This document shows, one piece after another, positions 1 to 64,000 of a DNA stretch of 64,000 nt. The stretch is from Candidatus Bathyarchaeota archaeon (GTDB lineage Archaea; Thermoproteota; Bathyarchaeia; Bathyarchaeales; Bathycorpusculaceae). The translations under genes were made by a program, and so were the position numbers. Location: positions 1,054,001-1,118,000 of the forward strand of contig JAOZHT010000001.1 in the NCBI GenBank assembly GCA_026014735.1, read 5' to 3'. How positions within the stretch are numbered: position 1 is the stretch's first letter; every line of letters begins with the position of its first letter. The notes beneath the pieces are model-generated. The model ran no database searches. It had not been told where the DNA came from and was given only the letters and a program-made list of their open reading frames with translations.

Positions 1-135
1 ACCACCCCCGGCGGAACAACCATCGAAGCCATCTATCAGATCGAGCAGAGCCAAATCCGACCCGCCATGATACGAGCCATCGAAGAAGCCACCAAAAAAA
101 GCCAAACCATCCGAGAAAAACTCAACCTCACATAG
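1..135 (+). CDS. proC: Pyrroline-5-carboxylate reductase, C-terminal end (partial)
   Basis: Frame 1 is open from the window edge to a TAG at 133-135 and gives 44 residues. It begins TTPGGTTIEAI and continues with alternating charged helices. The PGGTT segment is the hallmark of the C-terminal dimerisation domain of ProC, which reduces pyrroline-5-carboxylate to proline with NAD(P)H. Only the last helices are present, so the cofactor domain cannot be checked. The HAD phosphatase gene starts 8 nt downstream on the same strand, which suggests cotranscription. Confidence 0.75.
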   Translation, partial: TTPGGTTIEAIYQIEQSQIRPAMIRAIEEATKKSQTIREKLNLT

Positions 136-143
136 GCCCAGCC

Positions 144-800
144 ATGTTTAACGCGGCAATTTTTGATTGGGACGGCACCTTAGCAGATACAAGACCTGCA
201 ATCGTGGTTTCCTTCCAGCGGGCACTCAAAGAAATCAGCCTAACCGTCCCCACACAGTACATCGAACGCAGAATCGGCATTGGTGCAGCGGAGACTTTCC
301 GCGCCATTCTTGAAGCAGCTAACAGGCGGGTAGATGAGAAAGTGGTTAAGCAGCTTGTTGAACGCAAAAGCCAAATCCAGATTCAGCTAGCCGACGAGGT
401 TGCGCTGTTTGAGGGCACACGGGAGCTGCTGGCGGCGCTTCAGGGCAAAGTGAAGGTGGGGTTGGCGTCGATGAATAACCGCAAAGTCATCATGCATCTG
501 CTTGAGGTTAAGGGTTTAGCGGACTGCTTCGATGCGGTTTTAACGGTTGAGGCAGTTAGCCGCTCTAAGCCTGACCCCGAGATTTTCCTCCGAACCGCCG
601 AGCAGTTAAAGGCGGATCCGAGTGCCTGTGTGGTCTTTGAGGACTCGATTTTCGGGGTTAAAGCAGCCAAATCCGCTGGGATGAACTGTGTGGCGGTTAC
701 AACCGGCGTCTACGGCGGCGAGGAACTTGCCTCCGCAAATCCTGATTTAGTCGTTAAAAACCTGCTGGACCCCCATATTCTCGATTTCGTGCTTAGATGA
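144..800 (+). CDS. HAD-superfamily hydrolase (phosphoglycolate phosphatase-like)
   Basis: A 218-residue soluble protein of normal size for a subfamily IA HAD phosphatase. Motif I is FDWDGT, with nucleophile Asp8 and acid/base Asp10. A helical cap covers about residues 15-80. Motif IV lies in VFEDSIFGVKAA, followed by a typical AGM segment. These enzymes hydrolyse phosphomonoesters such as phosphoglycolate or sugar phosphates in the cytoplasm; the substrate cannot be read from sequence. The ATG start is 8 nt after the proC stop, so the two are probably cotranscribed. Confidence 0.85.
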   Translation: MFNAAIFDWDGTLADTRPAIVVSFQRALKEISLTVPTQYIERRIGIGAAETFRAILEAANRRVDEKVVKQLVERKSQIQIQLADEVALFEGTRELLAALQGKVKVGLASMNNRKVIMHLLEVKGLADCFDAVLTVEAVSRSKPDPEIFLRTAEQLKADPSACVVFEDSIFGVKAAKSAGMNCVAVTTGVYGGEELASANPDLVVKNLLDPHILDFVLR

Positions 801-897
801 ACTGTTGCTTGTTGTAGTGCACGCGCAGTCACATAGCTTTAAACATATTTTAAATACAGTATAGAATGCTCTCAAACACTGAAAGGAAGACCACGTT

Positions 898-1158
898 TTG
901 ACAGAGTCAAACAAAAAAACCGCTCCTATATATCAGGTACTGCTACTCGACAATGACAGCAGCCAAAACGTAGAGGTCCATGAAGCCGAAAACGTTGATT
1001 TCAGCAAAGTAAAAATGCATCTGCAAAGCGGCGGCTCAGTCTTCATCACCAGTCGCGCAACACAGAAGCTTCTGCCCTCTTTTAAGGCGCAGACAAACTA
1101 CAATCGAAGCCGAAAAACGCTTGGAATACTCTTCCATCAGCACCTGAGAAGCCAATGA
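898..1158 (+). CDS. Hypothetical small basic protein
   Basis: 86 residues starting at TTG, preceded by a purine-rich GAAAGGAAG stretch that can act as a ribosome-binding site. I recognise no family. The middle reads like a beta-alpha unit (YQVLLLDND, SVFITSR), followed by a basic C-terminus rich in Asn, Arg and His. No membrane segment or cysteine is present. It stands alone, with a long inverted repeat just after its stop and the convergent P-type ATPase beyond that. Its coding status rests mainly on the intact frame and the start context. Confidence 0.5.
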   Translation: MTESNKKTAPIYQVLLLDNDSSQNVEVHEAENVDFSKVKMHLQSGGSVFITSRATQKLLPSFKAQTNYNRSRKTLGILFHQHLRSQ

Positions 1159-1161
1159 CCA

Positions 1162-1228
1162 TGTAGCGTGCATCCACAGATTCCCTTTACCCCCCTCTCT
1201 CTTCCGAATTTTTTGGGTGCACGCTGCA
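1162..1228 (+). other. Long inverted repeat (about 14-bp stem) after a stop codon
   Basis: Bases 1162-1175 pair with 1215-1228. Eight perfect central pairs (AGCGTGCA with TGCACGCT) are extended on both sides with two wobble pairs. The 39-nt loop is almost all pyrimidine followed by a T run. The element begins 3 nt after the stop of the 86-residue protein, in a convergent region. It may be a transcript 3' end or a processing site. Confidence 0.4.
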
Positions 1229-1328
1229 CCTGTTAACCTATAATTGCCTTCAAAGTTTTCTGCTGTTGAAACAAATCTCGCCAGTTCTTAATGATCAATA
1301 AAGGAAGGTTACCCCCTATTCTCGGGGT

Positions 1329-4094
1329 TTAGTTCTCGCCGGACTTGGCTGTTGCAGTTGCCGTCTTGGTGAAGAATTTACGCACCACCAGCTTACGTAT
1401 TTCCTCGGCGAAGACCACAGCCAACGGCAGCAAGAGCAGATAGAGCCAATCCATCAAGTTCAGTCCCGTAGTGCCGAATACACCCTGCAGCAGCGGCACG
1501 TAGACTAACACGGCTAGTATGGAGAGTTGCGCGATTATGCCCCATATTATCCATTTATTCTTGGCGAGGCTGGCCCTGAAGATGGATTGCTTGCTGGTTC
1601 GGCACGCTAAAACGTTCCCTGCCTGCGCAACAACTATGCCCGCAAACGTCATGGTGACACCATGTATGTAGAGGGGGTCGTTTGCTGCCAGCGGCATACC
1701 AAACTGCCAGCCGCCCATCATCCATGTGCTCAAGCAGCCATAGAGGGCTCCTACGGCGATGATGGAACCGATGTAGAGCGAACGCGCGAAAACTTTGCCT
1801 GTGAAGAGTCGTTCTTTGACGCTTCTTGGCGGCTCCTCCATGATGCCTGCTTCAGGCGGCTCACGGCTCAACGCTAAGCTGGGGATGACGTCTATGGCGA
1901 GGTCAATGACGAGGATTTGCACCACCAGTAACGGTAGCGGAATCGCGAAAACGCTTGTAGATAAAACTGCGAATATAACGTATGGGATGAGCTCTGCCAT
2001 GTTATGGGAGAAGACGTAAACGATGAATTTGCGGATGTTCTCGTAGATGGCTCTGCCTGACTCGACGGCTTTAACGATGGATGCAAAACTGTCATTGAGC
2101 AGAACAATATCTGCGGCTTCCCGAGCAACATCAGTGCCTGACGCGCCCATGGCGACGCCTATGTCGGCTTCCTTAAGCGAAGGAGCATCGTTGGCACCGT
2201 CACCGGTTACCGCTACAATTTCGGCGCTTTTCTTAAGTAGCTTGACAATGCGAAGTTTCTGCTCGGGCGAAACCCGGGCGAAAATCACGTTTCCCTTTTT
2301 AACCTCGTCAGCTATGGCTTGGTCGTTCAATTCTTCCAAGTTGACGCCTGTGATTACTTTGCATTCGCCTTTCTGGACGATACCTACTTCCTGGGCGATG
2401 ACCTCCGCTGTGGGACCATAGTCGCCTGTGATGATAACCGTTTTTATGCCTGCCCGCTTTGCCTTAAGCACGGCATCCTTGACTTCTATTCTAGGCGGGT
2501 CACGCATCGCGGCTATTCCAACAAAGACCAGTTCTTTCTCGACGTCTACACCTTTATGGTAGGCTTCTTTGGGCATGCGTTTGTAAGCCATGGCGATGAC
2601 CCGCAAGCCCTCTGCTGCGAACTCGTTGATTTTGGCTTCTATCTCATCTATGGTTTCCTGCGTCATTACCTCTTCTTTTCCATCTACCAAAACCCGATTG
2701 CTCAGTTCCAGCAGGACTCTTGGTGCGCCCTTTGTGAAAACCAACACGTCACCGTTGAGGGCATGAATGGTGCTCATGCGTTTCCGCTCGAAACTAAACG
2801 GCCAAATGTCAACCGTGGGCTTTTCGTTGGTGAGTTCGTCGATGTTTTGCCCATACTTTAAGGCGGCAACAAGCAAGGCGCCGTCAGTTGGGTCGCCGAT
2901 GACGCTCCAGTTATGATTTCGGTCAGTGGGGGCGCAGACTTTTGAGCTGTTGCAGAGAGCGGCAATTTCAAGGAGTTTATCTAGAGATTTAGTTTCACCG
3001 GCCTGCAGCGGTTCCCCGTTTATAGTGAAGTCGCCTACTGGCATGTAGCCTAGGCCTGAAACTTCGATAACTCGGTTTTTAACCCAGAGTTTGTTAACGG
3101 TCATTTCGCCTTTGGTTATGGTGCCGGTTTTGTCGGTGCAGATCACAGTGACGCTGCCCAATGTCTGCACTGCCGAGAGGCGTTTGACCAGCACATTCTG
3201 TTTAACCATCTTGAGCACGTTAATGGCTAAGGCGCTGGAAACGGTGACCTGTAAGCCCTCGGGGACGCAGGCAACCATGACGCCGATCATGAAAAGGAAA
3301 CTGGTTCCTGGAGGCACCTTTAGGAACAGATAGCTTGCAATGAAGAACGCGATGCCCACGATGACTGCGACGATGAAGTCGAATTTTGCCATCGATGCGA
3401 TTTCTTTCTGTAAGGGGCTGTCTTCTTGCTGTATGGTTTGGGTTAAGCTTGCGATTCTGCCGAATTGTGTCGCCATCCCCGTTGCGTAGGCGACTGCTTT
3501 GCCCTGTCCCTTCGCGACGCTGGTGCTCATGAAGACTAGGTTGGGCGCGTAGAGGTAGGCTTTCTCGACGGTTTTGACCGTTTCGGGCGATCGAGGCTGA
3601 GGCTCGGATTCACCTGTTAGGGGTACATTGTTTGTCCACAGGTCAAAGGCTTCGATTAAGCGTGCATCGGCTGGTACGCGGTCGCCTTCTTCAAGCTGAA
3701 TGATGTCACCGGGCACAATTTCTCTGACTGAAATCTTTTTGAGTTCACCATCCCGCATAACCTTGGCGTACTCAGGCATCCAGCTTTTGAGTGTCTCCAT
3801 TGCTTTTTCAGCGCGTGACTCTTGGAACATGCTGATGATTATGTTAACGAAAACCACGGCTAAAATGATGACGCCCAACGAGGGGCTGTCACTTAGGAAA
3901 GACAGGATCGCAGCGAATATCAGCAGAATACCGAAGAGGTCGCGGAGGTGCTTGATAAATTTGGTGAGATAGGGAAGCTGGCGGCGCTCGGTGAGTTTGT
4001 TGTAGCCGTACTTTTTGAGGCGCAGTCTAGCTTCTTGGCTGCTTAAACCTTCAGGCGACGTTTTTAGGTCGTCGAAAACTCCCTCAATCGGCAT
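1329..4094 (-). CDS. P-type cation-transporting ATPase (P2 type, Ca2+-like)
   Basis: A membrane pump with all P-type ATPase landmarks: an N-terminal cation_ATPase_N-like segment, the TGES actuator motif, the phosphorylated DKTGT (about Asp321), TGDYGPTA, and the hinge TGDGANDAPSLKEADIG. About ten membrane helices fit the P2 group (Ca2+ or Na+/K+ type), including the CVPEG element in helix 4. The ion itself is not certain. The frame opens at a TTG (4112), but a TATA box at 4113-4120 abuts that codon. The ATG at 4094 lies where a leaderless transcript should begin, so I chose it (921 residues). Confidence 0.88.
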   Translation of the reverse strand: MPIEGVFDDLKTSPEGLSSQEARLRLKKYGYNKLTERRQLPYLTKFIKHLRDLFGILLIFAAILSFLSDSPSLGVIILAVVFVNIIISMFQESRAEKAMETLKSWMPEYAKVMRDGELKKISVREIVPGDIIQLEEGDRVPADARLIEAFDLWTNNVPLTGESEPQPRSPETVKTVEKAYLYAPNLVFMSTSVAKGQGKAVAYATGMATQFGRIASLTQTIQQEDSPLQKEIASMAKFDFIVAVIVGIAFFIASYLFLKVPPGTSFLFMIGVMVACVPEGLQVTVSSALAINVLKMVKQNVLVKRLSAVQTLGSVTVICTDKTGTITKGEMTVNKLWVKNRVIEVSGLGYMPVGDFTINGEPLQAGETKSLDKLLEIAALCNSSKVCAPTDRNHNWSVIGDPTDGALLVAALKYGQNIDELTNEKPTVDIWPFSFERKRMSTIHALNGDVLVFTKGAPRVLLELSNRVLVDGKEEVMTQETIDEIEAKINEFAAEGLRVIAMAYKRMPKEAYHKGVDVEKELVFVGIAAMRDPPRIEVKDAVLKAKRAGIKTVIITGDYGPTAEVIAQEVGIVQKGECKVITGVNLEELNDQAIADEVKKGNVIFARVSPEQKLRIVKLLKKSAEIVAVTGDGANDAPSLKEADIGVAMGASGTDVAREAADIVLLNDSFASIVKAVESGRAIYENIRKFIVYVFSHNMAELIPYVIFAVLSTSVFAIPLPLLVVQILVIDLAIDVIPSLALSREPPEAGIMEEPPRSVKERLFTGKVFARSLYIGSIIAVGALYGCLSTWMMGGWQFGMPLAANDPLYIHGVTMTFAGIVVAQAGNVLACRTSKQSIFRASLAKNKWIIWGIIAQLSILAVLVYVPLLQGVFGTTGLNLMDWLYLLLLPLAVVFAEEIRKLVVRKFFTKTATATAKSGEN

Positions 4095-4112
4095 AGATGC
4101 AGCTTTTTCCAA

Positions 4113-4120
4113 GTATATAA
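4113..4120 (-). promoter_or_regulatory. TATA box of the P2-type ATPase gene
   Basis: On the minus strand the sequence reads TTATATAC. Its centre is about 23 nt from the ATG at 4094, as expected for an archaeal promoter of a leaderless mRNA. It rules against translation starting at the TTG at 4112. Confidence 0.55.
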
Positions 4121-4749
4121 CCGCCGAAACCTAGAAGACCACTGAGTTATCGTTAACTCGAGTGGGGAAATGGACGAATGAAGCGGTGGAGTTATGGACC
4201 AACGCATACTGATTTTGTCGTGAAACCGTTTGATGCCGCATTTGTATCCTCAGCATTTAGATATAGTGCTGTTATTGCAGGTTGTTTTTGCCTTATTGAT
4301 TAATGTGGCATTTAAACTAATCGGAACCGACGCCTCTTTTAGCCGCGAAAACGCCTGCTTCAAGACCGAATTGTTTGCAATCGCTATATTGTGCACTAGA
4401 TTCTCCCCTTTATTTTGCTTCCGTTTTTTTGTTTAAATGAAAATTGAGACCATTTATCCGTTTTTGCGAAGCAGACTTCACTAACTTGCAAAGTCCAGCC
4501 AACCGCTTCCACGGCTAGACACCCGCAAAGCGTCAGGGCAATTCTGGATACTGCACAGACACCGATATGAGATTTACGTATATGTTCCATCTCCCGTTGT
4601 TTCGGAGATTAATGCCATAAAGTTAATAGGCTACAAACTAGATTTCCATGTAGTCTTACCAATTTCATGAGAGACAAAATAATGCTTAAAATAACTAATA
4701 GACAAGCATTTCAAAGTAAAATTTCATGTAAAACGGAGAATGCATAGTT
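4121..4749. other. Intergenic region, no gene recognised
   Basis: This stretch of about 630 bases separates two divergent genes, the ATPase and EF-2. Short open frames exist but lack family resemblance and start signals. I see no tRNA, C/D box pair or strong hairpin. The last 70 bases are A/T rich and should hold the EF-2 promoter; a GGAG lies at 4735-4738, just before the EF-2 ATG. Confidence 0.5.
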
Positions 4750-6966
4750 ATGGCGCGATATAGACAAACAGACGAAATCGTAAAACTGATGAATAATCCC
4801 ACGATCATCCGCAACACCAGCATCATCGCCCACGTGGACCACGGCAAAACTACCTTATCTGACAGCCTCCTTGCCCACGCAGGCATCATTAGCACCCAGA
4901 CCGCTGGGCAGAAGCTTTTCTTGGACAGCTGGGATCTTGAGCAGAAGAGGCAAATGACCGTTTTCGCCTCAAACGTCAGCCTCGTCCACACCTACAACAA
5001 CCAAGATTACCTCATTAACCTCATCGACACCCCCGGACACATCGACTTCTCAGGCGCGGTCACCCGCAGCCTCAGGGCAGTCGACGGCGCGCTCGTCGTC
5101 GTGGACGCGGTGGAGGGACCCATGACCCAGACCGAAACTGTGCTGATGCAGGCGCTACGTGAACGCGTTAAACCCCTCTTATTCATTAACAAAGTTGACC
5201 GCTTAATCAAAGAAATCAAGCTTACCCCCCAGGAAATCCAGAAGAAATTCGCAAAGATTCTTCTCCGAGTCAACACCCTAATCGAGAAGTATGCCCCTCC
5301 AGAGCACAAGAAGGACTGGCAAGTCAGAATCGAGGACAGCCGCGTTGCCTTCGGCTCAGCCCTACACAAATGGGGACTTAACCTTGACCACATGAAAATT
5401 AAGAAGGTCAGCTTCCAAGACATCATCGACGCCTACAGCGGCGACCCAACTGACGTCGGCCGAAAAGTCGATGAACTCAGCAAAAAAGCGCCCCTGCCCG
5501 AGCCTATCCTTGACATGTTCTGCCAGCATCTTCCTAACCCGCTGATAGCTCAACCTTACAGGCAGCCTCAGATTTGGCCAGGCGACCCAGAAAGCGCAGT
5601 CGGCGTCGGCATGGCAAAAGTTGACCCCAACGCCCCTCTGCTCATGTGCATCTCCACCATCGAAGTGGATCCTCACAGCGGCACCGTTGCCATCGGCAGA
5701 ATCTTTAGCGGCGCAATCACCAAAGGCAAAGAAGTCCAGTTGGTCAGCGCCGGACAGAAAGGCACTATTCAGCAGGTATTCATGAGTATGGCAACTGACC
5801 GCGTTTTCATCGACCGTGTTCCAGCAGGCAACATCGGCGCCATCTCAGGGCTACCAGCTTTGCACGTGGGCGAAACCGTCGGTGAAGCAGGCGTAGAAAT
5901 CCACAGCTTTGAAGGCTTACAATATGTTTCTGACCCCGTCGTCACCGTAGCTGTTGAACCAGAGGATGTCAAAGACCTACCGCTCTTCGACAAAGTCATG
6001 CATAAACTCACAACCGAAGACCCCAACCTGCACTTTACCATGAACAAGGAATCAGGTGAATTCCTCCTCTCAGGCATGGGCGAACTCCACCTTGAAATCA
6101 CCGCTTACCGCATGCAAGAAGCAGGCCTTAAAGTCAAACTCAGCAAACCCATCGTTATCTTCAGAGAAACCATCAGCCACGATTACAAGGGCCCAGCTAT
6201 CATGGGTAAAAGCCCCAACAAACACAACAAGCTCTGGATAACCATCGAGAAACTATCTGACGAAATCATTGAAGCCATCAAATCCGAGAAAATCACTGAT
6301 ATGCAAAGCAGAGATGAACGCACCAAGACTCTGCGTGCGCTCGGCTGGGACGCAGACGAAGCAAAGGGCGCTGTGGCTGTTGAGGAAAACAACATCCTTG
6401 TCAACCGCATCAAAGGACGCCAGTACGTGGAAGAAATCCTCGACCACATAAAAACTGGGTTCCGCGAAGCAGTCCACACCAGTCCACTGGCGAAAGAGCC
6501 TGCGTATGGTCTGAAAATCAACTTGGAAGATATCACCCTCCACGAGGACCCAGTCCACCGCGGCCCCGCACAAGCCATCCCCATGACTTGGAGACCCATC
6601 TACTGCGCCATACTCCTATCTGACCCCAAGCTGCTTGAACCCATCATGAGTTTTGAATGCAAAGTCCCCAGCGAATTCGTCAGCAGCGTCATCACCTTGC
6701 TTAACAAACGCCGCGGCAAAATCATCGATATGCCCAGTGAAGAAGACATGATCACCGTTAAAGCAGAAATGCCGGTGTCTGAAAGCTTCGGTATCGCCGA
6801 TGAATTGCGCAGCAGCACACAGGGACGCGCCTTCTGGGCTACCCAGTTTAGCAGGTGGGCATACGTTCCAGAGCAGATGCAAGCCGACACCGTTAAGAAG
6901 ATCCGCGAACGCAGAGGCCTATCGCCGATTCCGCCAAAGCCAGAAGAATATTTCGAGAACGAGTAA
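4750..6966 (+). CDS. fusA: Translation elongation factor 2 (aEF-2)
   Basis: 738 residues, the normal length of archaeal EF-2. It is the GTPase that drives ribosomal translocation. The P-loop AHVDHGKT is at residues 27-34, with DTPGH (switch II) and NKVD (G4) following. Domain IV carries the diphthamide loop: His603 in PVHRGPAQ is the residue converted to diphthamide in other archaea. The consensus there is AIHRG, so the PV pair is a small departure. A GGAG sits 11 nt before the ATG. The gene is monocistronic. Confidence 0.97.
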   Translation: MARYRQTDEIVKLMNNPTIIRNTSIIAHVDHGKTTLSDSLLAHAGIISTQTAGQKLFLDSWDLEQKRQMTVFASNVSLVHTYNNQDYLINLIDTPGHIDFSGAVTRSLRAVDGALVVVDAVEGPMTQTETVLMQALRERVKPLLFINKVDRLIKEIKLTPQEIQKKFAKILLRVNTLIEKYAPPEHKKDWQVRIEDSRVAFGSALHKWGLNLDHMKIKKVSFQDIIDAYSGDPTDVGRKVDELSKKAPLPEPILDMFCQHLPNPLIAQPYRQPQIWPGDPESAVGVGMAKVDPNAPLLMCISTIEVDPHSGTVAIGRIFSGAITKGKEVQLVSAGQKGTIQQVFMSMATDRVFIDRVPAGNIGAISGLPALHVGETVGEAGVEIHSFEGLQYVSDPVVTVAVEPEDVKDLPLFDKVMHKLTTEDPNLHFTMNKESGEFLLSGMGELHLEITAYRMQEAGLKVKLSKPIVIFRETISHDYKGPAIMGKSPNKHNKLWITIEKLSDEIIEAIKSEKITDMQSRDERTKTLRALGWDADEAKGAVAVEENNILVNRIKGRQYVEEILDHIKTGFREAVHTSPLAKEPAYGLKINLEDITLHEDPVHRGPAQAIPMTWRPIYCAILLSDPKLLEPIMSFECKVPSEFVSSVITLLNKRRGKIIDMPSEEDMITVKAEMPVSESFGIADELRSSTQGRAFWATQFSRWAYVPEQMQADTVKKIRERRGLSPIPPKPEEYFENE

Positions 6967-7002
6967 ACCTACTCTTCTCCCCACTAGTTTTCTCTTTTAA
7001 AT

Positions 7003-7362
7003 TTAACTTTCTGCATTCTCTACGTTTCGGCACTCAACCTTTGTCTCTGAACGCGGCTGCGCACCGGGGGTGCTGTCGCTCTCCCGTGCAAACCGTGTTT
7101 CACCTACATTGTAGGCGCCCATGGATTCTGCGCCCTTATAACTGGCGTGTGCCTTGTCGATGTCATCTTGGAGACGCCGCAGTTCCACATCGGTTTCCTC
7201 ATGGATTTTTTTTGCTGACCATCCATCCTCGACCCTGCCCTCCACGCGCTCGGCGACTTCCTCTGCGACCCGCGGGGGAAGCCCTGCAGCTTTGAGGCTT
7301 TCTTGAACTTCGTTGCGGTCAAACTCCTGTTTTTTTCCGCTTTCATCGTAAACCTTAACCAA
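7003..7362 (-). CDS. ATP-cone-like domain protein
   Basis: Residues 1-70 resemble the ATP-cone: a KVYDESGKKQEF strand pair, a helix with PPRVAEEVAERVE, then WSAKKIHEETDVEL. That regulatory domain binds adenine nucleotides in ribonucleotide reductases and NrdR. Here it stands alone with a charged, probably disordered tail. The frame is open further upstream, but a GGAGGTG at 7369-7375 lies 6 nt before the TTG at 7362, which fixes the start (119 residues). What it regulates is unknown; no nrd gene is nearby. Confidence 0.6.
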   Translation of the reverse strand: MVKVYDESGKKQEFDRNEVQESLKAAGLPPRVAEEVAERVEGRVEDGWSAKKIHEETDVELRRLQDDIDKAHASYKGAESMGAYNVGETRFARESDSTPGAQPRSETKVECRNVENAES

Positions 7363-7513
7363 AAAATGCACCTCCAAAAGAAGACTTGTTTTCAATCAAC
7401 AGTGGCTTTGTTTAGACTTAAAGCTGTGTGATTGCTCATGTACAGCTACGCATGGTGTGTTTGCGTTTGGGATAAGCTTTAATTTGGCTGAGCATCTAGT
7501 TTGATTGATTGTT

Positions 7514-8107
7514 ATGATTGTAGGTGTATCGGGCAGCCCAAGGCATCAGGCCACCGAGCATGTTCTTGAGGAGGCGCTGTCGATGCTTAGGGAACGGGGC
7601 TACCAAACCCAGCTTTGGACGGTACGCGGGAAATGGATGGAGTTCTGTCAACACTGTGATTTCTGCTTAACCAACAAAGTCTGCACCTACCAAGATGACC
7701 TCGAGGAACTCTACGAGCTCCTCGCGAAAGCTAACGGCATAATCCTGGCGACTCCCGTCTACAACGGCGGCGTCTCAGCTCAGCTTAAAACAGTTATGGA
7801 CCGAACCCGAGCGTTGGTGGCGGCGGATAAGGATTTCTTTAAAGGCAAAGTCGGCATGGGCTTAACGGTGGGCGGCGACCGCGCTGGCGGCCAGGAGCTG
7901 GCGCTTTGGCAAATCCACACCTTCTATGTCATAAACGGCATGATTCCAGTCGGCGGGGGACCCTTCGGCGCGAATTTAGGCGCGAACTTCTGGAGCAAAG
8001 ACACGCTTGAGGGCGTGAAGGCAGATGAGGAGGGGCTGCGGAGTCTGCGCAAGACGGTGAAGCGCTTCGCTGAGTACTTGGAGCTTTACGGTAAAAAAGA
8101 AAAGTAG
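7514..8107 (+). CDS. Iron-sulfur flavoprotein (NADPH-dependent FMN reductase fold)
   Basis: A flavodoxin-fold protein with the phosphate-binding loop GVSGSPR at the N-terminus and TPVYNGGVSAQLK for FMN. It also has the compact cysteine motif CX2CX2CX5C (CQHCDFC plus a later C). That motif defines the Isf family of archaeal electron carriers, which bind a [4Fe-4S] cluster and FMN. Length is 197 residues from the ATG; a TTG three codons upstream is also possible. The archaeoflavoprotein gene follows after 8 nt, and a TATA-like CTTTAATT lies at 7476-7483. Confidence 0.85.
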   Translation: MIVGVSGSPRHQATEHVLEEALSMLRERGYQTQLWTVRGKWMEFCQHCDFCLTNKVCTYQDDLEELYELLAKANGIILATPVYNGGVSAQLKTVMDRTRALVAADKDFFKGKVGMGLTVGGDRAGGQELALWQIHTFYVINGMIPVGGGPFGANLGANFWSKDTLEGVKADEEGLRSLRKTVKRFAEYLELYGKKEK

Positions 8108-8115
8108 GGATAACT

Positions 8116-8697
8116 GTGGCAGAGAAACAAAAAAAACTAAAGGTCGCCTGGGGAATAACGGGCGCCGGCGACAAAATCGCGGAGATAGTTTCAACCATGA
8201 AGGAGCTTAAAGCCGCCTCGGAGGGAAAAGTGGACATTGACGTCTACATCTCCAAGGCCGCCGACATCATGCTAAAATTCTATCGCCTCGACGAGGAGCT
8301 CAAAGCGAGTTTCCCTAAAGTCATTGTTGAAGTGAATTCTAACGTGCCTTTCCTGGCTGGTATGGTGCAGAGCGGCCGATACGAGTTTCTGCTGATAATG
8401 CCTGCTTCCTCTAACACGGTGGCAAAAATCGTTAACAGCATCAGCGATACCCTGCTAACTAACGCCGCGCTTATGGCGCTTAAAGCCTATGTGCCGGTTT
8501 GGATTATGCCTGTAGACTACAAAGAAAGCGTTATCTACACCAAGCTGCCCAACGGCAAAGACATGAAGCTGCGAGTGCGCAAGGAAGAGGCGGCTCAAGT
8601 GCGCGTTTTGGAGGCAATGGAGGATGTGCACGTGTTTGAGAGCCCCCAGAAACTCGCGGATGCATATGTGGCTTGGTTGAAAACAGTGAAGAGTTGA
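8116..8697 (+). CDS. afpA: Archaeoflavoprotein AfpA family
   Basis: 193 residues of the flavoprotein (HFCD-like) fold, with AWGITGAGDKIAEIV at the start and MPASSNTVAKIV as the FMN phosphate site. These features and the overall length match the archaeoflavoprotein family. In Archaeoglobus this protein takes electrons from ferredoxin and can reduce Isf; that is family knowledge, not seen here. It starts at GTG 8 nt after the Isf gene, so the two partners very likely form one operon. The operon ends in a hairpin plus T-run. Confidence 0.8.
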   Translation: MAEKQKKLKVAWGITGAGDKIAEIVSTMKELKAASEGKVDIDVYISKAADIMLKFYRLDEELKASFPKVIVEVNSNVPFLAGMVQSGRYEFLLIMPASSNTVAKIVNSISDTLLTNAALMALKAYVPVWIMPVDYKESVIYTKLPNGKDMKLRVRKEEAAQVRVLEAMEDVHVFESPQKLADAYVAWLKTVKS

Positions 8698-8720
8698 TTG
8701 CTTACTGGCATCCGGGTTTG

Positions 8721-8753
8721 TTGTTGGGTTAAGACAACAAGATTATTTTTTTT
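8721..8753 (+). terminator. Hairpin and T-run terminator of the Isf/AfpA operon
   Basis: TTGTTG at 8721-8726 pairs with CAACAA at 8735-8740 across an 8-nt loop, followed by eight T at 8746-8753. It lies 24 nt after the afpA stop. Confidence 0.6.
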
Positions 8754-8770
8754 CCTTGGCGGCTGTGGTT

Positions 8771-9013
8771 TTAAGACCTGAAGTTGTAGATTTCGATGCT
8801 GTCGAAGTCTTCTTTGATTTGGTAGCTGTATTTTCTGGCGATTTCTTTGACTGCGGCTTTGTCGGTTGAATTCATTGACCCTTTGATGAGTACTCTGTAG
8901 TCTGTGGTGTTTTGGTTTTGGGCCTGAAATGTAACGGCTTCGGGTGACATTTCTTTGCATTGGATTAAAAGTTCTTTTAGATATGCCACGGCGTCCTTGC
9001 GATTCACGGGCAT
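8771..9013 (-). CDS. Small hypothetical protein, related to 10668-10934
   Basis: 80 residues with no recognised family. The frame extends upstream to a GTG at 9055, but a strong TATA box (ATATATATT-like, 9038-9048) lies inside that extension. Its spacing to the ATG at 9013 is that of a leaderless gene, so I chose this start. The second half (YRVLIKGSMN through EIARKY to EIYNF) resembles the small protein at 10668-10934. Both surround the histidine kinase, suggesting a shared signalling role; this is inference. Confidence 0.6.
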   Translation of the reverse strand: MPVNRKDAVAYLKELLIQCKEMSPEAVTFQAQNQNTTDYRVLIKGSMNSTDKAAVKEIARKYSYQIKEDFDSIEIYNFRS

Positions 9014-9037
9014 CCCCAGTATCCTGTCTTGAAGGAT

Positions 9038-9048
9038 AATATATATTC
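9038..9048 (-). promoter_or_regulatory. TATA box of the 80-residue protein gene
   Basis: A run of alternating A/T (AATATATATT) is centred about 30 nt upstream of the ATG at 9013 on the minus strand. This is the expected distance for an archaeal leaderless or near-leaderless promoter. Confidence 0.55.
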
Positions 9049-9055
9049 TTTTCAC

Positions 9056-9416
9056 TGACAGGGATAATTAAAAAAGCGAACCCATACTTAAGGGGAGAAT
9101 CAATAAATTGCATGTTTCATATCAATTCAATCGCTTAGATTTTTTTCGTATTCCCATTTAGCAGAAGGGCTCTTTGATTGCTGCTCCCTGAGAACTTGGT
9201 TGCTGTTACATCAAGCTGCAACCACATTTCTTTATATCCCAAAATCGGGTTAGCCTTTATTTGGAATGCAAGGGATAGCCAACGAGTTGGGCGGATCCGG
9301 CTGCTGACAAAGGAGAAGGCGTTGCCCACCTGCTAACTTTTTCCGTCACTTCTTAGTCAGCACACGGCTTGGTCTGCCCAGCTGAACTTTTTGCCCCAAA
9401 CAAACCGTGCACCGCA
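9056..9416. other. Intergenic region, no gene recognised
   Basis: About 360 bases between the small protein and the end of the histidine kinase gene. A 64-codon minus-strand frame is present but has no family resemblance or start signal. I see no RNA gene or clear repeat. Confidence 0.4.
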
Positions 9417-10529
9417 TTAGCTTTGCGCTTTGAAGGTTCTGGCGGGCAGTTGGATAAAGAATCTTGAGCCCTTGCCATTTTGGCTTTCGAACCCTATTTT
9501 TCCGCTCTGCGCCTCCACCAGCCGCTTCACCGCCGCTAACCCCAGCCCCTGCCCCTTGGCTTTGGTGGTGAAGAGGGGCTTGAAGAGTTTATCTTTAACT
9601 TCATCAGATATCCCTCCTCCAGTGTCCTCCACATCAATCTCGGCAAAGTCGGAATCCGCGTGGGCTCTAATGGTTAATTTGCCGCCGTTGGACATGGCTT
9701 GTACCGCATTCATGATAAGGTTTGAGAGGGCGCGTTTGAGCATCTCGAAATTTGCCTCAATGATAAGCGCCTCCTTTTCCACCATGATTTCCACAAAAAG
9801 ATTCTCGGGGATGGGTACTATGGTCATGACTTCAGAAATCACTTGGTTAACATCTACGTTTTCTTTTTTCACTCCATTAATGGGTTTTGCAAAGTCCTGC
9901 AAATCAGCCACAATCTTGTTGATGTAGAAAATGTTCTCTTCAACTGACCGGAGGCTTTCCAGCAGGTTTTTCTTGCTGTCCCCCTCTGGAAGCATAGCGA
10001 TTTCTTCTCGCTCCAAATAAAGCTCGCCCACGATAGCTTGCAGGGGATTGCGGATATCATGACCCACCATAGCTGCGGTTTGACCGATTGCCGCCAGTCG
10101 TTCGCTGTCTTTAAGCCTCTCATCAGCTGCCTTTATCCTTTCTTCAAGATGCTTAGCATAAGTTGCAGTTTCTTCTCTTTTTCTTTGGCGTTCCAGATTT
10201 TTCTCGGCTTCCGCCATAAAAATATTGACTAAGTAACCGAAGGCAGCTACTTCATCGGAGTGCTCATAGGTGCCTTTTCTAGATTGGCTGTTTAGGGTTC
10301 GGATGATCATCCGCTCGATTTTGTAATGGTTAGCCCCATAAACGTCCCGGAGTGCCTCGTGGACTGTGTCGAAGCGGATGGCGAATTCTTCAAAATTAAA
10401 ACTATACTTACGTTTAAGGTACTCGTAGAATGTTGTCTTGTCTGCAAACTCAAAGCTCGACAGAGCCGTATCTGTGCATTCAAAGATTATTCTGTTAACC
10501 GCAGACACAAATTTTGCCTTATGAAACAA
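9417..10529 (-). CDS. Sensor histidine kinase
   Basis: 370 residues, cytoplasmic (no membrane helix). An unrecognised N-terminal domain covers about 1-105, then a coiled coil at 105-145. The HisKA segment has His157 in MVGHDIRNPLQ. The HATPase domain shows the N box NLIMNAVQAM, G1 DTGGGI and G2 GQGLGLA. It autophosphorylates on His and passes phosphate to a receiver. The start is TTG. The gene is divergent from a small protein and close to a CheB-CheR fusion; the only receiver in the window is at 42705. Confidence 0.88.
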   Translation of the reverse strand: MFHKAKFVSAVNRIIFECTDTALSSFEFADKTTFYEYLKRKYSFNFEEFAIRFDTVHEALRDVYGANHYKIERMIIRTLNSQSRKGTYEHSDEVAAFGYLVNIFMAEAEKNLERQRKREETATYAKHLEERIKAADERLKDSERLAAIGQTAAMVGHDIRNPLQAIVGELYLEREEIAMLPEGDSKKNLLESLRSVEENIFYINKIVADLQDFAKPINGVKKENVDVNQVISEVMTIVPIPENLFVEIMVEKEALIIEANFEMLKRALSNLIMNAVQAMSNGGKLTIRAHADSDFAEIDVEDTGGGISDEVKDKLFKPLFTTKAKGQGLGLAAVKRLVEAQSGKIGFESQNGKGSRFFIQLPARTFKAQS

Positions 10530-10667
10530 TGGTTAATTGTGTGTTTAAGGTTTTCCGAACCATGCGCTATCCTTCTTGCTAAACAAAAAACTGCGAATTT
10601 TTTACTTATTCATTGTTTCAAGGGAAAATTTATTGCCCTGCACGCCAATGAAGTATTAGGTGTTTTT

Positions 10668-10934
10668 ATGAATTTGACCGAAATAGTGGAATTGCTCAGA
10701 GAAATCGTCGACGGTTCCCCCGGCTTGGAGGGCAACGATTTTCTGATAGCTCCCTCAAAAGTTGCAGGTTCCCCAATTGAAGGCTACGGAATTCACCTGA
10801 CTGGAAACTTTAATGATGAAACACGAAGGCACCTAAACGACATTGCCTTAACCCGCCAACTCTCCATACGTCAAGAGCCCAAATCGGTCATGATTTACAA
10901 AGCCAAGAAAATCGAAAATGCGTCTTCCAAGTAA
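10668..10934 (+). CDS. Small hypothetical protein, related to 8771-9013
   Basis: 88 residues from the ATG at 10668. The open frame runs much further upstream but there it overlaps the kinase gene antisense. An A/T-rich AAAATTTATTG lies about 37 nt upstream. The pattern Y-hydrophobic-G-x-x-N, then DIA, then MIY matches the second half of the 80-residue protein at 8771-9013, so the two are probably distant paralogues. The stop lies upstream of the promoter of the CheB-CheR gene. No known domain is recognised. Confidence 0.6.
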   Translation: MNLTEIVELLREIVDGSPGLEGNDFLIAPSKVAGSPIEGYGIHLTGNFNDETRRHLNDIALTRQLSIRQEPKSVMIYKAKKIENASSK

Positions 10935-10988
10935 CCCGCAGTCCAGAAGCATTATAGGAATTCTTTTAAGCTCTACCACTCCACTACC

Positions 10989-11000
10989 ATTATATATAAA
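10989..11000 (+). promoter_or_regulatory. TATA box of the CheB-CheR gene
   Basis: A strong TATATATAAA-type box lies inside the upstream part of the long frame. Transcripts should begin near 11020. This argues that the ATG at 10918 is not used. Confidence 0.5.
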
Positions 11001-11025
11001 TTCTATTCATGTGGCAAGCGTTAAC

Positions 11026-13668
11026 TTGACGTTAACTGATGGTGGGTTAAATCTGAGCAAGAAAAGCAAAAAAGGAACTGAAATTGCAGAGCCACCCCGA
11101 GAAAACATTGATGCTAAGTCGGGAAGTGAGGAATTGGCAAAAGATGAAAAAAGTTTTCCGATAGTTGGCATAGGTGCATCCGCGGGCGGATTAGAGGCTC
11201 TTAAAATTGTTCTAGAAAACCTTCCTGACGATACAGGTATGGCTTTTGTTATAATTCAGCATTTAGCCCCTGGGCAAGTAAGCATGCTAACGGAGATTCT
11301 TTCGCGGTCAACCCGGATGCCTGTTCATAAAGTAACCCAGGGCATAAAGGTTGAGCCTAACAAAGTCTACGTTATCCCACCTGATAACAGTATGACCATC
11401 ATAGAGAACACGCTGCAGCTTCATCCCCGCGCCCAAGACCTCAAAGCCATCGACGCCTTCCTTACCTCGCTGGCGGTGGCAAGAAAAACCCAGGCCATAG
11501 GCGTCATCCTCTCGGGCACCGGCGCCGACGGCACAGAAGGGCTTAAAGCCATAAAAGCCGAGGGGGGACTTACCTTTGTTCAAGACCCAGAAACTGCTCA
11601 GTACCCGGGTATGCCTCAAAGCGCCATAGCTGCCGAAACGGTGTACTTCATTTTGCCCCCTGACCGCATCGCCAAAGAACTCGCCCGCATATCCAAGCAT
11701 CCCCAAATCATCCGCTCAGAAATCCTCGCCGCCCAGCCCAAGCCCACCAAAGAAGAATACAACAAAGCCATCTTCACCATGCTTAAAACCAACTTCAGCG
11801 TGGACTTCACCCACTACAAGGAATCAACAATCAGCCGACGCATTGCCCGCCGCATGGTCATAAACCAAATTGACAACCTTAAAAACTACGTTACGTTCCT
11901 AAGGTCGCATCCGCGGGAATTGCAGGCGCTCTTCGACGACATGTTAATTGGCGTAACCAGCTTTTTCCGTGAACCCCAAACCTTCAACATCATGACCGAG
12001 AAGATTTTCCCTGAATTCATAAAGACTCGCCAACGCGACATCCCCATACGTATCTGGGTGCCGGGTTGCTCCACGGGCGAAGAAGTCTACTCTATAGCCG
12101 TCACGATTCAGGAGTTTTTAGAGGAAAAAAACATCGCTGACCAATCAGTCCAAATATTTGGCACCGACGTTAACGACCGAAACGTAGAGCGCGCGCGGCA
12201 AGGGATATACGCTAAAAACATCGAAGCCTATATTTCCGAGCGGCGGCTACGCAAATACTTCACCAAAATCAACGGCAACTACCAAATTACCAAGTTCATC
12301 CGTGACATGTGCATCTTCGCTAAGCAAGACGTCACCAAAGATCCTCCTTTCTCTAATCTGGATATGATTTGCTGCCGAAACGTCCTTATCTACTTTGACA
12401 GCGCCCTCCAGGAAAGAGTCATCCCCATCCTCCACTACGCCCTCAAACCCAGCGGCTTCCTCGTTTTGGGCGAATCGGAGAGCGTGGGCAAATTCACCGA
12501 TCTCTTTGGAGCCATGGAAAAGAAAGGCGTGGTCTTCATCAAAAAACGGGCGCCCACGCAGGTGACGTTTGGCTTTGAAGCCTTCCAAACAGCCACGCGC
12601 CAGCACCCCACAAGGGAAGCAGAGAAAAGAGACCCGCTTGCGTTTCTCCGTGATGAAATAGATAAAATCGTTATGTCCCGATATGTTCCCGCGATGATGC
12701 TGGTTAACCGTAACCTTGACATCCTCATCTTCCGAGGCTACATGGCGCCCTATCTGCTGCCTGAGTCGGGTCAAGCAAGCCTTAACGTAAACAAGATGGT
12801 CCGTGAGGAGCTTAAGCTTGAAATCCAAACGGGCATATACCGCAGCAAAAAAGAGGGACGCACCATAACCATCGACTCCATTGATTTCAGAACCAACGGC
12901 GACACCAAAACAGTAAGCATCGAAATCATACCTATACACCTCCGAAACTTCGAAGATAGCTTCTATCTGGTCCTATTCAGAGAAGCTCTGGCAAGACAGA
13001 TTATCCACGCTGATTCCGCTCGCGCTCAAGAGACCGCCAAAGAAAGCATAAGCAAAGACCAGCAACTTACTGAACTCCGCGATGAACTCGACTCCACCAA
13101 GCAGTCGCTGCAAACCATCATCGAAGAGCAGGAAGCCACCAACGAGGAACTCCGAGCCGCCATGGAGGAGGTGCAGTCCAGTAACGAAGAGCTGCAGAGT
13201 ACCAACGAGGAACTGGAAACCGCCAAGGAGGAGCTGCAATCCACCAACGAGGAACTAAAAACATTAAACGACGAGCTCAAGAACCGCAACGCAGACCTTG
13301 CCCGCTTAAACGATGACTTAACTAACCTCATCAAGAACATTGATATGCCCATTGTTATGGTGGATAATGGGTTGAGGATTCGCCGTTTTACTCCGCTGGC
13401 GCAGGATACGCTGGGGCTTATTCCCACTGATGTGGGGCGACCCATCACTAACATACGCCTAAATGTGCAGGTTAAAGCCATCGAGAAACTCATAACTGAA
13501 GTCATCACCAAACTCACCACTATAAAGCTGGAACTGCAGGACAACAACGGCAGATGGTTTGAGCTGCGAGTGCGTCCCTACATAACAGAGGAGAAACGCA
13601 TCGACGGCGCCGTCATAAGCTTAATCGACATCGACGAAATCAAAAAAGCCCAGACCTGCAAAAAATAA
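11026..13668 (+). CDS. CheB-CheR-PAS fusion protein
   Basis: About 880 residues. First comes a CheB methylesterase domain (GIGASAGG with the catalytic Ser, IIQHL with His, LSGTGADG with Asp). Then a CheR methyltransferase domain (SVTSFFREPQTF, WVPGCSTGEE for SAM, CRNVLIYFD), a long coiled coil rich in NEEL repeats, and a C-terminal PAS domain. Related proteins usually continue into a histidine kinase; this one stops after PAS. The frame opens at 10918, but the TATA box makes the TTG at 11026 the first plausible start; GTG 11011 is an alternative. Confidence 0.88.
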   Translation: MTLTDGGLNLSKKSKKGTEIAEPPRENIDAKSGSEELAKDEKSFPIVGIGASAGGLEALKIVLENLPDDTGMAFVIIQHLAPGQVSMLTEILSRSTRMPVHKVTQGIKVEPNKVYVIPPDNSMTIIENTLQLHPRAQDLKAIDAFLTSLAVARKTQAIGVILSGTGADGTEGLKAIKAEGGLTFVQDPETAQYPGMPQSAIAAETVYFILPPDRIAKELARISKHPQIIRSEILAAQPKPTKEEYNKAIFTMLKTNFSVDFTHYKESTISRRIARRMVINQIDNLKNYVTFLRSHPRELQALFDDMLIGVTSFFREPQTFNIMTEKIFPEFIKTRQRDIPIRIWVPGCSTGEEVYSIAVTIQEFLEEKNIADQSVQIFGTDVNDRNVERARQGIYAKNIEAYISERRLRKYFTKINGNYQITKFIRDMCIFAKQDVTKDPPFSNLDMICCRNVLIYFDSALQERVIPILHYALKPSGFLVLGESESVGKFTDLFGAMEKKGVVFIKKRAPTQVTFGFEAFQTATRQHPTREAEKRDPLAFLRDEIDKIVMSRYVPAMMLVNRNLDILIFRGYMAPYLLPESGQASLNVNKMVREELKLEIQTGIYRSKKEGRTITIDSIDFRTNGDTKTVSIEIIPIHLRNFEDSFYLVLFREALARQIIHADSARAQETAKESISKDQQLTELRDELDSTKQSLQTIIEEQEATNEELRAAMEEVQSSNEELQSTNEELETAKEELQSTNEELKTLNDELKNRNADLARLNDDLTNLIKNIDMPIVMVDNGLRIRRFTPLAQDTLGLIPTDVGRPITNIRLNVQVKAIEKLITEVITKLTTIKLELQDNNGRWFELRVRPYITEEKRIDGAVISLIDIDEIKKAQTCKK

Positions 13669-13700
13669 CCTGTTTGTTCTGTTGCATCCAAAGACCTATA

Positions 13701-13763
13701 CCCCTCTATTTAGAGAGGCATAGAAGCAGCATCTGCTGCTCCACCACTACCTCCCTCCCCTTA
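13701..13763 (+). repeat. Dispersed 3' element, copy A
   Basis: 63 bp beginning 32 nt after the CheB-CheR stop, on its sense strand. It aligns without gaps to copy B at 51045-51108 with about 50 of 63 identical positions. Shared blocks are CCCCTCTATTTA, CTGCTGCTCCA and TCCCTCCCCTTA. The first block can form a CTCT/AGAG hairpin with an ATTT loop. Confidence 0.65.
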
Positions 13764-13979
13764 TAAAAAGGACAAAAACGGTCGGTTTCTTCAAGCAGTC
13801 TAAGCGGCGGTTTTTAGTAGCCCAAAACAACCCAGACAATCCGAAACCAACAATGCCTAATGATGAAGGGGGTTTTAGTCTTTAGGTACCATATGCTTTT
13901 GGGGGGACGCCTTTCTTGTTGACAAAAGAGATATAGGACTTATGCCTTTTTGTTTGCATCCAAAGCCCACGTGAATGCT
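13764..13979. other. Intergenic region upstream of trpS
   Basis: The region holds a TATA-like AGATATAGG near 13928-13936, about 48 nt before the trpS ATG. No further gene is visible. A sequence resembling a C box (ATGATGA near 13859) has no matching D box. Confidence 0.4.
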
Positions 13980-15125
13980 ATGTCTCTGCCAAACGGTGAA
14001 GAAAACAACAACGAAATGGTTGTAACCCCCTGGGAAGTCAAGGGCAAAGTCGATTACCAGCGGCTCATCAAAGAATTCGGCACCCAACCCCTCACACCCG
14101 AGCTGCTGGACCGAGTCACCAGCTACACTGACAAGCTGCATCTGCAGCTAGAGCGCCAGATTTTCTTTAGCCACCGCGACCTCGACACCGTCCTAGACCT
14201 CTACGATAAGGGCACAAAATTTGTGCTTTACACGGGCAGAGGACCAAGCGGCCCAGTGCACATCGGGCATCTGGTGCCATGGATTTTCACGTTGCACATA
14301 CAGCAGAAATTCAAGACTCGGCTCTATTTTCAAATCACCGACGACGAAAAATACCTCATCAGCGATGAACGAGGCCTGCAGGAAACCTCTAAGTGGAGCT
14401 ACGAGAACGCCCTCGATTTAATCGCGCTCGGCTACAAGCCCGAGGACACCTTCATAATCTATGATACTGTTGACATCGATCTGCTCTACGATATCACGTT
14501 GCAAGTTGCCAAGCGTATCACCTATAGCACTGCCCGCAGCAGTTTCGGCTTCCAAGACAGCACCAACATCGGCTGGGTTTACTGGCCCGCCATCCAAGCT
14601 GCACCATGCTTTATCCATAAAAAACTCACAGGCGAAAACGTTCCCGCGCTCATCCCCGCAGCCATCGACCAGGACCCCTACTGGCGCGTCACCCGCGACG
14701 TCGCCCAGAAACTGGGCTACTACAAACCAGCCCAAATCCACTGCCGTTTTCTTCCTGGTCTAGGCACAGGCGGAAAAATGAGTGCATCGATGCCTGAAAC
14801 CAGCATATTCACTGTTGACTCCCCCGAGGTGGTGAAGAAGAAAATCTGGAATGCCTTCACCGGCGGCAAAGGCACCGCGGCTGAGCAACGCAAAGAAGGC
14901 GCTGACCCCAGTGTCTGCAGCATCTTCCAGTACTATGTGTTCCTCTTCGAAGAGGACAGCGCCAGGCTGGCGGAGCGGGAGAGGAGGTGCCGCGGCGGCG
15001 AGATGCTTTGCGGCGAATGCAAAAAAGACATAGCGGAGAAACTCAACCGTTTCCTTCAAGCCCATCAGGAACGCCGCGAGAAAGCCAAAGACGTCATCGA
15101 GCAGTACCACATAAAACGCAAGTAG
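13980..15125 (+). CDS. trpS: Tryptophanyl-tRNA synthetase
   Basis: 381 residues, archaeal/eukaryotic type class I synthetase that charges tRNA-Trp. HIGH is at residues 94-97 (GPVHIGHL) and the KMSKS loop appears as KMSAS at 266-270. The segment QITDDEKYL and the AIDQDPYWR region are typical of archaeal TrpRS. The frame opens at a TTG (13950), but the ATG at 13980 fits the TATA position better. The gene is followed, convergently, by the protease gene. Confidence 0.95.
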   Translation: MSLPNGEENNNEMVVTPWEVKGKVDYQRLIKEFGTQPLTPELLDRVTSYTDKLHLQLERQIFFSHRDLDTVLDLYDKGTKFVLYTGRGPSGPVHIGHLVPWIFTLHIQQKFKTRLYFQITDDEKYLISDERGLQETSKWSYENALDLIALGYKPEDTFIIYDTVDIDLLYDITLQVAKRITYSTARSSFGFQDSTNIGWVYWPAIQAAPCFIHKKLTGENVPALIPAAIDQDPYWRVTRDVAQKLGYYKPAQIHCRFLPGLGTGGKMSASMPETSIFTVDSPEVVKKKIWNAFTGGKGTAAEQRKEGADPSVCSIFQYYVFLFEEDSARLAERERRCRGGEMLCGECKKDIAEKLNRFLQAHQERREKAKDVIEQYHIKRK

Positions 15126-15144
15126 GCAGCTTGAATTAGGCTAC

Positions 15145-15954
15145 TTAGGTGATGTTTGCGTTGATTTCGCTCCAAACCTGTGGGCTTTTTGTCTTGATGT
15201 ATTCTATGATTTTGTCTATGCGTGTTCCCATGTTAACCTGATACGCTGGAATCCCCTGATACATCAGAGGTTCTGGGGTATCCATGAAGCATTTATGTAA
15301 AGCAATCGCCTGCCAATCATCGTTGAAAACAGGGGAACCCGACGAGCCAAACAACGTATCACTGTAGTAGAGCAGATCACTCTCTTCGAGTCTACAGGCG
15401 GAGTTGTTGCGCAGGCTAATCATTTGCTTGCCGCCTTCAGGATGCTGGATAATGTTTACCGCAATCTGTTTTTGTGAAGAATGTAGCTTCAGATATGTGG
15501 GGTTGAGCGTCAAGGGGCTGCGGAAGGGCTGGGCTAACTTTAGTATAGCAAAGTCAAGATCGGGATCTGAACCGCATTCGCAAAAAGTCTGCAGAGAATC
15601 AACCGTTAACTTCTTGCCCTCACTTAGAGGCGGATTATAATCAAATTGCACTATTGCATGTTTAGCTTGCAGCGCCAAGTCTTCAATGGAGGCGTTTTTT
15701 TCACCGTCTTCACGTGCATTGATCACGTGGTGGTTAGTGATTATGTGTTGCCGACCAATCAGCCATCCAGTTCCATAGTAGGGCAGTGGTGTCTGTACTG
15801 GCAAACCATGCTCATATCTAAAAACGGATATACGTGCAACTGAGTTGCTTGCGTTGCACCCGATTTCCAGCCAAGATTTGGGCACCAGATCGTTTTCATT
15901 AATCACTGCCATGCAGTGGACGGGTTCTCTATCTATCTTTTCTTGCTTATCCAT
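15145..15954 (-). CDS. Trypsin-like serine protease (S1 fold)
   Basis: 269 residues without a signal peptide, so probably cytoplasmic. The catalytic triad is visible: His76 in IITNHHV, Asp134 in DLDFAILKL and Ser205 in FGSSGSPVF. The fold resembles V8/HtrA-like proteases without a PDZ domain. The ATG overlaps the end of the coiled-coil gene by 22 nt and is preceded by GGGAGG with 9 nt spacing, so translation is coupled. The pairing suggests that the coiled-coil protein is substrate or partner; this is inference. Confidence 0.85.
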   Translation of the reverse strand: MDKQEKIDREPVHCMAVINENDLVPKSWLEIGCNASNSVARISVFRYEHGLPVQTPLPYYGTGWLIGRQHIITNHHVINAREDGEKNASIEDLALQAKHAIVQFDYNPPLSEGKKLTVDSLQTFCECGSDPDLDFAILKLAQPFRSPLTLNPTYLKLHSSQKQIAVNIIQHPEGGKQMISLRNNSACRLEESDLLYYSDTLFGSSGSPVFNDDWQAIALHKCFMDTPEPLMYQGIPAYQVNMGTRIDKIIEYIKTKSPQVWSEINANIT

Positions 15955-17501
15955 CCGAGAAATCCTCCCTTATCAGAGTTGGGGGCATTTTGAGCTGGCG
16001 GATCAGTGGGAGTTGGAGTTTGTAAAGTGGCGGTTATGATGCGGTTTAATGTGGGTTTCTCGTCATCTTTTCCGTACCCTAATTTAAAATTCATGTTGAC
16101 AAGCTCACTGCAGGATCCCGCAGCCTCTACTTCCCCAGTTATCTTAGCCAGAACAAACGCTAAAACTATACCACTTATGTAAGAGGTGTCGCCGCCACCG
16201 ATGCTGAGGGGCTTTTTGATGGTTATGGCTTCCCCGCCTTTAGAGCACACTTTAAGATGCAGCAGATGCGAAATGTGAGATGATCGGATATATTCTCTTA
16301 GCACGGCATCGACAAGCATTGAGGGCTTGTTATCTGTGGAGGCGGTGATGGAGGCAAAGAAGGAGTCGAAGGATTTGAGCAGCGCCTCGGAATCAAGCAC
16401 CGATTTGTTTACGTTTTGGAGGGATTTGTTTAGTTCATTTAAAGCGTTGGTTTTGCTAGTTTTTTCCTGTTTTTTTGAGTCGAGGCTTTTTTGGATGCTT
16501 TCTTTTTCGGTGCCTTCCAATGCTTTTGCTTTTTTAGTGAGTTCTTCGATTTCGGCCTGAAGCTTGGTTATTTCGTCGCCTTTGGCTTTTGCCTCTGCAA
16601 CCTTCGCCTTTAAATTCGCCACGGACATATCCAGCTCCATTTTTAGCTTAAGCAGCTCAGTTAGCTTCGAAACTAGCTCTGAGGTTGTTAGAGAGTTAAA
16701 ATTGCAAACCATAACTTTGCCATTCCATGGTTTACCTGACTCAGTGAGCTCAGAACTGGTTATTTTTCCTGTGATACTTGCGATTAGCGCTTCTTCGTCT
16801 ATGCTGAACTCTTTGCCCTTAACATTGTAATCGCCCTTGAAGAACCGCAGTACATCTGCAGCCACGCTTAACCCTCCTGAAATGAGGCTTGGAATGGCCG
16901 ATAAGACCCCTGCAGCAGCCAGGGCGGTTGCAACTTCACGATGAGGCTTTCCAGTGGGAACCGACGGTTTCTGGGGCTCAGCAGGCATTTCCACGCCGTT
17001 GTTTTTTAGCTGAGCAAGAATGGATGAATTGTAGTTATCCATTAACCCGTCAATTAGTAAAAGCGGGAAGTCACCTTGTGCAAAGTTGAGGTCCTTCACC
17101 ACCAGGATTCTTGGCTCAAAATTCTCTATGCCGGTTAATTCTTTCTCCCTTATTGCATCAGCGATGATTTTCGAGTTTTCCTCAACTAACTTGTAGGCGA
17201 TAAGTTCCGTTGCGTAGCCAAAGTTGGCTGTGGTGGTGATTTCTCCTTCAACACCTGTGCTTTGCCCTTTAGGCAACATTGAGGTTATCTGTGTCTTTTT
17301 TGCTTCACTTAGCGCTATCTGGGCGTCAATCAGTTGCTTTTGCTCTTGAAGCTTGGTTTTTTCCTCTTCCGCCGCTGTACTTTCCTTCATTTTAGCGGCA
17401 AGCGCCTTCTCGGATTCAACCAATTCTGCCGTTGCCTTGTTTAGAGCGATTTTGTTTTGGATTTCCTCTAATTGTTTTTGAGAATCATCCTTACCAGACA
17501 T
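15933..17501 (-). CDS. Coiled-coil protein of unknown function paired with a protease
   Basis: 522 residues. Residues about 1-85 form a charged coiled coil. A mixed domain follows (about 90-190). At about 195-230 lies a strongly hydrophobic Ala/Gly-rich stretch (ALAAAGVLSAIPSLISGG). A second long coiled coil occupies about 285-380. A compact C-terminal domain with Gly-rich loops and a Pro/Thr tail ends it. No known family is recognised. The ATG at 17501 has a GAGG upstream and is preferred over the TTG at 17516. It is the first gene of a two-gene unit with the protease. Confidence 0.7.
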   Translation of the reverse strand: MSGKDDSQKQLEEIQNKIALNKATAELVESEKALAAKMKESTAAEEEKTKLQEQKQLIDAQIALSEAKKTQITSMLPKGQSTGVEGEITTTANFGYATELIAYKLVEENSKIIADAIREKELTGIENFEPRILVVKDLNFAQGDFPLLLIDGLMDNYNSSILAQLKNNGVEMPAEPQKPSVPTGKPHREVATALAAAGVLSAIPSLISGGLSVAADVLRFFKGDYNVKGKEFSIDEEALIASITGKITSSELTESGKPWNGKVMVCNFNSLTTSELVSKLTELLKLKMELDMSVANLKAKVAEAKAKGDEITKLQAEIEELTKKAKALEGTEKESIQKSLDSKKQEKTSKTNALNELNKSLQNVNKSVLDSEALLKSFDSFFASITASTDNKPSMLVDAVLREYIRSSHISHLLHLKVCSKGGEAITIKKPLSIGGGDTSYISGIVLAFVLAKITGEVEAAGSCSELVNMNFKLGYGKDDEKPTLNRIITATLQTPTPTDPPAQNAPNSDKGGFLGWISKKR

Positions 17502-17718
17502 TTTCAAATGCCTCAAATTAGACGGTTTATCTTAATACATGTTAAAGATTATAGGAATTTAAGGTTTGGGCTTGTTTGAAACCTACAATTTTAAGCAAAA
17601 GAAGTCTTAGTTGCGAGCGGGAAACGACTGCTAAGGGCAGTGTGTTTTTGAAAATGAAAATATTGATAAACCGCAAAGCGCTAGACTAGAATCAGGACAG
17701 TTTTTTAGGTGAAATATT

Positions 17719-18147
17719 TTGTCTGGCAACACGTTAGTTAAGGATATTATGACTAAAAACGTTAAGGTCGCCCGTGAAGACACAACCCTCCATGAGGTCA
17801 TCGCGACGTTTAGCAGTTTTGACATAGACTCAATCATCGTGGTGGAAGGGGAGCGCCCGGTTGGAATCATAACCTCCAAAGACGCGTTAACTCGGGGGTT
17901 TGAGCATGGCTTACCCGTCAGCGCCATAAAAGCGGGGCAGGTTGCTTCAAGCCCACTTGTCACCATCGATGAGGAGGCAAGCGTGGAAGAAGCCGCTGAG
18001 TTGATGAGGCGCCAACACATCAAGCATCTGCCCGTGGTGAGCCATGAAAAACTTCGAGGCATAATCAGCGACACCGACATTATCTTTGCGTTGCCTTCGA
18101 TGCTTACTGTTATGGAGGAAGTCTGTCGCCCCGCGATTCAGCATTAG
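17719..18147 (+). CDS. CBS domain pair protein
   Basis: 142 residues made of two CBS domains: VKDIMTKNVKVAREDTTLHE through GIITSKD, and a second ending GIISDTDII. Such pairs bind adenine nucleotides or SAM and sense energy state. No effector domain is attached. The start is TTG. The flavin reductase-like gene follows after 12 nt, so the two are likely cotranscribed. Confidence 0.88.
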   Translation: MSGNTLVKDIMTKNVKVAREDTTLHEVIATFSSFDIDSIIVVEGERPVGIITSKDALTRGFEHGLPVSAIKAGQVASSPLVTIDEEASVEEAAELMRRQHIKHLPVVSHEKLRGIISDTDIIFALPSMLTVMEEVCRPAIQH

Positions 18148-18159
18148 CGAAAACAAAAA

Positions 18160-18747
18160 ATGCAAGCCAGCGCCAATATTACTTGTGATTTGATGTCTCC
18201 GAAAACTCCAGTTAACATAAACAGCGCTTATCGGCTGCTGCATCCCATGCATGTGGTGATGGTGAGTTGCGTGGGCAACAGCGGCAAACCAAACGCAACC
18301 ACGCTGGCTTGGGCTATGCCGACTTCGCAGAAGCCGCCGCTGCTAGCCATCAGCATTGCGCCTGGACGCCACAGCCATACCCTCATCGAGGAATCAGGCG
18401 AATTCGTCGTTAACATCCCAACCCTTGAGATTCTGCAGGCGGTTTACTCATGCGGCAGCCTCACGGGGCGAAGCTTCGATAAATTCAAGAAGGCTAATCT
18501 CACTGCGGCACCGGCCAAAACCGTTAAAGCCCCGATTATAGCTGAGTGCGCTGCGCATATCGAGTGCGAGGTGGATGGGCAATTCAGCACTGGGGACCAT
18601 ACGATTTTTGTGGGTAAAATATTGGAGGCTTACGCTGAGCAAGGTGCCTTTTCGGATGCGGGCTATGATCTTAAGCGGGTGCGTCACCTTTATCATGTTG
18701 GCGGCAACAACTTTGCTACTTTGGATCCGAAAAACTATAAGGCATAG
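18160..18747 (+). CDS. Flavin reductase-like FMN-binding protein
   Basis: 195 residues of the split-barrel flavin reductase family. Typical features are YRLLHPMHVVMVS near the start, ATTLAWAMPTSQKPPLLAISI, FVVNIP and a CGSLTGRSFDKF segment. Family members bind FMN and reduce it or serve as flavoprotein oxidoreductases in the cytoplasm. An internal ATG 11 codons in could also be the start. The substrate is not known. Confidence 0.85.
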   Translation: MQASANITCDLMSPKTPVNINSAYRLLHPMHVVMVSCVGNSGKPNATTLAWAMPTSQKPPLLAISIAPGRHSHTLIEESGEFVVNIPTLEILQAVYSCGSLTGRSFDKFKKANLTAAPAKTVKAPIIAECAAHIECEVDGQFSTGDHTIFVGKILEAYAEQGAFSDAGYDLKRVRHLYHVGGNNFATLDPKNYKA

Positions 18748-18854
18748 ATGATGTCGTGAGCGTTGATGTGGCTTATCTGTGTTGAAACCGCTATCATATG
18801 GTGGAGTATAGAAAAAACTAAAAACAAATCGGGACAATATCTTATTAGTCCCAA

Positions 18855-19304
18855 ATGATAGAAGTCAGAATTGAAGCCGCAACTACAAAACTCCTCGATA
18901 AACTTTACCGCATAGAAGCAGACTGCTTTGACGAGGAAGCCTTCACTAAACAGCAGATATCCTATCTTCTAAGTGACTACAACACCATCGCTTTGGTTGC
19001 CAGAGACGGCCAGGAAATCGCGGGGTTCATCATTGCCCAAATCGAAACCGCCGAAACCGAATATGGACACATCATAACCATAAACGTGCAGCCAAGATAT
19101 CGGCGATTGGGGATCGGCGCTAAAATGCTAAATGAAACCGAAAAACAGCTTAAAATTCGTGGCATAAGCACATGTCACCTTGAAGTCCGCGAAGACAACA
19201 ACGCAGCCATAAAGCTTTACCATAAACTGGGCTACCAAACCCTCAGTAGACTGGAAAAATACTATGGTAAAAAGCATGGGCTCTACCTCAAAAAGGTCCT
19301 CTGA
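18855..19304 (+). CDS. rimI: GNAT acetyltransferase (RimI-like)
   Basis: 149 residues with the GNAT core: VQPRYRRLGIGAKML carries the acetyl-CoA pyrophosphate-binding R-x-x-G-x-G signature. HLEVREDNNAAIKLYHKLGYQ is the RimI-type C-terminal half. In archaea this family acetylates protein N-termini. An AATATCTTATTAG element lies upstream of the ATG. It is monocistronic, with TATA sequences before and after. Confidence 0.85.
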   Translation: MIEVRIEAATTKLLDKLYRIEADCFDEEAFTKQQISYLLSDYNTIALVARDGQEIAGFIIAQIETAETEYGHIITINVQPRYRRLGIGAKMLNETEKQLKIRGISTCHLEVREDNNAAIKLYHKLGYQTLSRLEKYYGKKHGLYLKKVL

Positions 19305-19379
19305 GGCTGCCAAGCGCTGGTTTGGCTGATAAACAAAGCTTTATATCAACTGATGCTGTAAAATCGATGGTGGGGAGAG

Positions 19380-19646
19380 ATGGGAGAATCCCGTGGTAGA
19401 AAATCAAACGAGCAAACCCTTCGAACCATCGTTGTTTTAATCCGCAATACAACGTGGCGTTGTGGCAAGCTCGAGAAATCCATCGTTAAGCACCTCTACA
19501 AGCGACATGAAAACTTCGGCAAACCCGGCGTATCGATAAGAGACATCATGCAGAACCTCAACATCACCGGCGAAAAGAAAGACGAGTGCCTCGATGCCCT
19601 GCGCAGGCTAGAAAAACGCAACATCGTAAAAATAACTCCACTCTAA
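19380..19646 (+). CDS. Small protein, likely winged helix
   Basis: 88 residues, basic, no cysteine pattern beyond one Cys. The second half (GVSIRDIMQNLNITGEKKDECLDALRRLEKRNIVKI) has the pattern of a winged helix-turn-helix, so it may bind DNA or RNA. A TTTATATC TATA box at 19341-19348 lies about 35 nt before the ATG. T-runs downstream at about 19663 and 19688 may end the transcript. No specific family is recognised. Confidence 0.65.
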   Translation: MGESRGRKSNEQTLRTIVVLIRNTTWRCGKLEKSIVKHLYKRHENFGKPGVSIRDIMQNLNITGEKKDECLDALRRLEKRNIVKITPL

Positions 19647-19711
19647 CCTTTCTCTATTTTTTGTGAAAACAGATTGCTCTCTTAGCTGCGATTTTTTTCT
19701 ATAGGCCCCTA

Positions 19712-20593
19712 TTATATAGGCTCCACAAATGTGCATCCTCCAACGGCTGGGAGCAACGCACACTTAGGAGAAGCCAAGACACATGTGCATATGAAGCAAA
19801 AATCAGCAGGGGCGTCTGCGACTGTTTTCCGCTTCTGCCCATACCAAAGAAACATGGCAGCAGCAGTGACGGAAAGAAGCAAAGGCAACATTGCCAACCA
19901 AGACAGCTCTGGAACGGTTGGACTTGCGGAAGGCAAACCAGAACTTGTTGGTACTGTTATTGTCTCGGTTTGACTCCAATTGCTCTTAGCTTCACATTCA
20001 ATAGCAGAAGCCATGTGTCCCAATGTAGGGGCAGAAAGGCTAGCCTCATACATTTCTGATGAGTATCCAAACATTGCTCGCACTTGCACATCCACCTCTG
20101 CCTCAGAAGCATAATTCGCTGGAATGCGGACAACCGTATATTGGGGCTCTACTGATGCAGGAAGAGGATCATGGTATAAAGAACTTAGAAATTCCGAAGA
20201 AACATTTTCAAGATAAGCTTCTCGTGAATTAAAGCCAGTGATGATAGGAAATAATTCAATCCAATCATCTCCAAAATGACCCTTATAACGTATGTTATAA
20301 TACAAGGCGTATGTGGCACCGCTTGATGAGTCGCTAAATTCTTGGTTCTTAATTGTGACTACAATCGAAATATTTTGAACGTGAGTACCAGTTACATTAA
20401 CAACTTTTTGTCCAGTAAATTCGTCTATTTTGTAGGTTGTTGGCACATCATACGAATTATCAATGTAATGCAACGTAAATTCAGGTATAGAGGGTTTAGG
20501 TATTGTCTGAGCATTAGCTAATTCTACAAACATCAGGCTGGAAGATATCATGATTATTGTCAGAATTAAGGCCATTTTATTTAATTTACCCAT
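19712..20593 (-). CDS. Secreted surface protein with C-terminal membrane anchor
   Basis: 293 residues. A signal peptide covers about 1-29 (ending LANAQ), followed by a beta-rich ectodomain with several N-glycosylation sites. A PEF-CTERM-like anchor follows (VPELSW, about 20 hydrophobic residues, then QKRK). Such proteins normally end right after the basic residues. Here a tail of about 38 residues with five Cys (CFICTC and more) follows, possibly from loss of the original stop. The ATG at 20593 gives the best signal peptide. Function is unknown. Confidence 0.7.
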   Translation of the reverse strand: MGKLNKMALILTIIMISSSLMFVELANAQTIPKPSIPEFTLHYIDNSYDVPTTYKIDEFTGQKVVNVTGTHVQNISIVVTIKNQEFSDSSSGATYALYYNIRYKGHFGDDWIELFPIITGFNSREAYLENVSSEFLSSLYHDPLPASVEPQYTVVRIPANYASEAEVDVQVRAMFGYSSEMYEASLSAPTLGHMASAIECEAKSNWSQTETITVPTSSGLPSASPTVPELSWLAMLPLLLSVTAAAMFLWYGQKRKTVADAPADFCFICTCVLASPKCALLPAVGGCTFVEPI

Positions 20594-20817
20594 GCTTAAA
20601 ACTATCAAAATAAAGTGGATAAAAAGATTCCTGTATAGCTTTCTTGACTAAGTCAGTCAACATTTCTTGACCAAAGGCTTCTTTGTCATGCGTGGGCAGA
20701 TGGATACAGGTGGCAAATTCGATTGGCATGAATCCGTTTTGGATACAGGTATTATCAGCGGCATCACATTTTTTGCGGGGCTTGTCGTTTCATATCGACC
20801 AATATGAAAAAAAGGGT

Positions 20818-22191
20818 TTATTTGAGAAGCTCTGTTTCGCTTGGCGGCTGCTTAATCAAGCCATGCTTCATGAGCAACTCGGTGGATTCCCTTGCGTTCT
20901 TGATAATTGCAGATGCCCGCTCGTAGAGTTCTGCTCGGCTGGGCTTAACCCTTGCGACGCCCTGCTCTATAGATTTAAGCGCGCAGGCAACCGCTTCCCG
21001 GGGAAACACTTCCCACTCATCCATCCGGGGCAGCAAATCCACCTCTGACATGCCCCGCTCCTCGGCGTAGGTAGCCAGCTCCGTTGCGGCGGCGATGCAC
21101 ATGTCATCAGTTATTGTCTTTGCCTTCACGTCTAGGACGCCTCGGAATATGGCGGGGAACCCCATGCTGTTGTTAACTTGGTTGGGGAAGTCGCTGCGTC
21201 CCGTCGCCACCACCCGTGCGCCGGCTTCCTTTGCTTCCCAAGGCCAAATCTCAGGAATCGGGTTAGCGCAGGCAAAAACGATGGAGTCGCTTGCCATGGT
21301 TTTTATCCACTCCTTTTTGATGGTTCCGGGGCCGGGTTTAGATGCCGCCACGACTGCGTCGACTCCTTTGAAGGCTTCCTCTATGCCTCCACGTCGGCCC
21401 TCAGCGTTGGTTTTCTGGGTGACATCGAACTTCCAAGGGTCCTCCGCCTCGTTGATGTCTGATCTGCCCTTGTATATGACGCCTTTGGTGTCGGCGAGGA
21501 TTATGTTGCCGGGTTTAACGCCCCACTTCATAAGCACATAGGCGGTCCGGATGTTAGCTGCGCCTGAACCCACCAGCGTAATGAGGCTCTCTTTGGGTTT
21601 TTTGCCCACCAACTTGAAGGCGTTCATTAGCCCCGCGAGGATAACGGTGGCGGTGCCCTGCTGGTCATCATGCCAAACTGGCACCTGCATCTCAGCGCGT
21701 GCCTTCTCAAGAACATGGAAGCATTTGGGTTTCTCGATGTCTTCGAGGTTTATGCCGCCAAACGAGGGCTCCAGCGCCTTACATATCCGCACTATCTCGT
21801 CAGGGTCTTTGGTGCGTAGGCAAATCGGAAAGGCATCGACGCCGCCGAGGTACTTGAAAAGCAACGCTTTGCCCTCCATAACGGGCATCGCGGCTTCAGG
21901 GCCGATGTCGCCTAGACCCAAGACGCGGGTGCCGTCGGTGACGACTGCCACGTAGTTCCAGCGGTTGGTTAATTCGAAAGATTTGTCGGGGTCTGCATGG
22001 ATTTCCCTGCATGCTGCGGCGACGCCGGGTGTGTACCAGATGGCGAAGTCATCTACGTTTCTAATCGCGCATTTCGGGATAACCTGCATTTTTCCTTCGT
22101 AGAACCGATGCATCGGCGGCGAGAGCTGCGCGGGTTTTTTGGCTTTTGCAAGCAACTCGTCGACGGTGGCCTTTTTTTCTGCGGAAACCAA
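20818..22191 (-). CDS. NAD(P)-dependent malic enzyme
   Basis: 457 residues, the short prokaryotic malic enzyme that oxidatively decarboxylates malate to pyruvate. Visible are IWYTPGVA, VVTDGTRVLGLGDIGPEAAMPVMEGK, the metal site INLEDI and VWHDDQQGTA, and the nucleotide loop LVGSGAANI. No phosphotransacetylase domain is fused. The frame opens earlier at a TTG, but an AGGAG 9 nt upstream of the TTG at 22191 marks the start. It links the C4 pool with pyruvate. Confidence 0.93.
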   Translation of the reverse strand: MVSAEKKATVDELLAKAKKPAQLSPPMHRFYEGKMQVIPKCAIRNVDDFAIWYTPGVAAACREIHADPDKSFELTNRWNYVAVVTDGTRVLGLGDIGPEAAMPVMEGKALLFKYLGGVDAFPICLRTKDPDEIVRICKALEPSFGGINLEDIEKPKCFHVLEKARAEMQVPVWHDDQQGTATVILAGLMNAFKLVGKKPKESLITLVGSGAANIRTAYVLMKWGVKPGNIILADTKGVIYKGRSDINEAEDPWKFDVTQKTNAEGRRGGIEEAFKGVDAVVAASKPGPGTIKKEWIKTMASDSIVFACANPIPEIWPWEAKEAGARVVATGRSDFPNQVNNSMGFPAIFRGVLDVKAKTITDDMCIAAATELATYAEERGMSEVDLLPRMDEWEVFPREAVACALKSIEQGVARVKPSRAELYERASAIIKNARESTELLMKHGLIKQPPSETELLK

Positions 22192-22639
22192 AGTGTCATT
22201 CTCCTGCAAAGCGCTAAAACACAAAGAACGCTTTAAGCGTTTCCGCCGACGCCTGTTTTCTTCTTTGTTGGGCGAGCGGTTTCTTGGCTACACAAATATG
22301 CGGCGGTGCCTGCTCAGTCAGCCTCCCTCCCCTCTATAGGTTCCCTGCATACCTCAGAAATCAGGGCCAAACAGTGGTGAAAAAGACGGCAGAACGTGCA
22401 ACAAACCTTCCAGCCAACGCCGTCCTCAGACAGAACTAATCGCAAACACTCAAGAGGAATATTGCAGCTAAGCCTAACCAAATATGGCTGATAAGCGATT
22501 CTTCGCTTCAAATCACCTTTACGTTAAAGGTGACAGCAGAGAATTGGTATTTGCTCGCTTAAGCATTAATGTTGCGCTGTAATTTGCCATTACTATTTTA
22601 CAAATCTATCAGTCAAGTTTAATTTTACGGAACTCATGA
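22192..22639. other. Intergenic region between divergent genes
   Basis: About 450 bases separate the malic enzyme and an MFS gene. A pyrimidine-rich stretch at 22310-22340 (CTCCCTCCCCTCTATAGG) weakly resembles blocks of the dispersed 3' element, but in a different order. A 65-codon minus-strand frame has no support. The A/T-rich end should hold the MFS promoter. Confidence 0.4.
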
Positions 22640-23872
22640 ATGCCTGCTATGTGGCGGTTAGGCACTTTCTTCCATGAGATGGCTTATGGGCTGCTTTCAG
22701 TATTCATACCACTCTACATTGTCACCTCTGCAGCCGCGGGCGGTTTGGGTGGAAGCCTGGTAGATTTGGGTATAATAATGGGTCTTTCGGTTGCTTTTAC
22801 GATACCTTCATCTTACTTTTGGGGCTGGATATGCGACAGAATGAGACGCTACAAAATGTTCATTCTGCTATCTTTCTTTTCTTCAGCAATCATACTTTTT
22901 CTCTTTACAATTCCCTTTGCCAGAAACTTGGTTGTTTTCGGAGTGCTCTACATTTTAATGAACGTGCTTCATAATGCCCACGAATCCCCCAAAAACGTGT
23001 TAGTTGCAGAAAACTATTCACATGACCAATGGGGAAGAGCATACGCAATATATGAGGGCTTAACCGAAGTCGGCCTCATTATCGGTTTAGGCCTCGGAAT
23101 TGCAGCCTTTAGCCCAACAATCAATTTCGGAACCAATGCCATGTACACCTTCTACATTTGCAGCTCGCTGAGTTTGGTCGCATTCGTTATTTCTTTGCTA
23201 TTTGTGGCTGATCCAATTATGAATTTTGAGCGCCGCCTTGTAGGTATAGAAAGAAATCTTGATTATAGCCATAGAGGCTTTGAGGCAGTGTCCAGAATGT
23301 GGCGCGGCTATGGAGATAATGCAACCCTTAAGCAAACCCGCTTTTTGGGCTTTGGTCTAGCTATCCTGTTCTTCTCATTAGCAACCGCCGTCTTCTATAC
23401 ACCGCTTCCAGTATTCTTTACCGAGTACTTAGGATTAGACACGGGATCAGTCTTTATCGCGTATGTATTGGGTTCGATTGGCGCCACCTCTGGCTACTTC
23501 GCTATTCGCAATCGAGCTTTCGGCGGCGATACCAAAAAGCGCATAAGCCGAATGATCCTGCTGAGAAGTTTTTTTGTTTTCCTAATTGTTGCAGTTGTGG
23601 GATTCTCTTTCTATCCGTTACCTCTGGCAGGTATGATTCTGATTGGATTAGGCTTTGCTTTCGCAATCTATTCCATTCTTATGCTTTGTAACGCTATGGC
23701 GCTTGTCCCAGAAGGAAAATCAGGCATAAGTGATGTCTTAGCTGGTTTAGGAGCAGCAATCGGCGCCTTTACTGGACCATACTTAGCTGAGGTAATCGGT
23801 TATCTGCCTGCTTTCTTAATTGCAGCCCTGCTTTTCTTGGTGGCTTTTGTCTGCATAAAAGTCCTTTCCTAA
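22640..23872 (+). CDS. MFS transporter
   Basis: 410 residues, almost all in about 12 membrane helices in two halves joined by a cytoplasmic loop near 195-230. The helix 2-3 loop WGWICDRMRRYK is the MFS signature A region (G-x-x-x-D-R-x-x-R-R). The substrate cannot be told. It begins soon after the signal-less N-terminus and appears monocistronic. Confidence 0.85.
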   Translation: MPAMWRLGTFFHEMAYGLLSVFIPLYIVTSAAAGGLGGSLVDLGIIMGLSVAFTIPSSYFWGWICDRMRRYKMFILLSFFSSAIILFLFTIPFARNLVVFGVLYILMNVLHNAHESPKNVLVAENYSHDQWGRAYAIYEGLTEVGLIIGLGLGIAAFSPTINFGTNAMYTFYICSSLSLVAFVISLLFVADPIMNFERRLVGIERNLDYSHRGFEAVSRMWRGYGDNATLKQTRFLGFGLAILFFSLATAVFYTPLPVFFTEYLGLDTGSVFIAYVLGSIGATSGYFAIRNRAFGGDTKKRISRMILLRSFFVFLIVAVVGFSFYPLPLAGMILIGLGFAFAIYSILMLCNAMALVPEGKSGISDVLAGLGAAIGAFTGPYLAEVIGYLPAFLIAALLFLVAFVCIKVLS

Positions 23873-24054
23873 CACCCTTCAAAGCGGCGGCTTCCCCTAT
23901 CGATGCTTTATCTGATGCTTTGCATGGGGGTCATAGCCACAACAATCACGTAGTGCCCCTGCGGCTCTGTTTTTGCTTGGTAAGTACACAAGCCGCCGCC
24001 CGTATTCTAAAGAAAGGAATGCCGACTAAGGTGTGATGTTCGATGGAAAGAAAT

Positions 24055-24075
24055 CAAAAAAAGAAAAAAAATTTT
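24055..24075 (-). terminator. Oligo-T terminator of the OB-fold protein gene
   Basis: Two A runs on the plus strand read as T8-C-T7 type tracts on the minus strand, about 20-40 nt after the stop of the OB-fold gene. Oligo-T tracts are the usual archaeal termination signal. Confidence 0.5.
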
Positions 24076-24093
24076 CTTGAACCTTATGGATAC

Positions 24094-24660
24094 TTAGTAT
24101 CTTGGCCTGTAGCCGCCGCCACCGCGCCGATCGCCGCCGCCTCTGCTATCGCGACCGCCGCCGTAACCGCCGCCGCCACGTCGGTCTCTACCGCCGTAAC
24201 CGCCGCCACCGCCGAATCCTCTTCCTCCGCCTCGGCCACCGCCGCCGCGGAAGGGTCTTCTCTCCTGCTCATATGTTTTGCTTGAAACGTTGTTTTCTGT
24301 GTTCACTTCTGCTGCAAGGGGTTCAGCTGCGGGTTCGAGTTTGCCGTATTTGCCGATGTTTAGGCGGATGTTGCCTTTGAAGAGAGTAACGTAGCCGTTT
24401 TCAACGCGGACTGTGTCCTCTTCATTGACTTTCTCGATGTTGTCGTCCCAGAGTGTTAGGTAGACAACGCCAGTTTCGTCGCCGATGAGTGCATCGCTGA
24501 CTTTGTGTGGTGAGCCGTCTCTGCCCATTGGGATTTCGCGTATTTCAGTTTTAGATACTACCTTGGCCGTGACATTAACTGCTTTAGATTGTGGGGTTAA
24601 GTCGCCGACTTTGGCTTCTACGGGTTCCTTTTTGTTTTCGAAAAAACCTTCTACAGCCAA
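24094..24660 (-). CDS. Single-stranded nucleic acid-binding OB-fold protein with RGG tail
   Basis: 188 residues. Residues about 12-110 form an OB fold of the archaeal SSB/SOSS-B type (VGDLTPQSKAVNVTAKVVSK, GDETGVVYLTLWDD, GNIRLNIGKYGKLE). The last 55 residues are almost only Gly, Arg, Asp and Tyr in RGG/GGYGG repeats, as in RNA-binding RGG boxes. It probably coats single-stranded DNA or RNA. The TTG start has a GGTG about 10 nt upstream. Crenarchaeal SSBs have a disordered acidic or basic tail; an RGG tail is less usual. Confidence 0.85.
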   Translation of the reverse strand: MAVEGFFENKKEPVEAKVGDLTPQSKAVNVTAKVVSKTEIREIPMGRDGSPHKVSDALIGDETGVVYLTLWDDNIEKVNEEDTVRVENGYVTLFKGNIRLNIGKYGKLEPAAEPLAAEVNTENNVSSKTYEQERRPFRGGGGRGGGRGFGGGGGYGGRDRRGGGGYGGGRDSRGGGDRRGGGGYRPRY

Positions 24661-24787
24661 TTGATTTCAACACCTATTTTGTGGTCTCAGACACATGTTA
24701 GATTTTCTGAGAACTTAAGTGTTTCGCTTAAACGGTTCTGAGGTTTCTGCGCTGAACATATTAGGTTGAGCCACGTTTCTGGTGTAT

Positions 24788-25573
24788 ATGCATCGAAGAA
24801 TGGCTGCTGCCTTGATTATTCTAGTAGCCGCGGGAATAGGATTAGCATATGCAGCCAGCCTCATTTGGACAGCGGTGCCCGATGGACCCACCCAGTACAC
24901 CTACACAGTCATCAACACCTACCCCCATGACACCGCAGCGTACACACAAGGACTCCTCATCGACGACGGCGTCCTCTACGAGAGCACCGGCGGATTTGGC
25001 GCCTCGACTCTTCGCAGAGTTGACCTTACATCGGGTTCGGTGCAGCAGCAAATCAAGCTAAACGATTACCTCTTCGGCGAAGGACTCACCTTAGTCAACG
25101 GCAAACTCCTCCAACTAACATGGCAAAACCGCATAGGCTTCATCTACGACAAAGAAACCCTCATGGTGCAGGGCAACTTTAGCTACCCCACAGAAGGCTG
25201 GGGCTTAACCTACGACGGAACAAGCTTAATCATGAGCGACGGCACCTCCAACCTCTACTTCCTCGACCCCGCCACTTTCCAGCAAACAAGGCAAATCAGC
25301 GTCCAAGTTAACGGCACCGCCCTCACAAACATAAACGAGCTTGAATACGTCAACGGCGAAGTCTACGCAAACATCTGGCACACCCAAACCATCGCCATAA
25401 TCAACTCCGACACCGGAGAAGTCAGGGGCTACCTTGACCTGTCAGGGCTCTATCAACAGCAGAGCCTAGATGATGTATTAAACGGCATAGCCTACGACCA
25501 GGAAAGCGGCAGGCTATTTGTAACGGGCAAAAACTGGGCAAGCCTCTTTGAAATAGAAATCGTGCCCAAGTAG
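24788..25573 (+). CDS. Glutaminyl-peptide cyclotransferase-like protein (beta-propeller type)
   Basis: 261 residues with an N-terminal membrane anchor or signal peptide (about 5-24). The rest matches the plant/bacterial QC family: TYPHDTAAYTQGL, GLTLVNGKLLQLTWQN, TYDGTSLIMSDG, ELEYVNGEVYANIW and VLNGIAYD. These enzymes cyclise N-terminal Gln to pyroglutamate, here probably outside the cell. A CATATTA box 26 nt upstream supports the ATG at 24788 as a leaderless start rather than the GTG at 24782. Confidence 0.85.
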   Translation: MHRRMAAALIILVAAGIGLAYAASLIWTAVPDGPTQYTYTVINTYPHDTAAYTQGLLIDDGVLYESTGGFGASTLRRVDLTSGSVQQQIKLNDYLFGEGLTLVNGKLLQLTWQNRIGFIYDKETLMVQGNFSYPTEGWGLTYDGTSLIMSDGTSNLYFLDPATFQQTRQISVQVNGTALTNINELEYVNGEVYANIWHTQTIAIINSDTGEVRGYLDLSGLYQQQSLDDVLNGIAYDQESGRLFVTGKNWASLFEIEIVPK

Positions 25574-25667
25574 CCCAGCTTGGCGTAGCAAACTGTTTTC
25601 TGCGTTTCTTTAGCTGGGTTAGGAATTTAAGTTGCCAATGCACATACAAATCCAGCAAGTGATTGCA

Positions 25668-26570
25668 ATGCCATACGACCATGAAGAACTCGAAAAGTTT
25701 CGTCTCTCAGGCAAAATCCTGCGGGAAACCCGAGAGGAAATGCGCAGCTACGTCCAGGAGAACATGCGCTGCATCGACGTCTGCGAGAAAACCGAGGGCT
25801 TAATTCGCCAAAAAGGCGGCAAACCCGCTTTCCCAACCAACGTAAGCATAAACGAAGTCACCGCGCACTACACTTCCCCGCCCAACGACGCCTCCACCAT
25901 CCCCATGGGCTCCACCGTAAAGGTTGATTTAGGCGTACAAATCGACGGCTATGTCACCGACACCGCGTTCACGGTGGCGTTTAGCCCCGAGGGTAAAGCG
26001 ATGACGGCTACGGCTGAACTTGCGCTGAAAACCATAATCGAGAACATCCATGGCGACATGTCTCTAGGCGACATCGGCGCGTTAGCTGAGAAAACCATAA
26101 GAAACCGTGGATTCCGCCCCATAAGCAACCTCACTGGGCACAGCGTAGGCAGATACCTCATCCACGCGGGAACCTCCATCCCCAGCGTGTCCGGCTTTAA
26201 CCCCCATAAAGTCAAAGCGGGCGATGTCTACGCCATCGAACCCTTCGTTACCCAACTTGACGCCATCGCAAGGGTCGATGATAGTCCACAGAACACGATT
26301 TTCCGTTTTCTGAAAGCCAAATCACTAAAGACGCCGGAGGCAAAAAAACTTGCCAAGCACATCGAAGCAAACTTCCATACGCTGCCCTTTGCGGAGCGCT
26401 GGCTGCTCGGGGTTTTGCCTAAAGAAAAACATGCAGCCGCATTCAAGGAGCTGCTTAAATCAAAATCCGTTATGACTTACCCCGTGTTTGTGGAAGCCAG
26501 CCGAAAACCCGTCGCTCAGGCAGAACATACCTTGCTCATCAAGGAAGACGGATGCGAAGTTTTAACCTGA
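25668..26570 (+). CDS. map: Methionine aminopeptidase, type II
   Basis: 300 residues, archaeal type II. It removes the initiator Met. The five metal ligands are visible: Asp in VDLGVQIDGY, Asp in VTDTAFT, His in LTGHSVGR, Glu in AIEPFV and Glu near the end in QAEHTLLI. The insert typical of type II follows the fourth ligand. The frame opens at a TTG (25632), but an AATTTAAG box at about 25624-25631 places the transcript start downstream, favouring the ATG at 25668. Confidence 0.93.
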   Translation: MPYDHEELEKFRLSGKILRETREEMRSYVQENMRCIDVCEKTEGLIRQKGGKPAFPTNVSINEVTAHYTSPPNDASTIPMGSTVKVDLGVQIDGYVTDTAFTVAFSPEGKAMTATAELALKTIIENIHGDMSLGDIGALAEKTIRNRGFRPISNLTGHSVGRYLIHAGTSIPSVSGFNPHKVKAGDVYAIEPFVTQLDAIARVDDSPQNTIFRFLKAKSLKTPEAKKLAKHIEANFHTLPFAERWLLGVLPKEKHAAAFKELLKSKSVMTYPVFVEASRKPVAQAEHTLLIKEDGCEVLT

Positions 26571-26606
26571 AAAAATTAAAATAAAATAGATTGGTTGCCT
26601 AGCCGT

Positions 26607-27035
26607 TTAGATGGCGTAGGTTTTTTCCTTCTCTTTGACTTCTTTGTAGATGGCTGTTATCATTTGTTTGCCGCCGCATTTGGGGCATGGAGCCTCGATG
26701 TCTTTGAAGACGTAGTCGCCGCGTTGGAATTCTCTGACGGTTTTGTTGTTGCAGGCTTTGTTTTGGCATTCGATGGTTGTCATGACTTTTGGGATGTCGA
26801 TTTTTACTTCAGCGGCTTGTCTGCGGGATTGGTAGAGCAGAAACAGCGACATAGCCATAGCGATTGCTCCTATGCCGCCTAGAATCGCCGCTGCCAACTG
26901 GTCGCCTTGGGACATGTAGGTTTCGAAGGCAACAAACACCGCTACCAGTGAAAGCGCCATGACGACGATCACTATCATCGTCAGGTAATTGGAGATTTTG
27001 TTTGTGCCAGATTGGGTTTGTGTTTGCTGAGTCAA
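26607..27035 (-). CDS. Two-helix membrane protein with zinc ribbon
   Basis: 142 residues. Two membrane helices (about 20-42 and 50-70) are followed by a cytoplasmic zinc ribbon (CQNKAC and CPKC). Start: the frame begins with a GTG overlapping the upstream stop by 1 nt, but GAGGT lies 8 nt before a TTG at 27035, which I prefer. The tight link to the DUF1512 gene means one operon. Function unknown; it may act as a partner of the DUF1512 membrane protein. Confidence 0.7.
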   Translation of the reverse strand: MTQQTQTQSGTNKISNYLTMIVIVVMALSLVAVFVAFETYMSQGDQLAAAILGGIGAIAMAMSLFLLYQSRRQAAEVKIDIPKVMTTIECQNKACNNKTVREFQRGDYVFKDIEAPCPKCGGKQMITAIYKEVKEKEKTYAI

Positions 27036-27049
27036 TGATATCGACCTCA

Positions 27050-28162
27050 CTATTGTCCAACTCCTATGGAGTTACCGACGCCCACGATGATGATGGTGTC
27101 GCCTTCTTTGGTGCGTTCCTTCACAACGTCCTTTACGCGGTCGATGACTTTATCGACTGCATCGTTGATTTCTCGGCGCATAGGCGAAACTGCATCGCCA
27201 ATGTCCTCTTTAACGATTACCGCGTAGAGCGGAATGTGGTATTTGGTAACGTTCTCTTCGATCTTGAACTGGTCCACGCCGGGTCCACCGATGGCTGCGC
27301 CGATGCCCTCTGCGACTTCGCCGACGCCTTCGCCTTCCAGCTTAAGGCCTGCATCGATCATGACGACGCTGGCGATTTTACCCTGGTTTTCCTCGATGAC
27401 GCTCACGATTGCCTCGCCGGGTTTGCCCACGTTTCCACCTGGGCCTTCAGCTTTAAGGACAAGCGCGGTGCGTCCTTCAAAGGGTACCGATGCCACGACG
27501 CAGTCTTTGGGGACTTTGCGAACCTCGTAGCCGTGCATCAGCTTAGAGGCGATAAGTGGCCCAACGCCGTCTCCGATGGGTTGACCATACGCGAAGGCTT
27601 TAAGCGCGCTGGCATAGGCTTCTGCCTCCTTCATGACCAGTGGCAGTATCATCTGCAGCTGCATGATCACGTAGAGACTGAGGGTTTTTTTGCCCTGGAT
27701 GTAGTAATGGCGCACGACTTTGTAGATGAAGTTAAGCGCCATCGCTGCCTCCAACGTGTTTTCCAAGTTGTTAATTTGAACTTCGTCTGATGCCGCTGCT
27801 GGCGCCATAAGTTTGACTTCTTCCTTTAGCCGCTCGTCTCGGATGTCTAGGATGTGGTCGAGTTTGTTCACTATGCCTGCTGGGTCCATGGTCTGGGGGC
27901 TTATGGTGAAGTATTCGAGGTATCGGTCCACGCGGGGGGTGGGGTCAGCGGTGGGTTTGCCTATTTCTTTAAGGACTTCCACAGCTACTTTTTTGCCCTC
28001 ATCTTTTATAACGCGTAGTTTATGGAGGGAATTCTCCACTTCACGAACCATGATATACATTTGGATGCGTTGGCCATAGAAGATAAAGACTATAAAGAAC
28101 ACATACATGCCTAAGCTAAGTATCTGTAATATTGGCGAATCGGTTCCGGGAATCAAACTCAA
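27050..28162 (-). CDS. DUF1512 family membrane protein
   Basis: 370 residues with one N-terminal membrane helix (about 12-30) and a large soluble part. The length, the YGQRIQ segment after the helix, and the Gly-rich EGEGVGEVAEGIGAAIGGPG loop fit the archaeal DUF1512 family. The biochemical role of that family is unknown. It is conserved widely among archaea, which supports an archaeal genome. The zinc-ribbon membrane protein follows directly. The start is ATG; the 5S rRNA gene lies downstream of its promoter region on the same strand. Confidence 0.85.
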   Translation of the reverse strand: MSLIPGTDSPILQILSLGMYVFFIVFIFYGQRIQMYIMVREVENSLHKLRVIKDEGKKVAVEVLKEIGKPTADPTPRVDRYLEYFTISPQTMDPAGIVNKLDHILDIRDERLKEEVKLMAPAAASDEVQINNLENTLEAAMALNFIYKVVRHYYIQGKKTLSLYVIMQLQMILPLVMKEAEAYASALKAFAYGQPIGDGVGPLIASKLMHGYEVRKVPKDCVVASVPFEGRTALVLKAEGPGGNVGKPGEAIVSVIEENQGKIASVVMIDAGLKLEGEGVGEVAEGIGAAIGGPGVDQFKIEENVTKYHIPLYAVIVKEDIGDAVSPMRREINDAVDKVIDRVKDVVKERTKEGDTIIIVGVGNSIGVGQ

Positions 28163-28247
28163 GTTTAAACACCACTTCTTTTCAAAACTCTCTTCGCTGA
28201 GTTATAAAGATATGCTATATTTGGGTGTATTTGAATTGGGAAAAGGT

Positions 28248-28366
28248 GCTGCCAGCTTTCCCAGGTTCACGTGGCCTAAGACCACACTACAGCTGGGAAC
28301 GGAACACGGTTTAACTTCTGAGTTCGGTATGGGATCAGGTGGAACCCGTGCCCTTTGACCGGCAAA
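28248..28366 (-). rRNA. rrf: 5S ribosomal RNA
   Basis: Read on the minus strand, the segment contains CCACCTGATCCCATACCGAA followed by CTCAGAAGTTAAAC, the conserved 5S loop B/C region. The ends pair as helix I: TGCCGGT (28364-28358) with GCTGGCA (28256-28250), 7 pairs with two wobbles. Length is about 117-119 nt, as expected. A TATA box lies about 30 nt upstream. No 16S or 23S gene is near, so it is an unlinked 5S gene, as in many archaea. Confidence 0.9.
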
Positions 28367-28391
28367 CATTGCATATCTGCACAGCTTCACC

Positions 28392-28401
28392 TAATATACC
28401 T
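28392..28401 (-). promoter_or_regulatory. TATA box of the 5S rRNA gene
   Basis: On the minus strand the sequence reads GGTATATTAG, centred about 30 nt upstream of the 5S 5' end. It fits an independent promoter for the 5S gene. Confidence 0.6.
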
Positions 28402-28469
28402 TTAGTTTTGCAGGAACGGTTTTTGGTGAAAAACCAGCGATTGGCAGCCATCAGTCTTTATTCAGCTGT

Positions 28470-28533
28470 TAAGGGGGATAGAGACTGGCGGAGCAGCAGC
28501 TTCCTGCGCCTTAACCCTATAAATAGAGGGGGG
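28470..28533 (-). repeat. Dispersed 3' element, copy C
   Basis: 64 bp on the minus strand, beginning about 23 nt after the selD stop. It shares TCTATTTATAGGGTTA and CTGCTGCTCC with copy B in the same spacing, and ends in CCCCCTTA like both other copies. Read on the plus strand, its first block contains CTATAAATAG, which would also be a good TATA box. Confidence 0.65.
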
Positions 28534-28555
28534 ATAGGCGCCCTGAGCAGCAGAG

Positions 28556-29590
28556 TTATGCCTCGGTGACCTTCGCGTCTTTTAGCACATGCACCAAGCC
28601 GCTGCCCCCAGCGACGAAGCCGACTTCACAGTGCATAACCCCGCGTTTGTCAAGTTCACTCTGCAGCTCATCGGCGTTTTCCTTCGCCACCGCCAAAAGG
28701 ATCCCGCCCGCGGTTTCCTTGGCTTCACCGGTCAGCAGCGGATACCCCAGCACCTGAGCGAGGAGGGGTGTGCCGGCTATCACGTAGAGGTTGTTTATGA
28801 CTATGTCAACTTTACCGAGCATTGCCATGTTGGCGCTGTGCCCCTTGAGTCCAAAGCCAGTTATGTCGGTTGCGGCATTCACGGGCACGTGCTGCATGGC
28901 TTCTGCGACGGGTTTATTGGAGGTAATCATGCCTGTGATTGCTCCATTTACTGCCTTTTCAACGACATCAGGAGGTATATCAGCCAGTAGTTCCTTGCCT
29001 TCTTCGTCTTTTCGCAGCCGATACGCCGCCATAGCCGGCGCAATTCCCAGCGGCTTGGTCAAAAAGAGCTTGTCGCCGACTTTGGCGCCCCGGGTGTACA
29101 CGATTTTCTGCGGGTCAGCGATGCCGGTGGCTGCTCCGCCGATTATGGGCCAGGGGTTGCGGATGGTGTGCCCGCCCACGATGGGAGTGTCCATTTCGCG
29201 GCAGAAATCGCCCAGACCCTTAAGCATGCCCACAGCGAGTTCCGTCGGCATGTTCTCGGGGAACGCCATGATGGTGAGTACCGAAGCGATTTTGGTGACG
29301 CCCAGCGTGTAGATGTCGCTTGTAACGTTGCTGCCGGCGATGCGGCCCTGGATTTCGGGTTCATCCACCATGGGCGTGAAGAAGTCAAGGGTGTTGAGGA
29401 CGGCGATGCCGTCGGCGATTTTCACGACGCTGCTGTTTTCCCATGGCCCAGCCAGCACGTCGGGCTTGAATTCCTCGGTTAAGCCGGCTTGGTCAAGTAA
29501 TTCGCCCAGTTGGTACTGGGGCAGCTTGCAGCTGCAGCCGTGGACGGGCACGGCTTTGGTTAATCTGTAACTCACTTTGGGTTCCTCCAT
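28556..29590 (-). CDS. selD: Selenide, water dikinase (selenophosphate synthetase)
   Basis: 344 residues. It makes selenophosphate from selenide and ATP. The catalytic pair is in GCSCK: Cys19 and Lys22, corresponding to Cys17 and Lys20 in E. coli. Further marks are LDFFTPMVDEP, GGHTIRNPWPIIGGAATG and ITGFGLKGH. It uses Cys, not selenocysteine, at the active site. A double-cubane protein, TusA and DsrE-like protein lie upstream on the same strand. No selA, selB or tRNA-Sec was seen in the window. An A/T-rich promoter precedes the ATG. Confidence 0.93.
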   Translation of the reverse strand: MEEPKVSYRLTKAVPVHGCSCKLPQYQLGELLDQAGLTEEFKPDVLAGPWENSSVVKIADGIAVLNTLDFFTPMVDEPEIQGRIAGSNVTSDIYTLGVTKIASVLTIMAFPENMPTELAVGMLKGLGDFCREMDTPIVGGHTIRNPWPIIGGAATGIADPQKIVYTRGAKVGDKLFLTKPLGIAPAMAAYRLRKDEEGKELLADIPPDVVEKAVNGAITGMITSNKPVAEAMQHVPVNAATDITGFGLKGHSANMAMLGKVDIVINNLYVIAGTPLLAQVLGYPLLTGEAKETAGGILLAVAKENADELQSELDKRGVMHCEVGFVAGGSGLVHVLKDAKVTEA

Positions 29591-29651
29591 TATGCATGTG
29601 TGGTTGATTAAATAAAAATTTATAATACAAAAAAGGAAAAGGAAGGGAAAT

Positions 29652-30941
29652 TTAGGCTTTTTTGCCCGCGATTATCTCAAGGAAGGCTTCGATGCGGGTT
29701 TTAATCTGCGCTGCATCGCCCATGCCATAGTCGGTTTCGATGTTTAGCATCGGCAAATTCTGCTCTTTGAGTGCACGCCCGACTTTGACGCCTTCCACAT
29801 TGTAGTCATGGCAGTTCTGCAGAGTATAGTTGATGACGCCATCAGCCTTGAATTGGCCGGCTAGGTCAGTGACGCTTTTTATGCGGCGGTCGTTGGGCGT
29901 GAAGCAGGCGCAGGGGATTTGACTGTACTTCTCCACGATTGCCCATAACAGGTCGCTTATGCTGTCGCCTTTAGGTTCAACAAGAGTACTGAAGAGGCGG
30001 GTGCCAACGCAGCTTTCCTCCACAACCACCGTGGCGCCAAGCGATTGTGCGATGCTGTGGACTTTCCAGTTGGGAATCGCCATAGGGCAACCTGAAATCA
30101 TCAGGCGCGGGGCATCCGCTGGGGCAACGCCGACGCCGTTTTTGACGCGTTCGTCGAGTTCATCACAGAGCTCGTTGACTTTGGCGGTGAAGCGCACGGG
30201 GTCATCGTTGAAGCTGATTTGGTTAATGAGCAAAGCGTCGAGTCCACTGATGGGTGAGGGGCTTTTGGAGCGGAGGTTGTTTAGGCGCTGCAGGGCTCGG
30301 CGTTTGTTGTTGATGAGTTCTATGGCGGCTTTGAGTTTCTCAGCGGTGATGGTGTTGCCGGTGAGTTCCTCGATTTTAGCTTTGAAGGCTTCTACCTCCT
30401 TGAACCAGAAGGCTTTTCCGGCTTCAGTGTCGGGTTTGTGGGGAATCTCGATAACGTAGGTTGAGATAAGTTCGTTTAGGAGTTCGTAGACTTTCTTTTT
30501 GCCATCACAGGTAGTTTCGCCCACGACGAGATCGCTGACTTGGAAGTAGGGGCAGGTTCTGCCGAGTTTAAAGCCATAGAAGGACTTGATAAGCGGGCAA
30601 AGGTTTCGGGGCAAAACTGTTTCAGCGTCTGGAACCGAGAAGTCTGCTCCGCCGCAGAGCCCCACCATCGAGGCGTCAGCTGCATAGGGGATTTCTTCGG
30701 GGGCATAAACGCAGAATGCGCCGACGACTTTTTTGCCGCTGATGCGTTTGTCGTTTAGTTCTTTGATGCGGAGACCATGGATTTCTGAGACGACAAAGTC
30801 GAAGTAATCCATTTTTTTGGGGCGGTTTTTTTGGGAGAGGTAAATGTCTGTGTAGAATTGTCCTAGGGCTTTTAGGAGGATGTCGTGTTTTTCAACATCT
30901 ATTCCTATGCTTTTCCACATTTCCAGATATTGTTCTGACAT
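29652..30941 (-). CDS. Double-cubane cluster / 2-hydroxyacyl-CoA dehydratase D-like protein
   Basis: About 429 residues of the HgdB/FldC/BcrB fold. Conserved cysteines lie in GAFCVYAPEEIPYAA, NLCPLIKSFYG, SGCPM, EESCVG, CACFTPNDRR and QNCHDYN. Standalone proteins of this type bind a double-cubane [8Fe-9S] cluster and catalyse low-potential reductions; that is family knowledge. No partner subunit or ATPase activator gene lies next to it. The ATG at 30941 follows a GTG three codons earlier. A 73-nt gap with AATATTAATAC suggests its own promoter. Substrate unknown; the context hints at selenium or sulfur chemistry. Confidence 0.85.
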   Translation of the reverse strand: MSEQYLEMWKSIGIDVEKHDILLKALGQFYTDIYLSQKNRPKKMDYFDFVVSEIHGLRIKELNDKRISGKKVVGAFCVYAPEEIPYAADASMVGLCGGADFSVPDAETVLPRNLCPLIKSFYGFKLGRTCPYFQVSDLVVGETTCDGKKKVYELLNELISTYVIEIPHKPDTEAGKAFWFKEVEAFKAKIEELTGNTITAEKLKAAIELINNKRRALQRLNNLRSKSPSPISGLDALLINQISFNDDPVRFTAKVNELCDELDERVKNGVGVAPADAPRLMISGCPMAIPNWKVHSIAQSLGATVVVEESCVGTRLFSTLVEPKGDSISDLLWAIVEKYSQIPCACFTPNDRRIKSVTDLAGQFKADGVINYTLQNCHDYNVEGVKVGRALKEQNLPMLNIETDYGMGDAAQIKTRIEAFLEIIAGKKA

Positions 30942-31023
30942 AGGGCTCACTGCTGATTGAGAAAGGAAGAAGCATTTGTATTAATATTTTTTGTAATTTA
31001 AATTAGAAAAATTTATGGTCGAG

Positions 31024-31257
31024 TCAGCGTTTTTTAACCAACAACTTAAACTCGGCACCGGACCGCTGCGTCCCAACAACCTCATGCCCGTTATTAGTCA
31101 CCCAATGCGAAATGTTATCAAACTCCAACTCGCCCTCGCCAGTGACCTCCAAAAGAGCGCCAACAGGCAACTCCGCCAGCTTACGCTTGGTCAAAGCCAC
31201 AGGAATCGGGCACATCTTACCTTTAACATCAATCTTTTCTACGCTCAGAGTTGCCAC
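31024..31257 (-). CDS. TusA/SirA family sulfur carrier protein
   Basis: 77 residues, the normal length. The signature CPIP (in KMCPIPVALTKRKL) contains the persulfide-carrying Cys. TusA proteins relay sulfane sulfur, and YedF-type members relate to selenium metabolism. The GTG start directly follows the DsrE-like stop, so the two genes are translated from one mRNA. The neighbourhood of selD makes a role in sulfur or selenium transfer plausible. Confidence 0.9.
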   Translation of the reverse strand: MATLSVEKIDVKGKMCPIPVALTKRKLAELPVGALLEVTGEGELEFDNISHWVTNNGHEVVGTQRSGAEFKLLVKKR

Positions 31258-31608
31258 CTAGAAGGTTACGACCTTGTCGCTTGTTGTCGTCCACTCAACC
31301 AAGTCATGGATTGTTGCTAGTTTGACGCCGTCTATGAGTTCATCTTGCTTTAGGCCGCGGGCTTCAGCGCAGACGACGCAGGCTTTGGTTTCTACGCCGC
31401 CTTTGACGAGGTCTTCGAGCATTTTCCCATAGTTGGTTAGGCCTTGGGCGGGGTTTTGTCCTTTCTTGGCGAGGTAGACGCCGTTTTCGAAGAGCCAGAT
31501 GCGGACTTTATGGCCTTCCAAGTCGGCGGTCCATGCGAATCGCAGGGCTGATAGGGCGCGTTCTTTGGCGATGGGGGATTCGAAGATGATTACGGTTAAA
31601 GTTGCCAT
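31258..31608 (-). CDS. DsrE/DsrF-like protein
   Basis: 116 residues with the DsrE fold pattern: VIIFESP, ALRFAWTADLEGHKVRIWLFENGVYLAKKGQ and a Cys pair in KACVVCAEARG. Family members accept persulfide sulfur, often from TusA, which is encoded next. A GAGG lies 7 nt before the ATG at 31608, so I chose that over the upstream ATG and the frame opening at 31644. It is the first gene of the tusA operon and is divergent from the LysR gene. Confidence 0.8.
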   Translation of the reverse strand: MATLTVIIFESPIAKERALSALRFAWTADLEGHKVRIWLFENGVYLAKKGQNPAQGLTNYGKMLEDLVKGGVETKACVVCAEARGLKQDELIDGVKLATIHDLVEWTTTSDKVVTF

Positions 31609-31646
31609 GTTCATGCCTCTAAGTAGTGAATAGTGTTTATTCAATT

Positions 31647-31659
31647 TGTTAATTTAACA
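31647..31659. promoter_or_regulatory. Perfect palindrome in the dsrE-lysR intergenic region
   Basis: TGTTAA-T-TTAACA lies about 39 nt upstream of the DsrE-like start, overlapping the likely promoter of that operon. It is a candidate operator, perhaps for the divergent LysR protein, although LysR sites usually have the T-N11-A form. Confidence 0.4.
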
Positions 31660-31772
31660 GTTTCCATCCAAAAACCCATACCGCCCATCAAAAGTTTCGC
31701 GGAGCTTATATACTAAAAACTCGGATAATATAACCAGCCAAGGATTATTAGCAACCGCAAAGAGGCAAACAT

Positions 31773-32693
31773 ATGAGACTAGACTACCTAGAAACCTTCC
31801 TTACAGTAGCGAGGACACACAGCTTCTCGATAGCAGCAAAAGAACTAAAAACCAGCCAAGGCACTGTCAGCCACCAAATCGCCGCCCTCGAAGAATACTT
31901 CGACGCCCAACTCTTCAAACGCGCAGCAGGCGGCGTTGAAGTCACCGATGCAGGCGCAACCCTGAAGGAAACCGCCCAGCGCATCCTCCAAGATGTCCAG
32001 GACGCCAAAGCCCAAATCTCCGCCGCCAAAGACACCCTAAGCGGAACCATACGCATAGCCGCAAGCACCATCCCCGAAGAACACATAATCCCCGGCTTAA
32101 TCGCAGAGTTCCAAAAGCGGCATCCGGAAGTGAAATTCAAAATAACCGCGCAGGACAGCGTAACCAGCCTCGCAAGCCTCCAGAATGGCGGCGCCGACTT
32201 CGCCGCGGTAGGCACACTTGCTGGGTTTGAGGACAAATTTGACTTTCTCGAAATCGGCGAAGAGCAACTGGTGCTAATCACCGCCTGCAACCACACGTTA
32301 GCTAACCGCAAATCAGTCAAACTCGCAGAAATCACCCAGTTCCCCTTCATTAGCCGCGAAGAAACTTCAGGTACCCGCCTGGAAATCGAGAAGCTGCTTG
32401 CGAAAAACGGCTTTTCAAGCGGCAACCTCAAAGTTGCCTTTGAGCTGGGCAGCACCGAATCAGTGGTCACGGCGGTTTCGGAGGGCAGGGGGGTAAGCGT
32501 GATTTCATCTATCGCTGCAGCCAAGGCTAATGCTGCGGGGCTCGTTAAGGTGGTGGCTATTTTGGAGGCTAAGAATCCGCGTAAGCTTTACATGGCGCGG
32601 AGCAAGAAGGCGTTGCTTAAGCAATCTGAGGCGTTTTGGGCGTTCTGTGGTACGTATCGGTTCAAGAGCCAGGCGGTTGTTTGTCCGGCTTAA
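31773..32693 (+). CDS. LysR-family transcriptional regulator
   Basis: 306 residues. The N-terminal winged helix (DYLETFLTVARTHSFSIAAKELKTSQGTVSHQIAALE) is typical LysR, joined to a type 2 periplasmic-binding fold (PEEHIIPGLIAEFQKRHPEVKF). LysR proteins bind DNA as tetramers and often control a divergent operon, here the DsrE/TusA group. Its effector domain resembles those of CysB/CysL-like regulators; the ligand is unknown. TATA sequences (GCTTATATAC and GGATAATATAACC) precede the ATG. Confidence 0.9.
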   Translation: MRLDYLETFLTVARTHSFSIAAKELKTSQGTVSHQIAALEEYFDAQLFKRAAGGVEVTDAGATLKETAQRILQDVQDAKAQISAAKDTLSGTIRIAASTIPEEHIIPGLIAEFQKRHPEVKFKITAQDSVTSLASLQNGGADFAAVGTLAGFEDKFDFLEIGEEQLVLITACNHTLANRKSVKLAEITQFPFISREETSGTRLEIEKLLAKNGFSSGNLKVAFELGSTESVVTAVSEGRGVSVISSIAAAKANAAGLVKVVAILEAKNPRKLYMARSKKALLKQSEAFWAFCGTYRFKSQAVVCPA

Positions 32694-32729
32694 TTATCCT
32701 GTTTTTACGTTATTATCGGACACACAGCA

Positions 32730-32754
32730 CGATATTATTTAATAGTTCCATCGG
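32730..32754 (+). promoter_or_regulatory. Shared surface-gene promoter motif, copy 1
   Basis: CGATATTATTTAATAGT followed by CATCGG. It precedes the metallophosphoesterase GTG at 32778 by about 24 nt. The A/T core can act as the TATA box. Similar motifs precede the next three genes. Confidence 0.5.
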
Positions 32755-32777
32755 TTCCTGTCACTTAGGAAAACAAA

Positions 32778-33791
32778 GTGAAAAACCCGCCTCCACAAAC
32801 TCTTCTCGCAGCCGCACTCATCCTTGCAGCCCTGACCTCAACCATTCCCCCGCTTGATGCCCAAGGCGCCGACGACACCTTCTCAGTAATCTGGATAACT
32901 GACACCCAGTACCTCTCGGAAAGCAACCCCCAAGCCTACACGAACCTAACCCAGTGGATAGCAGATAACCAAGCAACCTACAACACAAAGATGACCATCC
33001 ACACCGGCGACATAGTAAACAGCGAAGGCAACCTAACGCAGTGGCTTGCCGCCAACCAATCTATGGGTGTCCTCCTCGACGGCGGCGTACCCTACACCTG
33101 GGATGCAGGCAACCATGACTTCAACTCATCCTACTACACGGGTAACCAATTCGCCCCGTTTAACCCCGCAGTTATGAAGGATAAGCCCTACTGGGTCAGC
33201 GACAAATATGACGGCATGAACACGGCGGTGCGCTTCAACGTTTCAGGCTGGGACTGCCTAATAGTAAACATCGCTTTCTACGCCAACGATTCTGCGCTGG
33301 AGTGGGCAAACCAGCTTTTGGACGCCAACCCCCAATCACACGTCATCGTGACGACGCATTCTTACCTCAACAAGGCAGCCGGCTACGATGAATGGGCAGG
33401 CCACCTCAAAGAAACCGTGTTAGACCCCCACCCAAACGTGTTCCTCACGCTCAGCGGACACTATTACCCCACGCAGGGCAACCGCTCACAAGTGGGGGGA
33501 CGCTGGGAGTTGCTGTTTAACCAGCAGGATGCCTACGGCAGGTTAGGTGCGGAGAGCGCAAGGATCCTGACTTTTAACGTGACCGCAGGCACCATAGAAG
33601 TCCAGACCTACAACGTCAACCAGAACCGGTTTTTCACGGATTCCAACAACAGTTTTACTGTGCATTCGACTTTCCGCAACGATGCGGCGCCGGAGGATTT
33701 TCCGTTGGGGTTTGCGATTGGTGGCGGGGTGGTTGTGGTGGCTGTGGTTGGCGTGTTTTTTGTTTTAAGGGGGAGGCGTTGGCTGCGTTGA
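32778..33791 (+). CDS. Secreted metallophosphoesterase
   Basis: 337 residues starting at GTG. A signal peptide covers about 1-28 and a C-terminal membrane helix with an RGRR end lies at about 312-333, so the enzyme is held on the outer face. The calcineurin-like metal motifs are visible: DTQYL, HTGDIVN, GNHDF, TTHSYL and SGHYYP. It should hydrolyse phosphate esters outside the cell; the substrate is unknown. It shares a promoter motif with the three surface proteins downstream. Confidence 0.88.
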   Translation: MKNPPPQTLLAAALILAALTSTIPPLDAQGADDTFSVIWITDTQYLSESNPQAYTNLTQWIADNQATYNTKMTIHTGDIVNSEGNLTQWLAANQSMGVLLDGGVPYTWDAGNHDFNSSYYTGNQFAPFNPAVMKDKPYWVSDKYDGMNTAVRFNVSGWDCLIVNIAFYANDSALEWANQLLDANPQSHVIVTTHSYLNKAAGYDEWAGHLKETVLDPHPNVFLTLSGHYYPTQGNRSQVGGRWELLFNQQDAYGRLGAESARILTFNVTAGTIEVQTYNVNQNRFFTDSNNSFTVHSTFRNDAAPEDFPLGFAIGGGVVVVAVVGVFFVLRGRRWLR

Positions 33792-33815
33792 TGGTTGTTT
33801 GGGTTTTGTTTGATG

Positions 33816-33840
33816 CGATATGATTAAATAGTAATATCGA
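33816..33840 (+). promoter_or_regulatory. Shared surface-gene promoter motif, copy 2
   Basis: CGATAT and ATATCG form inverted repeats around a 12-nt core, GATTAAATAGTA. The core holds a TATA-like TTAAATA. It ends 26 nt before the ATG at 33867. Confidence 0.55.
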
Positions 33841-33866
33841 TAGCTTTCAATAAGAAGGAACATTAC

Positions 33867-35075
33867 ATGACCACCCAACCCAAAAAAGGAATTAACACAA
33901 AAATCATAGCGGCAATAGCAATCATAATAATCGCCATATCCCTCTCCGCAGTCGCAGCCCAATACATGCTAAACCAGCAGACACAGCCCCCACTCGAACT
34001 ACCAGACATGACTCTCACACTAGTCGGCAGCGACGGGCAACAGCAAACCCTAACAAAAACCGACATCCTCTCGCTCCAAGCTTACACTGCCGACGGCGGC
34101 ATACGAACCAGCAACGGAGAAATAAAGGGCGTCGGAACCTACACCGGCGTTGCGGTAACCACCCTGCTGGAATTAGTCGGCGGAATCGAAAGCGACCAAA
34201 CCCTAACCGCTACAGCCTCAGACGGCTACACCATGGCCTATAGCTACAACCAAATTGTGAACGGCGCAGACTTCACCACCTACGACCCCGCTACACGCAG
34301 CCAAACCGATGCCACGCAGCCTCTGAAGCTTGTTTTGACCTACAGCATCGACGGAGCAGCCTTGCCCAGCGACGAAGGACCGCTGAGGATGGGTGTTTTA
34401 GGCAGCGAAGGGTTAGCCACCCAGGGTAACCTCTGGGAGAAAATGGTTGTTAAACTGCAAGTTAACCTTCCGCCGGAGCCAACGTCTACCTCTACACCCT
34501 CACCTACAGCTAAGCCCACCGCTAAACCCACCACAACCTCATCTAACCCAACAGCCACGCCTACTCCAACCCCAACTCCAATCAGCATCCCAGCCACTCA
34601 GTTAACAATCATCGGCGCTGACGGAACCACCACCGTTACGCTCAACGAGGCGTCGCTGGTGACTTATGCGCAGACCTCGGGGCTTGGCGGCAAATTTAAG
34701 AGCCAAACCGGAACGACTGACTATGGAACCTACACGGGCATCTCCATTACTACGCTGCTTAATCTCGTCGGCGGCTTATCCAGCACGCAGGTGCTCTGCG
34801 TCACCGCAGCCGATGGCTATGCCAAAAACTACACTTACACGCAGGTTACTGGTCCGGGTTTAACTATGTATGACCCCGTGACAAACGCTACCGTTACCCC
34901 CACATACCCAGTGACTATGATTGTGGCGTACTACTACAACGGCACAGCCGCCAACCTACCGGTACACACAAGTGGCGCATACCTTGAAACCGCCTTCGTT
35001 GGGCAAGACGGATTGTCCACCACCGCTAATCTCTTCTCAAAGTATACTGTTACGCTACGAGTCTACAACGCTTAA
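33867..35075 (+). CDS. Surface protein with two molybdopterin-binding-like domains
   Basis: 402 residues: an N-terminal membrane anchor (about 12-32), a domain at about 45-200, a Thr/Pro linker (about 200-240), and a second related domain to the end. Each domain has the pattern VGxDG, GxYTGVxxTTLLxLVGG, DGYTMAYSY and TYDP, ending GPLRMGVLG. This resembles the oxidoreductase molybdopterin-binding fold, but no ligating Cys is seen, so it may be non-catalytic. First of three tandem paralogues. Confidence 0.7.
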   Translation: MTTQPKKGINTKIIAAIAIIIIAISLSAVAAQYMLNQQTQPPLELPDMTLTLVGSDGQQQTLTKTDILSLQAYTADGGIRTSNGEIKGVGTYTGVAVTTLLELVGGIESDQTLTATASDGYTMAYSYNQIVNGADFTTYDPATRSQTDATQPLKLVLTYSIDGAALPSDEGPLRMGVLGSEGLATQGNLWEKMVVKLQVNLPPEPTSTSTPSPTAKPTAKPTTTSSNPTATPTPTPTPISIPATQLTIIGADGTTTVTLNEASLVTYAQTSGLGGKFKSQTGTTDYGTYTGISITTLLNLVGGLSSTQVLCVTAADGYAKNYTYTQVTGPGLTMYDPVTNATVTPTYPVTMIVAYYYNGTAANLPVHTSGAYLETAFVGQDGLSTTANLFSKYTVTLRVYNA

Positions 35076-35238
35076 GCATCCACAACATGGCTGACTGTGG
35101 CAATTGCTACGGTCCGCGCTCCTTTCTTTTTAAAAGGCAGGTTTTCTGAATGTCGAAGGTATTCATCAGTACTATCGTTCATGTTTTTAGGGTTTGCTTA
35201 TCGAAAGGCTTTTATTTTTTATATGCGACTGCCTACCA

Positions 35239-35263
35239 CGATGTGATCAAATGGTAATATCGA
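35239..35263 (+). promoter_or_regulatory. Shared surface-gene promoter motif, copy 3 (overlaps the start codon)
   Basis: CGATGTGATCAAATGGTAAT and then ATCG. The motif is the same as at 33816 but the predicted ATG (35251) lies inside it. Another TATA-like stretch, TTTTTATATG, lies at about 35216-35225. Confidence 0.45.
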
Positions 35264-36411
35264 AAACTATCTTAGGAATACTCTCCATAGCCATAATAAT
35301 AACGGCGGCTATCGTCGCCTGGCAAATCTACCCTACACTAACCGGCGACCAAGACACCAACCCTTCCAGCACACCAACCCCTACCGCAACCCCTTCGCCC
35401 TCACCTTTACCTACTGCCGCACCAACGAGTTCGCCAACAAAGACCACCACCAAAACATCAACGTCAACTTCATCCCAATCAGGCACGTCTAATCCAACTC
35501 CCACTCCAACGCCTACACCGATCCCAGTCGAATGGAACCTCAACTTTACCGGCGGAAAATCGATTAACATGACGAACTTGGTTTTTGAGGCTCAAGCAAC
35601 AACTAAAGCATTAACCTATAACCAAACCAGCAGCAACACAACATGGACAGGGATACCCCTTCACGAGCTAGTTGACTACTATGCAAACACTGGCAGCATA
35701 AACTATGGTGTTCTATCAGTCGGATATAACGTCACAGTCATAGGCTCAGACAATTACTCGATCGAATTCAACGGCAGCCGGGTTAAAGGAAACAACGACA
35801 TAATCGTAGCTAACTCAGCCAACGGCACAAAACTCGGTGAGGTCTATTACCCCTTGACTTTGACAGGTGCCAACTTGACTAAAAAAGAAGGCGTTAAAGC
35901 GATCGCTCAAATTCAAATTGAAACCCTTCTGCCCGACAACGTGACCCTAACACTAAAAGCCGCTAACGGAACAACAATAGTGCTACATAAAAACGACATA
36001 AACGCCTTGCCAACAGTCAACGGAATGGCTGGAAGAAGCACCCATGGCACAATACAGGCAATCGGTAACTACACTGGCTTTTCAATACAATACCTCGCCA
36101 ATTTAGTTGGTGGAATGCCCGCCAATAGTTTCATTCGCCTTACAGCACCTGACACATACACAAAAGATTACTCATATGAGAATATGATGAACGGCACTGG
36201 CTATGCCACCTATGATCCAACAACGAACCTCGAGCGAAACGCAACGCAACCAATAACCGGCATCTTAGCATTTGCTGTCGATGGTCAATTGCTGCCTTCG
36301 TCTGACGGAACATTCAGGTCGGCTTTTGTGGGTCCCGAAGGCTTACTAACGATCAGCAGTATCTGGGTTAAATCGATTGTTCAAGTGAGCGTTATTCAAG
36401 TAGTTGCCTAA
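35251..36411 (+). CDS. Surface protein, second tandem paralogue
   Basis: 386 residues. An N-terminal membrane helix (about 5-25) is followed by a long Thr/Pro/Ser linker (about 35-90) and two domains. The first is divergent, and the second carries the GNYTGFSIQYLANLVGG and TYDPTT pattern of the neighbours. N-glycosylation sites are frequent. The ATG at 35251 is needed for the membrane helix and lies 26-29 nt from a TATATG box, so it may be leaderless. The layout, with the linker before both domains, differs from its two paralogues. Confidence 0.7.
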   Translation: MVISKTILGILSIAIIITAAIVAWQIYPTLTGDQDTNPSSTPTPTATPSPSPLPTAAPTSSPTKTTTKTSTSTSSQSGTSNPTPTPTPTPIPVEWNLNFTGGKSINMTNLVFEAQATTKALTYNQTSSNTTWTGIPLHELVDYYANTGSINYGVLSVGYNVTVIGSDNYSIEFNGSRVKGNNDIIVANSANGTKLGEVYYPLTLTGANLTKKEGVKAIAQIQIETLLPDNVTLTLKAANGTTIVLHKNDINALPTVNGMAGRSTHGTIQAIGNYTGFSIQYLANLVGGMPANSFIRLTAPDTYTKDYSYENMMNGTGYATYDPTTNLERNATQPITGILAFAVDGQLLPSSDGTFRSAFVGPEGLLTISSIWVKSIVQVSVIQVVA

Positions 36412-36436
36412 ACTTTAGGCCACCCTTCTTTTTTTT
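36407..36436 (+). terminator. Hairpin and T8 terminator overlapping the stop codon
   Basis: CCTAAA-C-TTTAGG at 36407-36419 is followed by eight T at 36429-36436. The hairpin includes the stop codon of the second surface protein. Confidence 0.5.
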
Positions 36437-36533
36437 AGACTGATTAATTTAAGTAGAAAGCGCTGGGTGAAAAGAAAGGTTCGTGGTAACGTTGGGTTTT
36501 TGGTTTCTACTTTTATTTTTGGGTCCGAAAGGT

Positions 36534-36557
36534 CGATATGATTAAATAGTAAGTTCG
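36534..36557 (+). promoter_or_regulatory. Shared surface-gene promoter motif, copy 4
   Basis: CGATATGATTAAATAGTAA followed by GTTCG. The first 19 bases are identical to copy 2, but the right arm differs. It ends 28 nt before the ATG at 36585. Confidence 0.55.
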
Positions 36558-36584
36558 CTTGTTGGTTTTAACAAGGTTAACCAG

Positions 36585-37805
36585 ATGACGTCTCAACCCA
36601 AAAAAAGAAAAACCAACCCCAAACTCATAGCCGCCATCGCAATTGCAATCATCATCGTATCATCAGCCTCGGCAGCAGCTATCTACATCTTCAACCAGCC
36701 CCCACAAATAAAGCCAACAACAACCGAACTCTCCGACCTCACCATTACGTTAGTCGGCGCTGACGGACAACAAAAAACCCTAAACAAAAATGACCTTCTA
36801 GCACTCCAAAGCGTTACGGGAGACGGAGGAATCCTTTCACATGCGACCCAAGTCAGCGGAGTCGGCGCGTACACAGGGGTCCCAGTGAAGACCCTTCTCA
36901 ATTTAGTCGGTGGAGTCAACATTGACCAAACTGTTACTGTGAAAGCCACCGACGGTTATACCATGACCTACACTTACAATCAAGTTGCTTCAGGCGAAGA
37001 ATTCGCCACCTACAACGCCTCCACCCTATCTCAAACCGCTCCAACCCAGCCAGTACAGCTTGTTTTAACGTATTACCGTGACGGAACTGTTCTACCGGAC
37101 GACGAGGGACCACTTAGGATGGGCGTTTTGGGGCGTGAAGGATTAATCACTCAGGGCAACCTTTGGGTAAAATGGGTTATTCAACTAACCGTTAATCCAT
37201 CCGCTCCAGTAACATCATCACCTACGCAGACATCCACGGCCACCACTGCCGCCACTCACAAGCCAGTCGCCTCAACTGCGCCTACAACCGCACCAACAGC
37301 CACTCCGACACCAACCCCAACCGCAGTGCCCATAACGGGAACTCAACTAACTGTTGTAGCAGCCAATGGCACACAAATCACTCTGGATTCTAACCAGTTA
37401 ATGGCGTTAACATCGGTTTCTGGGACAGGGGGAACTAAATCAGGCATTGGATTAGGCAACTATGGAATTTACACTGGAGTGCCCTTGCTAACTATATGTA
37501 GTTTGGTCGGCGGATTTAGCAGCACTAACATAATTAGGTTCACAGCTTCCGACAACTATGTCACAACCTACACCTACCAGCAAGCACACGGGCAAGACAT
37601 CCCAATGTATGATCAAAACCAAAACTCAGCTACGCCCACCCATGGACTAACAGTGATAATAGCTCACCATCTTAACGGTACAGCTTTACCACATGAAACA
37701 TCCAGCGACCCCGGACCCCTAAGAATAATGGCTATCGGCTCAGACGGCTACTATATGCAAGGCAATCTGAGCCCGCGTATGGTGGTAAAGATCGAAATCC
37801 TCTAA
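36585..37805 (+). CDS. Surface protein, third tandem paralogue
   Basis: 406 residues with the same plan as the first paralogue: N-terminal anchor (about 12-33), domain, Thr/Pro/Ala linker, domain. Both domains carry GxYTGVPxxT, LVGG, DGYTMTYTY or DNYVTTYTY, and GPLRMGVLG or GPLRIMAIG. The start MTSQPKKRKTNPK resembles MTTQPKKGINTK in the first copy, showing recent duplication. The role is unknown; an outward-facing binding or redox-related protein is possible. Confidence 0.7.
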   Translation: MTSQPKKRKTNPKLIAAIAIAIIIVSSASAAAIYIFNQPPQIKPTTTELSDLTITLVGADGQQKTLNKNDLLALQSVTGDGGILSHATQVSGVGAYTGVPVKTLLNLVGGVNIDQTVTVKATDGYTMTYTYNQVASGEEFATYNASTLSQTAPTQPVQLVLTYYRDGTVLPDDEGPLRMGVLGREGLITQGNLWVKWVIQLTVNPSAPVTSSPTQTSTATTAATHKPVASTAPTTAPTATPTPTPTAVPITGTQLTVVAANGTQITLDSNQLMALTSVSGTGGTKSGIGLGNYGIYTGVPLLTICSLVGGFSSTNIIRFTASDNYVTTYTYQQAHGQDIPMYDQNQNSATPTHGLTVIIAHHLNGTALPHETSSDPGPLRIMAIGSDGYYMQGNLSPRMVVKIEIL

Positions 37806-37831
37806 GCGTCTTTCTCAAAAAGGAATCTCAA

Positions 37832-38155
37832 CTAGAAGTCTTCTGTTTTCACCCAGATTTTCCCATCTACAACCTTGTGGGGGTAAGTAACCAGCACATA
37901 GGAGGGGTTCTCTTCGTATTCGCCGCTTTCAAGATCAAAGCGCCAGTCATGGCAGGGACAAACCACAAAGTTGCCGTCCAAGCTACCTCCGGCGAAGCTG
38001 CAGCCCATATGGGGGCATCGGTCGTCGATGACGTAGAGTTTGCCGTTTAGCTTTATGAAAAGCACCGGTGTGCCTTCGAGGCGAGCCATCTTCATGGCGC
38101 CTTCTTTGAGTTCGGATTCAGCTATTCCTTCCACGTAACCTTCATCGTCATACAT
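37832..38155 (-). CDS. Rieske [2Fe-2S] ferredoxin-like protein
   Basis: 107 residues, soluble. The Rieske ligands are CPHMGC and CPCHDW, giving C-x-H and C-x2-H. It is of the small nitrite reductase/dioxygenase ferredoxin type and carries electrons in the cytoplasm. No partner oxygenase or reductase is adjacent. It stands alone, divergent from gpmI. Confidence 0.9.
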   Translation of the reverse strand: MYDDEGYVEGIAESELKEGAMKMARLEGTPVLFIKLNGKLYVIDDRCPHMGCSFAGGSLDGNFVVCPCHDWRFDLESGEYEENPSYVLVTYPHKVVDGKIWVKTEDF

Positions 38156-38412
38156 ACGGTTCCCTTGAGTAATTTCTCGGGTGCATGATATTTAAAATTT
38201 ATTTGGCAAATCTCTTCCCCTGGGGAAGCGTTGACTCCTCTGTAGTTTCTGCAAAAAACCACGATAGGCGCCAAATATGCATCTGAGGGATTGTTAGCGC
38301 CGGCAATAACATGGCAACCCAAACAGCCCCACCGCCACATCAACAAACCGATCGTTGCAGGCAACACAAAGGCTATTAGCCCTAAATCGCCACTTAAGCG
38401 GGAGGAAACCCC

Positions 38413-39960
38413 ATGGATAAACCCGAACTCGGCATCGGCAACACGCGTCCCCTTGTGCTTGTTATACTCGACGGTTGGGGGCTACAGGAAAAAACAGTCG
38501 GCAACGCCATCGCAGCCGCTAACCTGCCGAATTTCCAGAGAATCTGGCGGCGATACCCCCACACGACGCTGAATGCTTCAGGCGATGCGGTAGGGCTGCC
38601 CGAGGGCGTGATGGGAAACTCGGAGGTCGGGCACCTTAACTTGGGCGCGGGCAGGTTAATCCTGCAGGATCTGGTGCGGATAAATAAAGCCATCCAAACC
38701 AGCGAATTCATGCATAACCCCACCCTGCTAAGCCACCTAAAAGCTGCCAGAGACGCGGGGCGCAGTATCCACTTCATGGGGTTGCTATCCGACGGCGGCG
38801 TCCACAGCGACATAAGCCACCTGTTTGCTCTTCTTAGGCTCGCTAAAACTTTGGGTTGCGAGAAGGTTTGGGTTCACTGTTTCCTCGACGGAAGAGATAC
38901 CCCGCCTAAAATCGCGGAGAAGTACCTTGATGAACTCCAAAAAATGATGGATGCCCTGTCAGTGGGGAAAATCGCTACGGTGATCGGTCGGTATTATGCG
39001 ATGGATAGGGATAACCGCTGGGATCGAACCGCAAAAGCCTACTATGCCATCACGCAGGCGGAGGGGCTAAAAGCATCGTCTGCAGAGGCGGCGCTGTCTG
39101 GGGCGTATCTGCGGGGGGAAGGCGACGAATTCGTGCAGCCCACCGTAATCGAGGGGTATGGCGGCTTTGGCGAGGGTGACCGTGTGGTTTTCTATAACTT
39201 CCGCTCGGACAGGCCCCGGCAGCTGGTGCGCAGCCTCTACCAACCCGGCTTTGACTTCTTTGACCGAAAAGTCTTCTTCCATCCCGACGTTGTATGCATG
39301 ACGCAGTACGATAAAGAATTCCATTTGCCCACCGTGTTTCCGCCCCTGCAAATCAAAAATGGGTTAGGCGAGTATCTTAGCAGCCGGGGACTACGTCAAT
39401 TCCGCATCGCCGAGACCGAAAAGTATGCGCATGTCACCTTCTTCTTCAACGGCGGAGTCGAGAAACCCTACCCCGGCGAGGACCGCGTGCTCGTCAAGTC
39501 GCCTAAGGTGGCAACATATAACCTAAAGCCGCAGATGAGCGCAGAAGAGGTCACCGCGATTCTAGTCGAGAAAATAACGGCTCAGCTCTATGATTTTGTT
39601 TTGGTAAACTATGCTAACCCCGACATGGTTTCCCACACCGCAGACTGGAAAGCCACCATTGCGGCGCTGGAAACTATTGATGAATGCTTAGGCAAAGTCC
39701 TTGCTGCCACCGCGCGGGCGGGGGGACTCTGCATCGTCACCTCTGACCATGGACACGCTGAGCAACTCATCGACCCTGACACAGGCGGCCCCTGGACAGC
39801 GCATACCTGCAACCCCGTGCCCTTCATCGTCGTGACTGATGCCCCGCTTAAGCTGCGACAGGGTCAACTGGGTGATGTGGCGCCGACTGTGCTGGAGCTT
39901 ATGGGTATAGCGCAGCCCAGCGAGATGACGGGGCGTTCCCTAATAGAGAAAACAGTATAA
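38413..39960 (+). CDS. gpmI: 2,3-bisphosphoglycerate-independent phosphoglycerate mutase
   Basis: 515 residues of the bacterial GpmI type, interconverting 3- and 2-phosphoglycerate. The catalytic Ser70 is in GNSEVGHLNLGAG. Other marks are ILDGWG, FLDGRDTPP, GRYYAMDRDNRWDR, FYNFRSDR and the metal motif SDHGHAEQ. Most archaea use the shorter ApgM, so transfer from bacteria is likely. A GGAGG lies about 11 nt upstream of the ATG. The HprK-like gene is convergent at 3 nt. Confidence 0.95.
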   Translation: MDKPELGIGNTRPLVLVILDGWGLQEKTVGNAIAAANLPNFQRIWRRYPHTTLNASGDAVGLPEGVMGNSEVGHLNLGAGRLILQDLVRINKAIQTSEFMHNPTLLSHLKAARDAGRSIHFMGLLSDGGVHSDISHLFALLRLAKTLGCEKVWVHCFLDGRDTPPKIAEKYLDELQKMMDALSVGKIATVIGRYYAMDRDNRWDRTAKAYYAITQAEGLKASSAEAALSGAYLRGEGDEFVQPTVIEGYGGFGEGDRVVFYNFRSDRPRQLVRSLYQPGFDFFDRKVFFHPDVVCMTQYDKEFHLPTVFPPLQIKNGLGEYLSSRGLRQFRIAETEKYAHVTFFFNGGVEKPYPGEDRVLVKSPKVATYNLKPQMSAEEVTAILVEKITAQLYDFVLVNYANPDMVSHTADWKATIAALETIDECLGKVLAATARAGGLCIVTSDHGHAEQLIDPDTGGPWTAHTCNPVPFIVVTDAPLKLRQGQLGDVAPTVLELMGIAQPSEMTGRSLIEKTV

Positions 39961-39963
39961 CCC

Positions 39964-40908
39964 TTACTGTTTAAGCCCCAAAACCTTCCTGATTTCGTTC
40001 TGCGTCTGCTGCGGGGTCCCCGCTGTATTGACAAGGTATACGCTGCTTTGGTTGAAGAAGCGGCGGAAAAAGTCGGTGCGCAACTGCATCTTGCGTTCGT
40101 CTTGGACGAGTTGGTGGGGGTTGCAGAAGTTGTTTGCCAGCAGATACTCCAGCGCCTCCTCAGTGTCCATTGCAGTGACGATTTTAGGGTCGGATGGGTC
40201 GCGTTTTAGCATTATGATTTTGTGGATGGTCGCCATCGGGATGACACCGCCACCGCCCACAATCCAGCGGATATTCACTATGGCTCTGCCGCGGTTATCA
40301 AACTTGGTTTTATCCACCAGCCGCTCATACTCATTCCAGATTTTCCCTATATCAGCTTGGATGTAGGTGTTCTTCTCGGAGCCAAACGCCAGCGGCTCGC
40401 GGGTGCTGAGGCGCACAAAGTACCAGTCGTCGCTGATTAGCCGCGCAGTTGGAATACGCAGCAGCCCCCATGAATGCGTGGTTTTGCCCGTGCCCGAAGG
40501 AGCAATAATCGAGATGCCCAGGCAGCTTACGTCTATGGCGGCGCCATGCACCGAGTAGATGTGATGCTCATCCTCCAAGATGTCGCCTGCAACCGCCAAC
40601 GCGATGCTCTTGACCCAACCATAATACTCTACGTTTATGAGAAAAGCGGTTTTAGTGTAGGGGTCATACTTGACGCTCATCGGCTGATCTGGCTCGGCGA
40701 GGACGATGAGGCGCCCATGGCTGCGGCTATTCTCATTTGCCGAGTAAAAGTTGTCTTCCCACTGGTCCTTGATTTCGACGGAGTCAGTTAAAACCTTGAT
40801 GCAGCAACCGTAGATGTCAGCTTTGCTGGAGTAAAGCATCCGCGGCTCGTAAGTTTGGTAGAGGGCATCTTTCTCTTTTGAATCAATCAACTGCACAGTA
40901 TAACCCAT
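39964..40908 (-). CDS. HprK-like P-loop kinase
   Basis: 314 residues. The P-loop APSGTGKTTHSWGLL, with GAAIDV before it and ISDDWYFV after it, matches the HPr kinase/PEP carboxykinase-like family. The HGAAI strand and the paired Asp residues fit catalytic positions. There is no PTS HPr gene here, so the substrate is not HPr as far as can be seen; related proteins occur in archaea and with peptide biosynthesis loci. It may phosphorylate a small molecule or a protein. Confidence 0.65.
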   Translation of the reverse strand: MGYTVQLIDSKEKDALYQTYEPRMLYSSKADIYGCCIKVLTDSVEIKDQWEDNFYSANENSRSHGRLIVLAEPDQPMSVKYDPYTKTAFLINVEYYGWVKSIALAVAGDILEDEHHIYSVHGAAIDVSCLGISIIAPSGTGKTTHSWGLLRIPTARLISDDWYFVRLSTREPLAFGSEKNTYIQADIGKIWNEYERLVDKTKFDNRGRAIVNIRWIVGGGGVIPMATIHKIIMLKRDPSDPKIVTAMDTEEALEYLLANNFCNPHQLVQDERKMQLRTDFFRRFFNQSSVYLVNTAGTPQQTQNEIRKVLGLKQ

Positions 40909-40979
40909 CAGGTAGCCTCCAAAACCATTAATAGTTAACCGTCGACGAGGGGATAAGGGTTTCGCGCCGAGCCAGCGCC

Positions 40980-42437
40980 TCAGCCCCGCAGCGTCTCAAT
41001 GAATCCCCGTATCACATCATTCATCGATTGAATCAACGGATACCGAATAGTCCGCGGCGTAAGCTTCTCAAGGCGATTCACCCGGAAGTAAATGGGTGGA
41101 TGCGGATCCAGCCCTATCCATTCCTGGATACGGTAGGAGGGCACACGCTCGTAGAGCAGCCGCTGAAAACCGATTTTCTCCAGCGACCCCGCCAGAACCT
41201 GCGGATTCCCCACCACCATCGCGGAAACAAGGTCAGCTCTGGCTTCGAAGAATTTAGCGATGAAGAAAATCAGCACCATAACCGCCCAGAAGTAGGCGAA
41301 GAAGAGGAACGAGGAGAAAATCAGCGGAAACAACGGAAACAGAACGTAGAATCGGAAGAGAAACTCCGCTGATACCAACCCGTAGAGTATGAGGGGGTCT
41401 CTGCCGCGGAGGTGCCCAAACTCATGCCCTAAAACTCCCAGCAACTCATTTTCGTCTAGCTGCACAAGGATGCCTGTGGTGATTAGGACTAAGCCGCGTT
41501 TGGGGCTGGGACCGGAGGCGGCGGCGTTAGGAACCATGGTGTTTGAAACCACTATTTGAGGCATCGGGAAATGGAAGCGGTCAGCAATGTTCTTCACAAG
41601 GCCGTAAACATTGACTTTTTTGGCCTTTAGGTTCTGCAGTTCACATGGTACACCGTGTTTGAGAAAGATTTTCTGGGCCGCATCCGTGTCAACCTCGCCA
41701 TTTTTAGCGATGATTTCCTCGTAAATTTCCTTTTTGATAGCTATGAGAGTTTCCCGGGGGTAAGTTTTGTAGAAGTCGCTTTTTTCGCTCACGGGCAAAT
41801 AGTACTCCAGCAGATGAATGATGGGGTTAGCTGCGGTGATGTGCCAGTCGGCGCTGCGGGCGATGAAGCGGTTAGCGTAGAAAACAAAGCCAAATTGGAT
41901 GCCTATCAAAATCACCGGGGCAACCCAGAAGGCATCTGGAAGCGCCGTCGCGATGGTGACGAATATGAGCATGCCAAAAACGATGAAGACAACAAAGAAG
42001 AGAACCTGAGTTTCCAAGAAAAGCCGATTGAAGGATTTCTCGGGTTTAGTGTATGCTTCAGGCACGATTTCCTCGCCTTCTCGCCAAGCAAAAAAGACGG
42101 TGGCGTTGCGTACGTTCTGAGAGAAAATCTGCATGGCGATAAGCACGTCCTGTTTGGCTTCATCTACGGTTGTTTGGGAGGCAACCGATGTGAGGGGCTC
42201 GATTTTTAGTTCAAAGGGCGTGCCGCTTTTCACTGCTACCTCTGCAAGGCGGTTCCCGTGGGGGTCAGTTACTATGTAGGATAGCTTTTCTCCCTGTGCG
42301 TTTGACACGCGGGTTATGTCGCAGAATCTTTGTTTCTGGGCAAGCAAATATTCGGCGTATATGAAGTCGAATAGTTTCTCATAGTAGCTGGGAGGAACCT
42401 CAGGATTAATTCTGTACGAAAAAGGAGCAGATATCAT
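40980..42437 (-). CDS. M48 family membrane metalloprotease (HtpX-like)
   Basis: 485 residues. An N-terminal soluble domain (about 1-135) is followed by two helices (about 140-190). Then comes the peptidase domain with GHEFGHLRGRD, giving His, Glu and His for zinc, and a downstream Glu in FFEARADL. Two more membrane helices lie between. The active site faces the cytoplasm in related HtpX proteins, which remove damaged membrane proteins. The N-terminal domain is larger than in HtpX. Confidence 0.88.
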   Translation of the reverse strand: MISAPFSYRINPEVPPSYYEKLFDFIYAEYLLAQKQRFCDITRVSNAQGEKLSYIVTDPHGNRLAEVAVKSGTPFELKIEPLTSVASQTTVDEAKQDVLIAMQIFSQNVRNATVFFAWREGEEIVPEAYTKPEKSFNRLFLETQVLFFVVFIVFGMLIFVTIATALPDAFWVAPVILIGIQFGFVFYANRFIARSADWHITAANPIIHLLEYYLPVSEKSDFYKTYPRETLIAIKKEIYEEIIAKNGEVDTDAAQKIFLKHGVPCELQNLKAKKVNVYGLVKNIADRFHFPMPQIVVSNTMVPNAAASGPSPKRGLVLITTGILVQLDENELLGVLGHEFGHLRGRDPLILYGLVSAEFLFRFYVLFPLFPLIFSSFLFFAYFWAVMVLIFFIAKFFEARADLVSAMVVGNPQVLAGSLEKIGFQRLLYERVPSYRIQEWIGLDPHPPIYFRVNRLEKLTPRTIRYPLIQSMNDVIRGFIETLRG

Positions 42438-42704
42438 TTGATACTGACAAAACCTACATTAATCAACGTTTTTCCATTTAATATCTATATTGCCGACCAA
42501 AAACTGCCCTGCAGAGCAACATACAAGAGACGCTTTTCCGGGCAGTTTAGAGGGAGGAGCGTTTATTAATATCGAAATAATCATTGTTGCATTGCCGTTA
42601 GAGGAAATCAGTTCTTGTCAGATCAAATCGCTCTCGGGACGGTTTGATGGAGAAGCTTTAGCGGCGACTATACGGTCTTGAGCCGTTGTTTGGAAGGTAT
42701 GTAG

Positions 42705-43103
42705 GTGGCAACATCTAAAAAAACAATCCTGGTTGTTGACGACGACAAATCGATACTTCGAACTTTCACTCGTATTCTACAGAAAAGCGGCTATGAAATC
42801 GTCACGGCGGAGACAGGAAAAGAAGCCATAGAGAAAGCTGAGAATCGCCACTACGACTTAGCCCTAGTAGACATACGGTTACCTGACATGGATGGCACGG
42901 ATTTGTTGGCGAAACTCAAAAAGCAGCTCCAGCAAACCGTAAAAATCATGATTACGGGTTTTCCGTCGCTGGAAACGGGCGTTAAAGCCCTCGACGAAGG
43001 CGCAGACGCATATCTGGTGAAGCCCGTTAAGCCCCAAGAGCTTTTGGTGCTTCTTGAAGAGAAACTCAAGAACCGCGAGGAAGCAACCGAAGTCAGCCAC
43101 TAA
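42705..43103 (+). CDS. CheY-like response regulator
   Basis: 132 residues, a single receiver domain. VVDDDKS supplies the acidic pair, LVDIRLPDMDG the phosphorylated Asp, ITGFPS the Thr, and LVKPVKP the Lys. No output domain. It starts at GTG. It could receive phosphate from the orphan kinase at 9417 or another; the link is inference. Confidence 0.92.
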   Translation: MATSKKTILVVDDDKSILRTFTRILQKSGYEIVTAETGKEAIEKAENRHYDLALVDIRLPDMDGTDLLAKLKKQLQQTVKIMITGFPSLETGVKALDEGADAYLVKPVKPQELLVLLEEKLKNREEATEVSH

Positions 43104-43227
43104 GATGGCGTTTTTGACTTAGCCCTAGCAAACCATAAGGGTACTGATCAACCTCTTTTTGGCATCCATAAACGCAACTCGACACAAAAGAGTTTGCATT
43201 AGAAGATGTTTTGGATTGGGTTCGCTA

Positions 43228-43373
43228 CCTGATATTAGTGTCAGGTGCCGTTTGGCAAATATGTGCTGTGCGGGGATGCCCAAGGATGCATATCTGGGAG
43301 CCTAAGCCCCATCGTGCATAGTTGGAGACGGAGCCTCGCGCATCAGCGGTTTATCTGCCAAACGACGCTTTTT
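43228..43373 (+). ncRNA. Candidate structured RNA
   Basis: Nested pairings fill this intergenic stretch. CCTGA/TCAGG make a first hairpin (43228-43245). CGTTTGGCA (43249-43257) pairs perfectly with TGCCAAACG (43356-43364). Inside lie TATGTGC/GTGCATA (43260/43314, two wobbles), GGGG/CCCC (43272/43307) and CCCA/TGGG (43279/43295). Five T follow at 43369-43373, fitting an archaeal terminator. No known RNA family is recognised and no clear TATA box precedes it. Confidence 0.4.
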
Positions 43374-43547
43374 CCGGCATGGTACAGTTTAGTTAACAGA
43401 AAATAAGGGTATGTGATTGTTGGTTATCAGTCACAGAGGGCCGATGCAAAGGCTTGCCGCGCCAACAAAAAATGATGTCTGTGGTTGAAGCAGCACTATC
43501 ACACAGGTTAATACGCGTTTTCTCCGCTTCTTTGATGGTGAAAAATT

Positions 43548-43757
43548 GTGCAGACCACAAGTTTTAGCGACAAACAAGGAATGGAGATCTGCGAGAACGT
43601 TGGACGCATGCTCGTCGACGAACTCGATAATGAGGAAGTCTGGAACAAGGTTGAGCAGATGCTTGAGGGTTACCTCAAAAGCAACAACCTAAACGAAGAC
43701 GCTAAGGAATTAACTGATCGGCTGGAATGGTCAGTTAAGGTTAGGCTAAAAAAATAG
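43548..43757 (+). CDS. Small hypothetical protein
   Basis: 69 residues, helical and acidic, starting at GTG. I recognise no family. The next small gene follows after 26 nt with its own strong Shine-Dalgarno site, so the two probably share an mRNA. The structured RNA candidate ends about 175 nt upstream. Confidence 0.6.
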   Translation: MQTTSFSDKQGMEICENVGRMLVDELDNEEVWNKVEQMLEGYLKSNNLNEDAKELTDRLEWSVKVRLKK

Positions 43758-43783
43758 CTGTTCCGATTTTGGAGGCGACAAGC

Positions 43784-43945
43784 GTGACAGAGCAGGAACG
43801 CGGGCAAATCACAGTGGAGCAAAAGAAGAAAAACCGTGAAATATTTGAAGAGCAAGGCAAACGTGTGGAGGTTCCCCCTGACGTAAGCGAGCAGAAAAAG
43901 AAGGCGCTGAGGCAAACGGGGGAAGATGCGACTCAGGGTTGGTGA
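43784..43945 (+). CDS. Very small charged protein (53 residues)
   Basis: Starts at GTG with GGAGG at 43771-43775, spaced 8 nt, an excellent site. The 53-residue product is rich in Glu, Gln and Lys, with EQKKKNREIFEEQGKRVEVP and SEQKKKAL. No known family. It lies in line with the 69-residue gene. The ribosome-binding site and the matching orientation are the main evidence that it is real. Confidence 0.6.
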   Translation: MTEQERGQITVEQKKKNREIFEEQGKRVEVPPDVSEQKKKALRQTGEDATQGW

Positions 43946-44057
43946 GCCGTTTCTGGGTAAAAAAGACACATTTTGCTTGTTTTCACTGTTTAAATTCAAT
44001 AATTTTCCCTACGATTTAGCTGTAGGCAAATGTTTTATTAACTAGTTCTATAGAGAT

Positions 44058-44339
44058 TTGGTGACGCAGAGTGAGCGAACAGTGGAAGAGGACATAATAG
44101 AAATCGGGAACATAACTCACTACTTCTCAAAAATAAACGTGGCAGTCGTCGCCTTGATGCTTCCGCTCTCCATTGGCGACCGAATCCAAATCAAGGGACC
44201 CCAAACAGATTTTGAACAACTCGTCGAATCTATCCAGATAGAAAACAGGATAATCCGACGCGCCGAAGGCGGCCAGAATGTCGGCTTAAAAGTTAGTCAG
44301 CCTGTCCGCGGAAAGGACGTTGTGTACAAAAAGTTTTAG
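44058..44339 (+). CDS. Translation elongation factor-like beta-barrel protein
   Basis: 93 residues matching EF-Tu domain 2-like small proteins, with IGNITHYFSKINVAVVALMLPLSIGDRIQIKG, then TDFEQLVESIQIE and VGLKVSQPVRGKDVVYK. This barrel also ends U32 peptidases and related RNA hydroxylation proteins. No GTPase domain is present. The start is TTG (a GTG follows directly). Its stop overlaps the end of the convergent radical SAM gene by 4 nt. Confidence 0.8.
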   Translation: MVTQSERTVEEDIIEIGNITHYFSKINVAVVALMLPLSIGDRIQIKGPQTDFEQLVESIQIENRIIRRAEGGQNVGLKVSQPVRGKDVVYKKF

Positions 44340-45466
44340 GGAATAATTTCGCAGCCGTTAAATTTCAAGTAATCGAAATCCTTCAACTCAATTTTGCCTT
44401 CAGCTATCAGCCTGCGCATCCTCGGCACTTCTCCTTTTACAGCGGCGATGAGTTCCTCGACGGTGTGGCAGACTTTCAGGTAGTTCTCATCAGTCCACCG
44501 CTTGGTGATGTTAGTGTATAGGCAGCGTCCTCCACAGACCCCAAGGATTTTGCAGTCGCTACAGGGTTTTTGCTCCACAAACAGCTTAGGCAGCCGCAGC
44601 GGATCAGAGTTTTTTAGGTGCCCCAGGTAGTACTCTTTCATGCCCCACATGGTTGGGCAGGGAATTATGTATCCGTCGGTTTGGATGGAATAGTTAATCC
44701 AGCCGCTGCCGCATCTCATCAAGCATTCCTTCTCATCGTAGAGCAGCGAGTTAGCGATGCCCAGAAGCGGATAAAGCCTGAGCACAACACCTTTCTGCTC
44801 CATATAATCCACCCAAAACCGAGTTAACGCATGCACCCCGGGGATGTAGCTGCTTTGGCTCCACTGCTCAAAGTTCCGCCGGGGATAATCATTTCCCCAA
44901 AAGCCAGCGTTGAGTTGCCAATGAATCGAAGTGAAGCTGAAGTCCTCGTTGTCCAGCAGCCATCTAACCTGCTTTTCGATGTCGGTCTGCTCCATAACCG
45001 TCATTCGAGCAATCAATTCGCCGCTAAACCCGTTGCGCCGAACCAGCTTAAGGTTATCAACTACACGACGGAAGGTTCCTGAACCGCGGTAATGGTTCGT
45101 TAGGGTTTCTTGGCCGTCGATTGAAACCAGCAGTGTATGGAGGCGGTTGATGTATTTGGGTTCGAGTTTATCGAGCAGCAACCCGTTGGTCTGCATCATA
45201 TACAGCTTAGGCGAGATTGCATCCATGATTTGGCGCAGTTTATCCATCTGCATCAGGGGCTCCCCGCCATAGAAAGTTAAAACGCAGTCGGGGTCCTTCT
45301 CCACAAACGCCTTCAGGTCCGCTATGTCGTAGGTGACTTTGCGGGGGAGGTTGTAGTCGATTTGTATGTCGTCTCCGAATTCCTCGTCGAAGTCATCGAG
45401 GCTTTCGCCGAAGCAGTAGCGGCATTGCAGGTTACAGTCACTGGTGAGGAGCAGATGAAAGAACAT
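44336..45466 (-). CDS. Radical SAM peptide-modifying enzyme, AF1577-like (SPASM)
   Basis: 376 residues. The radical SAM cluster motif is CNLQCRYC near residue 11. YGGEPL and an IDG segment follow, and a C-terminal SPASM-like region holds CLMRCGSG, CPTMWG, CSDC, CGGRC and a final Cys. This set and the length fit the archaeal AF1577 family of presumed peptide-modifying enzymes. Its target is unknown, and no obvious precursor peptide adjoins it. An MFS gene lies 24 nt upstream on the same strand. Confidence 0.82.
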   Translation of the reverse strand: MFFHLLLTSDCNLQCRYCFGESLDDFDEEFGDDIQIDYNLPRKVTYDIADLKAFVEKDPDCVLTFYGGEPLMQMDKLRQIMDAISPKLYMMQTNGLLLDKLEPKYINRLHTLLVSIDGQETLTNHYRGSGTFRRVVDNLKLVRRNGFSGELIARMTVMEQTDIEKQVRWLLDNEDFSFTSIHWQLNAGFWGNDYPRRNFEQWSQSSYIPGVHALTRFWVDYMEQKGVVLRLYPLLGIANSLLYDEKECLMRCGSGWINYSIQTDGYIIPCPTMWGMKEYYLGHLKNSDPLRLPKLFVEQKPCSDCKILGVCGGRCLYTNITKRWTDENYLKVCHTVEELIAAVKGEVPRMRRLIAEGKIELKDFDYLKFNGCEIIP

Positions 45467-45490
45467 AGCTACTCATAGAATACGGGGTGC

Positions 45491-46816
45491 TTAATAGTAT
45501 TTTTCCGCCAACTTTCGCGCTTCCTCGTACTCAGCGGAATCATCATCTTGTTTTTCTGGCTCTTGGCTCTGATCTTCTTGGTTTCCATCGGCTGGTTTCT
45601 TGGTTTCTTTTGTCACCATTTTTTGAGCTTTTTCAATGTAGCTTTTGAGTTCCCGGTCCTTCATGGTTTTCTCAGGCAAAGTTTCAGGTGCATACATCAA
45701 GGGAATAACTGCCAAGAACAAGAAGAAACTGGCAATAGAGAACGCGGTAGAAAGGGGAATGCTGTCTGCGTATGGCGTTACTATTATGGTTAAAAAAGTT
45801 GATAACAGAAAAGGCATGCCGCCGACAGTATAGAATTTCTCTTTCTCATATCTCTCACCTAGATCGCCCCAAATTACGGTAAAGAAGACTGAAAATAGTA
45901 AGCCCCAGGTGATGCCGTCAAGTATCAAAAATAGGTAGGCAACTGTCTGAGAGCCGGAAAAAGCGCTAAGTACAGCATATTCAATGCCAAGCATCACAAA
46001 ACCTACAATTACAATTCGTTTTCTCCCAATAATGTCTGACAAAGCACCCCCTATAATCGCGAAGATTCCTGCGAGAGCATACTCAAACACTTGCATAGAA
46101 CTGTACATTGTTGGGAAAGCCGCTTCCACTAATGGGCTCTCAGCAAAATTTATGATAGAGAACATGATCCATGGGAACAAATACAATAAGATTTGTCGAT
46201 TTCGAAGGATTGAGATATAACTTGGCGCCTTGGTTGTTTTCTGTATTTCTGGTTTGTAATGTCTATTCATGATTGGAGATATCAATGCGCCAAGAAATCG
46301 CCAAGCAGTAAGAACAGCGAGGAAGACAAATGTCTCCACCTGTAAGCTGATTAAAGACGCGAGAATACACAATACCGCGAATCCAGTTAAACCCCAAATT
46401 ATTCCACCTAATAGTCCACGCGTCTCTATCGTTGTCACATCAGCAAAATAGCTGAGACAGGAGGGTAAGCCTATGCCTATTGAGGCACCGAAAAAGAAGG
46501 CGATGCCGGAGCTAGCTAATAGGTTGGTGCTGGAAATGAAATTTAACAAGAAAGTTGCTAATACACCCATAAATAGCCATACATATAGTGCCTTGTTCCT
46601 CATCCGAGGAAATAGTTTGGATCCGATTATCGCTGTGATCGCTATACCGATATAGTACATTAAAAGCAGCGTAACTTTTTCGCTGTTAGTACTTACGATA
46701 TCTGTGAAAACAAAATAAGTTAGCAGGTACCAAACAAATGTATTCAGCACTATGAAGGTTGCTGGCGCTGTCCTTTTGTAAGCTACTTTATCCTTTAGCG
46801 CTTTCAAGATAGCCAT
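45491..46816 (-). CDS. MFS transporter with charged C-terminal tail
   Basis: 441 residues: about 12 membrane helices (to about residue 375), then a hydrophilic tail rich in Lys, Glu, Gln and Asp. The motif GGALSDIIGRKR in the second half resembles the MFS signature. The radical SAM gene is 24 nt downstream, so the two may be cotranscribed, with the transporter perhaps exporting a modified product. The divergent promoter region upstream contains repeats that may control it. Confidence 0.82.
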   Translation of the reverse strand: MAILKALKDKVAYKRTAPATFIVLNTFVWYLLTYFVFTDIVSTNSEKVTLLLMYYIGIAITAIIGSKLFPRMRNKALYVWLFMGVLATFLLNFISSTNLLASSGIAFFFGASIGIGLPSCLSYFADVTTIETRGLLGGIIWGLTGFAVLCILASLISLQVETFVFLAVLTAWRFLGALISPIMNRHYKPEIQKTTKAPSYISILRNRQILLYLFPWIMFSIINFAESPLVEAAFPTMYSSMQVFEYALAGIFAIIGGALSDIIGRKRIVIVGFVMLGIEYAVLSAFSGSQTVAYLFLILDGITWGLLFSVFFTVIWGDLGERYEKEKFYTVGGMPFLLSTFLTIIVTPYADSIPLSTAFSIASFFLFLAVIPLMYAPETLPEKTMKDRELKSYIEKAQKMVTKETKKPADGNQEDQSQEPEKQDDDSAEYEEARKLAEKYY

Positions 46817-46901
46817 AGTGAACAGTTTGTTAAATGGGGGTTTTGGGATAAAACTCTTGCTTATTTGTGCTAAGTATTATGTCTCACAACATACTTTTAG
46901 C

Positions 46902-46952
46902 TGTAGATGTGTTCTACAAACAAAAAACTTATATGTATATATGTTCTACAAA
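46902..46952 (+). promoter_or_regulatory. TATA promoter flanked by direct repeats
   Basis: TGTTCTACAAA occurs at 46910-46920 and 46942-46952, spaced 32 nt, about three helical turns. Between them lies a strong TTATATGTATATAT box. TGTAGA (46902-46907) is also an inverted partner to TCTACA. This looks like a regulated promoter for the micropeptide gene or the divergent MFS gene. Confidence 0.5.
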
Positions 46953-46984
46953 TATACCATAAAAGGAAAGGAGCAAGAGATAAG

Positions 46985-47038
46985 ATGGCAAAAAGAGCTG
47001 CAAAGGTAAAGAAAGTCCCCGTTCGTATTGCCCCATAA
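46985..47038 (+). CDS. Possible basic micropeptide (17 residues)
   Basis: ATG to TAA encodes MAKRAAKVKKVPVRIAP. An AAAGGAG stretch lies about 11 nt upstream and the strong TATA box about 45-55 nt upstream. Six of 17 residues are Lys or Arg. It may be a true micropeptide, a truncated gene, or the leader of a short RNA; the sequence alone cannot decide. Confidence 0.35.
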   Translation: MAKRAAKVKKVPVRIAP

Positions 47039-47041
47039 GGG

Positions 47042-48040
47042 TCAAAGATCTTCAAGCATAAACTTCAAGAGATTTTGAAGCTTGCTTTTGGGCTTTGTCT
47101 CTAGGAGCTTGCTTGACAGATATAAACCTTCATCTACAAACTGTTGCATCACCGTCTTAAGTTTTTTAACGGGCGGTGAATCAACAGCTATTTCAACCAA
47201 TTCTGCAACGTCACTCTTTGTAAGTTCAGGTTTACTAATAATTGGCATAATTGAAGCTTTGATTTCTTGATTCCCCATGGCTAATATGAGGGGGATGGGT
47301 AAATCTTGAACCTGGATTCTCTGATGCAACTCTTCTGCATCAAAGATGTCAACGATGTCATCTCGTAGAGTTAACAGGATACCAAGTAGCCTACCGATTC
47401 GGGCTAACGCCGCATTTTCAGCGTCTTTTGCTCCGGCGAACAACGCGCCAAAGTACATGTCTGCTTCAAGGCTTGCCGCCTTCAGTTCAGTAATATGCAG
47501 GTATTCGCTGGCTGTTATGTTTTTGCTGTCTTTGAGCGCTAATTCGAGGGCATGGGCATTTCCCACTTCATACAGGAGCTCTTGGAGCTTTCGGGGAGCA
47601 TCTTTCTGTTTTTCTAAAGGCAGCTTGATGATGGATTCAGCGAAGAGTTTGAAGCCCTCAATCAAAAATGCGTTACCTAAAAGAAGCGCCATTTCAGCGC
47701 CGAATTTGCCGTAAACCGTTGGGACATTATGTTTTTCCGTGGACCTATCAATGATATCGTCATGAATGTCGAATGCTGCTGTAAACATCAGAATCGCCGC
47801 CTGTGCCTGCAAGCCCTCAGCGGGGTCTGCTCCTGCTGCCTCGTAAGCCATAGAAAACAGGCCCGGATGCGTAAACTCGCCCCAGTTGGCAACATAGTGT
47901 TCCAGTGCACAGTTAAGATCAGGCTGCTCGATTTTCTCGTCAAGAAGAATCTGCTTGGCGTATTCCAGGCTTTTTTGGCTTCGCTTCCTAAGGTCCTTGA
48001 CCACTAGGTTGCCGACTTTTTGTTTGGTCATACCTACCAT
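47042..48040 (-). CDS. Polyprenyl synthetase (prenyl diphosphate synthase)
   Basis: 332 residues of the trans-prenyltransferase fold. The first Asp-rich motif is DDIID (in DIHDDIIDRS) and the second is DDIVD (in LRDDIVDIFD). These bind Mg-diphosphate. In archaea such enzymes make geranylgeranyl or longer chains for lipids and quinones. The second motif and other segments are somewhat divergent from standard GGPP synthases, so product length is not predicted. Start ATG at 48040, though ATG three codons later is possible. Confidence 0.88.
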   Translation of the reverse strand: MVGMTKQKVGNLVVKDLRKRSQKSLEYAKQILLDEKIEQPDLNCALEHYVANWGEFTHPGLFSMAYEAAGADPAEGLQAQAAILMFTAAFDIHDDIIDRSTEKHNVPTVYGKFGAEMALLLGNAFLIEGFKLFAESIIKLPLEKQKDAPRKLQELLYEVGNAHALELALKDSKNITASEYLHITELKAASLEADMYFGALFAGAKDAENAALARIGRLLGILLTLRDDIVDIFDAEELHQRIQVQDLPIPLILAMGNQEIKASIMPIISKPELTKSDVAELVEIAVDSPPVKKLKTVMQQFVDEGLYLSSKLLETKPKSKLQNLLKFMLEDL

Positions 48041-48139
48041 TATTTAGCTGTTTACTTAAAAAATTAGCCATCCCCAAACAGAGCACTGATGCGTAGGAAG
48101 CAAAACTCTTAATAGCCTAGGCTTTAATCAGTGGGTTTC

Positions 48140-51022
48140 ATGAGCCAAACCAAGCAAATGGAGCAGAAGTGGCAGCGGCGATGGGAAGAAGCCCGCATAT
48201 TCGAAGCTGACCCTGACCCCAAACGCGAAAAAAAGATGGTTACCTTCCCGTTTCCCTACATGAACGGTCCCTTGCATGTGGGGCACACCTTCACCGCCAG
48301 CCGAGTGGACGCCTATGCACGCTTTAAACGTATGCAGGGCTACAATGTTCTGTGGCCTTGGAGTTGGCATTGGACTGGGCAGCCGCTTCTTGGCGCTTCC
48401 CAGCGTGTGGCACGGGGCGATGAAGCATACATCAAGGTGCTGCGTGAAGTCGACGGAGTACCTGATGAAGTGCTTAAAAAGTTTGTTGACCCCTTCTTTA
48501 TGGCTCAGTACTACACTGACGAGGGACGCTTAGCTGTTAAGGGCGTGGGTTTCTCGGTTGATTGGAGAAGAGAATTCACCACTGTCATGCCGACTTTCCA
48601 GAAATTTGTGGAATGGCAATACAAGAATCTTAGAGAAAAAGGCTACGTCACACGAGGGACACACCCGGTTGTTTGGTGCCCCAAAGACCAATCCCCAACC
48701 GGCGACCATGACCGCCAAATCGGCGAAGGCGTCACCCCCGAAGAGTACACCCTGATCAAGTATCGCCTCGACGAGGGCACGTTTTTGCCCGCAGCTACTT
48801 TCCGTCCTGAAACCGTCTATGGCATCACAAACATGTGGATTAACCCCGATGCCACATACGTGGAAGCCGAAGTTGACGGTGAATGCTGGATAATCAGCCG
48901 GGAAGCCGCCGAGAAACTTGGCGAGCAAGAACGCAAAGTCACTGTTAAACGCAGCTTTCCAGGCAAAGAACTCATCGGCAAAACCTTCACTAACCCCGTA
49001 ACAAACCTCAAATTCCCCATCTTGCCCGGCTGGTTTGTGGACCCTAAAACCGCCACCGGCGTAGTCTACAGTGTCCCGGCGCATGCACCATACGATTATC
49101 TTGCCCTGCGTGACCTGCAGAAAAAACCCCAGGTTCTCGCGCAGTTCGGTGTGGATGCAGAGGTGGTTTTGGCGATTAAGCCGATTTCAATAATCAAGCT
49201 GGAGGGCTTTGGCGACTTCCCAGCAGTAGAGGTCGTTGAGAAGATGGGTATAGTTGACCAAAACGACGCCAAAGCTGACCAAGCCACCAAGGAACTCTAC
49301 AAGAAGGAATTCCACGGCGGCATCCTCAAAGCGAACTGCGGAGTCTACGCGGGTAAATCAATCCGTGAAGCCAAAGACGTTCTCATCGCTGACTTCAAAA
49401 AGCTAGGCGCAGCCGGCAGCATGTATGATCTCTCTGAACCGGTGGTTTGCCGCTGCATGACTCAGTGCATCGTGAAAATCCTCTCGGACCAGTGGTTTTT
49501 GGATTACTCTGACCCCAAATGGAAAGCCCTTGCCCACCAAGTCATCGATCAACTAGCGGTTTACCCTGACTCCGCCAAACCATGGTTCCACACAGTTATC
49601 GATTGGCTCCGTGAATGGGCATGTGCACGCACCACAGGTTTTGGCACGCCGCTGCCCTGGGGTAAAGGCTGGATAATCGAGACGCTTAGCGACAGCACCG
49701 TGTACATGGCATTCTACACTGTTAACAAACATATTAAACAGAACAACATCAAACCTGAATCGCTTACGCCTGAAGTGTTCGATTATGTCTTCTTCGGCAG
49801 GGGCGACTCTGAGGGGTTGGGAACCACCACGGGCATAAGCCGTGACCTGCTCGACGCCATGCGCAGCGAGTTCCTCTACTGGTACCCCTTTGACCTTCGC
49901 AACTCCGCAAAGGAACTGGTGCCTAATCATCTTAGCTTTTGCATCTTCCACCATGCCGCGTTGTTTCCACGTGAACTCTGGCCAAAAGGAATCGGCGTCA
50001 ACGGCATGCTTATGGTTGAAGGCACAGGCATGCACAAGAGCAAAGGCAACTTCATCACCATGAAGGGCGCCGTGGAGAAGTACGGTGCAGACGCCACCCG
50101 CTGCGCGCTGCTTTTGGGCGCGGAGGGCATGGATGACCCTGATTGGCGAGCTGAAAACGTCACTGACCTTAAAGCCAAATTTGAGGCTCTGATGGGTTTC
50201 GCCGGCGCCATAATTGCATCCGCCAAAGCCCCCGACGACACCGCCCTGGAACGCTGGCTGTCCAGCCGCATGCAGAGACGAATCCGCGAAGTCACCGTAA
50301 GCCTTGATGAACTTAAAACCCGCACGGCGCTGCAGACCGCACTGTTTGAAACCTGGAATGATTTGCGCTGGTACATTCAGCGGAAAGGCAACACCAACGC
50401 CAAAGCTTTGGGCGAGGCAGTGAAGGTGTGGCTGCGTTTGCTGGCTCCGTTTGCGCCGTTTATCGGTGAAGAACTGTGGAGCCAGACTGGCGAGGAGGGC
50501 TTTATCAGCCTTGCAAAGTGGCCTGAGCTTGATGCTGCGAAGGTGGATGCGTCGGCTGAGGAGCAGGAGAACTTTGTCACTGATGTGATGGATGACACCA
50601 ACAACATCTTAAGAGCCATGAAGATTGCGCCATCCAAAATCTGCTACTATGCACCCGCAGCATGGAAGTGGCAGGTGTACCTTAAGGTGCTGGTGAAAAC
50701 CCAGATTGGCGAAGCCAAAATCAATGAGCTTATGAAGGAATTCGCCGCTGATGCAGCCTTAAAACCCCACATGAAAGACATTGCTCCGATGGTGCCCCGA
50801 ATCATCAAAGCATTCACTAAACTTTCAGGTGAACGCAGAGCCAACATGGCAAAAATCGGGGAAACAGACCAGACCACGATTCTGCAGGAATCCGCGGCGT
50901 TTCTACATGACCGCTTCAACTGTGAAATCTGCGTCTACCGCGAAGACGACGAAGCACGCTTTGACCCTAAACGCCGCTCCGCGACGGCTATGCCCTATCA
51001 ACCCGCAATCTACGTTGAATGA
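48140..51022 (+). CDS. leuS: Leucyl-tRNA synthetase (archaeal type)
   Basis: 960 residues. HIGH appears as PLHVGHTF, the KMSKS loop as MHKSKGNF. The large CP1 editing domain contains the TFRPETVYGITNMW segment. Together with the length this is the archaeal/eukaryotic LeuRS. It charges tRNA-Leu and hydrolyses mischarged products. The ATG at 48140 is preferred over the GTG at 48131: a TCTTAATAG box about 26-30 nt upstream fits a leaderless start. Copy B of the dispersed element follows the stop. Confidence 0.96.
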   Translation: MSQTKQMEQKWQRRWEEARIFEADPDPKREKKMVTFPFPYMNGPLHVGHTFTASRVDAYARFKRMQGYNVLWPWSWHWTGQPLLGASQRVARGDEAYIKVLREVDGVPDEVLKKFVDPFFMAQYYTDEGRLAVKGVGFSVDWRREFTTVMPTFQKFVEWQYKNLREKGYVTRGTHPVVWCPKDQSPTGDHDRQIGEGVTPEEYTLIKYRLDEGTFLPAATFRPETVYGITNMWINPDATYVEAEVDGECWIISREAAEKLGEQERKVTVKRSFPGKELIGKTFTNPVTNLKFPILPGWFVDPKTATGVVYSVPAHAPYDYLALRDLQKKPQVLAQFGVDAEVVLAIKPISIIKLEGFGDFPAVEVVEKMGIVDQNDAKADQATKELYKKEFHGGILKANCGVYAGKSIREAKDVLIADFKKLGAAGSMYDLSEPVVCRCMTQCIVKILSDQWFLDYSDPKWKALAHQVIDQLAVYPDSAKPWFHTVIDWLREWACARTTGFGTPLPWGKGWIIETLSDSTVYMAFYTVNKHIKQNNIKPESLTPEVFDYVFFGRGDSEGLGTTTGISRDLLDAMRSEFLYWYPFDLRNSAKELVPNHLSFCIFHHAALFPRELWPKGIGVNGMLMVEGTGMHKSKGNFITMKGAVEKYGADATRCALLLGAEGMDDPDWRAENVTDLKAKFEALMGFAGAIIASAKAPDDTALERWLSSRMQRRIREVTVSLDELKTRTALQTALFETWNDLRWYIQRKGNTNAKALGEAVKVWLRLLAPFAPFIGEELWSQTGEEGFISLAKWPELDAAKVDASAEEQENFVTDVMDDTNNILRAMKIAPSKICYYAPAAWKWQVYLKVLVKTQIGEAKINELMKEFAADAALKPHMKDIAPMVPRIIKAFTKLSGERRANMAKIGETDQTTILQESAAFLHDRFNCEICVYREDDEARFDPKRRSATAMPYQPAIYVE

Positions 51023-51044
51023 GCCTGCGGTCTGTTGCTCTGCA

Positions 51045-51108
51045 CCCCCTCTATTTATAGGGTTATAGCCTAGGCGTCTGCTGCTCCAGCACTCTCTCCC
51101 TCCCCTTA
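51045..51108 (+). repeat. Dispersed 3' element, copy B
   Basis: 64 bp beginning 23 nt after the leuS stop, sense strand. It holds CCCCTCTATTTATAGGG, CTGCTGCTCCA and TCCCTCCCCTTA in the same spacing as copies A (13701) and C (28533, minus strand). CCCT/AGGG flank the A/T core and can form a short hairpin. Confidence 0.65.
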
Positions 51109-51508
51109 GTTAAAGCAGGTCTGTTTTTGGTTTTTGTTTACTTGTTGTTGTGGGGGACCCCTCTTTATTCACCAACAACCTAAGGATTGCCAGAAACAAC
51201 CCAAATTGGAAAAGGGCTTTTTGGCATATTGCAGATTGGTTGTGGAGCAAACCACAAGCAGAACACTGGTCCACTATTGCTTCTTTGAATTTTTGGGGCC
51301 ATTTTTACTGTAGTCTAAGGGGCCTTGCTCTTCTTCGTCTTCCGCCTGAGATTTTGGCTTCTGAGCAGCTGAGTTAGCTGCTTGTCAGCCTCTTGTGTGT
51401 GGGCTATTGGGTTTAATTTGGGCATCTTTGGGAATTTATTGGGATTGGATTTTGAAATATTCTTATTACCCGTCTTAGGCACCCCAATGATTCAAGGATG
51501 TTTAACCC
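51109..51508. other. Intergenic region, no gene recognised
   Basis: About 400 bases after the repeat copy. A 75-codon plus-strand frame from a GTG at 51150 is Trp rich but lacks family resemblance. T/G-rich stretches precede the surface protein gene, where a promoter should lie. Confidence 0.4.
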
Positions 51509-52297
51509 ATGATACCTAAACCCAAAAAAGTCTTAGCGCCAACGATGCTCTTAGCTATATTAGCAGTTGCATTCGTTTCTTTGGCAAGCGTCCAAGCAGC
51601 AACAGTGACCTTCACCGCCGCAGCCACCGACAACAGCAACGTCATAACGTTAAGCGGCAGCGGATTTGATGCCTCCGAAAACGTGAAGCTAGCAATGCTA
51701 AACCAAACCGGCAGCTCAGTGATTTACAACTTCACCGAAGCAATAGCAACCGATAGCAACGGCGCCTTCTCAGTAAACGTTACTTTGCCGCCGGGAATCT
51801 ACGGAATATACAACATCACCGCCAAGACCTCCACCGTCTCAGCATCAACCCAATACACAATCAACGACACAGCTAAAGTAGCTGCCTCGCCCAACAACAG
51901 CAACATCATCCACGTAGTCGGCAGCGGATTCAACGCGGCAGAAAACGTGACTCTCCAGCTTAACGTAACAGGCACCGCCACCAACGCCTACAACTTCACC
52001 GACACCATAACAACCGATGCCAAGGGCAACTTTAACGCAACCGTAATCGTGCCGACAAGCCTACATGGAAACTACACCTTAATCGCATCCACCACCACCG
52101 CCTCAGCCAACACAACCATCACCGTTCCCGACCTCACCGGACCAACAGGCTCAACTGGCCAAACAGGCGCCAACGGAGCAACCGGTGCCAACGGCGCTGC
52201 AGGAGCCGACGCAGACCAAACAACCCTCTATCTTGCTTTTGTGCTAAGTGTAGCTGCTATTGCAGTTGCAGCAGTAACTGTGATAAAGAAACGCTAA
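51509..52297 (+). CDS. Surface protein with collagen-like stalk
   Basis: 262 residues. A signal peptide (about 1-31) is followed by two homologous beta domains of about 75 residues, each with the pattern GSGFxAxENV, YNFT, and DxxGxFxxxVxxP. A Gly-X-Y stretch (about 8 triplets, GPTGSTGQTGANGATGANGA) and a C-terminal membrane helix with KKR follow. So the two domains stand out from the membrane on a collagen-like stalk. N-glycosylation sites are many. Binding partner unknown. Confidence 0.75.
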   Translation: MIPKPKKVLAPTMLLAILAVAFVSLASVQAATVTFTAAATDNSNVITLSGSGFDASENVKLAMLNQTGSSVIYNFTEAIATDSNGAFSVNVTLPPGIYGIYNITAKTSTVSASTQYTINDTAKVAASPNNSNIIHVVGSGFNAAENVTLQLNVTGTATNAYNFTDTITTDAKGNFNATVIVPTSLHGNYTLIASTTTASANTTITVPDLTGPTGSTGQTGANGATGANGAAGADADQTTLYLAFVLSVAAIAVAAVTVIKKR

Positions 52298-52335
52298 ACT
52301 GCAAAAAGCAGTTCCCTCCCTTTTTGTTTTGCAAT

Positions 52336-53577
52336 TCACTTTATCGGTTTTATGATAACCGTGCAGAGGGTATCCTCGTTTAGGTGCTCGGCTGATGCTC
52401 GCCTTATATCCTCGCAGCTAACTTCCCTGATTTTAGTCACGTAGTCCTTGAGTGCTGAGTCGTTGCCAAACTGCATTTCCATATACGTGATGATTTCGGT
52501 GGTGTCATGGGGATCATCCATACCCCGCAATACACCGCCCAGCATAATCGCTTTTGCCCGCTCCAACTCCACCTCGGAAACCTTACGTTTACCCAAATCT
52601 GACAGCTCAGCAAAAATCAGCCTTCGGGTCTTCTCTACTTTCCGGTTCCCAACCGCACAATTCACGCTAAGATACCCAAAATCCGTGCCCTTACAGTGAC
52701 CCGAGCTGACATCGTAGGTGACCGCATGCTTCTCCCGCAGCTCGATGAAGAGCCGCGAGGTGGTGCCGCCGCCTAAAAGGGTGCCGATTAAATCCAGCAC
52801 TGGAGCGTCGGGGTGGGTGGCGTAGACGGTGCGGGCGCCAACGGCGAGGTAGGTTTGGGTTATGCCTGCTTTTTCCTCTACAATTACCGATTTGGGTTTG
52901 CCTGATTCTTGGGGCCACTGCTGCCGGGGTTGGTTGGCTGGGCACTCTTTGTTTTTGAAGGCTTCCAAAACCCGCATTTCATCGCCTTCCCCCACTTTAC
53001 CAGTAAGGACTAAAACCATATTCTGCGGCACATAATGGCATCTGTGCTCATTAAGCAGTTGGCTTAACGTGAGTTTTTTAATGGTTTTTGGGTAGCCGCC
53101 GACTGGTCGCTGAATAGGATGGCGCCTATAGAGGTTCTCTAACAGCAGCTCCTCCAGCTTCACAGTGGGATCATCGGAGACCTCGGCAAGCTCGTTTAGA
53201 ATGATTTTGCGTTCCAACTCAAATTTTGCTTCATCGAACTCATCGCCAAAGAAGAGATCGCAGAGTATCTCCGAGGCATCAGTCAGCTTGCTTGGCAAAA
53301 CGTCCGCTGCACCCAAAACGTGTTCGCGGTCAGTGTAGAAATCCAGTACGCCGCCTGCTTCTTCGATGCTGCGTGACCGCTTTATTTTCTTATCTGAGCC
53401 GCCTGCCAGCATATGCTCGATGAAGTGGGCGACGCCTGCGGCGGTTTTGGGTTCTTGGTTGCTGCCGTATTTGACGGCGAGTGACAGCTGGGTGGTGTTG
53501 GCGTTTCGCCGGGGATAAACGATTGCGGTTAAGCCGTTGGGGAGGGTTTGTCTGCGCCATACTAGGTTAGCTGACAT
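52336..53577 (-). CDS. M16 family zinc peptidase
   Basis: 413 residues. The inverted zinc motif HXXEH is HFIEHML near residue 52; a downstream Glu lies in NELAEV. The C-terminal half has the R/Y region typical of catalytic M16 members (GGGTTSRLFIELREKHAVTYDV). So both halves are present in one chain. M16 peptidases degrade short peptides in the cytoplasm. The ATG at 53577 is preferred over a TTG four codons earlier. Confidence 0.9.
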   Translation of the reverse strand: MSANLVWRRQTLPNGLTAIVYPRRNANTTQLSLAVKYGSNQEPKTAAGVAHFIEHMLAGGSDKKIKRSRSIEEAGGVLDFYTDREHVLGAADVLPSKLTDASEILCDLFFGDEFDEAKFELERKIILNELAEVSDDPTVKLEELLLENLYRRHPIQRPVGGYPKTIKKLTLSQLLNEHRCHYVPQNMVLVLTGKVGEGDEMRVLEAFKNKECPANQPRQQWPQESGKPKSVIVEEKAGITQTYLAVGARTVYATHPDAPVLDLIGTLLGGGTTSRLFIELREKHAVTYDVSSGHCKGTDFGYLSVNCAVGNRKVEKTRRLIFAELSDLGKRKVSEVELERAKAIMLGGVLRGMDDPHDTTEIITYMEMQFGNDSALKDYVTKIREVSCEDIRRASAEHLNEDTLCTVIIKPIK

Positions 53578-53704
53578 AGCACATGTCAATCACTTGCGTC
53601 TAAAAAAGTTTACACTACATTCATCTGTGGTTTGGCTTGGACGGATTTGTTGCTACGGGTAAAACCCTTTAATATGCAACCAGTGTAAATCCTGATGATC
53701 TGCC

Positions 53705-53968
53705 ATGACACGTGTAAAATGCAAGAAATGCAGCGCCGTATTCGAGGCAGGTGCCTCAGCGGTTTTGGCGCCACATGTTGGTCCACTGCACTACATTAAA
53801 TGCCCCGCATGCAGCAAGAGAAGCTGGCTAAACATGTACAGTTCAGTGAAGGACCCTTTGACTTGGCCACCTGAAGAAGCCAAAGCTCAGCAGCCACCGC
53901 GCCAGTTATCCGATGAGGAACTCGAGCAAAAACGCATCGAAGAATCAAAATACGAAAAAACAGCATAG
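53705..53968 (+). CDS. Small zinc-ribbon protein
   Basis: 87 residues with two CX2C pairs (CKKC and CPAC) around a HVGPLHYIK segment. Its C-terminal tail ends in LEQKRIEESKYEK, matching the tail of the next gene. A TTTAATATG box about 30 nt upstream fits its promoter. It starts a tandem pair, 6 nt from the next gene. Function unknown. Confidence 0.75.
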   Translation: MTRVKCKKCSAVFEAGASAVLAPHVGPLHYIKCPACSKRSWLNMYSSVKDPLTWPPEEAKAQQPPRQLSDEELEQKRIEESKYEKTA

Positions 53969-53974
53969 CGGTGA

Positions 53975-54328
53975 ATGATTATGACGCAGGCAGCTCCCGA
54001 TTATGTAACCATAGCCATCGTCGTGGCAGTTGTGGCGGCGGCGATTTTCCTCCGCTTATACATGATGCGAAACCCCGGCATGATGCGGGCTAAGTGCCCT
54101 AAATGCGGCGCAGTCTTTGATGCCTCCCGCAGCTTCTCAGGAATCCACATTGGACCATTAAAGCAGCTTCGGTGCCCAGCCTGCGGCAAAACCAGCTTCA
54201 TGAACTCCTACTCCAAAGCCCCCCTCAATTATCCGCCCCAAGAACAAAAACCCCTCGAAGCCTCAGCCATGTCAGAGGAGGAACTGCAAAGAAAAAGGAT
54301 AGAGCAGTCCAAATACGAAAAAGCCTAA
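53975..54328 (+). CDS. Membrane-anchored zinc-ribbon protein, paralogue
   Basis: 117 residues: a membrane helix (about 10-28), then the same zinc ribbon as the preceding gene (CPKC and CPAC, with HIGPLKQLR), and the tail LQRKRIEQSKYEK. The pair arose by tandem duplication, one copy gaining a membrane anchor. Its stop overlaps the convergent regulator gene by 4 nt. Confidence 0.75.
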   Translation: MIMTQAAPDYVTIAIVVAVVAAAIFLRLYMMRNPGMMRAKCPKCGAVFDASRSFSGIHIGPLKQLRCPACGKTSFMNSYSKAPLNYPPQEQKPLEASAMSEEELQRKRIEQSKYEKA

Positions 54329-54846
54329 AGAACAGTCTTAACCTGCTCGGGGTCAAACTGGACAAGCTTCGCTTTTAACTCAACGATTTTAGCTTGGATT
54401 TCCGGTCGCCCACAGACCTCTGCGAAAACAAGCATATTCACGAACAGCGAAAAATCCGTGGGCTCCGCGCCTTCGGGAATTTCATTGTAGGCGGATAACT
54501 GCGCTACCATACGGTTCTGGATGCCCTGGTAGATGTCGAAGGCTTCTTTAAGGTTGGCGTTTTTGGGTTTAAAGTTAAAGAATTGCTCGGGAGCATAGTA
54601 TGCGGCGGTGGCGCGGTAATACTTTTTTTCGAGGTTCCCGACTTTTTGGGTTTGGGTATGTTCGATGAGGTTAGCTTTTTCGAGTTTTTGCATGCGTCGC
54701 CAGGTGGTTAGGGTGGGCTGTTTGAGTTGGGCGGCGAGGTCGGTGGCGGCATGTGGGGCTGCGACGAGTTCACGGAGGATGGCTTGGTTGAGGGGGTCGG
54801 TGACGAGATTTGCGCTTTTGGAGTCAACCATCTTTAGCAGTTTCAT
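54325..54846 (-). CDS. Winged-helix transcriptional regulator
   Basis: 173 residues. An N-terminal ArsR-like winged helix (about 18-75: LNQAILRELVAAPHAATDLAAQL, TLTTWRRMQKLEKANLI) is followed by a helical C-terminal domain. It is divergent from the ABC exporter operon, and the two promoters appear to share one A/T box, so it likely controls that operon and itself. The ATG at 54846 is about 26-30 nt from the GTATTTAAG box, so leaderless. Confidence 0.8.
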   Translation of the reverse strand: MKLLKMVDSKSANLVTDPLNQAILRELVAAPHAATDLAAQLKQPTLTTWRRMQKLEKANLIEHTQTQKVGNLEKKYYRATAAYYAPEQFFNFKPKNANLKEAFDIYQGIQNRMVAQLSAYNEIPEGAEPTDFSLFVNMLVFAEVCGRPEIQAKIVELKAKLVQFDPEQVKTVL

Positions 54847-54850
54847 ACAG

Positions 54851-54880
54851 TGAAAGCGGTTTCATCTAACTTAAATACTT
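54851..54880. promoter_or_regulatory. Divergent promoter with inverted repeat
   Basis: TGAAA-GCGG-TTTCA (54851-54864) lies between the regulator start and the shared A/T box ACTTAAATACTT (54869-54880). The box reads as a TATA element on both strands. The inverted repeat is a candidate operator. Confidence 0.4.
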
Positions 54881-54925
54881 ATTCTTGTAATCAATAACCA
54901 GCCCCCCAAGCGGAGGAAATAAACC

Positions 54926-55855
54926 ATGATAGACACAATCCACCTAACCCGAACATTCGGCAACCTAACCGCCGTAGACGACGTCAGCTTCCACGTGGAA
55001 AAAGGCGAAGTCTTCGGCTTTCTAGGCCCCAACGGCGCAGGCAAAACCACCACCGTACGCATGCTCTGCTGCCTCATCGGCAAAACCAGCGGCGACGCCA
55101 CCATCGGAGGCTACAGCATCGGCAACCCCGACGACTGCCTAAAAATCCGCAAAATCATAGGCTTCCTACCCGAAAACGTCGGCTTATACGAAAGCTTAAG
55201 CGCCTACCGCAACCTTGACTTCTACGGACAACTCTACGAGGTCCCTGAACCTGCCCGTAAAGAAAACATCGAGCGCCTGCTTAAGGCTCTGGGAATCTGG
55301 GAGCGCAGAGACGACGCAGTGGCAGGGTTCAGCAAGGGCATGAAGCAGAAAATCGCCATCGCCCGCGCCCTAATCCATGATCCGCAAGTGGTGTTCCTCG
55401 ATGAACCCACCGCGAACCTTGACCCTGAAGCATCCAAAACCGTCCGAGAATTCGTGCTGCAGCTCAAAGAAGAAAAACGCACCATATTCCTCAACACCCA
55501 CAACCTCGACGAGGCAGAACGCCTCTGCGACCGCATCGCCATCCTTAAAGGCAAACTCGTCGCCGTCGATTCACCTAAAAACCTTGAGCGCAGCCTCTAC
55601 AGCCGAAAAACCATCGTGCACCTCACCAGCCTCTCTGATGCAGTGGTTTCAGCGGTGAAGGAGCTTGGTGCTGTTAAGGCGGTTCGTCAGGGCGATAACA
55701 AGTTGATACTGGATATGGATAACCCCGAGCAGGATAACCCTGAAGTCGTTAGGGCTATTGTGTCTGCTGGCGGCAGCGTGCAGTATGTGACGGAGCTTCG
55801 GTCCACGCTTGAGGATGTGTATCTGAAGTTGATTCGGGAGGTTCCAGCGCAATGA
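54926..55855 (+). CDS. ABC transporter ATP-binding protein
   Basis: 309 residues. Walker A GPNGAGKTTT, signature FSKGMKQK (an LSGGQ variant), Walker B VVFLDEPTANLDP and the H-loop NTHNL are all present. A C-terminal extension (about 220-305) is typical of drug/lipid and ABC-2 type exporters. GGAGG lies 8 nt before the ATG. The permease gene overlaps its end by 4 nt. Confidence 0.93.
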   Translation: MIDTIHLTRTFGNLTAVDDVSFHVEKGEVFGFLGPNGAGKTTTVRMLCCLIGKTSGDATIGGYSIGNPDDCLKIRKIIGFLPENVGLYESLSAYRNLDFYGQLYEVPEPARKENIERLLKALGIWERRDDAVAGFSKGMKQKIAIARALIHDPQVVFLDEPTANLDPEASKTVREFVLQLKEEKRTIFLNTHNLDEAERLCDRIAILKGKLVAVDSPKNLERSLYSRKTIVHLTSLSDAVVSAVKELGAVKAVRQGDNKLILDMDNPEQDNPEVVRAIVSAGGSVQYVTELRSTLEDVYLKLIREVPAQ

Positions 55856-56598
55856 GATTCAGCAAAGCATGGATAGTAACCAAAAAAGACCTAAGCGTCA
55901 TTCGGCGAAATAAGTACGTCTTCTACTCGTTGATAGCGATGCCCATAATTTTGGGTGTTGTGTTGCCGCTGATGCTAACGCAGGGAGTTAGCGCAGGCGT
56001 AAACCAGTTGACCTCTGAAGAGCTAACGCAGACCGTGTACCAAATTGGCAGCCTCTCAGCGATGTACTTCGTGCTCATACCCGCCGTGTTACCCTCCATC
56101 ATCGCATCCTACAGCATCGTAGGCGAAAAAATCGAGAAAAGCCTCGAGCCGCTGCTGGCAACACCGACCACCGACGGGGAACTGCTGCTGGGCAAATGCC
56201 TTGCCTCGTTTGTTCCCTGCATGGCAGTCACCTACATAGCTATGGCGGTCTTTGTACCCATCGTTGACCTCTGGTCCTACAGCATGATAGGCGTCTACCT
56301 CTTCCCCAACGTATACTGGGCAATCCTGATGTTTGCCATCACACCACTGGGCTGCATCATGAGTGTCTTAGCCAACGTCATCGTCTCCAGCAGAGTCAGC
56401 GACATACGAGCAGCCCAGCAAATCGGCGGCTTAGTCGTGCTTCCACTGATATTCGTCGTCATCTTCGGCGCCATATTCTCCGAGGTGACATTGCTGGCGG
56501 TAATCGTTGCGGGCGCATTGGCAGCGGCGGATGTGGGCTTGTTCTACCTCAGCAAAGCCGTCTTCCAACGCGAAGAAATCCTGACTAAATGGAAGTAG
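55852..56598 (+). CDS. ABC-2 type permease
   Basis: 248 residues with about six membrane helices. It starts with a soluble segment (KAWIVTKKDLSVIRRNK), the normal ABC-2 beginning, and ends with a TKWK tail. It overlaps the ATPase gene by 4 nt, so the two are translated together and form an exporter. Substrate unknown. A terminator follows. Confidence 0.88.
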   Translation: MRFSKAWIVTKKDLSVIRRNKYVFYSLIAMPIILGVVLPLMLTQGVSAGVNQLTSEELTQTVYQIGSLSAMYFVLIPAVLPSIIASYSIVGEKIEKSLEPLLATPTTDGELLLGKCLASFVPCMAVTYIAMAVFVPIVDLWSYSMIGVYLFPNVYWAILMFAITPLGCIMSVLANVIVSSRVSDIRAAQQIGGLVVLPLIFVVIFGAIFSEVTLLAVIVAGALAAADVGLFYLSKAVFQREEILTKWK

Positions 56599-56610
56599 CT
56601 AGCCTATTAA

Positions 56611-56633
56611 GGCAAGCCTCCTTTTTCTTTTTT
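56611..56633 (+). terminator. T-rich terminator of the ABC exporter operon
   Basis: A short GGC/GCC hairpin at 56611-56618 is followed by T5-C-T6, 13-35 nt after the permease stop. Transcription of the next small gene probably starts anew or by read-through. Confidence 0.5.
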
Positions 56634-56641
56634 GATAACCC

Positions 56642-56791
56642 ATGAGTAATTCTCAACCCGTAAGATGCCAAAAATGCGGAAACCCCGTAGGCTACATAAC
56701 CGTGCTAACTGAGGGCTTAATGGGTATTCAGCAGCCGCTGGGCAACGTCAAAGTAGTAGCTATCTGCATGGAGTGTCACCGAAAACAATAA
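56642..56791 (+). CDS. Very small zinc-ribbon protein (49 residues)
   Basis: ATG to TAA, encoding 49 residues with CQKCG near the start and CMECH near the end. This is the two-knuckle pattern of a zinc ribbon. The region between is hydrophobic/beta (GYITVLTEG, NVKVVAI). No family name can be assigned. It is just downstream of the ABC terminator and upstream of the MgtA-like gene. Confidence 0.65.
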   Translation: MSNSQPVRCQKCGNPVGYITVLTEGLMGIQQPLGNVKVVAICMECHRKQ

Positions 56792-56902
56792 ACCACGCAG
56801 GCAGGGCAGTTCCTTTAGTCTTTGCAGGCAACACGAGGTGTGGGGCTGGAAAACCCCCTTTAAGGGCAACGTGTATTACTGCGGGCTTCAGGCGGCGGGT
56901 TT

Positions 56903-59900
56903 ATGGCAAAAAATAACCAAAACGGCAACACCTACGCAGACGGCACATCAGTTGCCAACGTGAAGCCAGCGGTAAGCAGCGAAGAAATAGTCTGCCTCCC
57001 CGTCGAGGAACTCTTCAGCCGCCTAGAAAGCACGCCGCAGGGACTCAGCGCCCAGGAAGCCGCTGAACGGCTCGAATACTACGGCCCAAATGAGCTTGCC
57101 CGCCAACGCAAACACTCAGCCATCAAAGAGTTCCTGCTGCACTTCAAAAGCCCCCTTGTTATTATACTTCTAATCGCAGGCGTCATCTCGGGTTTCCTGC
57201 AGGAATACGCCAACGCAGCCATCATCTTAACCATAATTTTCATCAGCGTTATCCTCGATTACTACCAGGAGAGCAAAGCTGAGAAAGCCGCTGAACTCCT
57301 CAAGCAGAAAGTTACCTCAACCGCCACGGTGCTCCGCGACGGCATTCGACAAGAAATAAAGTTGCCTGAAATCGTGCCCGGCGACGTGATTTTCCTCTCA
57401 GCAGGCGACATCGCCCCCGCCGACGCCCGAGTCATAGCGGCCAAAGACTTATTCATCAACCAATCGGCCCTAACAGGCGAATCCTTCCCGGTGGAGAAAA
57501 CCAGCGCGCCCATAAAAGCCAAAACAGGCTCCACGGTGGATTGGCTCAACTACTGCTTTATGGGGACATCGGTGGTAAGCGGCACCGCATCCGCCGTGGT
57601 CGCTAAAACTGGCGGCGCCACTGAATACGGCAAAATCGCCCGGAAACTCATCGAGAAATCGCCGGAAACCGAGTTTGAGCGGGGCATCAGGAGCTTTGGT
57701 TTCCTCATCATGCAGGTTACTTTTCTGTTGGTTATCTTTGTTTTCCTAATAATTTCGCTTCGCAACCCCACTGAGACAGGGGTGGTGCAGGCGCTGCTCT
57801 TCGCGGTTGCCCTAGCCGTGGGGTTAACGCCTGAGTTGCTGCCCATGATCATAACCATCAACCTGTCCCGCGGCGCCATGGCGATGTCCAAGAAGGGCGT
57901 CATCGTCAAGCGCCTCTCAGCCATCGAGAACTTCGGCAGCATGAACGTGCTCTGCACCGACAAAACCGGCACCCTCACCGAAAACCGCATCAAACTCATC
58001 TTAAACGTAAACATCGACGGTGAAGAAGACGAAAAAGTCTTCCTGCAATCCTTCCTCAACAGCAACTTCCAAACCGGCCTACGCAGCCCACTTGACGAAG
58101 CAATCCTTAAGCATAAAGAAGTCGACGTCAGCAAATACCAGAAAGTCGACGAGGTGCCCTTCGATTTCATCCGCCGCCGAGTCTCCGTGGTCGTTGAACG
58201 CGAGGGACTACGCTTCTTCATCGCCAAGGGGGCCCCCGAAGAAATCCTTAGGGTCTGCTCCTACTACGAACTTGGCAGCGTCATCGCCGACATGAATGAT
58301 GAAACCCGCGTAAAAATCGAGCAGAAATACCAGCAGTACAGCAGCGAGGGACTGCGGGTGCTGGGCGTCGCGTATAAGCGGCTTAAAGAGGACAAAGCCG
58401 TCTACTCCATCAACGACGAAAACGAAATGGTCTTTTTGGGGTTTGTCGCGTTTCTTGATCCACCTAAAGAAACCGCTAAGCAATCCATCGCGTTGCTCAG
58501 CAAGGCAGGGATAGAACTTAAAATCTTAACCGGCGACAACGAGCTTGTCACACGCAAAGTCTGCGATGAACTGGGCTTTGAAGTTAAAGGTGTCGCCTTA
58601 GGCAACGACATAGCCAACGTAACCGACGAGGCGTTGATGGCGATTGTGGAGGAAGCCAACATCTTCTGCCGCGTCAACCCCGTTCAGAAAGACCGCATCA
58701 TCACGCTTCTCAAGAAAAACGGCCACGTAGTCGGCTACATGGGCGACGGCATCAACGATGCGCCCTCATTAAAAACAAGCGATGTCGGCGTCTCCGTGGA
58801 TAACGCCGTGGATGTTGCCCGGGAATCCGCTGACATTATCCTCTCCAGAAACGACCTCACTGTCCTTGCAGAGGGTGTTTTGGAGGGACGAAAAACCTTC
58901 GGCAACACCATGAAGTACATTATGATCGGCGTCAGCTCTAACTTCGGCAACATGTTCAGCGTCGCCATCGCCGCCGTGTTTTTGCCCTTCTTACCTATGC
59001 TCCCAGTGCAGATTCTACTAAACAACCTGCTCTACGATTTCTCCCAATCCACCATAACCACCGATAAGGTAGATGACGAATACGTCGAGCGCCCCAAACG
59101 ATGGGACATCACCTTCATTCGAAGATTCATGGTGTCGCTGGGACCTGTTAGTTCACTGTTTGATTTCATAACCTTCTTCACCATGCTCTTCGTATTCATA
59201 CCCATAATACCCGCCGCTACATTGCTAAGCAACCCAGATTACCCAGTGCAACTATTCCAGACGGCCTGGTTCATAGAATCCTTAGTCTCACAGATCCTGG
59301 TGGTTTTTGTCGTACGAACCAGGCGCCAACCCTTCTGGAAGAGCAAACCCAGCAAATACCTGGTAAGCAGCAGCATAGCCATCAGCGCCTTTGCCTTAAT
59401 AGTGCCATTCACGCCCTTGGGCGAAATATTTGGGTTCGTAGCGCCGCCATTAACATTCTACCTGGCATTGGCTCTGCTGCTGGGAGCTTACTTGCTGGTA
59501 GCCGAAGGGGTAAAAGCCTGGTTCTACAAGCGCAACGCCTTCCGCCAAGAGCAGGTGCTAGTACCCAAACGCGCCTTCTACGTAACGCGGACCGCCAAAC
59601 TCATGCAGGACACGATCGCAGCCATAAGCCTACGCGGTGAAGACGAATTCTCCATCGACTCGCTGATAGAGGACTTAAACAGCGCGCTTGCTTACCCCGT
59701 CAACAAGAATCAGCTGGGTCGAAACATCCAGTATCTGCGCCGCTCTAACTTGATTAGCGTGGACTGGAAGACACGTACCCTCAAGCGGGAAGACGCCTTA
59801 GTTGACTACGTAAAAAGCAGCATAATCGAGGGCCCGCTTTGGCCCAGCATCAGCGATGAATGGAGAAAAATCAATCAGATACTGCTCAGCAAACACGGCA

Positions 59901-59941
59901 CCGTGAATCCTCAATATCAGGACCTGCTCCCTAAACAGTAA
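56903..59941 (+). CDS. mgtA: MgtA-like Mg2+ P-type ATPase with extra C-terminal domain
   Basis: 1012 residues. The P-type core has TGES, DKTGT with Asp353, TGDN and GDGINDAPSL. VGLTPELLPMIITINLSRGA is typical of the MgtA/MgtB (P3B) group, which imports Mg2+. About ten membrane helices end near residue 885. A further stretch of about 125 soluble residues follows (from AFYVTRTAKLMQDT), partly like a winged helix (SLIEDLNSALAYPVNKNQL). That tail is not part of standard MgtA and may be regulatory. Confidence 0.88.
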   Translation: MAKNNQNGNTYADGTSVANVKPAVSSEEIVCLPVEELFSRLESTPQGLSAQEAAERLEYYGPNELARQRKHSAIKEFLLHFKSPLVIILLIAGVISGFLQEYANAAIILTIIFISVILDYYQESKAEKAAELLKQKVTSTATVLRDGIRQEIKLPEIVPGDVIFLSAGDIAPADARVIAAKDLFINQSALTGESFPVEKTSAPIKAKTGSTVDWLNYCFMGTSVVSGTASAVVAKTGGATEYGKIARKLIEKSPETEFERGIRSFGFLIMQVTFLLVIFVFLIISLRNPTETGVVQALLFAVALAVGLTPELLPMIITINLSRGAMAMSKKGVIVKRLSAIENFGSMNVLCTDKTGTLTENRIKLILNVNIDGEEDEKVFLQSFLNSNFQTGLRSPLDEAILKHKEVDVSKYQKVDEVPFDFIRRRVSVVVEREGLRFFIAKGAPEEILRVCSYYELGSVIADMNDETRVKIEQKYQQYSSEGLRVLGVAYKRLKEDKAVYSINDENEMVFLGFVAFLDPPKETAKQSIALLSKAGIELKILTGDNELVTRKVCDELGFEVKGVALGNDIANVTDEALMAIVEEANIFCRVNPVQKDRIITLLKKNGHVVGYMGDGINDAPSLKTSDVGVSVDNAVDVARESADIILSRNDLTVLAEGVLEGRKTFGNTMKYIMIGVSSNFGNMFSVAIAAVFLPFLPMLPVQILLNNLLYDFSQSTITTDKVDDEYVERPKRWDITFIRRFMVSLGPVSSLFDFITFFTMLFVFIPIIPAATLLSNPDYPVQLFQTAWFIESLVSQILVVFVVRTRRQPFWKSKPSKYLVSSSIAISAFALIVPFTPLGEIFGFVAPPLTFYLALALLLGAYLLVAEGVKAWFYKRNAFRQEQVLVPKRAFYVTRTAKLMQDTIAAISLRGEDEFSIDSLIEDLNSALAYPVNKNQLGRNIQYLRRSNLISVDWKTRTLKREDALVDYVKSSIIEGPLWPSISDEWRKINQILLSKHGTVNPQYQDLLPKQ

Positions 59942-60150
59942 CCCACCCGTCTTGGCTGTTGAGTTTGTCAAGTAGGCATGGAAAATTTTGCGAAGCCACC
60001 TTGACAAGACATTAGCCCTTGCCTGGCGGAGGCATTTTTCTTTCGTCTGCCCCTCTAACTTTGCCAAATGTGGTTCTCAATCAGGCAAATCAGCGTTCAC
60101 AAAAACCGTTAATTTACAAGAAAACATAGGGCAAGCAAGAGGGCAAACGG

Positions 60151-60492
60151 ATGGAGAATATCTGTTGGAACTGCAAACACAACACCTTGAAATTGAAGAT
60201 TCTCGTGCCGCCTGACCAAACCATCAAAGAGCATGTGCATCAAACAGGCAACATGCAAGCAAACATTATTGCGTTAATTAAAGAAGAGCCAGAGAGGTAC
60301 ACTGTCTGGTATCGGATAGGCGACGCAGTTAAACTTATGACTTTTAGGATGCTGCATGTCTGTAAACTTAAAGTTGACCCCACAGAAAAAGCAGCCTGCA
60401 GCTGCCATGCAAAAAAGCAGGAAATCAACCGCATAAGCAACATTATCTACCATAAGGTGCCGCTGCCAGCGGAAGCTGAACTGATACATTAG
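60151..60492 (+). CDS. Small Cys-containing hypothetical protein
   Basis: 113 residues. Cysteines occur as CWNCKH at the start and C...CSCH later (about residues 69 and 82-84), so a bound metal is likely. The middle is a mixed alpha/beta region (NIIALIKEEPERYTVWYRIGDAVKLM). No family is recognised. The ATG at 60151 is the start; the next gene is convergent. Confidence 0.55.
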   Translation: MENICWNCKHNTLKLKILVPPDQTIKEHVHQTGNMQANIIALIKEEPERYTVWYRIGDAVKLMTFRMLHVCKLKVDPTEKAACSCHAKKQEINRISNIIYHKVPLPAEAELIH

Positions 60493-60553
60493 CACAGCTG
60501 AAGATTTGGAGGAAACCGTGGTTGATGGACAAGACAGCTTGTGAAATCAGCAC

Positions 60554-60874
60554 TCAGCTTGGACTAGCAGCGAGTTCGTAGAGTTGCTCTCGGGTTAAGC
60601 CTAAACCGGGTTTAGCATCGAGTCTTTTCTGCACTTTTCCTTTTTTGAAAAGCAGCACGGTGGGGTAGTATTCGATGCCGTATTTATCGCATAGATCTGA
60701 GCGGTAGTCAATCATGACTTCGACGCATTCATCAGGGTTTGCTTTGGAGTACTCCTCAAAAACGGGTAGGAACCGCTGGGAATGGGGACACCAAGAGGCA
60801 TAAAAAAGCACATATGCCCGCTCTTTACTGTTCCACTGCCGCTCTACGTCGCCGTCGTCTTCTTTTTGGTTCAT
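60554..60874 (-). CDS. Thioredoxin-fold protein with monothiol CPHS site
   Basis: 106 residues of thioredoxin fold: YVLFYASWCPHSQRFLPVFEEY and a cis-Pro segment YYPTVLLF. The active site is CPHS, so the usual second Cys is Ser. Such monothiol forms cannot do the standard dithiol reduction; they may form mixed disulfides or act on glutathione-like thiols. Another Cys lies in DLCDKYG. The ATG overlaps the end of the CDGSH gene by 4 nt, so the two are coupled. Confidence 0.85.
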   Translation of the reverse strand: MNQKEDDGDVERQWNSKERAYVLFYASWCPHSQRFLPVFEEYSKANPDECVEVMIDYRSDLCDKYGIEYYPTVLLFKKGKVQKRLDAKPGLGLTREQLYELAASPS

Positions 60875-61548
60875 CGTTTCACCTCTTGGTACTCTTCGGG
60901 GTAGTGGCTGCTGTCACAGAAGGGCTTGTTTTGTGATTTGCCACAGCGACAAAGCGTCACCCGATTGCGGATATGGTAGGCTTTGCCGCCGGCGGAATAA
61001 ACTGGGACGCCGCCCCTGACCCACAGCGGACCTAAAACGCCGACAGCGGGGTCAAGGATGACGCCGATGGATTTCTCAAGCTGCGGTTCAACTGTCACGC
61101 CCGTTTCCTTGTCGACCAGGACAAGGCGACCTGAAGGGCAGTCGCATTCGTTTCGGATGCTGTTTGCTTTGGTTTGGGGGTCGTCGGATTTGGCGATTTC
61201 ATCCCAGATGTCGCCGCCCCGGTGGCAGAACCGAGCGGAGGCACATAGACCCTCAGCGTCATCAAGATGCAGATTTGGACCATCGATGGACTTTGCCATA
61301 TCCAAGAAGGGCAAGTCGGGGCTGGTTTCGGTTCCGTCGAAGCCGGTTTTTGCGTGTGTACCGTCACAGAAGGGCTTGTTTTTGCTTTGGCCGCAGCGGC
61401 ACAGCAGATACGTTTGGGTCGCAGAAAATTTTTTTCCAACCACCCATTCTGAGGGGATGTTTCCTTGGCCGCATTTGATTATCATCTCGTAGAGTGGTAT
61501 GTTTCCGCTGACAAGGTAGGGACCGTTTCTGGTGACTGTTATTTTCAT
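60871..61548 (-). CDS. Tandem CDGSH iron-sulfur protein
   Basis: 225 residues. Two CDGSH-type motifs are present: CRCGQSKNKPFCDGTH (about 50-65) and CRCGKSQNKPFCDSSH near the end. Each can bind a [2Fe-2S] cluster by 3 Cys and 1 His. Between them lies a region with CASARFCHRGGDIWDEI and ECDCPSGRLV, of the divergent ferredoxin-like type often found with them. A GGAGGC 12 nt upstream supports the ATG at 61548; longer starts lack signals. Thioredoxin is translated from the overlapping next gene. Confidence 0.88.
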   Translation of the reverse strand: MKITVTRNGPYLVSGNIPLYEMIIKCGQGNIPSEWVVGKKFSATQTYLLCRCGQSKNKPFCDGTHAKTGFDGTETSPDLPFLDMAKSIDGPNLHLDDAEGLCASARFCHRGGDIWDEIAKSDDPQTKANSIRNECDCPSGRLVLVDKETGVTVEPQLEKSIGVILDPAVGVLGPLWVRGGVPVYSAGGKAYHIRNRVTLCRCGKSQNKPFCDSSHYPEEYQEVKR

Positions 61549-61723
61549 TGCTTGATTGTTGCCTCCCAAAAAATGCACTTCCATTCTTCGCTCGAATATT
61601 CTGTTTCTAATGAGTGAGTGGAGATTTATTAAGTTCTGCTGTGAACAAAACAAAATGTAGTTGCAGCTACAGAGTTACAGCTATTAAACCCAATCCACCA
61701 CCATACTACGGAGGATAAATAAC

Positions 61724-61960
61724 GTGGATGAAATGAAGAATTTTTCAGTCAGCGAGCTTAAGGAGTTCAACGGAAAAAACGGTAAACCCGCCTACGTCGG
61801 CTACAAGGGCAAAGTCTATGATGTATCAGATTCGTCCCAGTGGGGCGAAGGCGAGCATCTGGGACACATGGCCGGCGAAGACTTAACCGAAATGATGGAT
61901 ATGGCCCCGCATAGCGAAGAAGTTATGGAACGCATGAAAGCTGTGGGTACATTAACCTAA
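61724..61960 (+). CDS. Cytochrome b5-like heme/steroid-binding domain protein
   Basis: 78 residues, the small soluble form of the family: FSVSELKEFNGKNGKPAYVGYKGKVYDVSDSSQWGEG, then EHLGHMAGEDLTEMMDMAPHSEEV. The two His that could bind heme are in EHLGHMAG and APHSEE. The start is GTG. A redox role near the CDGSH/thioredoxin genes is plausible. Confidence 0.85.
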   Translation: MDEMKNFSVSELKEFNGKNGKPAYVGYKGKVYDVSDSSQWGEGEHLGHMAGEDLTEMMDMAPHSEEVMERMKAVGTLT

Positions 61961-62025
61961 CGCAGGGTTCCCGCTGGCAAAACTAAATTAGTGAAGATGC
62001 CTCATCTAGATAGAGGTGATTTTTG

Positions 62026-62775
62026 ATGTTTGATTTAAGCGGTAAAGTCGCCTTAGTCACCGGCGCCGGACGCGGCATAGGAAAAGAGATCGCCCTTGCC
62101 CTCGCGCGGTCAGGAGCAGACGTTGCCGTATCGGATATTGCAGATGCAGTTTTTGAAACCGCCAAAGAAATCCAAGCTAAATGCGCAAACGTAAATGCCT
62201 TCGCCGCAAAATGTGACGTATCCAACTTTGCCCAAGCAGAAACCGCCAAAAACCAGCTGCTATCAAAGCTCGGCAGAGTAGACTTACTCATCAACAACGC
62301 AGGCATCTACCCCCAGAAGCCCTTTGTGGAGATGACTCAGGAAGACTGGGATAAAGTCATTCAGGTGAACCTCAACGGCGTCTTTCACTGCACCAAAGTG
62401 TTTCTGCCCGGGATGGTTGAGCGCAAATACGGCAAAATCGTGAATCTCTCCTCGATATCGGGTCCAGTGGTGGCTTTTCCCAACCTAGTCCATTACTCCG
62501 CCAGCAAAGGAGCCATATCCGGCTTCACCCGGGCATTGGCTCTTGAGATGGCAGGGCATGGCATAAACGTGAATGCGGTGGCGCCTGGTCCCATAGACGT
62601 TGGCGGCGCGGAAGCCAACCAGTCCATGTATGAGCAGGTGATAAGGGCAATTCCGATGGGGCACATGGGCAAACCCTCTGATGTAGCGGCGCTGGTGCTG
62701 TTTCTGGTAAGCGACGAAGCAAATTTCATCACTGGACAAACCATCGTGACCGACGGCGGCTACACCCTCCAGTAG
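62026..62775 (+). CDS. Short-chain dehydrogenase/reductase (FabG-like)
   Basis: 249 residues. NAD(P)-binding GAGRGIGKE, NNAGIYP, the catalytic Ser (SSISGP), Tyr and Lys (YSASKGA), and the typical end TGQTIVTDGG are all present. A GAGGTG lies 8 nt before the ATG at 62026. The substrate cannot be told from sequence. Its length and organisation fit 3-oxoacyl-ACP reductase-like enzymes. Confidence 0.93.
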   Translation: MFDLSGKVALVTGAGRGIGKEIALALARSGADVAVSDIADAVFETAKEIQAKCANVNAFAAKCDVSNFAQAETAKNQLLSKLGRVDLLINNAGIYPQKPFVEMTQEDWDKVIQVNLNGVFHCTKVFLPGMVERKYGKIVNLSSISGPVVAFPNLVHYSASKGAISGFTRALALEMAGHGINVNAVAPGPIDVGGAEANQSMYEQVIRAIPMGHMGKPSDVAALVLFLVSDEANFITGQTIVTDGGYTLQ

Positions 62776-62852
62776 ATGCATATTGCAGTCTTTGCACAGT
62801 CACATAGGTTAATTAGCGAAGGGAAGTTTCGCCAATAAGTAGGTGACTTGTT

Positions 62853-63401
62853 TTGTCTGAGGATAAAAAGAAAATGTACTACTACGGCGGAAAAGAGAAG
62901 CCCGCCGGCGAAGTCAAGAAGAACCATGAAGTTACCCCCTACGTTGTGGGTGACATTCAAAGCGATTTAGACAGGCTGATGAACAGGTTCCAGAGGGACT
63001 TCGAAGACTTCTGGGATACCTCCTCAAGGTTTGGCCGAGAAATGACACAGAAAGCACGCGCCTCCGTGGTACCCTTCACAGGGATGCCCTCGGTGGATCT
63101 GGAAGATGAAGGAAAAGATTTCCGTTTAACCGTAGATTTGCCCGGCTTCAAAAAAGAGGACGTGCAGGTGGAAGTCGCCGACGACGTCGTAACCATAAAC
63201 GCAAAGCACACCCAACTGGAGAACGAGCAGAAAAAGAATTACGTGCGCCATGAACGTTCAGCGCAGACTTTTTACCGCAGAATCCAGCTGCCGGAAGCCG
63301 TCCGCTCCGATGACTCCAACGCCAAACTAAACGATGGCATACTCGAAATCACCCTGCCCAAAAAGGCGCCTAAAGAAACCAAAAAACTCTCGATAACCTA
63401 A
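62853..63401 (+). CDS. Hsp20 small heat shock protein
   Basis: 182 residues. The alpha-crystallin domain lies at about 78-175 (PSVDLEDEGKDFRLTVDLPGFKKEDVQVEV ... RIQLPEAV ... LNDGILEITLPKK). The long N-terminal part (about 75 residues) is charged and variable, as usual. It holds unfolding proteins in large oligomers. The start is TTG with AGGTGA upstream. Confidence 0.93.
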   Translation: MSEDKKKMYYYGGKEKPAGEVKKNHEVTPYVVGDIQSDLDRLMNRFQRDFEDFWDTSSRFGREMTQKARASVVPFTGMPSVDLEDEGKDFRLTVDLPGFKKEDVQVEVADDVVTINAKHTQLENEQKKNYVRHERSAQTFYRRIQLPEAVRSDDSNAKLNDGILEITLPKKAPKETKKLSIT

Positions 63402-63492
63402 GTCTTCTGTTTATTCCAGAAGCCCTTGTTATCTCCATTGGCTTAGGTACCCTACCCATATGAAGAGAAAACAAAAGAAAAAGGCTGAAGGC

Positions 63493-64000
63493 CTATTCTG
63501 CCTCCGCCGACGAATCCACGATCTTCTTGATTTCCTTATTCAGCGAATCAGGCAACCCAAGGATACCCACGTCCATGAAGCCCCGGATAATCAGTGAAAC
63601 CGCCTGTTCACGGCTCAGCCGCCGCGTCATCAGATAGGTGATTTCTTTCTCACTGATTTTGCCCACCGCTGCCTCATGGGTGATCTCCACGCCCTTCTTG
63701 GTTGCGATGAGCTCGGGGATGGATTGCATGAAGGATTCGTTATCCATAACTAAGCCCTTGCATTCCAGGTGTCCCTTGCAGTCGGGGGTGTGTCCCTCTA
63801 TCATGCCGCGGATAATCATCTTGGAGCCCTCGCGGGTGATGGCGCGGCTCACCATCTCTGCTTTGCTGTCTCTGCCTGTTAGTACGGCTTTGGAGCCAAT
63901 GTCAAGGAGGCTGTTTTTGTGGCCATAGAGGATGCTGTTAAAGCTGACGCGGCTGTTTTCGCCCTTGCAGTAGGCAACCGGGTACATCTGGGTATCGCGG
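63493..64000 (-). CDS. SufB/SufD family protein, C-terminal part (partial)
   Basis: About 169 residues reach the window edge without a start. GHTPDCKGHLECKGLVMD, PELIATKKGVEITHEAAVGKISEKEITYLMTRRLSREQA and IIRGFM are typical of the SufB/SufD beta-helix end. They are scaffold proteins for Fe-S cluster assembly with SufC. The conserved Cys in HLECKG is present. The beginning of the gene lies beyond 64000. Confidence 0.9.
   Translation of the reverse strand, partial: RDTQMYPVAYCKGENSRVSFNSILYGHKNSLLDIGSKAVLTGRDSKAEMVSRAITREGSKMIIRGMIEGHTPDCKGHLECKGLVMDNESFMQSIPELIATKKGVEITHEAAVGKISEKEITYLMTRRLSREQAVSLIIRGFMDVGILGLPDSLNKEIKKIVDSSAEAE

Follow-up and report, generated by a model that had tools for sequence, protein, structure and literature searches.

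In bacterial gasdermin (bGSDM)-protease operons, a constant partner is encoded beside caspase-like, trypsin-like or other proteases, and a NACHT gene can lie near (reviewed in PMC9079055 and PMC9612521). In the defence loci described by Tuck et al. (2025, PMC12799240), those of gated nuclease-protease pairs and Canu, one conserved partner goes with a trypsin-like protease in some cases and with a caspase in others. The EACC1-caspase systems (System 4 in Kaur et al. 2020, PMC7159879) combine a 5' constant gene, the product of which carries a small-residue-rich hydrophobic segment, with a 3' protease gene. The latter study also described the EAD-trypsins of NTPase-linked conflict systems. Here we analyse a pair of genes from an archaeal genome of 2.9 Mb, located in a window of 64,000 nucleotides (the whole stretch of DNA that was analysed). 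The pair resembles a defence or self-destruct module operated by a protease, apparently of a new kind.

Two coupled genes at a variable site

The pair consists of a partner gene, P0002, and a downstream protease gene, P0001, arranged as follows:

15933..17501, minus strand: P0002, partner gene (ORF with ATG start, 522 aa)
15145..15954, minus strand: P0001, S1 (V8-like) serine protease gene (ORF with ATG start, 269 aa)
15933..15954, minus strand: overlap of the two genes, 22 nt, translational coupling (coordinates of both ORFs)
15964..15969, minus strand: GGGAGG ribosome-binding site of P0001, within the P0002 gene (sequence; ATG 9 nt on)
approx. 15126..17718, no strand assigned: insertion flanked by the TrpRS and CBS-domain genes (gap of ~80 nt in G018, locus L161, and in G011, locus L162)

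An earlier, sequence-only reading of this DNA had described a 522-residue protein whose ORF overlaps that of a protease by 22 nt, with a GGGAGG site ahead of the second gene, and all of these elements were recovered. P0002 and P0001 are real genes in one operon, and neither is a chance ORF, because each has sequence relatives elsewhere. The same reading had placed the pair in isolation between housekeeping genes. The flanking genes are indeed those for TrpRS and a CBS-domain protein, but comparison with relatives revealed that the pair has been inserted at a site of variable content: the spacing from the TrpRS gene to the CBS-domain gene is 2.6 kb in the window versus ~80 nt in the same-genus genomes G018 and G011, and 60 relatives (31 of the same genus and 29 further ones) contain no match to either P0002 or P0001. 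Within the genus, the interval that follows the TrpRS gene (window positions 15126-17718, loci L160-L179) varies in content, being empty in two species and harbouring an MFS transporter or different genes in other genomes. At its edges, the insertion has neither a tRNA nor a long direct repeat nor a recombinase. Its GC content is similar to that of the surrounding DNA, and the gain of the pair is therefore not necessarily recent. As part of the explanation that we consider best, a module of conflict or cell-death type, we give about an even chance to the locus being a horizontally gained two-gene module.

Among 398 genomes of the archaeal phylum, a member of the P0002 family was found in one, that of the window itself, and weak archaeal matches to P0002 were rejected as coiled-coil or chance matches. 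Pattern scans for P0002, both genome-wide and viral, yielded no match, and neither did tblastn of plasmids and phages. Viral motif scans returned a single weak match, in L215, which was rejected as a short phage ORF.

The protease P0001 and its relatives

P0001 matches Trypsin_2 in Pfam (E = 2.2e-17), and AlphaFold2, supplied with 22 sequences, modelled it with confidence (pLDDT 89.6). Foldseek with this model ranked FAM111A, staphylococcal Esp and V8 first, and the list of matches also includes HtrA-type housekeeping proteases. The chymotrypsin fold and the His-Asp-Ser triad that define S1 (Trypsin_2/V8-like) proteases are both present, as are the V8-type pocket residues, with Thr at S-5 and His at S+15. 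The register to V8 was taken from 1qy6, chain residues 153-184 of which correspond to P0001 residues 189-220.

15727..15729, minus strand: codon of catalytic His76 (kept in 66/66 relatives)
15553..15555, minus strand: codon of catalytic Asp134 (kept in 65/66 relatives)
15340..15342, minus strand: codon of catalytic Ser205, in GSSG (kept in 66/66 relatives)
15355..15357, minus strand: codon of Thr200, equivalent of V8 Thr164, S1 pocket (66/66 relatives)
15295..15297, minus strand: codon of His220, equivalent of V8 His184, acidic-P1 recognition (66/66 relatives)

The triad had been called complete from the letters of the window alone, and both its retention among relatives and the Trypsin_2 match bear this out. 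T200 and H220 fall on V8 Thr164 and His184, residues which we take to bind a P1 glutamate and to set the preference for Glu, and cleavage after Glu is therefore predicted for P0001. Overall, P0001 is a cytoplasmic, stand-alone V8-like serine protease that is predicted to cleave after acidic residues.

The nearest relatives of P0001 are encoded on rhizobial plasmids and in Streptomyces, Sphingomonas, Bacteroidota, Acidobacteriota and others, with the best bacterial matches reaching 36-42% identity and typically carrying EAD-sized N-terminal extensions. Those relatives that were checked carry an EAD at the N-terminus, EAD5 or, in a same-family archaeon, EAD8, and their loci lie near VMAP, STAND/NACHT, MoxR or NucA genes, which identifies them as the conflict systems described by Kaur et al. 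(2020). Judged by these matches of its protease domain, P0001 belongs to a clade that is otherwise fused to EAD adaptors. No EAD was found in P0001 itself, and no core NTPase or VMAP gene beside it, its neighbours being the TrpRS and CBS genes. Relatives of P0002 are absent from all 80 bacterial protease loci that we scanned, and a search for P0002 in 32 bacterial genomes carrying protease relatives returned chance matches only.

Some further features were observed around the relatives of P0001. In the same-family archaeon (L029:1525-5525), a small membrane protein is encoded a few genes upstream of the EAD8-trypsin gene and resembles one encoded in a bacterial partner operon (L198, 2845-3318; see below). 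In another archaeon of the phylum (L026:1502-5634), two radical-SAM-like enzymes, which possibly serve peptide maturation, adjoin a protease of this clade that likewise stands alone, and another stand-alone relative is encoded near a C25 (gingipain-like) peptidase gene (L027:4755-7281). The relative in G333 (L028:1-3280) is followed in the same polypeptide by an endonuclease/exonuclease/phosphatase-like region, and the neighbouring gene has an astacin/matrixin-like HEIGHAIGLYHE motif.

The partner family and the proteases beside it

P0002 had been described as unrecognised, and searches of Pfam, NCBIfam, PADLOC, PHROGs and the PDB agree, with no family assigned and only weak matches, mostly to coiled-coil proteins. 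A single-sequence model of P0002 has a mean pLDDT of 41, rising to 73-82 over residues 301-360, and is too poor for a structure search; with low confidence, it predicts long helices at residues 4-75 and 273-386. The two coiled coils of the sequence-only reading rest on these helices and on the weak coiled-coil family matches, and the hydrophobic stretch that it had noted is present. The protein is laid out as a coiled coil, an alpha/beta-like region, the hydrophobic segment, a helical hairpin and a C-terminal GG-motif domain, with the following features:

17277..17492, minus strand: N-terminal long helix/coiled coil, residues 4-75 (single-sequence model, modest confidence)
16878..16934, minus strand: Ala/Gly-rich hydrophobic segment, residues 190-208 (Kyte-Doolittle 1.82)
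16815..16844, minus strand: FFKGDYNVKG motif, residues 220-229 (matches MFRVDYTVKG in L201)
16344..16685, minus strand: helical hairpin/second coiled coil, residues 273-386 (single-sequence model, pLDDT 73-82 at 301-360)
16221..16238, minus strand: GGEAIT motif, residues 422-427 (alignment; shared with L201, GG in 6/6 members)

Several identities were considered for P0002 and rejected. Kinship with SMC/Rad50 or JetC was dismissed since the coiled coil alone matches, and an MBL nuclease since no nuclease domain was detected. Gasdermin identity is rejected by sequence, as neither P0002 nor its relatives have a match in Pfam, NCBIfam or PADLOC, and no gasdermin or other effector signature was found in P0002. 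EACC1 gave no match at E <= 10 for either P0002 or the L201 protein.

The first homologue of P0002 was obtained using a probe for a C-terminal motif that occurs in bacterial proteins without annotation. The probe matched a protein encoded on a Sphingopyxis plasmid (L194), which aligns to P0002 (27% over 94 residues, E = 3e-4), and this match was then checked by alignment, profile and shuffles. A two-sequence profile, run against 160 Sphingomonadaceae genomes, detected a further three members (E from 2e-12 to 1e-7), and a five-row profile detected one member, L201, in 168 genomes of another alphaproteobacterial order (E = 6e-16). The latter protein (L201:300-1640) aligns with P0002 over nearly the full length (E = 1e-38, 29% identity, 456 aligned positions). 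As a control, P0002 and L201 were left out and a profile was built from the Sphingomonadaceae members only, four in all; it found P0002 at 5.8e-6, while the best of 500 shuffles scored 0.078. By these comparisons, P0002 is homologous to the bacterial members. Together they form a small family of six, one archaeal and five bacterial, for which no curated model exists; its rates in the two searched sets were 3/160 and 1/168. The hydrophobic segment is clear in only four of the six, with counterparts scoring 1.57 (L201), 1.66 (L194) and 1.51 (L198), and is weaker in L199 and L200. In addition, the N-termini of the four divergent members (L194, L198, L199 and L200) resemble export signals when judged by eye. 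This branch may therefore function outside the cytoplasm, and the family as a whole in more than one compartment, so that any single mechanism becomes less secure.

A protease gene adjacent to the partner gene, the criterion used for bacterial gasdermins, is found in the window, L201, L194 and L199. While P0002 is paired with an S1 protease, the L201 partner gene is directly followed by a caspase-like gene (Pfam C14, E = 4e-19), the best NCBIfam model for which is 'EACC1-associated type' (E = 4e-28, 98 bits, below the cut-off of 140). The likely start of this caspase gene is at 1675, with a GGAGG site and a 34-nt gap; an earlier ATG would give a 26-nt overlap. In L194, the partner gene overlaps a downstream S8 peptidase gene by 11 nt, and in L199 an M10 matrixin-like gene, encoding a protease with a lipoprotein-like N-terminus, lies ~40 nt downstream. 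L198 has a C70 papain-like gene upstream of the partner, with two genes between. The family thus spans five protease classes. No protease gene was found near the partner in L200. If peptidases make up 2-3% of genes, the probability that three of the five newly found members have an immediate co-directional downstream protease gene by chance is ~2e-4. Since a conserved partner is combined with interchangeable proteases, we conclude that the two are functionally linked in a dedicated manner. The earlier proposal of a protease and partner of conflict type holds in respect of this dedicated pairing, which is seen in the EAD-fused clade of the protease and in the caspase, S8, M10 and C70 neighbours of the partner. 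When the pair was sought elsewhere, as had been suggested, the partner was found beside other proteases, but the exact combination of S1 protease and partner was not seen twice.

In L200 (856-9815), the partner gene has a DUF3732 gene on one side and a SIR2-like gene on the other, surroundings that resemble those of defence genes. A fuller contig of L201, L202 (7.3 kb), has a NACHT-FGE gene after the caspase gene; the contig may be misbinned, and the gene order is given as read. The C-terminus of this caspase and the N-terminus of the NACHT-FGE protein (L202:1675-5831) share a glycine-rich 27-residue motif with 44% identity, GD.N...GGV.I.G.V.GS, possibly a like-to-like or amyloid-type signalling motif. 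Such sharing would be expected if the sensor recruits the protease by like-to-like contact.

These data also bear on two readings other than a self-destruct module. The HtrA-type proteases among the Foldseek matches, together with the four exported-looking partner relatives and the lipoprotein-like N-terminus of the L199 protease, which fit envelope functions, would suit a quality-control or maturation unit without a conflict role, in which the partner is a chaperone-like adaptor or an inhibitor that presents substrates to the protease or restrains it. However, the sporadic distribution, the insertion at a variable site, the exchange of unrelated protease classes and the NACHT-caspase context are not housekeeping patterns, and we consider such a unit improbable. 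Alternatively, the protease could be toxic, with the partner serving as antidote or inhibitor, in line with the tight coupling, by which the partner is made first, and again with the sporadic distribution. A toxin-antitoxin-like pair is nevertheless very improbable, because a single inhibitor is hardly expected to act on proteases with five unrelated folds and because P0002 is large and multi-domain, unlike usual antitoxins.

A proposed mechanism and known systems

We propose that P0002 and P0001 form a protease-partner module of conflict or cell-death type in which the partner is both substrate and executioner, a reading in which our confidence and our doubt are about equal, and which we favour because the partner is kept while the protease class changes, as in gasdermins and gated nucleases. 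P0002, with its long helices, hydrophobic segment and conserved C-terminal domain, would be the constant upstream partner, and P0001 the downstream, translationally coupled cytoplasmic V8-like protease, predicted to cut after acidic residues. The two proteins would be made in a fixed ratio and associate. Upon triggering, P0001 would cleave P0002, and the partner, now released or rearranged, would act on the cell and lead to its arrest or death, with multimerisation or an effect on the membrane as the most plausible routes. In the related loci, the same partner would be driven by other protease classes, one of which appears to be placed under a NACHT sensor; no recognisable sensor was found for the window pair. 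Against a module of this type stand the small size of the family, with only six members detected at low rates, the absence of an adjacent protease in L200, the exported appearance of the four divergent members and the weakness of the hydrophobic segment in L199 and L200. More tentatively, and with doubt prevailing, P0002 may be the founding member of a new, non-gasdermin class of protease-activated cell-death executioners that occurs in archaea and bacteria, works with at least five unrelated protease classes and is sometimes NACHT-sensed.

The partner could instead act as a sensor or scaffold whose helices multimerise on a stimulus and gather proteases, with the protease as the effector that cuts host or invader proteins. 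The same logic has been proposed for EACC1-caspase systems, in which, as here, the partner corresponds to the 5' constant gene and the protease to the 3' variable gene (PMC7159879); moreover, it is the EACC1-associated type that the L201 caspase resembles most, and the trypsin domain of protease-HamA is activated by oligomerisation (PMC12799240). On the other hand, the place of the sensor in L202 is already occupied by the NACHT protein, and no ligand-binding domain was recognised in P0002. We regard a sensor or scaffold role, the main rival to our reading, as rather unlikely.

If the module reading is true, the protease-operated immune repertoire gains a family of executioners or scaffolds for which no curated model exists, and a minimal form of it, with just two genes, is present in an archaeon, in a domain of life for which little is known of these systems. 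The family would also allow us to ask whether one conserved protein responds to different protease classes.

Compared with bGSDM operons, the loci described here show the same constant partner beside varied proteases, including a nearby NACHT gene in L202, whereas P0002 is longer, has long helices, is unrelated in sequence to any curated family and lacks a gasdermin match. The exchange between trypsin-like and caspase proteases is likewise shared with the gated nuclease pairs, yet their partner is an MBL-fold pro-nuclease while P0002 shows no nuclease domain, and their trypsin, which forms a fusion with a defence enzyme, cleaves after Ile while P0001 is stand-alone with a V8-type pocket. With EACC1-caspase systems the pair has the gene order in common. 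As a possible counterpart of their single TM helix with a patch of small residues, P0002 has one hydrophobic segment rich in Ala and Gly (KD 1.8), which two relatives show in weaker form. Unlike there, P0002 is far larger and does not match EACC1, the protease class varies and the window protease has no fused effector domains. Finally, the EAD5/EAD8-trypsins of VMAP/iSTAND and NucA-trypsin systems resemble P0001 in a protease domain that is 32-44% identical, with the same pocket residues, but P0001 lacks an EAD and neighbouring NTPase core genes. In our assessment, the pair would work like the known protease-gated conflict modules while being, by the comparisons made here, a member of none, and if the module reading is true it suggests, beside gasdermins and gated nucleases, a third type of partner in modules that join a protease to a dedicated partner.
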